From the NCBI GenBank assembly GCA_021292105.1, contig CM037862.1:31651245-31715244 (forward strand): a DNA stretch of 64,000 nt, given 5' to 3'. Source of the DNA: Anadara kagoshimensis. Taxonomy: Eukaryota; Mollusca; Bivalvia; Arcoida; Arcidae. The notes under the pieces are model-generated. The model was given only the letters and a program-made list of their open reading frames with translations. It had not been told where the DNA came from and searched no databases. Position numbers and translations under genes: made by a program. This document shows, one piece after another, positions 1 through 64,000 of this stretch (its first letter is position 1; each line of letters starts with the position of its first letter).

Positions 1-400
1 GTGGAGTGTAGTGTAGTGGGGTGGAGAGGAGTGGAATTTAGTGGAGTGGAGTGAGTGGAGATAACTAGAGTAGAGAGGGGTGTAGTGGGTCGGAGAGGAG
101 TGGAATTGAGTGGAGTCAGTGGAGATGAAAGAAGTTGAGTGGAATGTAGTGGGATGGATAGGATGGAGTGGGTGGAGATGAATGGAGTGGAGTGTAGTGG
201 GGCAGAGGTGACTGGAGTGGAGAGGAGTGGAGTGGAGTGGGAGATGAATGGAGTGGAGAGGAGTGTAGTGGAGAAGAGTATAGAGAGGTAGATTTGATTA
301 GAGTGGAGAGGAGTAAATTGTAGGCATAGGGGTGTGAAGATGAATGTAGTAGAGTAGAGTGTAATGGGGTTTAGATGGAGTGGTGAGGAGTGTAGTTGCT
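1..400. repeat. Degenerate TGGAG/GTGGAGTG minisatellite
   Basis: Nearly the whole stretch is built from variants of the pentamer TGGAG and its GTGTAGTG or GAGGAGTG derivatives, on a purine-rich and G-rich plus strand. It runs off the left window edge, so its full size is unknown. Units are too diverged to give one clean period. A short C-rich stretch at 6,600-6,660 looks like the reverse complement of the same vocabulary. Confidence 0.85.
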
Positions 401-923
401 ATCACTACCACAACAACATGAAATAAATAAGTGTGGATCTGAAATAATATACACTTGAAATGAATGTGAATGGAATGTATTTGTTCTATCGTGAGATATG
501 TTTACTGTAACAATATAAGATACAAATAAAAAAGTTATCAATAAATTTTATTTTATTTTTATTTTACAGTGCATACCAGGAATAGGGACTTACAAAAATG
601 ATGGTGTTATCTGAATGTATTATCATATCAACATTTGTAGCACAAGCTGCTAAGATGTGGAACTTAGGTGTGATAAGTTTAGTTTTTTATTTTTATTTTC
701 TAGTGTACAGTGAGTAAGCATTATGCCAAGCAGGTTAGCATGCAATTAGATTGGTATTACCTGCAGGGTTTAGAAATCAAATGTGCTACATATGGATAAA
801 AACTGAAATGATTAACATTTCTAAATAAAACAAGAGTAAAGTGTTTCTATTACACATATGTCCCTGCTTCATTTATGATAGATTGATTGAATGGGGTTTA
901 CTCTCCCACTCAATTTTACAAAG
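401..923. other. Unique AT-rich non-coding DNA
   Basis: No ORF, hairpin or repeat family could be recognised between the TGGAG array and the tandem duplication that follows. Confidence 0.5.
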
Positions 924-1197
924 TTTTTATGGTCCTGTGACCTTGACCTTGATGACCCCAGTATAGCATTCAACACATTCTCTGTCTCTTGTTAGCATCA
1001 CTTTGATACCTCATTTTATATAAAAATGCAGAGCAGAAACAGTGAAAAGGTGCAATAATTCAGTTTTTATTATCCTGTGACTTTGACCTTGATGATATCA
1101 GTTTGGTATGTGACACATCCTCTGTTTTATACTGTATATCTCTTGTTTATATTACTTTGATACCTCTCTTTATGCAAAAGTTTTAGAGCTGAATCAG
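924..1197 (+). repeat. Diverged tandem duplication, two copies (about 924-1042 and 1064-1197)
   Basis: Both copies begin with a TTTTTAT..TCCTGTGAC..TTGACCTTGATGA block and then share a 'tctgt...tctcttgtt', 'ACTTTGATACCTC' and 'agagc(a/t)gaa' series in the same order. They are separated by about 20 bp and clearly diverged. The first copy contains two TGACCTTGA-like nuclear-receptor half-sites, which may be coincidental. No coding potential is seen. Confidence 0.6.
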
Positions 1198-1384
1198 ATT
1201 CTGGGATGTACATACATATGTACATACATACAGACATGAGTAACTGTATATGTCCCTGTCATATTCATGGCATAAAAATGCAATCATTTGGGTGATCTTT
1301 ATATACAGGTTTCACTCTATGATTCAACTCAACTCAACTGAGACCATTACAAACATGTGGTAGGTCAGCAGACCGAGCTCAACG

Positions 1385-1480
1385 GGTGGCCATGGTCATG
1401 CAGCTCAGTTAGTAGAGCATCATATAGTTAATGGTAAATTCCAATTTGGCAGTTGTATGTTTCCCTATCCTGTTTCATTT
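1385..1480 (+). repeat. tRNA-derived SINE head, decayed
   Basis: The string AGCTCAGTTAGTAGAGCA at about 1402-1419 is an almost perfect tRNA A box in tRNA context. The downstream B box region (about 1436-1460) is eroded, and no cloverleaf can be completed, so this is a SINE or tRNA pseudogene rather than a working tRNA gene. Confidence 0.45.
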
Positions 1481-4023
1481 CTAAGCAACAGTTATTGGGA
1501 TTCAAACATAGGCATTGAAATGTACTGTCACATATGTCCCTAAAAGTTGAAAGTATAAAAGCCTTTTAAATACACATTTCCTATTAAATTAGAGTTTTAG
1601 GTTAAGAAAGTTCCCATTGGGAAAAATTATGTGTAATCTTCTCAGAAATATTTACATTTTACATTGATAATGTGTATTGATTAAACGGTTTCCCAGAAAT
1701 GGAATATTGGTCATAGAATGCTTGCTCTGTCCCACAAGACTTAATACATAATCTTTTATTCTGATGGGCTGCCATATAGATTCGTCAAATCTATTTGGGA
1801 GTAATGATACATGGAAAACAATCCAGCTTCAAATAACAAGTGGAATGGATTTGGTAATGAGAGTCGTCAAACAACAATAAAGTCATTAGAAAGCTAAGGC
1901 CAAGGTTGTGTTATTTTCTGTCATTCTGAAATTAAAAAATCTACCAGTCAGCAAAGAAGAAACCACTCTTACTGGTAATTCCAATATAACAGGACTTTAA
2001 TTTAATATAACAATACACAAATAATTCAAGAAATAATCTGTTTTAAATGTTTTAACAATGAAATGAAATGGAAAACAAAACTATCCAAAATTTAAATAAA
2101 ATAAAATGATTTTGGTAAAAAATTTTCCATCCGACATTTAATAGAGAAAGAGTCGTTAGATAAAAACGAATGAGATCTGAATCTGAATTTGAATCATATT
2201 TATATATTTTTTATCTGCATTTTTCATCTAAAAAGACCAAATATATTTACTACTGTAGGTTTCCACAAATTTAAAATAATTAGTAGCCAAATTTCCAAAA
2301 TTTTTTAAAAGTATTTTTCCACAAGTTTGCTAAAATAGGTTACTTTTTGAAAGAATTCCTCAAAAATTAGTAGCCAATGGTGATTTTGGCTACCAGGAAT
2401 GGAAACATAGATTTAGCTATCAGCTCACTGGCTCAAAACAGAAAAAACACCAACTATTGCCTAACATTAAATATTTCTATGTAGCCTGGACGACTGCATT
2501 ATAAACCTCTAAATTTGTAACATGTCAATATCCAAAACACAATTCCATGCTTACATGCAATGTGGAAAAAACACTTTTGTCATGGGAGGTTGAAAATTTT
2601 ATTATTTTAAAACCAGGATTATTGATTTTTGACATATAATTTAAAATAAATTACCATTCTTAATTTTTATCCAATATTTTACATATTTGCTTTCAAGTTT
2701 TGTAATGTAGCGTACAGCTTGTTGGAGCCAAATTTGAAGTTAATATTCTCTGTTATTCAATTAAAAGGTTTGACTCTATACATTATTACAAGTCAATTAT
2801 TTTAAAACATTAAGTGATAAATTATAAAAGCCATCAACTGTCTGTTAATGATTCAATTCCAGAATTAATTAACATCTTCCATAATAAAATTGAAAGTATT
2901 GCTTTTAAACAAAATGTAATAGTTACTGTTTCAAGTCACCCCAGCATTATAATGCAGCTCTTAATCCTGAATATTTCAAATCCAATGAAATTTGAACAAT
3001 GTATTGAGAGATTTCTATCTCTAACAATTAATTTAATTTTGTAACGACCTGAAAAGAAGTTAAAAATATATAAGATGTCTTAAACTGAATAATAATAATA
3101 ATAATAATATAATAATAAAAAAATTTCTTGAACTTAATTTGGATTCCAAAAATTTTAATGGTTTATGTCCAAATTGTATTGACCATTTTTAAAACTAATG
3201 GGCAAGTTATCTTTAAAACTACATTTGTTCTTTTTGTGAAAAGTGAAATGAAATTTGACTAACTAGTTTCGAGTTTATTTAATTTGATTTAAACTGTAAG
3301 AAGAGTTTCTAGTTTGAAATATTTTAGATGAATTTAAATGAATGATAAAATTGGATTTGCTGAAATAAATTTGCATTCAAATCTATTTTTGTTCAAATGT
3401 CATTGACTGTACTAGTTTATTTGGCAAAATTTCAAAGGATTCTAAGCTGTATGGCTTAACCTCAAGCACTGATAATGTTTACAATTTCAGACATATTGTA
3501 TTAAACTGGAAAGGCTCTTTGATACAAATGACAATACCAGAGACATAAAATAATGACATTTTGTTTTAAGTAAATAACTTCCTCAAAGCAATTCCCAGAG
3601 AAAAAACATGTTTCTTGTTTTTTCCTACTGCAACATAATTACTGGAATGGCAGTATCAACACATTATACCATCAACATAGAACGAAATATGTAAGAAAGG
3701 TTCTGTGAAATGTCATAAAAATAAAAATCAAAACCTTTATCATCTTTGGTTTGATTGGAGATGTATATTCAGTCAGTCATGATGAAGTCTTCAATAAGGC
3801 ACAGCGTCCTTCACAATTAGTGACTTATATCAACATCACCAGCTAAAGATGAAGCTACAGAAATATCGGTATGCAAAGCACTTATGAAAAGAAACAGTGG
3901 ATTAGTGTCCTAAATTCTAATTTCAAAGAATTTTCAAAATAACACAGGTTGTACTGATAAGGTACAGGTCTCAGTCTGTGGACCAGCATAACTAAAAGCC
4001 CTCTGCTTCTTCCATACCACTCC
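1481..4023. other. Unique AT-rich non-coding DNA
   Basis: AT-rich sequence without recognisable genes. It includes a short (AAT)n run near 3092-3117. A 76-codon open frame at 2814-3044 on the plus strand has no recognisable domain and a chance-like composition. Part of an intron or intergenic region is the simplest reading. Confidence 0.5.
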
Positions 4024-4193
4024 TACTGTAACATAAAAGAACACCTACCCATTAAGACCACGATTTTAAGTTCCTCTGCTTTATACTGCAAGCAAAAAAC
4101 ACCTATATTAAGACCACCTAACTAACTCACTTTCCATAAAGTCTTTATTTCTTAGATCTTATGGGTACTCTTTATATACAAGTTTTACTGTAT
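4024..4193. mobile_element. MITE-like dispersed repeat with 'ttaagaccacc' motifs
   Basis: The block carries repeated 'ATTAAGACCAC' motifs and ends in 'TTTATATACAAGTTTTACTG' followed by TA. This matches the end structure of TA-inserting Tc1/mariner-type miniature elements. The left end, near 4024, starts CTGTAACA and is a poor partner for the right end, so the boundary is uncertain. A similar end motif occurs near 1297-1320 (tatacaggtttcactcta). Confidence 0.4.
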
Positions 4194-4210
4194 CACACAC
4201 ACACACACAC

Positions 4211-4254
<44 letters not shown>
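4194..4254. repeat. (CA)n microsatellite
   Basis: About 30 CA dinucleotides with a single CG interruption near 4215. It directly abuts the end of the preceding MITE-like repeat. Confidence 0.95.
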
Positions 4255-4258
<4 letters not shown>

Positions 4259-5668
4259 ATACTTAAATAAATTACTGTAACAAACACATCTTGAGTTAAG
4301 TAACGTGATTCTTATTATAACTATCCAAATGTATCCAATCAAATCTTGTGATGCTTAAGACAGTAGATTTACCAATCTGTCACATGACCTCATATAACAC
4401 AGCAGATAATGAAGCTCTAAGTTAAGGAGGATTAATTTTAAGGCAGCTATAAATCCACTGCAATCTGATATCGTGTTAGGAGAAAGCCTTGCAAGATTCC
4501 TAGCCAAATTGTTCTGTGAATAAAATTTGCAGGTAATTGATCAGAATGGTCTCATTTTATTAGGAAAAAAGATATATAGTCACTTGTTTCATTCTTGTTA
4601 AACCTCATAATTTAGCCTTGTATGTGTATTTAAAATCAATTTCTGGTGTTTATCAATCAAAATTACTTTTTAAATTCTGTTGGCTTCCATAATCCAATTT
4701 TAAACAATGAATAACATTGTTTGGTAAAAAGAAAACACAAAAAAATGTCACAGAGTCTGCATGCCAAAGATGTTCACATCCTGGCATATAAAACAATTTT
4801 ACATGTATATATGAGCTTCAGTATTGCATGTATCTAAAACAAGGCAGTTTTACAAAAGTTCAAAACCATCATAATTTTCTCAATTACTGTTAAAACTGAA
4901 TGTTGATGTTTTCTAGCTTCCTTGTTGCAGTTTAGTGTAATGATAGACTCTGCTGTGTCTGCAAGAACGATCCAAACATGATCATTACATTTATCATTTT
5001 AGCTTTTGGTATTATTTGGCAGCTATAGTTTTCAGGATTAAATAGTTCAAAACTGACAGATCCTTTTTTTTTTACAAAAAAAGATTTCAATTCAAAAACA
5101 AATATATTATATACAATGTATATATAACTTCTGGATACCCAGTTTTCTCCCTTGTTGTTTCAATTTGAATCTTTTAGTACATATGCAAGACATTTATTAG
5201 TCTTTCCCAGTTTGAATTCATATTTAATCAACTTTATATAGTCATAAAGATTGATCATTTTCAGATAAAATTCAGAATTCAGAGGTTACTTGGCACATGT
5301 CAAATATTGCCTAAGGAATAATTAGGATGTTGTTTATATTATGTTTTTATTTACTTCATGGTAACTCTAATTACATTATCTTTTTAACTTTTATTTGGAA
5401 TTTTCATTATGTTTTATAGAATAATACAGTATTATTTTTAATTTCTTGATTAAAAACATGTTTTATTTACTTTTCATTACCAACATAAATATACAATCTG
5501 CAATATCTGAAAGTCATGACATAAAAATATAGCATTAACATATAGTTCTCATCCATTAACACATAAGTCCTTATACGCCTGAAAAGTCTTGAAAGATATG
5601 TCTTAAAGTGGTTTTCTTCCTCTTTAAGAACAAGCGAATTCAGTGAATTAGGATCACCTGCCAGCAGA
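4255..5668. other. Unique AT-rich non-coding DNA
   Basis: No gene, SINE or strong dyad seen. It ends at the left border of the long inverted repeat. Confidence 0.5.
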
Positions 5669-6590
5669 TTTTTGTATGGTGTTCACGACAGTGAAAGCGG
5701 TACTTTGCTATCGCTTTCTGCTAAGAAGATCGGGCTTTTTTCTATGAAATAAGTACGCATGGAAATAGTGGGCCTGGTAAATGAACGTGAAAGAAATATA
5801 TCTGTTTTATCGTGAGCTATGTATTCTGAGACGGGTAATGCATTTGGTTACATATGTACATATAGAATAAATTTTCGGAATATATTTCGGAATCTAGTAA
5901 AATATTGCGGCGGGATGCATCCAATAATTTGTGCAATCTGGCTAACTGATCTCGTAAATACAATGAAAAGTAGTCCAGGAAGTTTGCATCCTATGATGTA
6001 AAATCATAACTTTTTGCGAAATAAACAACAATGACAGGTGGATTTAACTAATTCTTTATGAAATCTACGGTAATTTTAATTTATTTGGAAGGATATAAGA
6101 AAGTATTTTGGTATTTTGCGGTATACTGTCATATTTAAAAATTGATATATCGATTACATTTCACTTCCATGAAAGGGAGATAAATCGTACAGTGCCGTGT
6201 GCAAACTGAGCATGTAGATTTTAAATACTTTACCGATTTGGAAGTAAAATTAACATAAAACGGGAATATTGTTAATGATAATCAGCAGATTATTAAAAAA
6301 ACCAGACTTAACAGCAAATGATCCAGTTACATACTAATGCTAGAATGAACCCCCTCATAGCAGCGGTTGGTCTGTTTTCTCTTCACCCAAAAAGACAAAC
6401 AACAATCGATCAGGTACAATTTATTTTATTAAATTTTAATTACTGATTGTCTTTTTCATATATTTATGGAATTATTATGTTCTGCTCTTTTTGCTGAGCA
6501 ATACATGGTTTGGTTCATTGTTTTTTCAAAAACACCATCTGTCTAAGTATGCATTGATCGACCCCCCCCCCCCCCCCCCCCATCCCCCTA
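5669..6590 (+). repeat. Left arm of a ~0.93-kb inverted repeat pair
   Basis: The arm begins TTTTTGTATGG and ends in the poly-C tract at 6562-6581. Read against the reverse complement of about 9400-10342 it stays collinear: GCTATCGCTTTCTG, ATGGAAATAGTG, AGAAATATATCTG, GGGTAATGCATTTGG and many other blocks match with scattered substitutions and small indels. A 60-codon frame in this arm has no recognisable domain. No terminal target duplication is obvious. Confidence 0.85.
6562..6581. repeat. Poly-C tract (20 C)
   Basis: Uninterrupted C run at the inner border of the left arm. The matching position of the right arm (about 9403-9420) carries a shorter, interrupted C/G-rich tract, so the run has expanded on one side only. 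Confidence 0.9.
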
Positions 6591-7532
6591 CCCTACTCGA
6601 TTGTAAGAGTCCATTACACCACCACTCCACTCCTTCTCCTCTCAATTTCCTCACATTCCAGAGAACTTAATATAAACAATCCCATTCCAAAGTGTCAAGT
6701 GCCCCATTATAGCATGTTCTCTTTAATTATTCAGCTTATCTGATAGTCTAACTAAAAAATTACAAATGAAATTGATGAAAAACTCAATTGCAACCCAAAC
6801 AAGTTTTAATAAATAATGAAAATACGGTAGTAATAAATTTCGGGAAATTTCCAATTTCATTTGAGCACTGAACAATTTACCGAATTTGATTTAGTTACAA
6901 GGTTTTAAGTACAATCAGTGAGCACTCTATTGCAAATCTACTGAGCATCTTATGCCGATTTTCTCAATAATACAAGAAATAAATCAACACAAACTAGTTC
7001 TTAAATTGTACAACCCCGATTCATCACAAACTCAATAAGTTTCTCCATAGCAATTTTTTTAACAAAACTTTTCCAATTTACTCCAAAAAATCTATATGAA
7101 TGGGGAAATAGTATAATCAAAAGTCAGATACATTAAACCTTTGTTTCAGAAGCGTATCATTAATTTCCATTACTTGGCACTGAAAAAGTAAAGAGCTTTG
7201 GCAGGTATCAATTATATAGAAAAATACTTGTAGAATATACCAACAGACGATTGCAATGCTAAATCATGTTAACGAAATGACATTTATTTAAATGAGTATT
7301 TCTGCTTCTGTAAGCATTGAAGCAGGGTGTATAAGTTGTTCTGGAGAGTATATAATAAAAGACACTTTTAAAAATTAAAAATGACAGATCAAGGAATTTT
7401 CTCAGGTACTAACCATATATATAGTATTATTCTTATCGATTTATTTCAGTTAAAACAATCTTTTTTAAGTCTGGAATACTTAAGTATTTACTTTTATTTA
7501 AAACCAAAAGGACAATAATGTCATTCATATAA
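6591..7532. other. Unique non-coding DNA inside the inverted repeat
   Basis: A C-rich stretch at about 6600-6660 resembles the complement of the 5' TGGAG array. The rest is AT-rich with nothing recognised, and no transposase ORF is present. Confidence 0.45.
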
Positions 7533-7692
7533 GGAGCTTGAGTGGCCTAGTGACCCAAATTGCCAACTTTCATCTAGTTCAAATTCTACTAAGGCAGATC
7601 CTTGTGTGAAAAAGATTATCTGGGTACTCTAGTTTCCAGTATTAGAAAAAAGTTCCTTGACAAAAGGAAAGAATCTTGATTTTGGGAACTCA
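7533..7692 (+). repeat. tRNA-derived SINE, diverged copy
   Basis: The head is GAGTGGCCTAGTGACCC (A-box-like) followed by TAGTTCAAATTCTAC (B-box-like). Then comes the body typical of molluscan SINEs: 'tgtgaaaaagattatctggGTACTCTAGTTTCC' in outline, and an AGAATCTTGATTTT tail. The order head, B box, core and tail is intact on the plus strand. It lies inside the large inverted-repeat structure. Confidence 0.6.
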
Positions 7693-7749
7693 ACTCAACT
7701 CTTGATACATGCAGATTCATTCTTGTTTCATTCAGTTTTTACATTAGAA

Positions 7750-8270
7750 ATGAGGCAGAATTGTGTGGAAATTATTTACCGTTATTTTGATCTATATTTC
7801 TCACACCAGTGACATGGAAATCCCTTGTTTTTACCTATGTGAGATTTCCTTGTCTCACTCTGGGTTGAGACAGATCACATAAACAATCTCCCGCATTAAT
7901 TGGATTTCTCTGACTTTTAAATTTGATTCTATGAAAAAATAAAGGGCATATTCCAGATGAGACACGATCACTTACGGACACTTAATTGATGACCTCATAA
8001 TCATTCTTGCATAAAATTAGATGATGTAATTTTCAGAAGGCACTGATGAAAACTGATAATTTCATGCAAATATTTGTTGTAAAATCATGTTTTTATGTTG
8101 CAATTCTGTGAGAAAAAGAATGCTACACCAGTAGCAGTGTAATACAGAGATATCGCAAACTCTGATGAATATTTTCCATGTCCAGAACTCAATAAAGCTA
8201 GTTCTGGAGAGGAAAATATTTATCCTCCTTTGAGATATCTTGGTCTTACACTGTTACCGGTGTAAGATTC
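7750..8270 (-). mobile_element. Composite non-autonomous repeat, palindromic tip plus R2 block (copy 1)
   Basis: Read in reverse complement it consists of a 153-bp palindromic tip (8118-8270), about 240 bp of linker, and a block containing GGGTTGAGACA/TGTCTCAACCC and GGAAATCCC/GGGATTTCC motifs (7800-7876). The same order and spacing occur on the plus strand at 32512-33020, including shared linker words such as CATCAATTAAGTGT. It therefore behaves as one repeat unit. No coding capacity; the mechanism is unknown. Confidence 0.65.
8118..8270. repeat. MITE-like palindrome (153 bp)
   Basis: One end is GAATGCTACACCAGTAGCAG and the other is CTGTTACCGGTGTAAGATTC, an imperfect inverted repeat extending inward through GAGATATC and AATATTT. 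The 32512-32664 palindrome has the same length and near-identical ends. Confidence 0.7.
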
Positions 8271-8830
8271 TATTTATCTCACTTTTCACACTGATGGAAC
8301 AGATTGCATCATCACCAAGAAATGTTGTTGAGCTTTCCTTATCCCTGTCTCACAATGTACAAGTCTGTAGATTTTTTAAATATATGAGATAAATGATGAA
8401 ATCAAAGATAAAAGAATAATGTTTTCAATAACTGCCTTTACTTCATATTCCATGTCTTTTACAAGCAGAGATCCCATTTATGCAGCACATTCAATCTCAA
8501 CCGTAGCCAGTTCTAATCCACTGTCAAGGTATCAACTATACATGTTACCTGATATGAAATGCATGTTGGAAACACTTCCTCACCTTAATCATATTAAGTG
8601 TGCACTACTTGAGAAGCATGTGTTGTGTCATGTCAACTCAGAAAGATAAAATTAAATAAACATGGAAAGATCTTAATGATATCAACATCGTTGTTCATTT
8701 CATATAGTTTTTTTATTTATTTTACTCTCTTTCATTTCTAACTTTTTTTTAATTTCTTTTCACTTTCCTTTCTTCAATCAAGAATCTCAGATTTTTTTTG
8801 GGTATGTTTCTTTTACATCAAATGGTTGAT

Positions 8831-9196
8831 GATTGTTGTGATATTTGCGTAGAAATAGAGTAGAATAATGGTGCTTTACACTTCAGTCAGAGTCTTACAT
8901 ATATCAAGATGGTCAGTTCTTGATTGTTGTGATATTTGCGTAGAAATAGAGTAGAATAATGGTGCTTTACACTTCAGTCAGAGTCTTACATATATCAAGA
9001 TGGTCAGTTCTTGATTGTTGTGATATTTGCGTAGAAATAGAGTAGAATAATGGTGCTTTACACTTCAGTCAGAGTCTTACATATATCAAGATGGTCAGTT
9101 CTTGATTGTTGTGATATTTGCGTAGAAATAGAGTAGAATAATGGTGCTTTACACTTCAGTCAGAGTCTTACATATATCAAGATGGTCAGTTCTTGA
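8831..9196 (-). repeat. Four identical 91-bp tandem repeats derived from a SINE 3' part
   Basis: Units start at 8831, 8922, 9013 and 9104 with GATTGTTGTGATATTTGCG and appear identical. The unit carries TTTACACTTCAGTCAGA..CATATATCAAGATGGTCAG, recognisable as the reverse complement of the molluscan SINE body. The last unit runs directly into the SINE core at 9185-9226, so the array arose by amplifying one end of an inserted SINE. Confidence 0.9.
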
Positions 9197-9226
9197 ATGG
9201 TGGAAGAAACCAGAGTACCTGGAAAA
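9185..9226 (-). repeat. SINE core fragment, antisense
   Basis: GGTGGAAGAAACCAGAGTAC is the complement of the 'gtactc-ggtttcctccacc' core found in the other SINE pieces here. It adjoins the 91-bp tandem repeats. Confidence 0.55.
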
Positions 9227-9399
9227 TACCATTAGCAAGTGGACTAACTTAGTTTATCACACTTTGGAGTCTGCAAAAGTTATTGAGGCTCAACAGTAGA
9301 TACAGAGTTCACACCACAGCAATTGATCATAGCACTGCTGTGCTGCTGTACGGCATCGTTGGGAAAATGGTGCTTGAGTAGGACTATGAATATAACTGA

Positions 9400-10342
9400 T
9401 AATCCCCCTGGGGGTAGGGGTCAATCGATGCATAGTTAGACGGATGGTGTTTTTGAAAAAGAAAAAAAAAATGTACCAAACCATGTATTGCTCAGTAAAA
9501 AAGACAGAAAATAATAATTCCATAAATATATGAAAAAGACGATCAGTAATTAAAAATTAATAAAGTTTTATCAATTGTACCTTCAGGATTGATCGTTGTT
9601 TGTCATTTTGGATAAAGAGAAAGTACAGTTTTTGCAAACCCGACCGCTGCTTTAGGAGGTTCATTCTAGGGTGTGCATGTAACTGGATAATTTGCTGTTA
9701 AGTCTGGTTTTTAATAAACTGCTATTATCATTCACAATATTCCCGTTTCATGTTAATTTTACTTCCAAATTGGTAAAGTATTTAAAATCCACATTGGTAG
9801 TTTGCACATGGCACTGTATGATATATCTCCCTTTCACGGAAGTGAAATGTAATCGATAAATCAGTTTTAAAATGTGACAGAATACCGCAACACCAAAATA
9901 CTTTATTATAGCCTTTAAAATAAATTCAAATTACTGTAGATTTCATAAAGAATTAGTTAAATCCACCTGCCATTAATGTTTATTTCATAAAAAGTTATGA
10001 TTATACATCATAGGACGCAAACTTCTCGCACTACTTTTTATTGTATTTACGAGATCAGTTCACCAGATTGCACAAATTATTGGATGCATCCCGTCGCAAT
10101 ATGTTACTAGATTCCAAAATATATTCCGAAAATTTATTGCAAGTGTGCATATGTAACCAAATGCATTACCCGTCTTAGAATACATGTCTCACGATAAAAC
10201 AGATATATTTCTTTCACGTTTATTTACCAGGCACACTATTTCCATGCATACTCATTTCATACCATTTCATAGTAAAGAAGCCCGATCTTGGCAGAAAGCG
10301 ATAGCAATGTACGCTTTCACTGTCTTGAATGCCATACAAAAA
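9400..10342 (-). repeat. Right arm of the ~0.93-kb inverted repeat pair
   Basis: This is the diverged reverse complement of 5669-6590. It begins inward near the GGGGGTAGGGGTCAATCGATG block and ends outward with GCCATACAAAAA. Base substitutions and indels are spread evenly, so the duplication is not recent. The arms enclose about 2.8 kb. Confidence 0.85.
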
Positions 10343-11452
10343 CCTAAAACCTAGAGATTTATACTATAACTATTTAATTAGCTACTAATGTAGTGAGTCG
10401 TTGGGTACTGTAGTACTTTAGGAGGAGTTTCTGGCACCTTTGTTACAAGTGTTCAATTGTAATCAGCTCCATATCAAATATTTATGTAGCTGTAACATTC
10501 AGACAAAACTTACATTACTTAGTTTATGCTTACATATTATGTATTATCTTGATCCAAAATGCAATATTGTTGTTAGTATTGTCATAATTGGCTGTTGTGA
10601 TCTTTGTATATAAATGCACATCTAGAAAGACAATATGGTGAATAGGAAAACAGGTCACTCTGACCTACTTTCATCTATTTTTTAATATTAACTTACAAAA
10701 TTTAAAATCTTATTTTACATATATGAGTGATTTTTAAAACATAAATAATCTTTGGAATGGGCATATTACAATACAACTAGCAAACATATATATAATTATA
10801 TCATAGGGTGGGTAATTTGAGCAGGGTGTCCATTTTGGCATATTGATGGTTAAGAATTACCAAAATTAAAATCGCAAAATGATTAGAGAAAACTTAGTCA
10901 GTAGTGTTTTAAGAAGGAGATCAATAAGTAACCAGCCAATCTCATTTCCAATATATATATAATATGCAATATATATATATGTTTTGTTATTGTTTTTACT
11001 GGTATTATTTACACTAACTGACAACTGACTATTTAAGTATTGATATATTATGACTAAGACAAACCTTTTCTTTATAGGTTCTATATTTATGAGTAAACTC
11101 ATCATTTTCTTTAAATTATATTATTTCCCCTTATGTTTCTCTTGGATATAATAAAACAGAATTATGACCAACATTCTGTCACATCCAAGGTTCACCTAGA
11201 ATAAGGATACCATGTTTTATATGCCAGAGAGATCTATCAATGTCTTTTACGATGTGCTCGGTTTTGATATACATCAATTTTATTCTGATGACCGCTGTCA
11301 TTAATGTCCAAGGTGCATTTCAGAATATATTTGCACATGATCAATGTCAAAGGAAAGGGTTCTGAAAAATGAACTTAGAAGAATGTGGCATAAACATATT
11401 ATCAAAAGCTTTATTATCCCGGGTTTGATTGGAAATATTCATCTAGTAAACC
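10343..11452. other. Unique AT-rich non-coding DNA with short (AT)n
   Basis: Contains short AT runs near 10950-10980. Toward its right end it may hold decayed 5' parts of the neighbouring mariner copy, but I cannot read a transposase frame there. Confidence 0.45.
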
Positions 11453-11960
11453 ATGATTAAATGGTATATGACACAACCATCTGATGGCAAGGTGATGGTC
11501 ACAGTATTATGGAATGCAAAATGTGTTATTATGTTGAACTTTTTACCCAAGAGAAATACAATAACTGGAGTGTACTATACAAACTTGGTAGACCAGCTGA
11601 GAACCGCTATCTGTGAAAAATGCCAAGGTGTTTTGCTGCAACAGGACAACATGAGAGTCCTCACTTGCAAAGTTGCAATGGATGCTGTAGAGTAAAATGA
11701 GTATGAATTAATACCACATCCTGCCTGTTCACCTAACCTAGCTCCTATGACTTCTTCCTATTCCCAAAATTGAAAAATGAGATCCTTGGATGTGATTTTA
11801 GGTCTGAGGAAGAAGTTGTAAAGACAGTGGAGGATAGGATAAATGGAAAGGATCTTGACTTTTAAGTTCTGTGCTAATGGCACTTGAACACCGTTGGTCT
11901 AAGTACATCACACTATAGGGGAAATATAATCGAAAAACAAGAGGTGGATCTCAACCTGGA
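11453..11960 (+). pseudogene. Mariner-family transposase fragment, inactivated
   Basis: The C-terminal two-thirds of a mariner (Tc1/mariner superfamily) cut-and-paste transposase. In the first frame (11453-11695) the block GKVMVTVLWN is followed by 'VDQLRTAI' and QQDN, the second catalytic region. In known mariners the first catalytic Asp follows 'W' in the 'FWD' motif; here that position is Asn. A TAA ends the frame at 11693-11695. Beyond it the same frame gives NEYELIPHP and SPNLAP. A frameshift follows, after which 'DFFLFPKLK' and 'SEEEVVKTVED' are readable, then further stops before a 'KYNRKTR' tail near 11930. The N-terminal helix-turn-helix region is not recognisable. It is clearly a dead copy: lost catalytic residue, internal stops, frameshift and missing 5' end. 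Confidence 0.85.
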
Positions 11961-12189
11961 GTAAGTTAGGCTGGTTATTTGTTGACTTGTCCTCATATGT
12001 CATGATGATAAAACTATACACTCTGTGAGGAAATGAATGACTATGTGCATTTCAATGCACTACAACTGCAATATTAATAGAATCTATGGCTATGTGACCA
12101 GTAACGATTGATTCTTTTTCTCACCCCTTATTCTTTTAAAAATCCATTAAAAGCTTCTAGGGTCACAGAAATCAGCTGTTTATTCAGGC

Positions 12190-12318
12190 TTAGCATCTAG
12201 CCTGTCTCAACCCTAGGGTGAGATAAAGAAATCCCACACATGCGATTTCCATGTCACATGTGTGAGAAATATACATATATTTATAATTAATACATGTAAT
12301 TATTACCACACAAAGCTG
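12190..12318 (+). repeat. R2 dispersed repeat block (copy without palindromic tip)
   Basis: CTGTCTCAACCCTAGGGTGA, GAAATCCCACA, GATTTCCATGTCAC and TGTGAGAAATATA occur in the same order as in the reverse complement of 7750-7876 and in 32935-33016. The resemblance to the 7.8-kb copy extends to the TTACCACACAA end near 12310. Confidence 0.65.
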
Positions 12319-12773
12319 ATGATGATATTACAAGTATATATATATATATAATAATAATAATAATAATAAATAAAAACACCCAAGTATATAACAAACAAGA
12401 TACTTAATAGTTTGACAAACTGAAATATAGACAGAAGTTTGGGAAATAACTATCAGATTATAAAAAATGAAGTATTTTTTCAAAAAAAAAAAAAAAAAAA
12501 AAAGTATTTGAGAAGTTAAACATTTTAGAACCATCAATAGTATAAAAAATAGAAGAAAGAATTTTGGGAATAAAAGTATTCAAATTATTAAATGATATAT
12601 TTGCTTCTGGGAATAATACTATACAATTTTAATAGACACATCTGAGTGAATTTAGAATTGGTTTCCGTTTCTATCTCACCCTTCTAATAAGTAATTGTTC
12701 TTGGTTAAAAAACAAATACATGTAAAAGGCTTTCTTTTTCTGGATTTACAGGTCTAAAATTTTCATAATTCTT

Positions 12774-12781
<8 letters not shown>

Positions 12782-12819
<38 letters not shown>
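12782..12819. repeat. Poly-A tract (38 A)
   Basis: Uninterrupted A run. No SINE or retrogene is recognised upstream, so it cannot be assigned as an insertion tail. Confidence 0.9.
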
Positions 12820-12821
<2 letters not shown>

Positions 12822-15604
12822 ATAAACTTATGTAATAAAATAGATTTTAAAGGAAATTTAAAAATAAAATGAAAATTGGTGAAATTTGAATTTGCATACA
12901 TAATGTTTTTTCTACTTTTTAGGCAGTAAAACAATTGAAATGATTGATGAGTATTTTAATAACAAATATTGAGAAAATACTGTAAACAGGATTTGTTTCA
13001 TTGTAATATCAACAATGTTTGAATCCCTTATATCCCCTATTTGTTGTCAGTAAGCATTTTAATTATGGTGACTCACTACTGATGCTAAATAATTATGAAT
13101 TAATGCACAAAATGCATTCTGCTCTTATGACACCTTTAAAGCTACAAGAATTTCTGCAAGTGTTTCTCTAATCTTATTTGATAAATATTCAAATGAAATT
13201 TGTTGACTGTCAATGCAAAGAATGAATGTGCATGTTACATCTTCCATGAAACAAAAACTGCTCACAAACACAGTAGGATTACTGATTGTGATGGCATCCA
13301 ATTTTGAAATATTGGTCAATAATCATTAGGTGAAAATACATTGTTGTAATTCTGACAAATAAATCAACAAGGATTTACACAGCTGATGAAAGTGGATTTT
13401 TCTTCAATTAATCGCTGAGTACATGCTAAATCCTGGAGATTTTTTAACAAAATTGGTAATTTCAAAAGACCGACAGAATAATTAATGTTTCATTTGCAGA
13501 CTTGATATAGAAGAATGAGATCATTTTCACAAAGAAATTAAGAAAGTATGACTATTGTATCACAAAAAAACTATTTCCTACAAAAAAGAGAATTTTTCAA
13601 TAAATTAAAAGAGTACCTGATTAATACAAAAAATACTTTCTATAAACAGAACTTTTTAAGACATATTGTTGTTTACTAAATACTGTAAATGTACTAAGTT
13701 TACTTAGTGCAAATTATAATTTGGGTAAATTAATTCACATGGATCACTTTGTGCACAAAGATCATATTTATTTGGTAGTGGATATAAAATAGCAGTACAT
13801 GTACTTATCATCATGAAAATCACTAAAACTAGTAAAGTGCTGAAATTAATACATTGGGTATAAATTACAAAACTTTTGTGTAAAACAAAACAGTGACTGT
13901 AGAAACTGATCAAATCATCAAACTAGACAGTGGTTAACTACCGGGTATATACTTATAATGAACCTAATATTTCTCATAAACAGTAAAATCTCCTACAGTG
14001 AGCATCTCTGTCACATCCCTTTAATAATAAACTTGACATTTTATAGATCTTGTAGATAGTCTGTAAATACAGGTTTTACCTATACGGTAGTATCTTTTTG
14101 AGGAATCTTACAATGTTTTCTTTGTCATCCCTACAAGACTTTAGGAAAGACACAAAATATCAAGCTCAGTTCCAGGAGAGTCTGATCTCCTAATCTGTCA
14201 GAAAGTTAACCAATTCAACAATACCACACCATCTTCCAGATTCAACACTGGTTCAAAATGACATTATTTAATTATGAAGCTTAAATTGTACCACATATAT
14301 ACAGTATACCACATAATATCCCACAGCGTTTCTGTTGAACCATTTTTTTAAATAAGTTATATCATTTTACATTGCAATAATTTTCGTCAAAATAAAACAT
14401 TTTACAGTAAACTGTACAGGCCACCTGGTGGTATACTGGAGAATCCTATTACAGAAACTATTACCATTATTCAACTGAAACCAAATGTTGTTAACATCAT
14501 TAAGGATTTTTTCTACCTTTTCTCCCTCATTTAGATGTACTTTATCATGGAAGATTCATTACTCTTGAATTCAAGACACATTCTATCATTAAAATCCTGA
14601 GCTAGAGTAATGATTTTGGATGGTCATTACAATCCAATTATGGTCATCTGTATAGTGATCAAGCCATGGAACACACTATGTGGGAATATTAAAGTCCCCA
14701 AATCCCCAAGATTTTTCTGGTAATATATGTATAACAGCAGAAGTTGATGTGTCACATATCATCAAACCAGTGTTACAATGAACTGAATAAAATTCTCATT
14801 CAACTAAAATTGATTTGAAAACATTAATTAAATGTTGTACTGGAAATTATATTTTCTATAGCTAGTTAATAAGCTTTGTCCTATTGAAGATCTCCTAGCT
14901 AGTGTTACTGGTGTGTGGTTATCATTAGCAAGCTTTAAATAAAGACAATAACAGCTGATCACTTCTAAGTCCTTACTTAATATTATTGGTATACTGATGG
15001 TCAGAGTGTGCAATACTGGTCAAATGAGATAAATAAAAACTAAGTATCTTAATGTTGAAGTCTAGGCACTTGGAAAGTCTGTAGATCAAGTTAAGCTCAG
15101 TTCCACATGTATATTGCTAAAAGTATTGTTAATACTGGTGAATATAATAATTAAAAATAAAACTTCATAATAAAATATTAAAACTAGACACTCAGAAAAT
15201 CTGAAGAAATGACATTTTTTGAATTGTACTGAAATAGTATGTGTCCAATATTTTTGTAATTGAGGAAAATAAAGTGTTCTTAGCAATGAAACTGAATCTA
15301 TTTGGTGACACCAAGACAGTCTGAGAAAAGTAGCAAATCTAAATTGGATGTCTGTATCCTCTCATAATTAAGTAAAGTATTGTCTATTTGGTAGAAATGT
15401 TTATTTAAATGAGAAAAATTAATCCAAATGCAGATACTGACAGTCTAAAAAGTATTATCTATTTCTACTGGGAAGAAATACAAAAGTTTTAACAGTGAAA
15501 ATCAATTTAAAAGAAAAGACCTCCTTAAAAATAGCTGTCAATCAATAACACAAATTCTGCATTTTTGCTTTTTTATATAATAAACAGCATATCGTGACCA
15601 AAGG

Positions 15605-15708
15605 TGGTTTTTGCCAGACACTCTAGTTCCCTCCACCAGTTAAGACCTGACTGCAGCCTCCATATAAGTGAAAGAATTTTGCTTGTATGTTAGAAACAAC
15701 ATTATGCA
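15605..15708 (+). repeat. SINE 3' fragment
   Basis: 'ccagacACTCTAGTTCCCTCCACCAG' in outline, then GTTAAGACCTGACTGCAGCC, ATAAGTGAAAGAATTTTG and AACAACATTATGCAC. This order matches the core and 3' tail of the molluscan SINE. The tRNA-like head is absent. Confidence 0.55.
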
Positions 15709-16435
15709 CTTCACTCCACTCCTTGGGACTTTGAGGTTATGGGGTATTTCTCAAGACTTATCAAATTGGAAAGAATATTTGAACCCAATAGTGACTTTGT
15801 AATCTATGGTATTCAGACAAATGACATTCAGATAACAAAATTTTAATTTTCTGTAAATTTTATTTGATTTCCCCATTTTGTAAATGAATCCATTATAAAT
15901 ATATTCCTAGGAGGCAAAACTTACTAGGACTGCATGGCATAAATGAATTGGTTGTCATTTTGGCTTCCCACTGAAGTACTCACAAATAATAAATTAACAA
16001 AATTGAACAACAGATTTCCAAAATTTTATATCCAATCCCATGATCCCTTGGGTATCAATCTAAAAAGCTTTCAGTTTCAATCTAAGATGGCATCACCACA
16101 TTTGGTGCCAGATCTATGTATCATTTGTCTGATGACTACTATAGTACCAATCTTAGTTTTATAAGTTAAATTTTTCAATTGACTTCTTTTTTTGTGTTTT
16201 AAAATTCAAATTTTAAGTGAAAAAAATAATTGGACTAACTCTGACACTTATTTTTAATAATTTATATATATTTTTACTAATTTATTGGAGGAAAATATGG
16301 AAGTCAAACCAATAACACGAGCATTAGTTAACACTAAACAAAATGCTGTATCACTTTACAACTATCTTGTGCAATTTTACAGATTTTGGAAAGAACATTG
16401 AATCACTGGTAAACCAAAGACAAGTAAAAAAATAG

Positions 16436-16530
16436 TGGTGTGCGGTATTACCAGTATTTTGGTTTACCGTGGTACTGACCAGGTACCGGTAATACCGCGG
16501 TAAAGTCTTTGAATACCGGTATTTTAACAA
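16436..16530. repeat. 'accggtaatacc' dyad-rich repeat
   Basis: Repeated GGTATTACC, GGTACCGGTAATACC and AATACCGGTATTTT words make overlapping inverted repeats. A decayed direct counterpart (GGTAATACAGGA..AATACCAGTATTT) lies at about 17733-17778. It probably belongs to a small dispersed element whose limits I cannot place. Confidence 0.5.
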
Positions 16531-17376
16531 ACAATATCATGTTTGAATTTTGACGTGTTCATTTGAATTTTGTTAAAATCTTTGTTTGACAATAATTTTC
16601 TGAGATTTAGATTTCAAGTTTTGAATCAACTTGGTTGAAATACAGACAATTCTGTGAATTTCATTGAGTGTTAGCATCCTTGATATTCTCAAAATATCCA
16701 ATGCCCAAATTCCTTAGCTGTTATTTTAGATAGGAATAGATATACTACATGTATTTCGAATCTTAATGGATGTATGGTATACTGTGGTATACCTGGTAAT
16801 TTTTTTCTACAGTATCCCATCTCTAGTAAAAAACCATAAGTATTTGATAGGATAATTTTCATTAGTTTCAAGTATGGTCTGAAGTTCAGATTTCATTGAC
16901 CCTGAAGCATAAAAGATACAGAACTCAACATGGATTATGTCCAAGTCTTTAACTGGTACTAGTGATGTATTGGCTGTTACAAAGTACAAATTGTTTTTTG
17001 AGTTGCATTTTTTTTTTAATTTTTAATGGACACATATATGCAAACACATAAAAATTTATAATGGCAAAAATGTAAACCAGACAAAAAGGCTATAAACAAA
17101 AATATTCATTAACTGAAGTGAAGGCAAAATTTAATAAAATCTATCATAATTCACAATGTAGAGAGATGAATTATATTCTATCAAAAATCAATACATATTG
17201 TGTATCTTCACATACTGTGAAAGTTTGACCCTGATTTTTATAGTATCATGTAAATATGACAGTATCTTGTAAATATGTAATGCGTTATCAATATAGCCTT
17301 ATTATAAATCAATGGTTATATATATACAACTAATGTCATCATGGATTCACGCTTTCAATTACATGCAAGAACAAGA

Positions 17377-17529
17377 CTATGAATGGTAATAAACCAAACT
17401 CGTAAAATCTAAACCCATGAAATTGAAGTAGCGCACATGTCTGCGACCCACCACTGTCACAGTCAATCCAATATCATCTGATGGGAGGGTTGCAATATCT
17501 GACAATAATGATTTAGTTTTATCCTCCAT
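17377..17529 (-). CDS. Small ORF or possible exon, 50 codons, unknown
   Basis: On the minus strand an ATG at 17529 opens 50 codons, ending at a TAG at 17379-17377. The segment is less AT-rich than its surroundings and encodes a balanced peptide: 'MEDKTKSLLSDIATLPSDD' followed by 'GLTVTVVGRRHVRYFNF'. This differs from the K/N/I/F-rich noise around it. A usable donor-like GTGGGT lies inside the frame, and an in-frame TGA sits a few codons upstream of the ATG. I do not recognise a family. It may be a first exon, a decayed exon or chance. Confidence 0.2.
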   Translation of the reverse strand: MEDKTKSLLSDIATLPSDDIGLTVTVVGRRHVRYFNFMGLDFTSLVYYHS

Positions 17530-18224
17530 CAGGCAGAAATTGCTTCATTTATGGCATTAAGTAACACAAGGAAATCCTGTCATTAACTGGAATAAATAGA
17601 GTTTGTTTGAATTAAGTGGGAAACGGACAAATAAAATCATATGAATGCAGATTGTAAACCTCTCGTTCACCTGCCATAAATCTGTTTCAGTTGTAAATCT
17701 TACTCTTAAATAAGAAACTAATCCAACACTGTAATGCTGGTAATACAGGACAGACTTTTTAAATACCAGTATTTATATTGTTTTTATTTTCATTATCAGC
17801 AGTATTTCAACATGTAATATATTTCTGGCCCTTTTTTTTTACCAATATTATAAGGTTTTTTTAACATCAGTGTACGATCATATATTTACAATCGCTGATT
17901 TTGTCTTACATAAATTTATTGACAAGAATAATGTTTACATTTCAGTAAATTACCATGACCTCTCAACATCTCAGCAAGTCTAATTATGGTTTGGGACGTC
18001 AGGGTAAATACTTAGTATGTTGAAAGAATGGAATTGCATCAAAGAAGGTGGGGCTAAATGCTCTGAAAGGATGAATGGCACTGTTCTAGCCACTGACAAA
18101 ACAAGCGGATAAGAAATTAAAACCAGAAATGTCATCATCAACATTGTAAATATAAGAAAAAACTTTCAATTTGTCGTAGTTTACAGGATGTACACAAAGT
18201 TTTGGGAGTGACAATTCTCACATT

Positions 18225-18380
18225 GCTTTGTAATATGTGTGTATATGTGACATTACCTGTGATACATGTGTATGTTTGAAATCACTTGTAATGTGTGTAT
18301 GTGTGACAATGCCAATGACATATGTATGTATGATATCAACAGTGATATATGTGTATGTGTGACATCACCTGTAATAAAGC
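18225..18380 (+). repeat. Degenerate left fringe of the 27/29-bp minisatellite
   Basis: Diverged monomers such as 'gacattacctgtgatacatgtgtatg' in outline, and 'gatatatgtgtatgtg' near 18341-18360, resemble the main-array unit but are not homogenised. An equally diverged fringe follows the array at 25590-25675. Confidence 0.6.
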
Positions 18381-18756
18381 ATATCTGAAGTACGTTACTT
18401 ATTCAACATTACAGCGTTCAACATTGAATAAGTAAACAGTTACTTATTCAACATTTGCAAATATTTTCGTTTCATTTATAAAACACTCAATAAAACAAAT
18501 TTTATGACATTTCACGATTAAATGTCACTACCAAGTATGGTTACCCCCAGTGCCTCGGAACACATTGGCTTAAAGCTTCAATGTAAGCCCATACCATTAT
18601 ACAGTGAATTTCATATAGACGGAAAGTAAATTGCCCGAGCAAAGTGAAGCTTTCACTGTGCTGGGAATTTCGAAATATCATTTTGTACTACTATGCTTAG
18701 GCAATGTCACTACCAAGTATGGTTACCCCCAGTGCCTAGGAACACATTGGCTTAAA
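18381..18756. mobile_element. Inserted block with 54-bp direct repeats at one end
   Basis: This block separates the degenerate fringe from the main array. It holds an inverted repeat TTACTTATTCAA (18395-18406) / TTGAATAAGTAA (18424-18435). It also holds two direct copies of a 54-bp sequence beginning AATGTCACTACCAAGTATGG (18521-18574 and 18703-18756) that differ at one base. Between the two copies lies GCCCGAGCAAAGTGAAGC, resembling the loops of the hairpins at 20820 and 54937. Element type unknown. Confidence 0.45.
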
Positions 18757-20756
18757 TGTCTGATATCTCTAGTGATATGTGTATGTCTGATATCTCTAGT
18801 GTATGTCTGATATCTCTAGTGATATGTGTATGTCTGATATCTCTAGTGATATATGTTTATGTCCTATATCTCTAGTGATATATGTTTATGTCCTATATCT
18901 CTAGTGATATATGTTTATGTCCTGTATCTCTAGTGATATATGTGTATGTCTGATATCTCTAGTGATATATGTTTATGTCCTATATCTCTAGTGATATATG
19001 TTTATGTCCTATATCTCTAGTGATATATGTTTATGTCCTGTATCTCTAGTGATATATGTGTATGTCTGTATCTAGTGATATATGTGTATGTCTGATATCT
19101 CTAGTGATATATGTTTATGTCCATATCTCTAGTGATATATGTTATGTCCTATATCTCTAGTGATATGTGTATGTCTGATATCTCTAGTGATATATGTTTA
19201 TGTCCTATATCTCTAGTGATATATGTTTATGTCCTTTATCTCTAGTGATATATGTGTATGTACCTTATCTCTAGTGATATATGTGTATGTCTGGTATCTC
19301 TAGTGATATATGTGTATGTCTGATATCTCTAGTGATATATGTGTAAGTCTGATATCTCTAGTCATATATGTGTATGTCTGATATCTCTAGTCATATATGT
19401 GTATGTCTGATATCTCTAGTGATATATGTGTATGTCTGATATCTCTAGTGATATATGTGTATGTCTGATATCTCTACTGATATATGTGTATGTCTGATAT
19501 CTATAGTGATATATGTGTATGTCTGATATCTCTAGTGATATATGTGTATGTCTGGTATCTCTAGTGATATGTGTATGTCTGATATCTCTAGTGATATATG
19601 TTTATGTCCTATATCTCTAGTGATATATGTGTATGTCTGATATCTCTAGAAATATATGTGTATGTACCTTATCTCTAGTGATATATGTGTATGTCTGGTA
19701 TCTCTAGTGATATATGTGTATGTCTGATATCTCTAGTGATATATGTGTATGTCTGATATCTCTAGTGATATATGTGTATGTCTGATATCTCTACTGATAT
19801 ATGTGTATGTCTGATATCGATAGTGATATATGTATGTCTGATATCTCTAGTGATATATGTGTATGTCTGGTATCTCTAGTGATATGTGTATGTCTGATAT
19901 CTCTAGTGATATATGTGTTTGTTTGGTATCTCTAGTGATATATGTATGTCTGATATCTCTAGTGATATATGTATGTCTGGTATCTCTAGTGATATGTGTA
20001 TGTCTGATATCTCTAGTGATATATGTGTATGTCTGATATCTCTAGTGATATATGTGTATGTCTGATATCTCTAGTGATATATGTATGTCTGGTATCTCTA
20101 GTGATATATGTATGTCTGATATCTCTAGTGATATATGTTTATGTCTGGTATCTCTAGTGATATGTGTATGTCTGATATCACTAGTGATATATGTGTATGT
20201 CTGGTATCTCTAGTGATATGTGTATGTCTGATATCTCTAGTGATATATGTGTATGTCTGGTATCTCTAGTGATATGTGTATGTCTGATATCTCTAGTGAT
20301 ATATGTGTATGTCTGATATCTCTAGTCATATGTGTATGTCTGATATCTCTAGAGATATATGTGTATGTCTGATATCTCTAGTGATATGTGTATGTCTGAT
20401 ATCTCTAAGTGATATATGTGTATGTCCGGTATCTCTAGTGATATGTGTATGTCTATATCTCTAGTAATATGTGTATGTCTGGTATCTCTAGTGATATGTG
20501 TATGTCTGATATCTCTATAGTGATATGTGTATGTCTGATATCTCTAGTGATATATGTGTATGTCTGATATCTCTAGTGATATATGTGTATGTCTGATATC
20601 TCTAAGTGATATATGTGTATGTCTGATATCTCTAGTGATATATGTCTATGTCTGGTATCTCTAGTGATATATGGTATGTCTGGTATCTCTAGTGATATAT
20701 GTGTATGTCTGGTATCTCTAGTGATATATGTGTATGTCTGATATCTCTAGTGATAT
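18757..20756 (+). repeat. 27/29-bp minisatellite, left block
   Basis: Tandem copies of a unit readable as TATGTCTGATATCTCTAG plus TGATATATGTG (29 bp), with a common 27-bp version lacking one AT. Internal variants (GGTATCTC, CCTATATCTC, TTTATGTCC) are interspersed. There is no functional ORF; short open frames come from unit repetition. Confidence 0.95.
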
Positions 20757-21520
20757 TATTAGTTACACAGTCTGTTGGTGACCTAATATGGTTTATACAG
20801 GGTCAGTAAATTCCATATCGGGCGAGGGCGAAGCTCGAGCCCAGATATGGAATTTACTGACCCTGTATAAACCATATTAGGTCACCAACAGACTGTGTAA
20901 CGATTATATCCTACCGATCACACTGAAGACCCATGGTGGATACCTTTAAACAAACATACAGTACACGGATACGGATACGGAGACCAGAGACTGGAGAGAA
21001 GTCCAGGATGAGACACTGCTGTATGTTTTAGTAACCTATAGCTCCAAACAAACTTTTTATATATCATATTATGTCACTAAAACACTGTGTAACTTTTATA
21101 TCATACCGATCATATCAATAAATCATTTACAAAGCCAATTTGAATGTATCCACACAGCGACATGTGAATGGTGACTGAGTTAGAAATACCGTCGTTTGGC
21201 ATTCTGTCTGACAAAATATTGAAAATAATAATGAATTTGACTTACTAGCAGCTTTCGTCAAAGAAATCAATTGCACTTTTATCCTTGGATATCAAATATT
21301 TTGTTTCAATATCACAACACCTTTACTAGTGTCTGTATTTGCCGTAAATACTTGTGATAAATATGACGTGTTTACTACGAGGCGGGCGCCATTGACGTTG
21401 GTCAGGGGAAATAACTCTCATACTGACTGGATATGAACAGACCTGACCCGATATGGATTATATTAGGTCACCACGTGACCAGCATCGTCGAATGAAATTC
21501 ACAGAAACTAGTGAGAGGTA
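20757..21520. mobile_element. Insertion within the minisatellite, headed by a perfect long hairpin
   Basis: About 0.76 kb of non-satellite DNA interrupts the array, with GATAT at both junctions. The left end is a hairpin with perfect arms at 20762-20819 and 20844-20901. Diverged copies of the arm sequence recur downstream: at about 21065-21118 in direct orientation (TTATGTCACTAAAACACTGTGTAAC) in outline, and at 21440-21475 (GATATGGATTATATTAGGTCACC, in outline). It encodes no protein. The GATAT duplication is suggestive only, because the satellite itself is rich in GATAT. Confidence 0.7.
20762..20901. repeat. Perfect inverted repeat, 58-bp arms, 24-nt loop
   Basis: The left arm starts GTTACACAGTCTGTTGG and ends TTCCATATC. 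The right arm is its exact reverse complement over all 58 positions. The loop (20820-20843) is purine-rich and contains GGGCGAGGGCGAAGCTCGAG. Confidence 0.97.
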
Positions 21521-24500
21521 GGATATATGTGTATGTCTGGTATCTCTTGTGATATATGTTTATGTCCTTTATCTCTAGTGATATATGTTTATGTTTGGTA
21601 TCTCTAGTAATATGTGTATGTCTGATATCTCTTGTGATATATGTTTATGTCCTTTATCTCTAGTGATATATGTTTATGTTTGGTATCTCTAGTAATATGT
21701 GTATGTCTGATATCTCTAGTGATATATGTGTATGTCTGGTATCTCTAGTGATATATGTATGTCTGATATCTCTAGTGATATATGTGTATGTCTGGTATCT
21801 CTAGTGATATGTGTATGTCTGATATCTCTAGTGATATATGTTTATGTCTGATATCTCTAGTGATATATGTGTATGTCTGATATCTCTAGTCATATGTGTA
21901 TGTCTGATATCTCTAGTGATATATGTGTATGTCTGGTATCTCTAGTGATATGTGTATGTCTGATATCTCTAGTGATATGTGTATGTCTGATATCTCTAGT
22001 GATATATGTGTATGTCTGGTATCTCTAGTGATATGTGTATGTCTGATATCTCTAGTGATATATGTGTATGTCTGATATCTCTAGTCATATGTGTATGTCT
22101 GGTATCTCTAGTGATATGTGTATGTCTGATATCTCTAGTGATATATGTGTATGTCTGATATCTCTAGTGATATATGTTTATGTCTGATATCTCTAGTGAT
22201 ATATGTATGTCTGATATCTCTAGTGATATATGTGTATGTCTGGTATCTCTAGTGATATGTGTATGTCTGGTATCTCTAGTGATATGTGTATGTCTGATAT
22301 CTCTAGTGATATATGTGTATGTCTGATATCTCTAGTGATATGTGTATGTCTGATATCTCTAGTGATATATGTGTATGTCTGATATCTCTAGTCATATGTG
22401 TATGTCTGGTATCTCTAGTGATATGTGTATGTCTGATATCTCTAGTGATATATGTGTATGTCTGATATCTCTAGTGATATGTGTATGTCTGATATCTCTA
22501 GTGATATATGTGTATGTCTGATATCTCTAGTCATATGTGTATGTCTGATATCTCTAGTGATATATGTGTATGTCTGGTATCTCTAGTGATATATGTGTAT
22601 GTCTGATATCTCTAGTGATATATGTGTATGTCTGATATCTCTAGTGATATATGTGTATGTCTGATATCTCTAGTGATATGTGTATGTCTGGTATCTCTAG
22701 TGATATGTGTATGTCTGATATCTCTAGTGATATATGTGTATGTCTGGTATCTCTAGTGATATATGTTTATGTCTGATATCTCTAGTGATATATGTTTATG
22801 TCTGGTATCTCTAGTGATATATGTGTATGTCTGATATCTCTAGTAATATATGTGTATGTCTGATATCTCTAGTGATATGTGTATGTCTGGTATCTCTAGT
22901 GATATGTGTATGTCTGATATCTCTAGTGATATATGTGTATGTCTGGTATCTCTAGTGATATATGTTTATGTCTGGTATCTCTAGTGATATATGTGTATGT
23001 CTGATACCTCTAGTGATATATGTGTATGTCTGATATCTCTAGTGATATATGTTTATGTCTTATATCTCTAGTGATATATGTTTATGTCTGGTATCTCTAG
23101 TGATATATGTGTATGTCTGATACCTCTAGTGATATATGTGTATGTCTGATATCTCTAGTGATATATGTGTATGTCTGATATCTCTAGTGATATATGTGTA
23201 TGTTTGGTATCTCTAGTGATATATGTGTATGTCTGGTATCTCTAGTGATATATGTGTATGTCTGGTATCTCTAGTGATATATGTGTATGTCTGGTATCAC
23301 TAGTGATATATGTGTATGTCTGGTATCTCTAGTGATATGTGTATGTCTGATATCTCTAGAGATATATGTGTATGTCTGATAACTCTAGTGATATGTGTAT
23401 GTCTGATATCTCTAGTGATATATGTGTATGTCTGGTATCTCTAGTGATATGTGTATGTCTGATATCTCTAGTGATATATGTGTATGTCTGATATCTCTAG
23501 TCATATGTGTATGTCTGGTATCTCTAGTGATATGTGTATGTCTGATATCTCTAGTGATATGTGTATGTCTGATATCTCTAGTGATATATGTGTATGTCTG
23601 GTATCTCTAGTGATATGTGTATGTCTGATATCTCTAGTGATATATGTGTATGTCTGATATCTCAAGTGATATATGTGTTTGTCTGATATCTCTAGTGATA
23701 TATGTTTATGTCCTATATCTCTAGTGATATATGTTTATGTCTGATATCTCTAGTGATATATGTGTATGTCTGATATCTCTAGTGATATATGTGTATGTCT
23801 GGTATCTCTAGTGATATGTGTATGTCTGATATCTCTAGTGATATATGTATATGTCTGGTATCTCTAGTGATATGTGTATGTCTGGTATCTCTAGTGATAT
23901 GTGTATGTCTGATATCTCTAGTGATATATGTGTATGTCTGGTATCTCTTGTGATATATGTTTATGTCCTTTATCTCTAGTGAAATGTGTATGTCTGATAT
24001 CTCTAGTGATATATGTGTATGTCTGATATCTCTAGTGATATATGTGTATGTCTGATATCTCTAGTGATATATGTTTATGTCCTATATCTCTAGTGATATA
24101 TGTTTATGTCCTATATCTCTAGTGATATATGTGTATGTCTGAAATCTCTAGTGATATATGTGTATGTCTGATATCTCTAGTGATATATGTTTATGTCCTA
24201 TATCTCTAGTGATATATGTTTATGTCCTATATCTCTAGTGATATATGTTTATGTCCTTTATCTCTAGTGATATATGTGTATGTCTGATATCTCTAGTGAT
24301 ATATGTTTATGTCTGATATCTCTAGTGATATATGTTTATGTCTGATATCTCTAGTGATATATGTGTATGTCTGATATCTCTAGTGATATATGTGTATGTC
24401 TGATATCTCTAGTGATATATGTGTATGTCTGATATATTTAGTGATATATGTGTATGTCTGGTATCTCTAGTGATATATGTGTATGTCTGATATCTCTAAT

Positions 24501-25590
24501 GGTATGTGTATGTCTGATATCTCTAGTGATATATGTTTATGTCCTATATCTCTAGTGGTATATGTGGTATCTCTAGTGATATATGTTTGTGTCCTTTATC
24601 TCTAGTGATATATGTGTATGTCTGATATCTCTAGTGATATATGTTTATGTCTGATATCTCTAGTGATATATGTTTATGTCCTTTATCTCTAGTGATATAT
24701 GTTTATGTCACTTATCTCTAGTGATATATGTTTATGTCCTATATCTCTAGTGATATATGTTTATGTCCTTTATCTCTAGTGATATATGTGTATGTCTGAT
24801 ATCTCTAGTGATATATGTTTATGTCTGATATCTCTAGTGATATATGTTTATGTCCTTTATCTCTAGTGATATATGTTTATGTCACTTATCTCTAGTGATA
24901 TATGTTTATGTCCTATATCTCTAGTGATATATGTTTATGTCCTTTATCTCTAGTGATATATGTGTATGTCTCATATCTCTAGTGATATATGTTTATGTCT
25001 GATATCTCTAGTGATATATGTTTATGTCTGATATCTCTAGTGATATATGTTTATGTCCTGTATCTCTAGTGATATATGTGTATGTCTGGTATCTCTAGTG
25101 ATATGTGTATGTCTGATATCTCTAGTGATATATGTTTATGTCCTTTATCTCTAGTGATATATGTTTATGTCTGATATCTCTAGTGATATATGTTTATGTC
25201 TGATATCTCTAGTGATATATGTGTATGTCTGGTATCTCTAGTGATATATGTTTATGTCCTTTATCTCTAGTGATATATGTTTATGTCCTTTATCTCTAGT
25301 GATATATGTTTATGTCTGATATCTCTAGTGATATATGTTTATGTCCTTATCTCTAGTGATATATGTTTATGTCTGATATCTCTAGTGATATATGTTTATG
25401 TCTGATATCTCTAGTGATATATGTTTATGTCTGATATCTCTAGTGATATATGTTTATGTCTGATATCTCTAGTGATATATGTTTATGTCTGATATCTCTA
25501 GTATATGTTTATGTCTGATATCTCTAGTGATATATGTTTATGTCCTATATCTCTAGTATATATGTTTATGTCCTATATGTAATAATATAT
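21521..25590 (+). repeat. 27/29-bp minisatellite, right block
   Basis: The array continues with the same unit as at 18757-20756, so the 0.76-kb block is an insertion and not a boundary. Together the two blocks hold roughly 215 units. From about 24,000 onward the TTTATGTCC/CTTTATCTC variants predominate and longer multi-unit patterns repeat (for example near 24,600-24,750 and 24,780-24,950). Confidence 0.95.
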
Positions 25591-25675
25591 GTGTATGTCT
25601 GACATCATCTGTGATGTACCGGAGTATGTACATGTGTATGTTTCGATATTTCCTGTGGTATATGTGTGTGTGACA
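25591..25675 (+). repeat. Degenerate right fringe of the minisatellite
   Basis: Units such as GTCTGACATCATCTGTGATG and TTCGATATTTCCTGTGG are diverged monomers, closest to those in the left fringe. Confidence 0.55.
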
Positions 25676-28600
25676 GTAACTTAGGTTTGTGACCATGATG
25701 CAATTTACACCTTCCTGTCAGTATGAATTAAAAGTTAATTATTCATTCTTGTAAAAAAATCAATGTAATGAAAGCTTTATATAGAATTCCTTGGAAGATT
25801 CTCATTAAGCCAAGTTCTCATTAATTTACCAATTCCTGGCATTATCTTTACCCTTGGTTAAATATCTCTGCTGCAAATGTATGGAATCCAGTAGAATTTT
25901 TATGGTAAATGCTAAAGGATAATATTACCTAAAGATTAATATCATCTGATCAAAGAGGGGCAGTTTCCATTTTTATTAATTATTGCAATGATAAAATAAT
26001 GACAAGACCTTCTATTTTAAAAAAAAATCTAATGTTTTCCCTCTCCTTTTCTCATTGTTCATTGTAAAAACTCTGGAAACTGCCAAATTGAATGCCAAAT
26101 GAAGTTAACAAATTCTACTAGAGAAGAGAAGATGTGTGCTTCACACTAATGGTGTGTTATACGAAGCTGATAGGTCAGGTACTACCTAATGTGTTAAAAT
26201 TAATCATTCAAAAGTTTTTTTTTGGTCACAAATAGCTGAAAAATATTTCTGATGTAATGTGAACAAAAACATTCAACCATTTAAACCTACCAATCATCCT
26301 CGTGACATTTACCACATATGATCTGTAAGCTGTAGTTCTGTTATTCTAGGATAAATTAGGACCAATTACAAGTGCACCCTGACAAGTCTTAATAATGTAA
26401 TCTTATATTGTCTCATAATGAATTGTAGGAAATCAATATAAGTCTTATAAAAAGTAGATGAGGTCCCTTCCCAACCCTGAAACCAAGAAAATATTGACAT
26501 GTAATTCTAAATTGTCATTGCTGTTAGGATGGGCTCTATGGAATGCTGGTCTTATGCCCCTTACATACATCACAACAATCAAAGTAAAAATCCTTGTCTA
26601 TATAGAATTGGCAAGTTTGCAATAACTAATTTGTTGCATTTTCAGAATTTTAATCAAATACCTAACAAATAAGAGAGAAAAAGGAAATTATGATAAAAAA
26701 GAAAAAAAACTTTGATTATAAAGGATGGAAGAAATATTATACAAATACCCAGTTTATGTGTCAATCACATTATAATAAACACTAGTATATAAATACCAAA
26801 TGTTCAATAGCAGGCTATATTTTCTGCACCCATTTCATGATGGGCGGGATAGATGCTGCAATACCTTTATATATATTTATTACACAGTATACATGTACTT
26901 CACTTTTGCTGTAAGTAATGTCTTTGCACCTAAAATTTGAATTTACACTTAGAAACCCTAAAATATAACACCTGTAAATAGTATTTAAATATAATTATCT
27001 ATTTCTCTCATCTCAACATTGACTGATACGTTTCTCTTATTGCAAATTATGATGATTTTAAACAACAACAAAAGCAACGTTACTTGCCTTAAAATCAAGC
27101 ATAAATGACAAATACATAATGTGTTTAGTACATGATATCAGATTGAAAAAACAAAAATTGATAGATTTCAACATCAGATCATGAAAGAAAAAGATATGAA
27201 AATTTTATATAACAAACTAGCGTTACTTGCCCCAAAAGATGTACATAAATGACAAAAGTTAGAAAACAAGTATTAATCATGATATAATATATATAAAAAG
27301 AAACTGACAATTCTGTACATCATAGAAGCGGGCATTTATAAATAAAGATTGATAAGATTTAATTTTAATTTAATTTAATTTATATCTTTTACCTTGGAAA
27401 ACTGAAGATAAATAGTTATAGTATGCATGGTCAATGACATTATCTTATGACACAAAGGCGTCATATACACAAAATCAGGTGTCATCATTATATTCAAATT
27501 TAGCACCCTTCACAAAAGAGGACAAAAACTTTGTTATGAGAAAGAATCATCTTGAATTTTTTAATTCTTTTTTCTTGAGTTAATAAATTTATTGATTTGT
27601 CCTTGCTGTTTGAGAAGTAAAGTCATGAGCCAGGTAGGTAAAATATCTAATATCAAAGTTAAATCAGTGCATGGGAAACAAATGTGATTGCAAAATGCCT
27701 GAGTGCATTACACAAAAATTTTAAATTTTATTGAAACAATTTTGAAACAAAATCAATCGTACAATACTAGTGGATGGAAGTAAAACAAAGATGTGTTTTA
27801 ATCATTGATGTAGGGATACTATATTAGAGAGGCCTGGTCTTCATGTCTTCTTCATTACCATGTTGATTTGATTATTTATTAGATCAGTTAAAGGAAAATA
27901 ACTGTCTTTACTATAGACAGTGATTGATATTGGAACCAGACAACTCCATTATCAAAACCCCAAACCAATTGCAATGAGCTCTCTTCCTGTTTCTACCAAG
28001 AACTTAATTGTTATTAGACCATCAATGCCACCTGGGTACAAAGGATAAATTTATTGGTCATTCATAAATATTTGAAACAATTTTTTAAGAAGAACAAATT
28101 GTGACGCTCTTTGTTCAGACAAAAATAGTGCTACTGATGTAGGCCTGCATATTTTCACCAAAAGCCAATAACTAACTGTTCCACTTTCCAGTATTTGAAA
28201 GTCAACATGAAATACTGATAGTTTGTTAATGCAGTTGTTATACTGCCTTTGTCAGGATTGGCTTTAAATTCAACAGTATTTAAGACAACTAAAGGAATAT
28301 GAAACATTGTGAATCATTTTCATTTAATTACAAACCAATGAGATCAGGAAGAATAATGAGGGAAAGAATTGGTTCATGTTTATTAAATAAAAATTGACAA
28401 AAGACAAAAATGATGATGACCCAAAACACAAATGTCAGGTGACACAATGACATATATGTCAATTAGTCCCCAGGATTATAGATCTCATATTAAGATTTTG
28501 ATTAATGACGTGCCACAAAAGTGTCACCTCTCAATTATCCAACAACAAAGTAGTAGTTAGAATTCCGACTAATTTCAACACTTTGTTGCCATCATCATTT

Positions 28601-31544
28601 CGCATTTAATATTGCGGAGTAATCATCATTTCACGACAATTCACCATATAGAATGACGTACCAAGCTCTCCTAAAGGTTTCTCGTAAATTAAATCTTAGT
28701 TTTAACTATTCTGCATTTGAGTTAGAAAATAACAATTTTATATCAATCTATCTACTTTTTTAAAGAGATGAAAGAAAATTCAAATTCATTAATCGTGGAT
28801 AAACAGTTTATTGTCCATTTAATTTTTTCAGAGAGACAAATCCATGTTTGATGTGTGTTTGCTAAATATAATGCCATATGAGTAATGTATTAAGGTACAC
28901 AGAATTGAACATTGCTTCACTGTTACACATACCATTAGGAGTTAATGAGATGGAAAGGCATTACAATCCACCAATATAGCATTCGTGGAAACAAATGGAG
29001 TAATCCCATGCAATACAGATCAAAATTTTAAAGCATTTTTATCATCATGATAGCAAAGCCAACCAAATTAATCCATTTGCAAGACAAACTTTTAGATAAA
29101 AAATTCATTTAGGGTTCCTCATTCCTTATTGTGGATTGGTGTGGTACATTGAAAGTTCTCATTGGATAAAAGATTACCGGTAAGAACTTTTATTTCAAAA
29201 TGAATTATAAATAGAGGAATTAAAATGAGCTTATTTTGTGTAATATCACTGACTTGGAACAATTTACCTCTTGAGCTTATTTTGTGTAATATCACTGACT
29301 TGGAACAATTTACCTCTTGAGCTTATTTTGTGTAATATCACTGACTTGGAACAATTTACCTCTTGATAATACATTTTTATTTTCTCTGTACTGAATTCCC
29401 AGAGGTATTGTACATAAGTATTACGAGACAGAAAATAAAATAAAGCTATCGATGCACATTATAAAGACTGATACAAGAACCAGTACTTTAAGGATGGTAC
29501 ATTTGCCCTTAACATCGTCGCTGTGAAAATGGTCTACTCTTAATCACGTTGTCAGATAGAAATGTTTCAAACTGTGTAAAATATGATCAGCTTTTCCATG
29601 AAGGTAATGTGACAAACAAATTATGAAAAATGCTGTGACAAGACATACACATTATTGTAAAACTAGTGTACCAAATAGACCTTCTTAACTTAATAACCAA
29701 ACACAGGATTCAACTTCCAATATTTCATCATTATAATCACACTCAACACTCCCAAAAAAACCATCATTGATTCTTATGTTAGATATATCTTAGCATGATT
29801 TTACATTTACCTTGTCAACAGGTCCTGAAATTATTCATTAATCATAAACACTGGAATAAAAACAGCCATTGTAAGGCAGAATGTGCATAACAAGATATAG
29901 TAGTTGTTCAATTTAAAATGATGATTTCTTCTTATATTTCCCTTGAGCAATTAGATTATGCTGAATGTCGACAGGTGGGGGTCATCAAAGGTCAAATTAT
30001 ACATGATTAAAAGATGAAAGATACATATACATAGCCCCAATGGGCATAACTTAAGCAGGTTATGTGGATTTGGCATGCAGTTTGAAAAGCACATGCATTA
30101 ATTGTACATGACATTTGCTAAAATGTCTGCCATTTACAAACACATCATGTAGACATCGAGAGAATTTGAGCCAATATTAATCTAACCCATTACAGTAAAA
30201 CATGCATATGAATATAACAAACACGCTTACATCGAATACATTGATAATTTGAAGTCAAATATTGGGCCTATATGTCTATGTACATCAACATAAAGAAGTT
30301 GCTTTATAACAAAGTTAAAAATAGAAAAATAGAGGCTTCCTTATAAACATGTTATGTATGTTATTAACACAACTGATACGTCTCAGTAATGTGATACAAA
30401 TTAGGGAAAATTACTTTGGTCCTTGTTCATCTAAATATCACCATTTACATTGGTACAAAAACGTTTTCAATTTTAATTCCAAATACTAGTAATATGAAAT
30501 TTGTTGTTCAGGGGGAAAGTAGGTTTCAGCAGTGGAAGAAATTCCTCAATATTTTCATATATAAAATGTTACTAGATATGTCACTTAATGATAGGAAAAC
30601 AATTTATAATGATTTTGGAAAAATACCCCTGCGACTCATGGCTGAGATCTTCTACGTACCATTTGTTTGCCATCTAAAACTTTGTAACAGGCATGACATT
30701 CGTAATCTAAGATCACCAACAATCCAAAATATAGCAAATATATATAAAAAAGAATGTGACCACACAATACTGTTCTATATTTTAAGGTGCATATTGTTTA
30801 TTATAAACAATACTGAACAATATACAGTATACCTCATATTTATTGAGATTATTTTTCAAATGACATTTTTGTAATTTTTCAATAATTTAAAAATTGTTTA
30901 CTAAAACCATGGGCAAGAATCAAAGGGGGATCGATAATACAACTAAATGACCAATTTTCTTTACTAAGAGTTACTTCCCTTTGTTTTATCACTTCCAGTT
31001 GTCTGCTAGCTAACAAATTTTGTGGTATCGGTCAAACAAAGCCCATTTTTGAAGTCTATAATAAAGAAATACTTTAACTGAATGTCAGAGCTTAGCATCT
31101 CAATATATCTCTATCAACTATATACTTGGTTGCCCGGAAAATTGAGAAAGTTATTGGAATTTAACATTAAAAAAACTGGCTAATGACAGACAAAAGTAGA
31201 AAGACTTTGTTGCTGCCCCACACGCCAGAGGGTGTAATGGGCAGTAAGTAAGTAAGTCAAGACTACTGACTATTTCACTTATATTGAACAGTCATTACAA
31301 AATAATTGTAAGGTTTTCTCCCATGATATGTTGCAGTGGTGATTTAAGACCAATTGCACTTTTTCTGACAATATTTCACATTTTTTTCGATCTAGCGCAA
31401 ATCAGATTTCAAAAGAGAAATATTTTTTAAATGTTGACAATGGATTGTCTTGTCTGTGAAACAGATACTGGAAGGAAAATGTGACATTTGAGCATGTCCC
31501 AAATTCAATATCTTAACTTCCAGTGCTGATATTTTAATTTTTAA
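25676..31544. other. Long stretch of unique AT-rich non-coding DNA
   Basis: Apart from three 46-bp tandem repeats at 29227-29364, a pentameric (TTTAA)n run near 27360-27385 and the AAGTAAGTAAGT run near 31240-31255, nothing is recognised. A 152-codon plus-strand frame at 30416-30874 is the longest non-repetitive ATG frame in the window, but its composition (I, N, F, K, Y rich) is that of AT-rich noise and I see no domain. Confidence 0.5.
29227..29364. repeat. Three identical 46-bp tandem repeats
   Basis: Units begin GAGCTTATTTTGTGTAATAT at 29227, 29273 and 29319 and appear identical, which indicates recent amplification or an assembly repeat. Confidence 0.95.
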
Positions 31545-32511
31545 ATGGAACCTTTTTACAAATTTTGTCAGATTTATTTCTTAACATCAGAGAGGGTCTT
31601 GAACCAAGTAGAATTTCTACAACTGATCATTCATAATTTTGAGCCAGTTATTTTCCATGTGTCTGAAAAAAATTTGCTAACCTCTGTAACAAATATTTCG
31701 TTATGTGTGGAATGCATAACAAAAAACAATATAGACATGAAACTTATTTCAGATTACAGTTATATCCTAAGAGTACAGGAAAAAACTTTACATTACATAC
31801 ACATTTTTAAATCATGTCTTTAAATCCAATATAGAGATGAAAGGACCTAACCTCTGTTACACCATTTTCCGAAAAACTACATTGGAATGAAAAAATTGCA
31901 TTAGATTTTAGAAAAGCAGTGGCATATGTCTTCTTATTATTTAATTGATATAAAATTCTGTTCGGATTTATTCAGTGTTAATAGCACACAGTTGTTAATT
32001 TCTAACCTCCATAATGCTTAACCTCTGCCTAATCTCCGTAATGTGGGTCAAAAACCACAATTTCAGATGGTATATATAAGCATTTTTCCTCAGATATATT
32101 ATCACTGGACTCGATAAGTTCTAACAAACAACATTAGAGTTTTCCTTCAATTATTGCTAAAATCAGCAAAATTATAATGTCATTTGGACAGTTTTATATG
32201 ACTTTATTGATGAAACTACGGAATTATCATAGTTTTTTTATTTAGAAATTTGCGTGTGTAATAATTCATTTTTGGGTTCTGTACATATACATCTTTGACA
32301 CAAAACTGATTTCAAAAATTTATTTTTAACCATTTAGCAGAATATAAGCGTTACGATTATTTTGAATGACTGTGAAGTGCTCAGTTCTGAAATACTAAAG
32401 AAAACTAGAGGAATATATGTAGGAAAACATAATGACGCTCAACATTACCTTCCTCACACTTAGAATCTGTCCACTGAGTGGGACTTGTACCTTTATAGTG
32501 AGAGACTAATG
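31545..32511. other. Unique AT-rich non-coding DNA
   Basis: A 92-codon plus-strand frame at 31545-31823 has no recognisable domain, signal peptide or repeat, and I do not call it a gene. Confidence 0.45.
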
Positions 32512-33020
32512 GAATCCTACACCAGTAACAGGGTAAGACAGAGACATCTCAAACGAGGATGAATATTTTCCTGTCCTAAACAAGCTTTAGCGAGTTCTGG
32601 ACATTGAAAATATTCATCCGAGTTTCAGATATCTCTGTCTTACCCTGTTACTGGTGTAGGATTCTTTTCGCACAAATTTGCAGCATAAATATTTGTAAAC
32701 AAAAAATTGTATCAAATGTTCAGTTTTAATGTCACCATCCGTGCCTACTGAAAATGACGTAGTCAATTTTTGTTGATGTTCTCACATAAAATGACTATGA
32801 CATCATCAATTAAGTGTGTGTAAGTGATTGTGACGTTGAGAAATTGTTGGTTGACTTCGGAACTTTTCTCAACTTACTAAGTCCTCTCAACGATAAATTC
32901 AGAGCAGGTATAACTACGTGGGAAATTCAGTGTGTAGCCTGTCTCAACCCTAGGGTGAGACAAGGAAATCCCACATGGGTAAAAACAAGGGATTTCCATG
33001 TCACAGGTGTGAGAAAAGAT
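32512..33020 (+). mobile_element. Composite non-autonomous repeat, palindromic tip plus R2 block (copy 2)
   Basis: The 153-bp tip (32512-32664) begins GAATCCTACACCAGTAACAG and ends CTGTTACTGGTGTAGGATTC, an almost perfect inverted repeat continuing inward. About 270 bp further on is the R2 block (TGTCTCAACCCTAGGGTGAG at about 32939, GGGATTTCCATGTCAC at about 32989). The arrangement is the reverse complement of that at 7750-8270. Overlapping frames of 93 codons on both strands across the R2 block are not coding. Confidence 0.7.
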
Positions 33021-34135
33021 CTTTATATTGAGGTAGAGACATATCATAGATTTGTATCCAAGGACTGGGCTCAATGTCAAATATTGAAGCATTAGGTCCA
33101 AATAGATTAAGGCCAAACCAGTCATTTCCTCATCCTGCAAGAAAAGCAGAATACACAAAATTTAAGGATGTATGCATTAATTGTATGTTGTACCACAACC
33201 AACCACATGTGTATATTATAAAATAATAATGCAGGTCCAGGTTTATATCAAATTTTCAAACAGAATAATAGACTGCGACAAATGTTTAAGTACATGCAAA
33301 TACAGCTGGGATCAGTCCATGAATACAACTTGATTAAACGTTGAAATAGCAAAAATCACAAATACTGTCAACATTTTGACATAATACAGAGTAACACAAT
33401 GATCCAAAGAATTCCATCCTGACATGAATTTGATAAATTAATTTTTTATATCCAGGATAGGAGATGAACTTGACTTCCTAATTATGTAAATGTGCGAAGT
33501 CTGCATTGCGACACAAGAGACAATTTATAATGAAATTGGACTTTTCCTTTTGTTTGAGGGTTTCATGTTTGCTGCGTGTACAAGAATTTGCCATCTGGCG
33601 AGGAAAGCGAATTGACAACATTGTTAAATGAGTGTAATTTACTGCACTGACAAAATTTCATAGACAAAAGAATTACCAACAAGGCCTGTACTAAAAGCAT
33701 ATCTTAATGCACTAATAAAGAGTGTAACCAAATGTGAATATGCAATCAATGAGTTTATTGCGCAAATATGTTTAAATGAATTCTCTTTAGATGAACATAT
33801 TGTGCATTTCCTTTTACAAGTGGTTTTAATTTCACAAATATGAAAGCTATTCTACTGGAATGTCTTGTTCTTTGTTGCAAGATAACTATACAAATTTTCT
33901 GCTTTTCTCTACTAGCTGGTCATGATTGAGATGATTCAGTTTAGATATTTTTGACATATTCACATATAATTTATATATATAATTTGATATCATGACATTT
34001 ACAGACTGTATTCCTTAAACATAGTTTTTAATATAATTATCAAAATCATTTTCATAAGCATTCCTTTTGAGGACAAAAGATCTGCATGATGATGTCAGTT
34101 AGCTACTGCCACAATTTAATATTATAAAGAAAGTG
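33021..34135. other. Unique AT-rich non-coding DNA
   Basis: Contains one minus-strand small ORF (33563-33700), listed separately. No other signal was found. Confidence 0.45.
33563..33700 (-). CDS. Small ORF, 45 codons, with a signal-peptide-like start
   Basis: On the minus strand an ATG at 33700 opens 45 codons to a TGA at 33565-33563. The first 15 residues (MLLVQALLVILLSMK) are strongly hydrophobic, followed by FCQCSK and a polar tail. That would suit a tiny secreted peptide. One short frame in AT-rich DNA can look like this by chance, and no promoter, splice or polyadenylation evidence supports it. Confidence 0.15.
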   Translation of the reverse strand: MLLVQALLVILLSMKFCQCSKLHSFNNVVNSLSSPDGKFLYTQQT

Positions 34136-34430
34136 GGAGGTGTTGTGTTTGAACCTGAGACTTGAAAGTAGGTAGTGACTGTTCTTTCGCCAATCACTCG
34201 GCATATCCAAATGAAAGTTATGTGGATTGGACTTTAAAATAAACGAGGTCCCGTGTCATGGTAGGCATGGCACGATAAAAATATCTGCTGTATAATGCCA
34301 TCAGCATAATGCACAAGTTAAAATTCTGCACCTTCCCCCATAGCTGGCAACTTCTCGATATAACTGGAATTTCTTGACTGGAACTTTCAACACCATTACT
34401 CAACTCAACTCTCAAACAGATAAACACTAA
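34136..34430 (+). repeat. tRNA-derived SINE of a bivalve-type family
   Basis: The series TTTGAACCTGAGAC, CGCCAATCACTCGGCAT, GGACTTTAAAAT, GAGGTCCCGTGTCATGGTAG, GCATGGCACGATAAA, AAAATTCTGCACCTTCCCC, GCTGGCAACTTCTCGATATA and AATTTCTTGACTGG follows the order of a SINE body I know from bivalve genomes. It is diverged but nearly full length at its 3' side. It is the strongest single clue to the host lineage. Confidence 0.65.
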
Positions 34431-35030
34431 ACTTAATAACAGGGGATGGATGGTGTCTCTCTTCTACTTGTACAGAAATCTGTAGAATAGTGACAGCTAC
34501 TGATGCACTTAAAACTTAAAAAGAATATAAAGTACATGGGACAGTGGTATGATTCCTGCATTTAGGTGGCAGGTAGTGATGTGCTTAAATATACCCATGC
34601 ACATATCACAATGCCAGTGTTGCCCACCTCGTCTGTCAACACAGTTTCATACTTGTTTTGTATCCTTTGGTAGGATAAAATATCAATAATGAAATGAGAT
34701 GACATAAGTATGGTGTTAAGAAATCTAAAAAATATTGACGATTATTGATGTACCTGGTAGATTGTAGCCTACTGAACATGCATCCACACCATTGTTATGA
34801 TAAAATATCAGTGCATTTTTATACATGCTGCACATCAACTCTCACAGGATAAAATATCAATATTAATAGGTCGCTTGGAAATCATGATGTCTATTTCTTT
34901 TCATTGTTCTATGCTATCTTCATACAATAAGTATTTGCATAAGGGATTATGAGAATTGCCATAGATACCAAATCCTTGTGTGATATGTATGATATGCAAA
35001 TGTGATGTCTGTTAATTGATTTATTTATAA
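34431..35030. other. Unique non-coding DNA
   Basis: The word 'aggataaaatatcaat' recurs near 34672, 34797 and 34847, a weak local repetition. Nothing else is seen before the transposon at 35033. Confidence 0.4.
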
Positions 35031-35032
35031 TA

Positions 35033-37382
35033 GAGGAGTTTAACCTTGTTTAATACGCATGCGCAAGGCCCGTGACCTTACGAGATTGGACGATATTCAA
35101 CGTGATTTGCAATCGAGGGGGCAGTCTTAATAATGGTCTAAGGCTGGTAACAGTTTTAAATGGTTAAACATTGCCGCAAATTGGATATATTTACATTCAT
35201 TCATGAATAAATGACAAAACTTTTTCTTACTAATAAATTTATATTTTCTTTTAGTCAAATATGTTCATTATTTAATATTTTAGAAATTAAAAGTATCAAG
35301 AATTAAAAAAAAAACAGTTAAAATTAAAAGATGATAAAAATGAATAAACCAAATTAAAGAAGTATCATTAATATATTTTGTTTAGCATTTTAAACTTTAA
35401 AAAAAAATAAAATGGTTATGTTTGCTTTAGGACAAAAATATGATACTAATAATAGGCAGTCTATAGCTAGAAAAACAGTCTTGAATACATACAAGTTTGT
35501 AGAAGTTCTTTTCTTGAAATAGTATCAAAACTTATAAAGTTTACGCCGATGTGGGAGAAATTGAATCGATATATTCCGTATAAATGTATATGATTGCCTT
35601 TGACAGAATTACATTTAACTAATTTAAATTAATTAAACGAACCCAAAATTATGATATACTTATGGTGATTACAATTGCATTTTATTCTTTCCCTTACCCA
35701 ATATTTGCTCGAAGAAATATGATGCTCCTCATATCTACATGTTACATTGCTGTTTATTAAAAAGTTTCCCATTGATGAATAGAGGAGTTTAACATTGTTT
35801 ATTACGCATGCGCAAGGCCCGTGACCTTACGAGATTGGACGCGATTGAACGTGATTTGCAATCGAGGGGGCAGTCGTAATAAAGGTCTAAGGCTGGTAAC
35901 GCTTTTAAATGGTTAAACATTGCCGTAAATGGGATATATTTACATTCATTCATGAATAAATATATATTTTATGTGACAAAACTTTTTCTTACTAATAAAT
36001 TTATATTTTCTTTAAGTCAAATATGTTAATTTTTTAATATTTTAGAAATTAAAACTATCAAGAATTAAAAAAAAAAACAGTTAAAATTAAAAGATGATAA
36101 AAATGAATAAACCAAATTAAAGAAGTATAATTAATATATTTTGTTTAGCATTTTAAACTTTAAAAATAAAATGGTTATGTTTGCTATAAGGACAAAGATA
36201 TGATACTAATAATAGGCAGTCTATAGCTAGAAAAACAATCTTGAATACATACAAGTTTGTGGAAGAACTTTATCAGTTGTTCTTTTCTTAAAATAGTATC
36301 AAAACTTATAAAGTTTACGCCGATGTGGGAGAAAATTAAATCGATATGTATATAATTGCCTTTGACAGAATTACATTGAACTAATTTTAATTAATTAAAC
36401 AAACCCAAAATTATGATGTACTTATGGCGATTACAATTACATTTTATTCTTTCCCTTACCCAATATTTGCTCCAAGAAATATGATGCTCCTCATATCTAC
36501 ATGTTACATTACTGTTTATTAAAAAGTTTCTCATTTATGAATTGTTTATCCCGTAATGTATTACCAAGATGATGGTGTTGAAGTCTTAATCTGTTAATTT
36601 AGTATCCGTAATTCACATACCTCCGCACACCTGTCAACATTACCGGATGACTCAATCCATGACACGTACCGACAAACGACAAATGAACCCTTTTATGGTC
36701 AGCATCCATCGATAACATTAAGAATGTACAAGTATCGTTTTTATTAATTACACAAACTTCATCAAACTTATTCAATATACAAGATAATATCCAACTTATA
36801 AACTGATAAATGAAATGTATGAATGTTAGAGAATAGTGTAAAAGTATTTAGAATGTGAATAAAAAAAAATTAAAATAAACTTTAACATTAAATATCTGTA
36901 TGGTTTCAATAATTTTATCCGTTTTTTGGTTGTCATATTTTTTTATTTTGATTTCATTAAAATGGCATATGAAATGGTAAACGATTCATTACTTTTTAGA
37001 AAAAATCCCTATTTATTTCAAACGTTTTAACTAAAGTAACCAACCATTCCCTTATAAAGTTACTTTCCAAAATAAAATTTAAAATAAATAAATAACTAAA
37101 TAACTAAATAAATAAATAAATAATAAATAAATATAAATAAATTGATAGACATGACATGAATTTTTTTCACTGTGTGTCAATGAAAAAAAAATAAATAAAA
37201 AATGAATAAATAAAAATAAAATAAAGATTTAAAACATTTAAAGTGTATATTGATGCGGATTCAAGGTCATGTTTCAAAATTTATTTATTTATTTATTTAT
37301 TTAAATACTATAATGCAACCTTGCATCAATCATTATTCAATTACATTGTTGGTACTTATTGGGTCAAGATTACTTTTCAGTC

Positions 37383-37417
<35 letters not shown>

Positions 37418-38355
37418 TTTTCAGACGAAACACATTAAGAAAATAAAATATAATGTAGATACATTTATATGTATTACATATACTAAGTTTCATACTAGCA
37501 CATGTACATACATGTAGGTAATAGGAGAATGCCCCCTGGCTTGCAGACGGTACACTTTCTTACCTCTAATCATAGAGAGTAATCAAGGGAGATAAAATTG
37601 TTAAACTCCCGTATTGTTTATCCCGTAATGTATTACCAAGATTATGGTGTTGAAGTCTTCATCTGTTAATTAGTATCCTTAATTCACATACCTCCGCACA
37701 CCTGTCAACATTACCGGATGACTCAATACATGACACGTACCGACAAACGACAAAGTCGACTCGACGCGTCGGAAGGAAACTTAGAACCCCTTTTTGGTCA
37801 CCATCCGTCGATAACATTAAAAATTTACAAGTATCGTTTTTATCAATTACACAAACTTCATCAACCTTATTCAATATACAAGATAATCTGATAAATGAAA
37901 TGTATGAATGTTAGAGAATATTGTAAAAGTATTTAGAATGTGAATAAAAAAAAATAATAAGCTTTAACATTTAATATCTGTATAGTTTCAAAAATTTTAT
38001 CCATTTTTTTGGTTGTCATATTTTTTTATTTATTTATGAAATACATCTGTATTTTATAAATAAATAAAAAATGGCATATGAAATGATAAACAATTCGTTA
38101 CTTTTTAGAAAAAAAATCCCTATTTATTTCAAACATTTTAAACTAAAGTAACCAACCATTCCCTTATAAAGTTACTTTCCAAAATAAAATTTAAAATAAA
38201 TAAATAAATAGTTTTAATTGATAGACATGACATGAATTTTTTCATTGTGTGTCAATGAAAAAAAAAGAAAGAAAAAAAAAAATAAATAAAAAAAAATAAG
38301 ATTTAAAATATTTAAAGTGTATATTGATGTGACATTCAAGGTCATGTTACAAAAT

Positions 38356-38414
<59 letters not shown>

Positions 38415-38501
38415 TATACTATAATTCAAACTTGCATCAATCAGTATTCAATTACATTGTGGGTACTTATCAGCTTATTGGGTCAAGATTACTTTTCAGT
38501 C

Positions 38502-38544
<43 letters not shown>

Positions 38545-38757
38545 TTTGTTTATTTATTTTCAGACGAAACATTTAAAAGTATATCGTTTAAGAAAATAAA
38601 ATATAATGTAGATACATTTATAAGTATTACATATACTAAGTTTCATACTAGCACATGTATGTAGGTAATAGGGGAATGCCCCCTGGCTTGCAGACGGTAC
38701 ACTTTCTTACCTCTAACCATGAGAGTAATCAAGGGAGATAAAATTGTTAAACTCCCC
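35033..38757 (+). mobile_element. Outer copy of a TA-flanked non-autonomous transposon, split by a second copy
   Basis: The left terminus is GAGGAGTTTAAC (35033-35044) and the right terminus GTTAAACTCCCC (38746-38757), each flanked by TA (35031-35032 and 38758-38759). Its two parts, A (35033-35779) and B (about 37614-38757), are interrupted by a second element of the same family. No transposase frame is readable, so movement would depend on an enzyme from elsewhere; the TA duplication points to a Tc1/mariner-like source. Part B carries long (TTTA)n runs at 38355-38415 and 38512-38560. Confidence 0.85.
35782..37611 (+). mobile_element. Inner copy of the same transposon, 1,830 bp, nested
   Basis: Starts GAGGAGTTTAAC (35782-35793) and ends GTTAAACTCCCG (37600-37611), with TA at both borders (35780-35781 and 37612-37613). 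Its left portion is collinear with 35033-35779 (for example TTACGCATGCGCAAGG, GATTGGACG, AATCGAGGGGGCAGTC). Its right portion is collinear with 37614-38757 (TATCCCGTAATGTATTACC, CTCCGCACACCTGTCAAC, CCCCCTGGCTTGCAGACGG). The uninterrupted A/B junction at about 36535-36550 marks this copy as the later insertion. (TTTA)n runs lie at 37280-37303 and 37383-37420. Confidence 0.88.
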
Positions 38758-38833
38758 TATTAGGAAAGGGTTAGAGGTGGATTTTAAAACCCAAACTTCA
38801 TTGTAGTTATCCAGAAACATAGCAGTATCACAG

Positions 38834-39132
38834 GAGATCATGTTGGCAGATATTGTGGTCCAGGTTGCAAATGCACAAATTGCAAAAATGTTGTAATTAA
38901 TGCAATTCTAGATCCTTCAGCTATCACCACTGCTACTGTTGCTGATGATTCCACAGCTACAAATACCATAGGTTTTTATAACATTGATGCTAATTTTGAA
39001 TGTTTTCTATCCACAGTAACCACAGCAAGTATGGATGTACCAGCAGAAACATACTTAATAACACAGAAAATTCAGAAATGGATCACAAAGATTCTTCTAC
39101 TACATGTATCAGTGTATTTAGATTTACTGTAA
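38834..39132 (+). CDS. Possible terminal exon with the second half of a CXC (tesmin/TSO1-like) cysteine motif
   Basis: One plus-strand frame is open from 38788 to a TAA at 39130-39132, about 114 codons. From about 38836 it reads GDHVGRYCGPGCKCTNCKN. The cysteine spacing C-x3-C-x-C-x2-C equals the end of the CXC repeat of tesmin/TSO1-like CRC domains, a zinc-binding DNA-binding fold. It is also found in multi-copy invertebrate proteins linked to mobile DNA. A splice acceptor CACAG at 38829-38833 would place the first half of the motif on an upstream exon, which I cannot find here; the pyrimidine tract is weak. After the cysteines comes a T/A/S-rich linker and a short hydrophobic C-terminus. 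It starts only about 75 bp after the nested transposon. There is no initiating ATG before the motif, so it is either a last exon or a pseudogene fragment. Confidence 0.45.
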
Positions 39133-39825
39133 TTCAAACATTTCATATTTTTAAAGTTGATACATAAACATGTATTTGAGCTTTTTATGAAATTTATCAC
39201 GATATAACACATTCACTTTTATTGTGCAAGAATCTATGTAAATATCTTTTACTGTATTTGAATTTTAGCCAAACTTTTAATCATGGATCATTGCCGCACA
39301 CATCATAGCCAATTCTGACAGTCCCACAGTACCACCCTTGTGTGGTGGATGATGTTATACTGGTACTACATTAAAATTATTCTGTTTTAATTAATTTCTT
39401 TTTTGTCTATTTTCAAGAATACAGAATATGTGTAGTTTATTTTCATATGATTTTATGATACATCATACATGTATAATGTATTTATTTCAGATGATTTTCA
39501 GATTACCAATACCTATACAGTTTATTTTCAGATTACTTATTCCTACAAGTTACTTTTTAGTTCATTTTATTTAAAGAACCCCTTTTTTATATTTATTGAC
39601 AGGTGAAATACATATTTGAAATTTTATTTACACATTTGCCAACATTATGTTTTCAGATTATTCATAGATAGCCTTTTTATTTGTAGATGCTATTGCTATG
39701 CTAAAACATTAGTATTACATTGAATATTATAATGACTATGTTTTATGTTTTTTTTTATTGTAGATAACATTACATGGTCAACACACAGTACAATGTCAAT
39801 AAAGATGTTTTGCTTGCATATTAAA
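39133..39825 (+). other. Putative 3' UTR and polyadenylation site of the CXC-type exon
   Basis: AT-rich non-coding sequence follows the TAA and contains a canonical AATAAA at 39798-39803, with a T/G-rich stretch (GATGTTTTGCTTGC) just after it, the usual arrangement of a metazoan cleavage site. The AATAAA could be chance in such AT-rich DNA. Confidence 0.35.
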
Positions 39826-39897
39826 ATTGCCATTATTTAAGGAAAAACAAATGCTAACTTGACATAATAAATGCATAATTATTTTTGTGCATTACAC

Positions 39898-40110
39898 TGG
39901 CACCTGTCCAACATAACCTCTGAAATGTTGGTAGGGACATGGCCTCTTACTGTATAGGTTTGAATCTCATTTAGGACAGTTTTTGTGTGAGAAAGTTGGT
40001 CAGTTTGTAGTGGAATGTTGTTGGTGTTCTTTGGGGTCTATAGTTTCCTCCCCATCTCTAAATATGTTTGATAGTGAAAGAATCTTGACTTTTATTCTAC
40101 TCCTTACCCA
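39898..40110 (+). repeat. SINE, diverged
   Basis: AGGTTTGAATCTCATTTAGG is B-box-like. It is followed by TGTGTGAGAAAGTTGGTCAG, GGGGTCTATAGTTTCCTCCC and GATAGTGAAAGAATCTTGAC, the SINE core and tail in order. Confidence 0.55.
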
Positions 40111-40384
40111 AAAGACATGAAGTATCCTCTGGACTGAAGGTAGATACATGAACTTGATCCATGTCATTTTGGAGTCAGAATTAGATTAATATTGCATCTG
40201 TGCATTAGTACTTTTGCTGCAAAAAAGTCTATCAGCAGCACTTGATCTGTGAAAAAAATAAACTACAGAGACTACAGAATAAACTGTTACACCCAGTAAA
40301 ATGACCTGACCACCATATAGCAAGAGATTTTAATTTCTAGTTATTAACTTAGGGTGTGGAAACAACAATTCTTCCTTTTCCACT

Positions 40385-40772
40385 GTCATGTGCTGATTTT
40401 GAATTCATTATTTTAATGTGCATTACACTGGCACCTGTCCAATAATAATTTTGCATCAACTGTTTCAATTATTTTGCAATATCTAATGGCAATTAAAATC
40501 TATGTAAAAAATTGGCTTCATTTAACATTTAAATCTTAATCAAATAAAATTATTTTCCATGGGAAATATTTCTTCAAATTTGATACACAAGAGAAATCAG
40601 TGGTGTCATGTGCTGATTTTGAATTTTTTATTTAAATAATGCATTCAAAATCAGCACATGACAACTAGTTGGAAAATAATTTTATTTGATTAAGTTTTAA
40701 ATGTTAAATGAAGCCAATTTTTTACATAGATTTTAATTGCCATTAGATATTGCAAAATAATTGAAACAGTTG
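40385..40772. mobile_element. Near-perfect foldback element
   Basis: Arms at 40457-40559 and 40670-40772 are inverted 103-bp copies differing at about one position. Between them lies a second, perfect inverted repeat, GTCATGTGCTGATTTTGAAT (40605-40624) with its complement at 40643-40662. A third direct copy of that 20-mer lies outside the left arm at 40385. No ORF. The sequence GTGCATTACACTGGCACCTG just inside the third copy is repeated at about 39889, also outside the foldback. Confidence 0.9.
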
Positions 40773-40889
40773 AAATTGTACCCTAATAAAACAGATACTA
40801 GTGTATGATCTACAGTTTTGGACAATTCTAGGAATTTTTAAGAACATTTTTGCATATGTTTTTAATTTACGTTAATAGTCATTCCACTT

Positions 40890-40893
40890 TCTC

Positions 40894-40925
<32 letters not shown>

Positions 40926-40979
40926 TTTTTCTTTTCTTCTTCTTCTTTTTTTTAATTTTTTTTATTTTATTTTTTTTAA
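40890..40979. repeat. (TTTC)n / pyrimidine-rich microsatellite
   Basis: CTTT tetramer run grading into T-rich and TTC sequence. Confidence 0.9.
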
Positions 40980-41106
40980 TAATTTCCCTACATTAAAAGG
41001 AATATCAATCAATAAAACAGTAAAATCACTTTATTTTTATTCACATACATGCGAGAGACAGTGTAAACAAGGGAGATAATCATCATACGAAAAAAAAACA
41101 AAACAG

Positions 41107-41491
41107 AAGCAACACCTGCTGATTTCTTAACTGACAGAATCACATCCCACATTGATTTCGGACAGGTCTTTCATATAAATGTGTTAAAAAATGAATATAT
41201 TTTCATACTTGAATTATTAGAACCCAACATTTGTCCGAATATCTAAATAATTTGTGTCTGAAGCACAAATGTCGGTCGACAGATGTGAACCAAACCCCGC
41301 AAAAGGAGCCACCTGCCGTTTTCTCAACTTACAGAATCGCACCCACACCGATTTCGGACATGTCTTTCATATGAATGTGTTCAAAAATGAATATATTTTC
41401 AGAATTTAATTATTAGAACCATCATTTGACTTAATATTTTAATAATTGTGTCTGAAGCTCGAATGTCGGCTGACAGCTGTGAAGTAACCCA
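41107..41491 (+). repeat. Diverged tandem duplication, ~195-bp unit x 2
   Basis: Copy 1 (about 41107-41298) and copy 2 (about 41305-41491) share CACCTGC, CAGAATC, GATTTCGGACA, GTCTTTCATAT, AAAAATGAATATATTTTCA, TGTGTCTGAAGC and AATGTCGG in the same order. No coding frame is evident in either. Confidence 0.8.
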
Positions 41492-41894
41492 CACTTTCAA
41501 GACGTATTTCTCATAATTTTCTGTATATATTTGGTTCTTTTTTGGTTAAATTAAAGGGGAAAATATTTATTGTTAAAAATATTTGGTCATTTCAAGTAAT
41601 AAAGATCCCATTTAATAGTATACTTAAATTTCCGAGACCTAGTACCATTTCCGATCACATAACAATTTGAAGCAAATTCCAGAAAATGAATGAATTATTA
41701 GTTTATGACTATCGAAAAGCCACATTATCACATCAGATTTTGTCTCCAGTCATGTGTTTTAGAAAATTTTACCATTTTAGATTTTCAGTTAAAAGGCCAT
41801 AAACTTAATTTAAGTTATGTGCATCTCCTATCAATGAGCAAACCAACTCAGGTTAATGATATGTGCATCTCCCCTAAATGTTGATGCTTTGCAC

Positions 41895-42310
41895 TCCAAG
41901 AATGGAGTGCTTGGAGAAAACCACTAACCTTTGACAAGCAAACTGACAAACCTGCTGCAATTTGGACCTTCATGGCAAGGGGCACTGCGATCTATAAGAG
42001 CAGTCTTTAAACCACTTGGCAAGAACCTGGAGGAACTAATCTTAGTTTAAATGTTGGTTGGTTGAATGTTGTTTTATGTTGCATCAACGATGTTTCAGTT
42101 ATCCTTGATCAGTCAATAATTTTTATTATTCATCATTATTAATCAAAATTCATGTATTACGTGAGTTTTTTACTTGCCTGCAACGTCACAGTTAAGCAAT
42201 GCAGAATACTGTAGTCCTTTCTTATTTGTAGTTGACCAGGACACAACAGCAATGAAATACCTTGGGTTTAAAAGCTAGCACCTTAACTACTTGGTCACCA
42301 CAGCCCCTTT
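41895..42310 (-). repeat. tRNA-derived SINE, antisense, diverged
   Basis: On the minus strand the head GGGGCTGTGGTGACCAAGTA, then GTTAAGGTGCTAG (42310 to about 42275), is tRNA-like with an A box. The core GGTTTTCTCCAAGCACTCC (about 41939-41920) is followed by the usual body words. The interval between head and core holds a GTTTTATGTTGCATC stretch that may be a separate fragment. The MULE-like element at 42321 sits against its head. Confidence 0.5.
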
Positions 42311-42320
42311 AGTTCTAAGG

Positions 42321-42981
42321 GTGTCTTCCCACTTAGCCAACATTTTAAAATTTCCTATTCCCACTTAGCCAACATTGTTAAATAAACATTTAAGATTTCA
42401 CCTGGAAAGTTTTTGGTATAGTCTTTTCAGCAAAATTGTTGTGGTGCTGAATATTTTAAGTAGAATATCATTCTACAATTAGTTCAAAATTAAATATTTT
42501 GTGGTGCTGAATATTTTAATTAAATATATGTGTCTGTAGAGGTTTAGTCAATTTAGACATCTCATATTTTAGGATTTGTATTATTTTTTCCGCTTTGTTT
42601 AAAAAATCTTTAACAATCTTTCTTTACTAAACGCTGAACAAAATATCATACACAATAAATAAACTTGCAAATATATCAATGAACAAAAACATTATATGGC
42701 ATGTATGTATTAAACCTTTATTTCATTTCTGTGTAAATATTCCAAGTTTTAAAGCAACATTTTAAATTCATTTTTTTAATTAATTGAAATATGCACGTTT
42801 GCCTGTTTCAATAAGTTAAACAATTAAAAGTAATACAACTGAGTTTTTTCCCCAAAACAATTAATTTTATAAAATCTTTTTATTATTATTCTTTCTTAAA
42901 TATGATAATAGCTTTGTTGCGAATATTTTTCTCTCAAATTTTAATTTAATGTACCTAAAGCTTCATAACTTCTTAACAAAC

Positions 42982-43036
<55 letters not shown>

Positions 43037-43536
43037 TAGTATGGTTCATCAGCAGAGGAATTATTTGATGATCTCAAACACATGATCAAATCCTCTAATG
43101 GACTTAAGGAATATCATTTAATGCAATATCAAAATTCATTTAAGTTTTCTTTTGTCACATAGTTGGTTTTTATGGTGGAAAAATGGTAAATTTATATCAT
43201 CTTTTTGTACACAAAATCAAGTGTGAATTAAAAAAAAGAACAAACAAAAAACCTTAAAAACCTTAAAACCTTAATATGTGTGAATTTCTAACAAGTTATT
43301 TTATTGATATATTTCTTAATTCTGTAAAATAATTTCACAACTAATTTAAAGAAATATTTTTATTCAGATTTTGAAATTTTGTTATTGATTTTCTGAAACA
43401 GACTTTACCCTCACCTGTAATTAATACCTATTGTCTTTGCTAATCCGACAATGTACACCAATTCCCACTTAGCCAACATTTAAAATCTTACCTATGGGTA
43501 CAAAATTTCAAAATGTTGGCTAAGTGGGAATGAACC
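42321..43536. mobile_element. Mutator-like non-autonomous element with 10-bp target duplication
   Basis: The 10-mer AGTTCTAAGG occurs at 42311-42320 and again at 43537-43546, directly flanking about 1.2 kb. The inner termini are inverted repeats: TTCCCACTTAGCCAACATTT at 42326 and its complement AATGTTGGCTAAGTGGGAAT at 43512-43531. Extra direct copies of the terminal sequence lie at 42357 and 43461, so each end carries two copies. A 9-10-bp duplication with such TIRs is typical of the Mutator (MULE) superfamily. No transposase frame is present; a (GA)n tract lies inside. Confidence 0.8.
42984..43034. repeat. (GA)n microsatellite
   Basis: About 25 GA dinucleotides, uninterrupted, inside the MULE-like element. 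Confidence 0.95.
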
Positions 43537-43546
43537 AGTTCTAAGG

Positions 43547-43809
43547 CTTGAAGTCAGAATATACAAAACTCTCACTTAGAAAGATTTTTCTTGTGCACAT
43601 TTCAAGATGAACTTGAGTGGTGTGAAATAATGTGAAATATTCAAATTAATGGCTAAAACATAAAATACTGAAGGAGCACTTTATAATCATAATCATTTTT
43701 AAATACTTTCAATTTAAATACAATTTTCTAGAGTTTAACTTAAATAAAAGTTATCTAAGAAATTATCATTTAACTATCATGATACTCAAACAAGATATAA
43801 TATATATAT

Positions 43810-43847
<38 letters not shown>

Positions 43848-45609
43848 TATAAAATACCCCCAAACCCAACCTAAATCAGAACCATCTTTTTTAGAGACAA
43901 TACCGGGGTACATTTTTTTTATTTCTTACATGAAGAAGAAATGTGCCCATATATAACATACAGTGGTGTTTTCCAGTGCTCAAAGAACAATGGTAATAAT
44001 CATAGTAAAAATGTCTGAATTGATGAAATTAAAATCTAATTTTTCTAAAGTCTGATGCACTTTTAGTTTTTTAAGAGAATTTAGGTCTGAACTATTAATT
44101 TGATAAAGCACTTTTAATTTCTAAACATGCTGCGTCATATGGCATTTCATTTGGTGTACTGTCAACATGAAAAAATAAAATTATGATTCTAATCTTATTT
44201 TACAATGACCTTGAGATCGAGTGCCACCAATTATTGATGCTTCATTTAAGCCATAATTAGTTTGTGCATGATTTATAATCACAACAAGTTATACACCCAA
44301 GATTTATGATAATTATTCATTTAGTGATGTACATGATATATGTCGTCATGATAATAATTATGACATAACACTGTATGCTTGATTACATCAACAGAAAGAT
44401 AATTTAATTTTTAGAAAAACGATTTTACAAAATGTAACAATGATCATAAAAATCTCTAAACGCAATTACTGTGACACCTCAAAATGACTCCAAAACAATT
44501 AACCCCACCAGTCATTTAAAATAACGCTTATTTTTGACACACCAATTTCAATTGTTAGATGGAGACATGTTGGCTATCCATATTTTAATTAACAAAGTAT
44601 AATAAATACCCCTCCATGTTTTTGTTTGTTTAATTGGGACATGCTTCTTAGCTAATCTTGTAATGAATGTACACCAATTTGAATATTCACATTCACCTAA
44701 ATGCTTTTGTGAATAAATTTCCATCCACACCCAAACTTTATACTCATGTCCATAATTATGTTGTGAACAAAACAAATACCGGTAGTACAATAACTATCCA
44801 AGTCCACGTTTTTATGGTCAGTCATAATACACATTTATTTATTAGTAACAATGAGGTATGAATATTATCAGGCTTTGAAGTTTCCTTTTTTAAATAATTG
44901 CAAAAATAATTAGAACTTTCTATCTAATCATTTATGAAAATTGTTTTTGGGAACAAAAAAAAAAAAAAAAAAAAAAAATGAAAATATACAGCCTTTTATT
45001 ATAGACTTTCAATATTAAAAGAAAATGGCTTCCCCTTCCCCCCCCCCCCCCCTCCCCCCCCCCCCCCCCCCAAAAAAAAAAAAATAATGGGAAATATTAA
45101 TGTGATATTCTAATGCGGGATATTGACAGTCATCAAAGGTTGGGAGAATATCTATAAAAATATAATAGGACAGTATATCCAATCCCTATTGCTAGCCATA
45201 AATTAGTGAGACAATGTATAAAAAAAAACATCTTGAAAATAAATGTCTGCATAATAGGTCCACAATCTCCCCATCTCCTATTTAAATTGACCATTGTCTT
45301 GTCTGCATTAATTTTCATATACCAATTATTTTTATCATTTCTATGTGGCATCAATTTTCAAAAATAAATCAACAATTTATACCCAAAAAAAAAAAAAAAA
45401 AAAAAAAAATATTACAACAAGAAAGTATCAATTTCTTGTTAAGGAAAATTTCCAAAAATATCAGCATATCTATCAAATAAACAAAAATATTAAAAACAAT
45501 TTTAAAAAAATGGTTTAATAATTCAACAGATTATTACAGGATTTTTAACATTAAAAAACATGTATTGCATATAATAAATAATAATTTTAATAAATTAATA
45601 TTCTCAGTA
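43547..45609. other. Unique non-coding DNA with homopolymers
   Basis: A-runs at 43814-43845, 44955-44978 and 45385-45409; a C-rich run followed by A at 45037-45084. Nothing gene-like is recognised; short frames on both strands overlap one another without domain signal. Confidence 0.5.
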
Positions 45610-46365
45610 CAGTAGAACTTTGATAACTCGAAGTGCATGGGACTTCGATGATGACTTCGAGTTATCGGGGTGTTTGAGTTTTCGAAGTTGAAGGATAACG
45701 TCACAATGTAGACTTTCATTTTAATGCAAGAAATGTTGGATGGATTCAAAGAACTGAATCAAAAACACATATTCATTTACATTGTATGTAATAATCATAA
45801 TTATTATAAGAATACATATGCAAGACAAGCGGCGCATTTATAGAAATTATAACATTAGTGTGCGTACTACGTCTTGGTCATTAAAATCAAGCTTGGATAA
45901 ATCACTTGAAAATTTGCTGTTATCGCCAGTGGCACAAACTTGGCTTCTACTAAGGGGGTACACGGTTACACTTCATCGCCTCTTATGGCACACAGTACTA
46001 ATCTTTTAATTGATACTAATTAATACAGTAGCAGTACCTTTGATGTGTACCACTACTCCTCTCATTAATCGGATTTATATGGAAGCCTAAAGCCCATGGC
46101 CGATTAATTTCTGTAATTTCACTGGTCGTTCTATTGATCACTCATTGTTAAATATTTCAAGTTTTAGAAGGTTGTTTGTTATACAATTTTTAATTTAGCA
46201 CCTTAACATTACTTCATGTTATCGGGGGTATTCGAGTTATAAGAGTTTGAGTTATCGAAGTTGTATTCATATAGTTTATATAGAAACCCGATCGGGACAA
46301 AATAATGACTTGGAGTTATCCGTGGTATTCGAGATATCGAAGTTCGAGTTATTGAAGTTCTACTG
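45610..46365. mobile_element. pogo/Tc1-like MITE, 756 bp
   Basis: Begins CAGTAGAACTTTGATAACTC and ends GAGTTATTGAAGTTCTACTG, with TA on each side (45608-45609 and 46366-46367). Several inverted and direct 'gagttatcga' or 'tcgaagt' sub-repeats sit near both ends (45630-45690 and 46218-46350), the subterminal repeat pattern of pogo-like elements. A 75-codon frame inside does not resemble a transposase, so the copy is non-autonomous. Confidence 0.8.
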
Positions 46366-46379
46366 TAATAGTTTATCAG

Positions 46380-46490
46380 TTCTCCTGTCAGAACATGTAG
46401 TTATCTCTGGGTACTCTGGTTTCCTCTACCATTCCAGAACTGTCTCAAAATGAGAGAAATTATCTTGATTGGGTTGTTAAACATCATTCT
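46380..46490 (+). repeat. SINE core and 3' tail
   Basis: GGGTACTCTGGTTTCCTCTACC, in outline, is followed by GAGAGAAATTATCTTGATTG and GTTGTTAAACATCATTC, the core, tail motif and terminal motif seen in the other SINE copies. Confidence 0.6.
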
Positions 46491-48156
46491 TTCCACCCTC
46501 CACCTTATAACACATACAATCACTTTGAATGTTAATTGTCATTTTATATTTAAATAATTAGCTCAATATCGACCCTTTTGTAGATCCATTCCTAATGCAA
46601 GTGTGAGGCAATGGCAGAAGTATGATAATCAAATTATGGTATCAGTGACAACAGAAACAACCTGAACTAAATTTAATATCATACATAATCATTCATTGTC
46701 CTTATAAAATGATGGAGTTTCAGTATAATGATGCATCATTTATAGAATTATAAGGGACATTACAGAAACTGATGAACAGATGGTACTGTGGGTTTTGGTG
46801 TTTCAGGGACTGTAAATATTTCATAATAAAAGCTTTAAGATATAATCAGTTTTAACACACTACATCAGTTGAATTGTAATTATTGTAAATTAATTAATTT
46901 TTACATGCAGAGATTAGCTAGGACTAGAAATCAACAATTAAATAGAACAATTAAAAAGTCCTAGAAATTCAATTAAGTCAGAGGCTCTCAAAATTCCTGC
47001 CATATTTCTTGAAATAAAGAGGCATCACAAGAAAACAAAACATAAATGTTTTAAGAAGAAAGTTTGAATCAAGAGTCAGCTGGCTAAATCTAAATCACAA
47101 TGTTTAATGTGAGTGCAAAAAGAAAGCATAACTGGTCACAATTTTCCACTCACATACAGCATTCCACCTGTTCAAATCAGAATACATAGATCTTATATCT
47201 GACCAATTTGAATATCATCGAATACAACGCTTCTGTGTTATGTTGTGTCATGTTGTGTGTTGTGCTATGTGGGCCTGACTTTGTAGTGATAACATTATTG
47301 GAATGCCAGTCACATATATCTTCAACTTATCAGGATTAATAAAAGAAAGGCAATTAAGGCTGCAGATCAATGCAGATCATAATTGTATGTCTACAAAGGT
47401 CTACAAAGGTTTTGTACAACTACAATTACAGGCATTATATGTGAACATTTGAAGATTATTTTTTTTTAACAAAAAGTCTGGAACCTAAGTTTTTAAATTT
47501 GTTTTAAGCAATTTTTTAGTTTAAAACAATTTTTTTTTTCTGAGCACTTTCTGAACATTGTATATACTGAACACTAGATTTTTTCTTTCCAAGCTTGGTT
47601 CAGTTTCATTTCTCTTTAATCTACAAGATATTCACAATAGTCAGAACAGTTGAATGGACTAAATGTGAAAAAATGGATATGGTACTTAGAGCACTCTAAA
47701 AACCAACATTATTACATTCTAAGACAAGAAAAGAAATAACCTCAAGATGTCTGTGTTCATCTCATACAACAGGAAGTGATAGACTATGTTATGAAAATCA
47801 AATGAATTCTTAATGTTCTATTATTACATTACAATATTCCAACATTATTATGGAGATCTCCTTTCCTATTAGTGATGATATTTCCTTTATTTAATGCCCT
47901 ATCCGGTTACCACTAATAGCCCATTTTTCTGTATTTAACCAAGTTGGCACCAGCTATTTTGTATTTGATCACCAGCACTAGTCAAATGTCACACTTGCCA
48001 AAGCTTCCTTGGTCAAATCAATTTGCTTTAAAATAATACTTATAAAATACAGTAATATTAGTCATTTACAATCTAAAGGTTTTAAGTCCTACTTTCTAAA
48101 ACTAGAATTATGTTTGCTTGAATGAAATATTTTCTATGACACAATGTAATGGAGCA
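46491..48156. other. Unique non-coding DNA
   Basis: Only a short TGTTGTG-rich stretch (about 47231-47262) stands out. No gene recognised. Confidence 0.5.
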
Positions 48157-48245
48157 ATGTTGTTTTACACTCCAGTTAAGATACTTGCCTTATATCGAGG
48201 CTGCTTAGTGAGTTCTTGGATGGTGAGAGGAAATGGGAGAGTCTT
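48157..48245 (-). repeat. SINE core fragment, antisense
   Basis: TTTTACACTCCAGTTAAGAT, CTTATATCGAGGCTG and GGATGGTGAGAGGAAATGGG correspond to the complement of the SINE core, and to the 91-bp unit at 8831-9196. A plus-strand SINE tail (GCTGGCAATGTCTCCATA..AATCTTGAC) follows at about 48520-48562. Confidence 0.5.
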
Positions 48246-48628
48246 GGAAAAATCACTGAAATTTTGCAAAAGATATTAATGAAAAACTTTCAAAGATCTA
48301 CCAAAATGGCAGTGAGAGCTGCTATGTGTTTGAGATTTATTGTGCCTCTGATGCCCTAAATGATCCAACGATGCCCCTAAATGATCCCAAGTCGGGTTCA
48401 TGTGGTTATACAAGAAACTTAGAAATAGGTAGCATCCATTCTTTTGTCAAACTGACTCAATTGGTATTAGCGATTGAAGTAATACTTCTGCTATTATTGT
48501 AAACTTTCCACAAATTCACCTAAAGCTGGCAATGTCTCCATAAGAAATAATCTTGACTAGAACAAAACTCTATTTCTTTGATTCAGTATTTGACTGAAAA
48601 TTGATTGAGGCATTTATATGATGCTTGA

Positions 48629-51600
48629 TCTGCTATCATAGCTTAATTGTTAAGCTCCGTATAACTTTTAGCTACATATCACTATCATGTGACCAAGTGG
48701 TCTGCAATCATAGCTTCATTGTTTAGCTCTGTATCACTATCATGTGACCAAGTGGTCTGCAATCATAGCTTTATTGTTAAGCTCTGTATCACTATCATGT
48801 GACCAAGTGGTCTGCAATCATAGCTTAACTGTTTACCTCCATATCTCTATGATGTGACCAAGTGGTCTGCAATCATAGCTTTATTGTTTAGCTACATATC
48901 ACTATGATGTGACCAAGAAATCTGCAATCATAGCTTTATTGTTAAGCTCTGTATCACTATCATGTGACCAAGTGGTCTGCAATCATAGCTTAACTGTTTA
49001 GCGCCGTATCTGTATGATGTGACCAAGTGGTCTGCAATCATAGCTTTATTGTTTAGCTCTGTATCACTATCATGTGACCAAGTGGTCTGCAATCATAGCT
49101 TAACTGTTTACCTCCATATCTCTATGATGTGACCAAGTGGTCTGCAATCATAGCTTTATTGTTTAGCTCTGTATCACTATCATGTGACCAAGTGGTCTGC
49201 AATCATAGCTTAACTGTTTACCTCCATATCTCTATGATGTGACCAAGTGGTCTGCAATCATAGCTTTATTGTTTAGCTCTGTATCACTATCATGTGACCA
49301 AGTGGTCTGCAATCATAGCTTAACTGTTTACCTCCATATCTCTATGATGTGACCAAGTGGTCTGCAATCATAGCTTTATTGTTTAGCTCTGTATCACTAT
49401 CATGTGACCAAGTGGTCTGCAATCATAGCTTAACTGTTTACCTCCATATCTCTATGATGTGACCAAGTGGTCTGCAATCATAGCTTTATGTTTAGCTACA
49501 TATCACTATGATGTGACCAAGAAATCTGCAATCATAGCTTTATTGTTAAGCTCTGTATCACTATCATGTGACCAAGTGGTCTGCAATCATAGCTTAACTG
49601 TTTAGCTCCGTATCTGTATGATGTGACCAAGTGGTCTGCAATCATACCTTTATTGTTTAGCTCTGTATCACTTTCATGTGACCAAGTGGTCTGCAATCAT
49701 AGCTTAACTGTTTAGCTTCGTATCTCTATGATGTGACCAAGTGGTCTGCAATCATAGCTTTATTGTTTAGCTACATATCTCTATGATGTGACGAAGTGGT
49801 CTGCAATCATAGCTTAACTGTTTACCTCCATATCTCTATGATGTGACCAAGTGGTCTGCAATCATAGCTTTATTGTTTAGCTCTGTATCACTATCATGTG
49901 ACCAAGTGGTCTGCAATCATAGCTTAACTGTTTACCTCCATATCTCTATGATGTGACCAAGTGGTCTGCAATCATAGCTTTATTGTTTAGCTCTGTATCA
50001 CTATCATGTGACCAAGTGGTCTGCAATCATAGCTTAACTGTTTACCTCATATCTATGATGTGACCAAGTGGTCTGCAATCATAGCTTTATTGTTTAGCTC
50101 TGTATCACTATCATGTGACCAAGTGGTCTGCAATCATAGCTTAACTGTTTACCTCCATATCTCTATGATGTGACCAAGTGGTCTGCAATCATAGCTTATG
50201 TTTAGCTCTGTATCACTATCATGTGACCAAGTGGTCTGCAATCATAGCTTAACTGTTTACCTCCATATCTCTATGATGTGACCAAGTGGTCTGCAATCAT
50301 AGCTTTATTGTTTAGCTACATATCACTATGATGTGACCAAGAAATCTGCAATCATAGCTTTATTGTTAAGCTCTGTATCACTATCATGTGACCAAGTGGT
50401 CTGCAATCATAGCTTAACTGTTTAGCTCCGTATCTGTATGATGTGACCAAGTGGTCTGCAATCATACCTTTATTGTTTAGCTCTGTATCACTTTCATGTG
50501 ACCAAGTGGTCTGCAATCATAGCTTAACTGTTTAGCTCCGTATCTCTATGATGTGACCAAGTGGTCTGCAATCATAGCTTTATTGTTTAGCTACATATCT
50601 CTATGATGTGACGAAGTGGTCTGCAATAATAGCTTCATTGTTTAGCTCTGTATCACCATCATGTGACCAAATGGTCTGTAATCATAGCTTTATTGTTTAG
50701 CTCTGTAACACTATGATGTGACCAAGAAGTCTGCAATCATAGCTTTATTGTTTAGCTCTGTATCACTATCATGTGCAGTGGTCTGCAATCATAGCTTAAC
50801 TGTTTAGCTACGTATCTCTATGATGTGACCAAGTGGTCTGCAATCATAGCTTTATTGTTTAGCTCTGTATCACAATCATGTGACCAAGTGGTCTGCAATC
50901 ATAGCTTAACTGTTTAGCTACATATCTCTATGATGTGACCAAGTGGTCTGCAATCATAGCTTTATTGTTTAGCTCTGTATTACTATCATGTGACCAAGTG
51001 GTCTGCAATCATAGCTTTTTTGTTTAGCTCTGTATTACTATCATGTGACCAAGTGGTCTGCAATCATAGCTTTATTGTTTAGCTCTGTATCACTATCATG
51101 TGACCAAGTGGTCTGCAATCATACCTTAACTGTTTAGCTACATATCTCTATGATGTGACGAAGTGGTCTGCAATAATAGCTTCATTGTTTAGCTCTGTAT
51201 CACCATCATGTGACCAAATGGTCTGTAATCGTAGCTTTATTGTTTAGCTCTGTAACACTATGATGTGACCAAGAAGTCTGCAATCATAGCTTTATTGTTT
51301 AGCTCTGTATCACTATCATGTGACCAAGTGGTTTGCAATTATAGCTTAACTGTTTAGCTCCGTATCTCTATGATGTGACCAAGTGGTCTGCAATCATAGC
51401 TTTATTGTTTAGCTCTGTATCACTATCATGTGCAGTGGTCTGCAATTATAGCTTAACTGTTTAGCTATGTATCTCTATGAAGTGACCAAGTGGTCTGCAA
51501 TCATAGTTTTATTGTTTAGCTCTGTATCACTATCATGTGACCAAGTGTTCTGCAATCATAGCTTAACTGTTTAGCTACATATCTCTATGATGTGACCAAG

Positions 51601-54238
51601 TGGTCTGCAATCATAGCTTTATTGTTTAGCTCTGTATTACTATCATGTGACCAAGTGGTCTGCAATCATAGCTTTATTGTTTAGCTCTGTATTACTATCA
51701 TGTGACCAAGTGGTCTGCAATCATAGCTTTATTGTTTCGCTCTGTATTACTATCATGTGACCAAGTGGTCTGCAATCATAGCTTTATTGTTTAGCTCCGT
51801 ATCTCTATGATGTGACCAAGTGGTCTGCAATCATAGCTTTATTGTTTAGCTCTGTATCACTATCATGTGACCAAGTGGTCTGCAATCATAGCTTTATTGT
51901 TTCGCTCTGTATTACTATCATGTGACCAAGTGGTCTGCAATCATAGCTTTATTGTTTAGCTACATATCTCTATGATGTGACCAAGTGGTCTGCAATCATA
52001 GCTTATTGTTTAGCTCCGTATCTCTATGATGTGACCAAGTGGTCTGCAATCATAGCTTTATTGTTTAGCTCTGTATTACTATCATGTGACCAAGTGGTCT
52101 GCAATCATAGCTTTATTGTTTCGCTCTGTATTACTATCATGTGACCAAGTGGTCTGCAATCATAGCTTTATTGTTTAGCTCTGTATCACTATCATGTGAC
52201 CAAGTGGTCTGCAATCATAGCTTTATTGTTTCGCTCTGTATTACTATCATGTGACCAAGTGGTCTGCAATCATAGCTTTATTGTTTCGCTCTGTATTACT
52301 ATCATGTGACCAAGTGGTCTGCAATCATAGCTTTATTGTTTAGCTCTGTATCACTATCATGTGACCAAGTGGTCTGCAATCATAGCTTTATTGTTTAGCT
52401 CTGTATCACTATCATGTGACCAAGTGGTCTGCAATCATAGCTTAACTGTTTACCTCCATATCTCTATGATGTGACAAAGTGGTCTGCAATAATAGCTTCA
52501 TTGTTTAGCTCTGTATAAACATCATGTGACCAAGGAGTCTGCAATCATAGCTTTATTGTTTAGCTCTGTATCACTATCATGTGACCAAGTGGTTTGCAAT
52601 TATAGCTTAACTGTTTAGCTACATATCTCTATGATGTGACCAAGTGGTCTGCAATCATAGCTTTATTGTTTAGCTCTGTATCACTATCATGTGCAGTGGT
52701 CTGCAAATATAGCTTAACTGTTTAGCTACGTATCTCTATGATGTGATCAAGTGGTCTGCAATCATAGCTTTATTGTTTAGCTCTGTATTACTATCATGTG
52801 ACCAAGTGGTCTGCAATCATAGCTTTATTATTAAGCTACATATCACTATCATGTGACCAAGTGGTCTGCAATCATAGCTTTATTGTTTAGCTCTGTATCA
52901 CTATCATGTGACCAAGTGGTCTGCAATCATAGCTTAACTGTTTAGCTCTGTATCACTATCATGTGACCAAGTGGTCTGCAATCATAGCTTAACTGTTTAG
53001 CTCTGTATCTGTATGATGTGACCAAGTGGTCTGCAATCATAGCTTTATTGTTTACTCTGTATCACTATCATGTGACCAAGTGGTCTGCAATCATAGCTTA
53101 ACTGTTTAGCTCTGTATTTCTATGATGTGACCAAGTGGTCTGCAATCATAGCTTTATTGTTTAGCTCTGTATCACTATCATGTGACCAAGCGGTCTGCAA
53201 TCATAGCTTTATTGTTTAGCTCTGTATCTCTATGATGTGACCAAGTGGTCTGCAATCATAGCTTAACCGTTTAGCTCTGTATCTCTATGATGTGACCAAT
53301 TGGTCTGCAATCATAGCTTAACTGTTTAGCTCTGTATCACTATCATGTGACCAAGCAGTCTGCAATCATAACTTTATTGTTTAGCTCCGTATCTCTATGA
53401 TGTGACCAAGTGGTCTGCAATCATAGCTTTTTTGCTTAGCTCTGTATCACTATCATGTGACCAAGTGGTCTGCAATTATAGCTTTATTGTTTTCTCTGTA
53501 TCACTATGATGTGACCAAGTGGTCTGCAATCATAGCTTTATTGTTTACTTGTATCACTATGATGTGACCAAGCGGTCTGCAATCATAGCTTTATTGTTTA
53601 CTCTGTATCACTATGATGTGACCAAGTGGTCTGCAATCATAGCTTTATTGTTTACTTTGTATCACTATGATGTGACCAAGTGGTCTGCAATCATAGCTTT
53701 ATTGTTTACTCTGTATCACTATCATGTGACCAAGTGGTCTGCAATCATAGCTTAACTGTTTAGCTACATATCTCTATGATGTGACCAAGCGGTCTGCAAT
53801 CATAGCTTTATTGTTTACTCTGTATCACTATGATGTGACCAAGTGGTCTGCAATCATAGCTTTATTGTTTACTTTGTATCACTATGATGTGACCAAGCGG
53901 TCTGCAATCATAGCTTTATTGTTTACTCTGTATCACTATGATGTGACCAAGTGGTCTGCAATCATAGCTTTATTGTTTACTCTGTATCACTATGATGTGA
54001 CCAAGTGGTCTGCAATCATAGCTTTATTGTTTACTCTGTATCACTATCATGTGACCAAGTGGTCTGCAATCATAGCTTTATTGTTTAGCTCTGTATCACT
54101 ATGATGTGACCAAGCGGTCTGCAATCATAGCTTTACTGTTTAGCTCTGTATCACTATCATGTGACCAAGTGGTCTGCAATCATAGCTTAACTGTTTAGCT
54201 CTGTATCACTATCATGTGACAAAGTGGTCTGCAATCAT
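48629..54238. repeat. 55-bp satellite array with higher-order repeats (about 100 copies)
   Basis: The unit is about 55 bp and contains AATCATAGCTTTATTGTTTA, CTCTGTATCACTAT and CATGTGACCAAGTGGTCTGC. Two main variants (TTTATTG..CTCTGTATCACTATCATG and TTAACTG..CTCCATATCTCTATGATG) alternate over long stretches, giving 110-bp dimers. Larger duplications are visible: rare markers (ACCAAGAAATC at 48912, 49516 and 50336; GACGAAGTGG at 49790 and 50610) recur with an 820-bp offset. Each unit holds a GACCAAGTGGTC dyad next to CATGTG. A sub-block of 54-bp units at 53,480-54,100 stays open in frame only because 54 is divisible by three. Confidence 0.97.
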
Positions 54239-54872
54239 TGAAGTTTCAAATTTTTACAAGTAAAATGATAATTTATAATAATCTTATTTTTTGTCTATGA
54301 AAATTGTCAAATGGCTTTAATGTATTTAAATTCTAACCAATAAAATAATGATGATTTGATCAATTATTATCTCTCTTAGAAGAAATTGGGTTTTCAACTT
54401 GGGAACATTGTTGTGATATATTATGAAGCAAAGAAAAGAGGAACAAAGTAAGAAGATGCAACTGTATACTGGAATTCATTAGAATGGATAATTTAAACAT
54501 TGCCAAGAAAACAAATTGGAGACAGCTTTGAAAAAATCTCATAAAATCTTATGTTTTTATTTCTCATTTAAAGAAATTGAAAACAAATCTGAAGATTTTC
54601 AATCTATTGGTTCAATGCTTGTGTAAATGGAAAATATACCTTAAACTGTCCCAGTTTGCTTTTTATTGCATCAATCAGTGTTTTCTATTGGGGAATAGAA
54701 ATTTAAGAAACTTATTTTGCATCAAAAAGAGGTTTCACTATGACATTTAAATAAATTTGACGATCAATGCTTCAATGATTTTTGCAAATAGAAAATAGAT
54801 ATTTCTAAAAATGAAGTTCATCAGTGTGTCATGAAACCTAATACTCATGACACTGTTATATAGCCATATTTA
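54239..54872. other. Unique non-coding DNA between satellite and hairpin
   Basis: AT-rich, nothing recognised. Confidence 0.5.
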
Positions 54873-55015
54873 TACATTATTATGTGTTCCGGAGGGATCT
54901 GTGCTACTATAGTATTGTCTTGGGGAGTATAGTGCCCGAGTCGAAGGCAAAGGCACTATACTCCCCAAGACAATACTATAGTAGCACTGGTCCCGAAGGA
55001 AAACATAATAATGTA
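54873..55015. repeat. Long hairpin with perfect 36-bp inner arms
   Basis: Inner arms 54901-54936 (GTGCTACTATAGTATTGTCT...) and 54952-54987 are exact reverse complements. Outer arms continue imperfectly to 54873 (TACATTATTATGT) and 55015 (ACATAATAATGTA). The 15-nt loop is CGAGTCGAAGGCAAA, close to the loop of the hairpin at 20762-20901. A shorter inverted repeat, TAGTACATCACAT (about 55018-55030) with ATGTGATGTACTA (55298-55310), lies downstream, so the insertion may extend to about 55,311. Confidence 0.93.
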
Positions 55016-55316
55016 TTTAGTACATCACATGACACTTTAATGTACAGTGCAATATGTAGTGTACAATCTTGTCAGAAATGAATTTGTCTTGGTCCTCGTT
55101 GCCGAATCTTGACGCCATGTTTGTTTACAAAATTGCGTTCTCGTTCCCAAGGTGGCATGTGTAAAAAGTATCGTATCTGTCTGGAAAAACAATAGTACCT
55201 TGCTGTCAACAGTACTATACTTGTTGCTAAGGACAGACAGAAACTATACAAAATAGAGTATGTGTACATATCTAATCAATTTCCTACAATTTATAATGTG
55301 ATGTACTAATGTGTTT

Positions 55317-58300
55317 GTAGTGTTATATTGTTTGTGTAGAGTAATAATGCTTGTGTATAGATAAACAACTTTGACCTGTCCGCTTGACCTTCATTAGGAA
55401 TATTCATATAGGAGGATCCACCCAACATGGGTAGTGTTAATTTCCAAGTTAATACATACACAGTGCACAGGTGTACTCAAAGAGGTGAGTATATCTCATG
55501 ATATATACAATATAAATACCTGTGTTCCCTATTCATAGATGTACTTGGTCTATGAAAAATATTTGAATTAAAGGTCAAACAGACAGGTCAAAGTTGTTTA
55601 CTTATATAACACCAAAATGTTTGTGTAGAGTCATAATGCTTGTAAAGAGTCATTATGCTTGTTTATAGAGCCATTATTCTTGTTTATAGAGCCATGATGC
55701 TTGTTTATAGAGCCATTATGCTTGTTTATAGAGCCATGATGTTTGTTTATAGAGCCATAATGCTTGTGTATAGAGCCATTATGCTTGTTTATAGAGCCAT
55801 AATGCTTGTTTACAGAGCCATAATGCTTGTGTATAGAGCCATTATGCTTGTTTATAGAGCCATAATGCTTGTTTATAGTCATAATGCTTGTGTATAGAGC
55901 CATTATGCTTGTTTATAGAGCCATAATGCTTATGTATAGAGCCATTATGCTTGTTTATAGAGCCATGATGCTTGTTTATTAAGCCATAATTTATTGAGCC
56001 ATAATGCTTGTGTATAGAGCCATTATGCTTGTTTATAGAGCCATAATGCTTGTTTACAGAGCCATAATGCTTGTGTATAGAGCCATTGTGCTTGTTTATA
56101 GAGCCATAATGCTTGTTTATAGTCATAATGCTTGTGTATAGAGCCATAATGCTTGTTTATAGAGCCATAATGCTTGTGTATAGAGCCATTATGCTTGTTT
56201 ATAGAGCCATAATGCTTGTGAGCCATTATGCTTGTTTATAGAGCCATTATGCTTGTTTACAGAGCCATAATGCTTGTGTATAGAGCCATTATGCTTGTTT
56301 AGAGCCATTATGCTTGTTTATAGAGCCATAACACTTGTGTATAGAGCCATATTGCTTGTTGATAGAGCCATAATGCTTGTTTGTAAAGCCATAATGCTTG
56401 TTTAAAGAGACATTATGCTTGTTTATAGAGCCATAATGCTTGTGTATAGAGCCATAACACTTGTGTATAGAGCCATGGTGCTTGTAGAGCCATAACACTT
56501 GTGTATAGAGCCATGATGCTTGTTTATAGAGACATAATGCTTGTGTATAGAGCCATTATGCTTGTTTATAGAGCCATAATGCTTGTGAGCCATTATGCTT
56601 GTTTATAGAGCCATTATGCTTGTTTATAGAGCCATAACACTTGTGTATAGAGCCATATTGCTTGTTGATAGAGCCATAATGTTTGTTTGTAAAGCCATGA
56701 TGCTTGTTTATAGAGCCATTATGCTTGTTTATAGAGCCATGATGCTTGTTTAAAGAGCCATAATGCTTGTGTATAGAGCCATTATGCTTGTTTATAGAGC
56801 CATAATGCTTGTTTACAGAGCCATAATGCTTGTGTATAGAGCCATTATGCTTGTTTATAGAGCCATTATGCTTGTTTATAGTCATAATGCTTGTGTATAG
56901 AGCCATTATGCTTGTTTATAGAGCCATAATGCTTATGTATAGAGCCATTATGCTTGTTTATAGAGCCATAACACTTGTGTATAGAGCCATATTGCTTGTT
57001 GATAGAGCCATAATGCTTGTTTGTAAAGCCATAATGCTTGTTTAAAGAGACATTATGCTTGTTTATAGAGCCATAATGCTTGTGTATAGAGCCATGGTGC
57101 TTGTAGAGCCATAACACTTGTGTATAGAGCCCTGATGCTTGTTTATAGAGCCACAATGCTTGTGTATAGAGCCATTATGCTTGTTTATAGAGCCATAATG
57201 CTTGTGAGCCATTATGCTTGTTTATAGAGCTATTATGCTTGTTTATAGAGCCATAACACTTGTGTATAGAGCCATATTGCTTGTTGATAGAGCCATAATG
57301 CTTGTTTGTAAAGCCATAATGCTTGTTTATAGAGCCATTATGCTTGTTTATAGAGCTATGATGCTTGTTTATTGAGCCATAATGCTTGTTTATAGAGCCA
57401 TAATGCTTGTTTATAGAGCATAACACTTGTGTATAGAGCTATAATGCTTGATTATAGAGCCACAATGCTTGTGAATAGAGCTATTATGCTTATATATAGA
57501 GTCATAATGTTTGTGAGTCATAATGCTTGTGTATAGAGCCACAATGATTGTTTATAGAGCCTACAAGACTCATGTATAGAGCCATTATGCTTGTTAATAG
57601 AGACATAATGCTAGTGTATAGAGCCATAATGCTTGTATATAGAGTCACAATGCTTGTTTATAGAGCCTACAATGCTTGTTTATAGAGCCTACAATGCTTG
57701 TTTATAGAGCCTATAACACTTGTGTAAAGAGCCATAATGCTTGTTTATAGAGACAAAATGTTTGTGTAGAAACATAATGCTAGTGTATAAAGCCACAATG
57801 CTTGTATATAGAGTCACAATGCTTGTTTACAGAGCCACAATGCTTGTTTATAGAGCCAAAATGCTTGTTTATAGAGCCATGATGCATGTTTATAGAGCCA
57901 CAATGCTTGTTTATAGAGCCATGATGCTTGTTTATAGAGCCACAATGCTTATTTATTGATCCATACTGCTTGTTTATAGAGCCACAATGATTGTTTATAG
58001 AGTCATATTGCTTGTTTACAGAGCCACAATGCTTGCTTATTGGACCACAATGCTTGTTTATTGATCCATACTGCTTGTTTATAGAGCCATAATGCTTGTA
58101 TATAGAGTCATAATGCTTGTTTATTGGGCCACAATGCTTGTTAATTGATCCATATTGCTTGTATATAGAGTCATAATGCTTGTTAATTGATCCATATTGC
58201 TTGGATATAGAGTCATAATGCTTGTTTATTGGGCCGCACTGCTTATTTATTGATCCATATTGCTTGTATATAGAGTCATAATGCTTGTTTATTGGGCCAC

Positions 58301-58990
58301 AATGCTTGTTAATTGATCCATATTGCTTGTATATAGAGTCATAATGCTTGTTTATTGGGCCACAATGCTTGTTAATTGATCCATATTGCTTGTATATAGA
58401 GTCATAATGCTTGTTTATTGATCCATACTGCTTGTTTATAGAGTCATAATGCTTGTTTATAGAGTCATAATGCTTGTTTATTGATTCATTATGCTTGTGT
58501 ATAGAGTCATAATGCTTGTTTATTGATCCATGCTGCTTGTTTATAGAGTCATAATGCTTGTTTATAGAGTCATAATGCTTGTTTATAGAGTCATAATGCT
58601 TGTTTATAGAGTCATAATGCTTGTTTATAGTCATAATGCTTGTTTATTGATCCATTATGCTTGTGTATAGAGTCATAATGCTTGTTTATTGATCCATTAT
58701 GCTTGTGTATAGAGTCATAATGCTTGTATATAGAGTCATAATGCTTGTTTATTGATCCATACTGCTTGTTATAGAGTCATAATGCTTGTATATAGAGTCA
58801 CAATGCTTGTTTATTGAGACATTATGCTTGTGTATAGACATTATGCTTGTGTATAGACATTATGCTTGTGTATAGTTGTTATGCTTGTGTATAGAGCCAT
58901 AATACTTGTTTAGAGCCATAATGATTGTGTAGAGCTATACAATTGTAGAGACATACTACTTGTATAGAGTCATAATGCTTGTGTACAGCC
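55317..58990. repeat. 21-bp minisatellite array (about 160 copies)
   Basis: The unit is ATGCTTGTTTATAGAGCCAT plus one base (21 bp), with variants TTATTGATCCATA, GTGTATAGAG and TAACACTTG. The 21-bp period is a whole number of codons and neither strand has a stop in one frame. Long heptad-repeat frames therefore run across the array on both strands; the longest, on the minus strand, spans 57780-58634. Unit deletions shift the frame repeatedly. The right end (58,830-58,990) is degenerate. A MITE interrupts the left end. Confidence 0.95.
55362..55600. mobile_element. Small MITE inside the left edge of the 21-bp array
   Basis: TIRs TAAACAACTTTGACCTGTC (from 55362) and GACAGGTCAAAGTTGTTTA (to 55600) match over about 30 bp with two or three differences. 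TA at each end would be the target site. Array-type sequence (GTAGAGTAATAATGCTTGTG) lies to its left at 55337-55356, so it inserted into an existing array. Confidence 0.75.
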
Positions 58991-59954
58991 ACAATACTTG
59001 TGTAGACCCAATTTTCTTCCATGAGACACCAAGATGAGTTGCTTCAAAAATTCTATTTGAGGCCCCAAGAGCAGGTCTCATTACTGCAAATCAATAGTAA
59101 TTATCTAAAGCCAAAGACTGAACAATGAAGCGGTCATGTACAGAATTTATGAGAACTATAATTAACAAGGTGCTTAACCGGTCCAATTAGCCAGGGCAAT
59201 ACATCATGGACAGCCTGTACAGAACAAGTGTGGTTAGGAAAGACAAGACAGATAAAAACCAACTTATTATACAAGGCCATATTGGGATGGTCAATACATT
59301 TATCTTTTGCATTGTTTATCGATCAAATAAAACCAAATGACCACTGGTCATTACTCAGCAAGGAAGACTTAAGACATTTTTCATTTAAGATTACAAATAT
59401 TCAATTTAAGGTCATGACCTCATTTCCATAGTAATGATGTTCTGCAACCTGGATGTCAGTCAGAATCTGTGAAGTCTGAATGCATGTAAGAAAATGAATG
59501 TAAGAAAGTACCAGATATAATTACAGGGCTTTCTGAAAGGAAAACGACACAGCTCAGGCTTTTTTATTATAACACATTGTCTCTAGTCTAAACATGTGGC
59601 ATTTCACATGATTAATATAACAGATAAACGTAAAAAGGAAGATTTTTGTTTTATGTAATTGAATGAATGGGTGGAGGAGATGGGACTTATGTCCAATTCA
59701 AGATTATTTCAACTACAAAATTTGCATACAAGGAAATGTATTTTCAGAATGTTGGTTATTGTTTTCTTTTGATTTGTTTATATATATATTTATATATATA
59801 TATAATTTTTTTTTTTTTTTTTTGTTGTTGTTGATGTCATGGATAATTAGACTCGAACTTATGAAGCTGGCAAAATATTAATAAAAAATGTTCAGATTTG
59901 AAGTTGCATGGAAAATAGAATGTTGTATAAATAGGTGATATAGCTGATCATGTT
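58991..59954. other. Unique non-coding DNA
   Basis: Contains (TA)n plus poly-T at about 59780-59823. No gene recognised; a 67-codon plus-strand frame at 59228-59431 shows no domain. Confidence 0.5.
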
Positions 59955-59958
59955 TTAA

Positions 59959-61262
59959 GGCCAAGTGGTACAAATGGATGTTAATGTTACACATGACATG
60001 TACAAATCTACATGTATGTGTTCTGATGGTATTTCTACTAGTCCTAACTTACAGTAACTATAATTATTTTTGATAAACTATTTACAGGGAATAAAATAGA
60101 TTATGTCTATCAATTAAAAAATTTAATGAAAATATACTAGAAAAGCATCACAAATACAGTACACGGAAAAATTCAACAGATACCAATGATTCAGTAAGAA
60201 TTGCCTTTGATACCTTCAATTGATAAAGACGTTTTTTCACAAAATTTAATTGACGATATCTTTTTTAAAATTGATTCAATTCTCAAAATTCTTTCAGATT
60301 AAAAAAATTTAGAATTTTCTTATTTTTTCATATACTATGACTTTTTAAATATATTTGCAATGACGTCATGAAAATTTATATTGAAATAAAGGGTGTTTTC
60401 TTTTAAAGACACGCAGAATTTCTTTCTGAATGACGTGTTTTCGAGCTCGTAGGTTTTCAATCACTTTTCTAGCCAAGTAAAAAGTTTCAATTTAAATTAT
60501 TTTTTCACTCCAGTTAAGATTGTGTCTCAATAGTTCAATATCTATTAAATTTTTAAAATGAAGTCATTAACAATATTTCCCCGATTCTGACAGGCCCTTC
60601 TTGCATTTTTGAAGTATCATCATTGACTCTCATTTCAGATGATAAGGCTTTGTTCTGCTGCTACTTCACAGTAATAATGTTTTTTATATAATTATTTCTG
60701 TGATTTAAGTAACTATGAATACAAAATAATCTAATTTATGAAGTAATTTGTATATTATTAAAATAAAGTATTTACTATTACAGCAAAATGCACAGATACA
60801 ACACTACTACTATACAGCACGATGATGTTAAGTTTGGAAGTTTGCTGATTCTTTTACAATATTGTCAAAGATCATGACGTTATTGCTAATTTCGGTCATA
60901 TTTTGACACCAGATTATGTCTTTGAAGTTTTATAGCGGAAAATCAAGCAAGGGGACATATTTTTCTTTACATTTTCAGAAAAGTCACATTATTAACTACA
61001 TTATGTTAGTTTTTCAAAAACTCATAGGACAAACTGTTGTTTTTCTACACTTTTCCAATTTTCCAGAGCCTGAAAATTAGCAATTTCCTATTTAGCCTAT
61101 GTTTAAATTCCAAAATTTGTCATGTTTTTGACGCTTTATAGCTAAACAAGTAAAAAGGGGACCCCTATATTTTTTTACATTTTCAGATGCACCTCAAAAA
61201 TTTTTACAAGTATGAAAAAAATCAGAAATTTGTAAGATAGTGCCCATTTGTACCACTTGGCC
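59959..61262. mobile_element. TTAA-flanked TIR element, 1.3 kb (piggyBac-like, non-autonomous)
   Basis: The left end reads TTAA then GGCCAAGTGGTACAAATGG (59959-59977). The right end reads CCATTTGTACCACTTGGCC then TTAA (61244-61266), an exact 19-bp TIR inside a TTAA duplication. TTAA target specificity is the mark of piggyBac-type transposons, although their termini usually start with C rather than G. Inside are two diverged copies of a block with 'aaggggac..TTTACATTTTCAG' (about 60945-60980 and 61147-61186). No transposase frame is readable. Confidence 0.75.
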
Positions 61263-61266
61263 TTAA

Positions 61267-62668
61267 GATGTGACACATACATAGAATCTGCTAGATCAAT
61301 GTGACAATTTGTGAGTCATTATCATACACTATTCCCAACACTAATTCCAACAAAACTCGTAAAATTAGATTTACTCAAGCAAGGACTGGATGCTTTATTT
61401 AGATTTATCATCATCCATACAAAAAACACTCAGATAATTTCCGTAATCTCTTGGGGAAACCTATCTTCCATTTTTTATGTCCAGACCACATCAATAATCT
61501 TAAAATTGCAAACTAACTAACTATAGCTATGTACATTTAGTCTTATTTTGTGATGTCCAATAATTGTTAGGAGCAATATCAGACAGAAAATATATGATAA
61601 ATAAAAAAGGAAATCTATTATTTCTATTGAATCATCACAAAAGAAGGTAATTTCCGTGGGACGGAACGATGATAAAAAATTAATAATCGTCAATGAATCT
61701 GGTAAAAATCTATATAATAATATTGTTTGTAATTATATGTCTCAATCAGGCAGACAAAACACAACTTATAGCAGCTTCTGATGACATTTATAGGCAATAT
61801 ACGCCCCGTCATTTCTTATATTTCATCAATATTATTGGCACTTCCGAATCTATTATTATTACATCTATTACATCTTTATCAACACAAAATTTATCCATAT
61901 TATCTATGGATAATGGTTTAATAAACTTGGATAGAATGGAGAAATTATTGTATTGTACAGCATTGGGTGATGTTTTAATGTGTTATAGATAACTGGACAA
62001 TAGAGCAGAATTGAACCTCAGATGTTTATAACATTTTTTGTAAGGAATTCCATCTTCTTCAACACAATACACCAAAATTACAATTCATTTGCTTTTTATA
62101 ATCTTTCAGAGAAATGTCTGGAACTTGTAAGTTTTAACAAAAGACAACATTAGGTCATTAATTTGTTTTATCTATTTCACTATCCATTTAGTTTTTTCCC
62201 CACTATATTTGGAACTAGTGGTTCATGAGTTTTTAGTATTTTAGAACATTTTTATGGTAATCAACAGTGAAAAGTTCATATAGACAGATTCATGCAGCAC
62301 CTATTTCTAAGACCTAACACTGTCATAAATGACAGAATTTGCAATTCAGAATTTAAAACTGGCCAACAACTTTTTAACCTTAAGAAGATTGTTTAGCTTT
62401 TCAATTTCTTAATTTGTTACTGTGCATATTTTTTTAAAAATTAATGAATAGATCAGCTCAATGATATTATGAATCAATGCTTTTTTAATAAGATGCACTA
62501 TATTATATCTTGATATCTTTTGGAAAATTTTAATATTATTTACCTTGGTTAATTTTAACATCAAATTTATATCGGTCACCAAGTTTTAAAAGTACATAGA
62601 CCTGGTCCCATGTACTCAGTCCAGCTTGTTTCATGTATTGCCATTTACTGAGGTCTCTTGTTACTACA
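61267..62668. other. Unique AT-rich non-coding DNA
   Basis: A 99-codon plus-strand frame at 61693-61992 starts with a hydrophobic stretch (MNLVKIYIIILFVIICL) that resembles a signal peptide. The rest is I/S/T/N rich, without cysteine pattern or domain, so I treat it as probably chance. Confidence 0.4.
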
Positions 62669-62697
62669 GTTTCCTTCACCATCCATAAAATGACTAC
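62669..62697 (+). repeat. Short SINE core remnant
   Basis: GTTTCCTTCACCATCCATAA then AATGACTA resembles the SINE core motif; too short to place firmly. Confidence 0.3.
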
Positions 62698-62756
62698 CAA
62701 GATATACCGGTAAATGAAATGTGACTGTGACTAGGAAAATGGGTCCAGTTGCACTC

Positions 62757-62797
62757 TGACGTCAAACTGAGAAAACTGGACAGATAGTTTGACGTCA
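62757..62797. promoter_or_regulatory. Paired CRE palindromes in a stem
   Basis: Two full consensus cAMP-response elements, TGACGTCA, at 62757-62764 and 62790-62797. They form a longer inverted repeat: TGACGTCAAACT (62757-62768) and AGTTTGACGTCA (62786-62797). This is either a CREB/ATF binding cluster or the stem of a small palindromic repeat. No adjacent gene is identified. Confidence 0.45.
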
Positions 62798-64000
62798 CGA
62801 AATTGTGCACCTTGCATTGAAATTTATGATGGAGTTCATGCAAACACAAATTTATCAAGCAATCAAAAGAGCGCATTTATTGAACTGGTGCTTCATGTGT
62901 ATTTGTGTTTAACTGTACATTTTCAAAATTATAATCAATCTACATTTATAAAATAATGAATATGCACACACATTTTATTTAAAATGTTAGATTGACCTGA
63001 CCTGCAAACAAACTCGATTTGCCGTTTTCAGACGATCTTCAAGTGATTTTTGATGATTAAATACAATTATTCTGATTAAGCAATATGAGCATCATTGGTA
63101 TTGTTAGATGGCGGCATGATTCAAATAAATGTACAGGACCTGAGTTTCCCCTAGATTGAGTGATGAACACGATATATAATACCAGCTTAGATAAAATGTC
63201 TTCTATTACGTCCATACTATGCCGGTCAAAAATTAGACCTCCGATTGTATGTTTTGTCTATGCAGTCTATGGAAGTGATGCCGGTTCAAGTGATAGTTTC
63301 CACATTGTCGACATAATGAATTATCAAAGACATAAAATATTTATTTATTTATTTACTTAATGTGTTTAAAAATAGGTAGCTCAATGTTACTCTTATGTAT
63401 TGTGTGGTATTGTTGTTGTCAAATTTGAAATTGATTTACCAATTGATTAAAGTTCTGAAAATCCTATTTTCCCTCGTTCAATAATTAATTTTAAATCTAG
63501 GCAGTGAACAAAATAAATTCGTAACTTTCTTTGGATCCTCTCATCGTTTTCTGTACATCACTCCATATTAGATCTATACAATTTTCAGTCAAGATATAAC
63601 AAAATCATGCCTGGCCTACTCTACAAGCTTAAGGCATGTCGGTTCCAGCTTCTATCTATAGATATTGAATGAAATGAGATAAATATGTCGCTGTATTAAT
63701 AATTTAATTTACTTTTTCATTTTCAAAATAAAAATACTTTAAAGTATTAAATCACGGTTAGGTTTATTCAAAGCTAGTAACAACAATACTTATAGTTTTA
63801 AAAAGAAAAGAAAGAAAAGGTTTTTAACCACATATAATGTTACTTTTCATGGATGGTGTTTTCAAATCACAGCCATTGCTGATTTTTTTTAATTATAAAA
63901 AATTAAAAATAATCACTTGACATAAGTATTATATTGGAAATCCGAATTATATTAAATAAAATTGAGTTTTATATAGGCCTAGTTTCCTCTGGATGAGCTT
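62798..64000. other. Unique AT-rich non-coding DNA to the window end
   Basis: No gene, SINE or strong dyad recognised. A 66-codon plus-strand frame at 63160-63360 has no domain. Confidence 0.45.

Follow-up and report, generated by a model that had tools for sequence, protein, structure and literature searches.

Long hairpins with a shared structural apex in repeat families of Anadara kagoshimensis, probably one end of non-autonomous Helitron-like elements

The DNA analysed here, called the window, is a stretch of 64,000 nt from Anadara kagoshimensis (assembly GCA_021292105.1, contig CM037862.1) with a GC content of 31.5% and a CpG observed/expected ratio of 0.30. It contains two long hairpins with related tips, each belonging to a dispersed element in which no open reading frame of at least 100 aa was found. 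Searches outside the window covered the 1,115,223,567 bases and 36 contigs of the genome, in which the window lies on contig C6. Satellite arrays occupy positions 18799-25615 (29-bp unit), 48677-54238 (55 bp) and 55626-58928 (21 bp), and a remnant of a mariner-type transposase lies at 11450-11695 (PF01359, E = 1.3e-11). The features are, in window coordinates:

20757 to 21525, minus strand (the hairpin being taken as the 3' end): non-autonomous mobile element of the 20757 (I2) family, about 765 bp long and lying within the array of 29-bp satellite units, delimited from copies with both ends read
20757 to 20819, plus strand: left arm of its hairpin, perfectly paired over 20762-20819; all 20 fetched copies, with that of the window among them, have the same 58-bp arm
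20820 to 20843, plus strand: apex GGG-CGAG-GG-CGAAG-CT-CGAG-CCC with a bulged A, from DNA folding; CC replaces CT in the consensus (19 of 20 copies)
20844 to 20906, plus strand: right arm, perfectly paired over 20844-20901, with identical arms in the fetched copies
20904 to 20921, plus strand: subterminal inverted repeat TTATATCCTACCGATCAC, just inside the hairpin, 15/18 against the reverse complement at 21511-21528
21511 to 21528, minus strand: partner repeat at the far end (15/18), its last 3 bases outside the element as drawn
54867 to 55309, minus strand (the hairpin again taken as the 3' end): non-autonomous mobile element of the 54872 (I3) family, hairpin at the left and far end at the right, delimited by similarity of the tails and differing flanks
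54872 to 54936, plus strand: left arm of its terminal hairpin, 87-100% identical over 40 scored places
54937 to 54951, plus strand: apex CGAG-T-CGAAG-G-CAAA; family consensus TGAG-C-CGAAG-G-CGAA (consensus of 24 and of 40 copies)
54952 to 55016, plus strand: right arm, from pairing with the left arm and the consensus
54891 to 54894, plus strand: left half of a second tandem G-A motif in the stem, GGAG here and TGAG in the consensus (TTCC-TGAG-GGACC)
54994 to 54997, plus strand: right half of this second motif, CGAA (consensus GGTCC-CGAA-GGAA)
55016 to 55032, plus strand: subterminal inverted repeat TTTAGTACATCACATGA, just inside the hairpin, of which TTAGTACATCACAT matches the reverse complement at 55296-55309 in 14/14 positions
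55296 to 55309, minus strand: partner repeat at the far end of the element, 14/14 to TTAGTACATCACAT
18610 to 18690, plus strand: short imperfect hairpin with the motif in its stem (DNA fold), not a member

Perfect-stem, short-loop hairpins in the window were counted with a stem of at least 14 bp and a loop of at most 60 nt, excluding low-complexity arms. Five were found, the longest two being those at 20757 (58 pairs) and 54872 (36 pairs). A hairpin with perfect inner arms, reported at 54873-55015 in an earlier note on this DNA, indeed exists: at 54872-55016, arms of 65 nt with 91% complementarity enclose a loop of 15 nt, and the inner 36 bp are without mismatch. Folded as single-stranded DNA it reaches -59.9 kcal/mol (z = -18.8). 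The hairpin at 20757-20906 has arms of 66 nt (95% complementarity, 58 bp without mismatch) and a loop of 18 nt, and positions 20758-20905 fold with -74.1 kcal/mol (z = -26.1). For both, none of 200 shuffles was as stable.

The related tip that had been placed at 20821-20838 is confirmed at 20820-20843. The motif CGAG-N1-3-CGAAG occurs twice in the window, both times inside these two loops, against a Markov expectation of 0.03, and shuffled versions of the two loops match it 330 and 166 times per 200,000. A form with a 4-base gap lies at 46330, with no long hairpin around it. Plain alignment of one loop with the other was not significant (score reached by 629 of 5000 shuffles), which leaves the motif and, most of all, the whole-genome data to carry the case. 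ViennaRNA energies of the bare tips and their complements were no better than those of shuffles, 119, 44, 112 and 34 of 200 of which folded at least equally well. A third, weaker member had been proposed at 18631-18650; its motif is part of the stem of a short imperfect hairpin with a loop of 3 nt, so this site is not of the same kind. Direct repeats of 54 bp, 98% identical, lie on either side of it (18521-18574 and 18703-18756). Phage relatives were also considered and dropped, the search giving a single 30-nt match with E = 2.

Both hairpins belong to mobile families. For the 20757 family, the genome contains 631 candidate places, and the hairpins of the 40 that were scored are all 99-100% identical. 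The flanks differ among the 20 fetched copies, of which 18 had both ends readable. In all 18, an A precedes the element, and one variable base (A in 15) and then a T follow it, giving the ends A/TATCC ... CTAATA(N)/T, where slashes mark the element borders. At the window copy, if the variable base is assigned to the element, the two satellite sides join into an intact unit with nothing duplicated; another reading of GATAT on both sides of the insert is a 5-bp duplication. The apparent lack of a target-site duplication in this family is drawn from the 18-copy end table and this one satellite site. Head-to-tail copies occur at L812 and at L831/L832, which are one pair seen from both sides. A partial second copy of the right hairpin arm, crossing the outer end of the arm, lies at 21058-21112.

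The 143-bp hairpin of the 54872 family gave 398 candidate places in the genome. All 40 scored places, the window included, were read with their flanks; the left flanks differ except in about six pairs (such as L758/L759 and L782/L783), which probably arose by segmental duplication. Five of eight loci have TTTA/TACATTATTATG at the left end. Of the 39 other copies, 37 remain similar to the right of the hairpin, and where enough sequence was read the similarity runs to about 55309. The hairpin therefore marks one end of an element of about 480 bp. The window copy lacks about 65 bp at 55051 compared with other copies. Where the outer stem has a cluster of mismatches, the consensus shows the TGAG/CGAA step a second time. 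Single copies are decayed: five tested strings are kept in 26 (the stem motif TTTCC[TC]GAGGG), 11 (exact GGTCCCGAAGGAAA), 16, 15 and 5 (the full apex string CTGAGCCGAAGGCGAAG) of the 40 copies. Compensatory changes in the arms, looked for by eye rather than counted, were not evident in the consensus copies. At one locus, L774 (G000:C2:31674776-31675208), part of the hairpin is repeated every ~46 bp, apparently a short tandem array born from a hairpin arm. The earlier proposal that arms are copied from the insertion context is contradicted by these families: the same arms are found in dispersed copies with different flanks, so the arms are a property of the family.

The consensus tips of both families fit one rule, [C/T]GAG-Y-CGAAG-Y'-CGA[G/A], with Y and Y' complementary, which corresponds to tandem G-A steps, a short stem Y:Y' and a C(GAA)G triloop. 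The consensus of 24 copies of the 54872 family is GTGCC-TGAG-C-CGAAG-G-CGAA-GGCAC. That of the 20757 family, GGG-CGAG-GG-CGAAG-CC-CGAG-CCC, is present in 19 of 20 fetched copies, the sole exception being the window copy with one change; the family consensus apices therefore match the rule better than the window copies do. The complementary-Y rule was formulated, and bacterial genomes were searched with the GG/CC string, before the copies of the 20757 family were read. DNA folding of the 20757 hairpin predicts a GA/GA internal loop and a GAA triloop; in the fold of the decayed 54872 tip of the window, the loop stays open. The geometry of tandem G-A pairs is general knowledge; the 'loop' of both families can better be drawn as a helix that continues via G-A steps into a GAA triloop. 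Of the earlier description, a similar purine-rich CGAG..GAAG loop on different arms, one tip across families stands, but the loop itself is better read as a continued helix, and what is conserved as structure (the complementary Y:Y') rather than as a literal string. The closest known structure is the GNA-triloop mini-hairpin d(GCGAAGC), reported as unusually stable (Tm 78 C) and nuclease resistant (PMC4686876). Like the apex here it has a C(GAA)G core and G-C closing pairs; unlike it, the apex here caps long genomic palindromes, after tandem G-A steps. Our literature search found no work linking the motif to hairpins or mobile elements and no description of this apex rule, which is not proof of absence.

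Enrichment of the loop motif among long hairpins had been proposed as a check. As a pattern count with a reversed-pattern control, rather than a clustering of all long hairpins, CGAG-N1-3-CGAAG-N1-3-CGAG gave 1426 matches in the genome versus 21 for the reversed pattern. Among 100 matches listed, Y:Y' was exactly complementary in 86, namely CGC/GCG in 41, GG/CC in 30, G/C in 11, GCG/CGC in 3 and CAC/GTG in 1. Thirty places were cut out of the genome matches; L831 and L832 overlap, so that 32 matches were seen. Four places belong to the 20757 family, three to a family called beta and three to a family called gamma2. The other 20 (L815, L817, L819-L827 and others) are a dispersed repeat that contains CGAGCGCCGAAGGCGCGAG and is without long arms, with CGC/GCG in 18 places and a decayed Y' in two. 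The enrichment is thus found in the count, but two thirds of the places read (20 of 30) lack long arms, and the enrichment is one of repeat families.

Four long-armed families carry the rule: 54872, 20757, beta and gamma2. The three beta loci have arms of about 63 nt; in L816 and L835, inspection by eye also shows a second CGAG/CGAG step within the stem. At the three gamma2 places read, one has arms of about 62 nt and two are without the left arm. With 1576 candidates in the genome and 98-100% identity in the 40 scored, gamma2 is by its sequences a large and young family. The arms of beta and gamma2 align with a score of 17 that none of 300 shuffles reached, and those of 20757 align more weakly, their scores being reached by 3 of 300 shuffles against gamma2 and 14 of 300 against beta. 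For 54872 against the other three families, 274, 99 and 280 of 300 shuffles reached the score. Judged by these alignments, the four long-armed families are not all independent. The 54872 arms, which the earlier note called unrelated in sequence, resemble none of the others. As the arms of beta and gamma2 are alignable, part of the arm difference is due to divergence; arms may also have been exchanged, as the earlier note had it. Inverted repeats placed asymmetrically occur in the 20757 family (15/18), the 54872 family (14/14) and beta locus L835 (TTTTATTATACCGATTGT, 15/18), and no good match to a partner repeat was found in gamma2 L828 and beta L816. The subterminal repeats of the 20757, beta and gamma2 families look related by eye.

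The apex also occurs outside this genome. In IMG/VR and GTDB, we scored how far the flanks (X) of a fixed apex are complementary among the matches listed, after removing duplicates and those at most 12 bases from the end of a locus. Among 105 distinct IMG/VR matches listed for the GA/GNA apex, 12 had X ≥ 3 versus 2.1 expected, and 6 had X ≥ 4 versus 0.6. With AG in place of GA as a control (93 distinct matches listed), 3 had X ≥ 3 versus 1.9 expected and none X ≥ 4, and with the control core C(ANG)G (105 distinct matches listed), 2 had X ≥ 3 versus 1.9 and 2 had X ≥ 4 versus 0.5; the GC content of the controls is slightly higher (0.63 and 0.62 versus 0.58 for the GA/GNA apex). Loci from the control patterns contained no GA/G.A apex with X ≥ 4, smaller X being listed in part. 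Raw Y:Y' complementarity in fixed-gap scans of IMG/VR was weak among the matches listed (35 of 120 versus 32.0 expected, and 17 of 115 versus 8.8). A 14-kb stretch of one IMG/VR contig (L002) contains five apex hairpins with different X arms. Among 102 distinct GTDB matches listed for the GG/CC apex, 16 had X ≥ 3 versus 3.6 expected, and 12 of these 16, with gtcat[c/t]c upstream in common, probably represent a single bacterial repeat. These counts support the apex as a real hairpin tip outside animals, which does not imply a common function. A palindrome of the form gtcatcc-[CGAGGGCGAAGCCCGAG]-gga was seen in bacterial loci L290, L291, L305, L310, L341, L347, L358, L370, L372 and L379, and the records with it are titled Proteobacteria (or genera thereof) and Clostridia.

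What was observed in the mollusc genome is a set of mobile families that each keep their own arms and follow one apex rule with different complementary Y, together with asymmetric inverted repeats in three families and, in the 20757 family, A and T flanks and head-to-tail copies. We consider it fairly probable that each hairpin forms one end of a non-autonomous, high-copy Helitron-like element whose apex is read at the terminator, HINEs and Helitron2 being the nearest described kinds. Helitron-type elements are present in this genome, with 104 matches to the Helitron Rep domain, and open frames with this domain reach 2619 aa. Sixteen of these matches lie in frames of exactly 2529 aa (for example at C1:30605426, C3:23489653 and C9:35085497), probably a recent autonomous Helitron family.

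According to the sections of the literature on HINEs and Helentrons (DINE-1-like elements and Cg_HINE of oyster) that bear on this comparison, HINEs are non-coding and have subterminal inverted repeats placed asymmetrically with a palindrome outside one of them; the palindromes, at the 3' end, are short (5-10 bp in mite families), and Helentrons insert at TT with no target-site duplication (PMC4067079, PMC7492417). The elements here share the non-coding sequence, the asymmetric subterminal repeats, the palindrome outside a repeat and the tandem copies; one repeat at the plain end and one inside the palindrome were found in 20757, 54872 and beta L835. For Helentron families, a rule of 11 identical bp is given (PMC4067079); the 54872 repeats reach this length and those of 20757 have about 10 within the element. 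The differences are a palindrome of about 145-150 nt, one structural apex across families, and an A before and a T at +2 of the 20757 insertions instead of TT; in addition, neither of the two elements in the window showed a tandem-repeat core. Because the palindrome is so large and HINEs target TT, we call the elements Helitron-like and do not file them as HINEs. Helitron2, as characterized in PMC4067079, has asymmetrical terminal inverted repeats and palindromes as well, but with palindromes at both ends, where one large palindrome is found here.

With the Helitrons Helraiser and HelibatN, the elements share a terminal hairpin and, in the 20757 family, insertion between A and T; a dependence on loop over stem is known from experiment with Helraiser. 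The Helraiser hairpin has 19 bp, lies near the 3' end, 11 nt from it, and is a transposition terminator; replacing the stem while keeping the loop (StemX) left about 90% activity, and changing the loop (LoopX) was as bad as deletion (PMC4778049). Helraiser, as presented there, differs in the size of its palindrome and in being without inverted repeats. The ends of the 20757 family also depart from the canonical Helitron form A/TC ... CTRR/T without inverted repeats.

By analogy with Helraiser, the following model is suggested. Each element lacks a long reading frame and has a subterminal inverted repeat at one end, with the partner repeat just inside the palindrome (~145-150 nt) of the opposite end; it would be mobilized by a Rep/helicase transposase supplied in trans, which would begin at the plain end and halt at the hairpin end. 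There the element strand would fold, and the hairpin would act as the transposition terminator. The apex, with its GAA triloop closed by C-G, variable stem Y:Y' and tandem G-A step, may be the recognised part, and the arms would serve as an exchangeable stem. One caution applies to the model: if the hairpin is the 3' end, the GAA form is not on the presumed top strand but on its complement. Also weighing against the Helitron-like reading are the A and T target of the 20757 family in place of TT, the decayed 54872 apices, the pattern places without long arms, the lack of a partner repeat in gamma2 L828 and beta L816, the 54872 arms without evident compensatory changes and the weak Y:Y' complementarity in IMG/VR.

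Other readings of the same data have to be weighed. The families could be palindromic cut-and-paste MITEs that have terminal inverted repeats and target a TA-like site, with an apex that no transposase reads. The left end TTTA/TACATT of the 54872 family (5 of 8 loci) and its right end ACTAAATA resemble TA-flanked ends, the mariner remnant shows that DDE elements occur in the window, and the GATAT on both sides of the 20757 insert would suit a 5-bp duplication. Such a duplication fits few 20757 copies, however, and the inverted repeats are asymmetric, with one inside the hairpin; the constant 5' TAT of the 20757 family, its variable 3' flank and its head-to-tail copies also speak against MITEs, which we regard as unlikely. 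To the same degree unlikely is that the apex is shared by inheritance alone, an unselected remnant of a common ancestor whose arms have drifted apart. It would account for the alignable arms of beta and gamma2, the weaker alignments of 20757 with both and the related look of the subterminal repeats in these three families, but hardly for a Y that differs between families and is complementary nonetheless, for 54872 arms that resemble no other family, or for the tandem G-A motif repeated in the stem of the 54872 consensus.

That the hairpin works as RNA, as a terminator or small-RNA precursor with the apex as its tip, seems improbable. T-runs follow prokaryotic and viral apex hairpins in 4 of 73 cases with X ≥ 3, 4 of 33 with X = 2 and 4 of 234 with X ≤ 1, leaving most without one; 3 of the 73 have the T-run on the other strand, and no Rfam family matched the window at gathering scores. 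A terminator function of the prokaryotic apex hairpins was itself dropped for the small number of T-runs. Still less credible is a foldback or template switch in which each hairpin arose as an inverted duplication of local sequence. Polymerase theta can extend self-paired ends (PMC11292364), and the partial second copy of the 20757 right arm would agree with this origin; for individual insertions it is refuted by the dispersed families, with the same arms at many sites and different flanks, and it could explain only the birth of an ancestral element. A chance likeness of two GC-rich loops, with which the non-significant plain alignment would agree, is refuted by the whole-genome counts and the family consensus sequences and is given next to no weight.

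The Helitron-like reading would require a source of transposase. Two long-frame Rep loci (L857-L860; 2529 and 2611 aa) were read from at or just before the ORF on and contained no apex and no matching repeat; in one of them, the ORF is followed by an ordinary hairpin of 12 bp. Another 12 Rep loci (L845-L856), with little flank covered, likewise gave no apex or repeat match, and the long Rep loci share only weak matches of 17-28 nt with the window elements (E of 9e-4 or worse). An autonomous partner with these ends was thus not found among the 14 Rep loci read, whose upstream ends lie outside the stretches.

To our knowledge, what the Helitron transposase reads at the terminal hairpin is not settled. 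Helraiser is one engineered element; here, evolution appears to have tested something alike, across families with different arms in one genome. The arms are inherited with each family, and the tip stands at the ends of high-copy, probably Helitron-like elements. The apex rule is testable, accounts for the shared tip on different arms and offers a handle for annotating such elements. As a more tentative extension, which we hold possible though less than even, the tip may be coded by structure: terminal hairpins would be modular, with exchangeable arms and a conserved non-canonical apex that the transposase or some host factor reads on one strand, and, as the same apex caps natural bacterial and viral hairpins, it could be a general device for making a hairpin strand-specific.

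The window holds some further hairpin-like sequence. At 8031-8051, TTTC-AGAA-GGCAC-TGAT-GAAA fits a generalised G-A/GNA tip and is the sole further hit in the window, a fit that may be due to chance. Two copies of another palindromic repeat, 84% identical and on opposite strands, lie at 8107-8281 and 32512-32664 with loops of 33-35 nt, and an inverted repeat at 40456-40773 has arms of 104 nt that are 99% complementary, with 110 nt between them.
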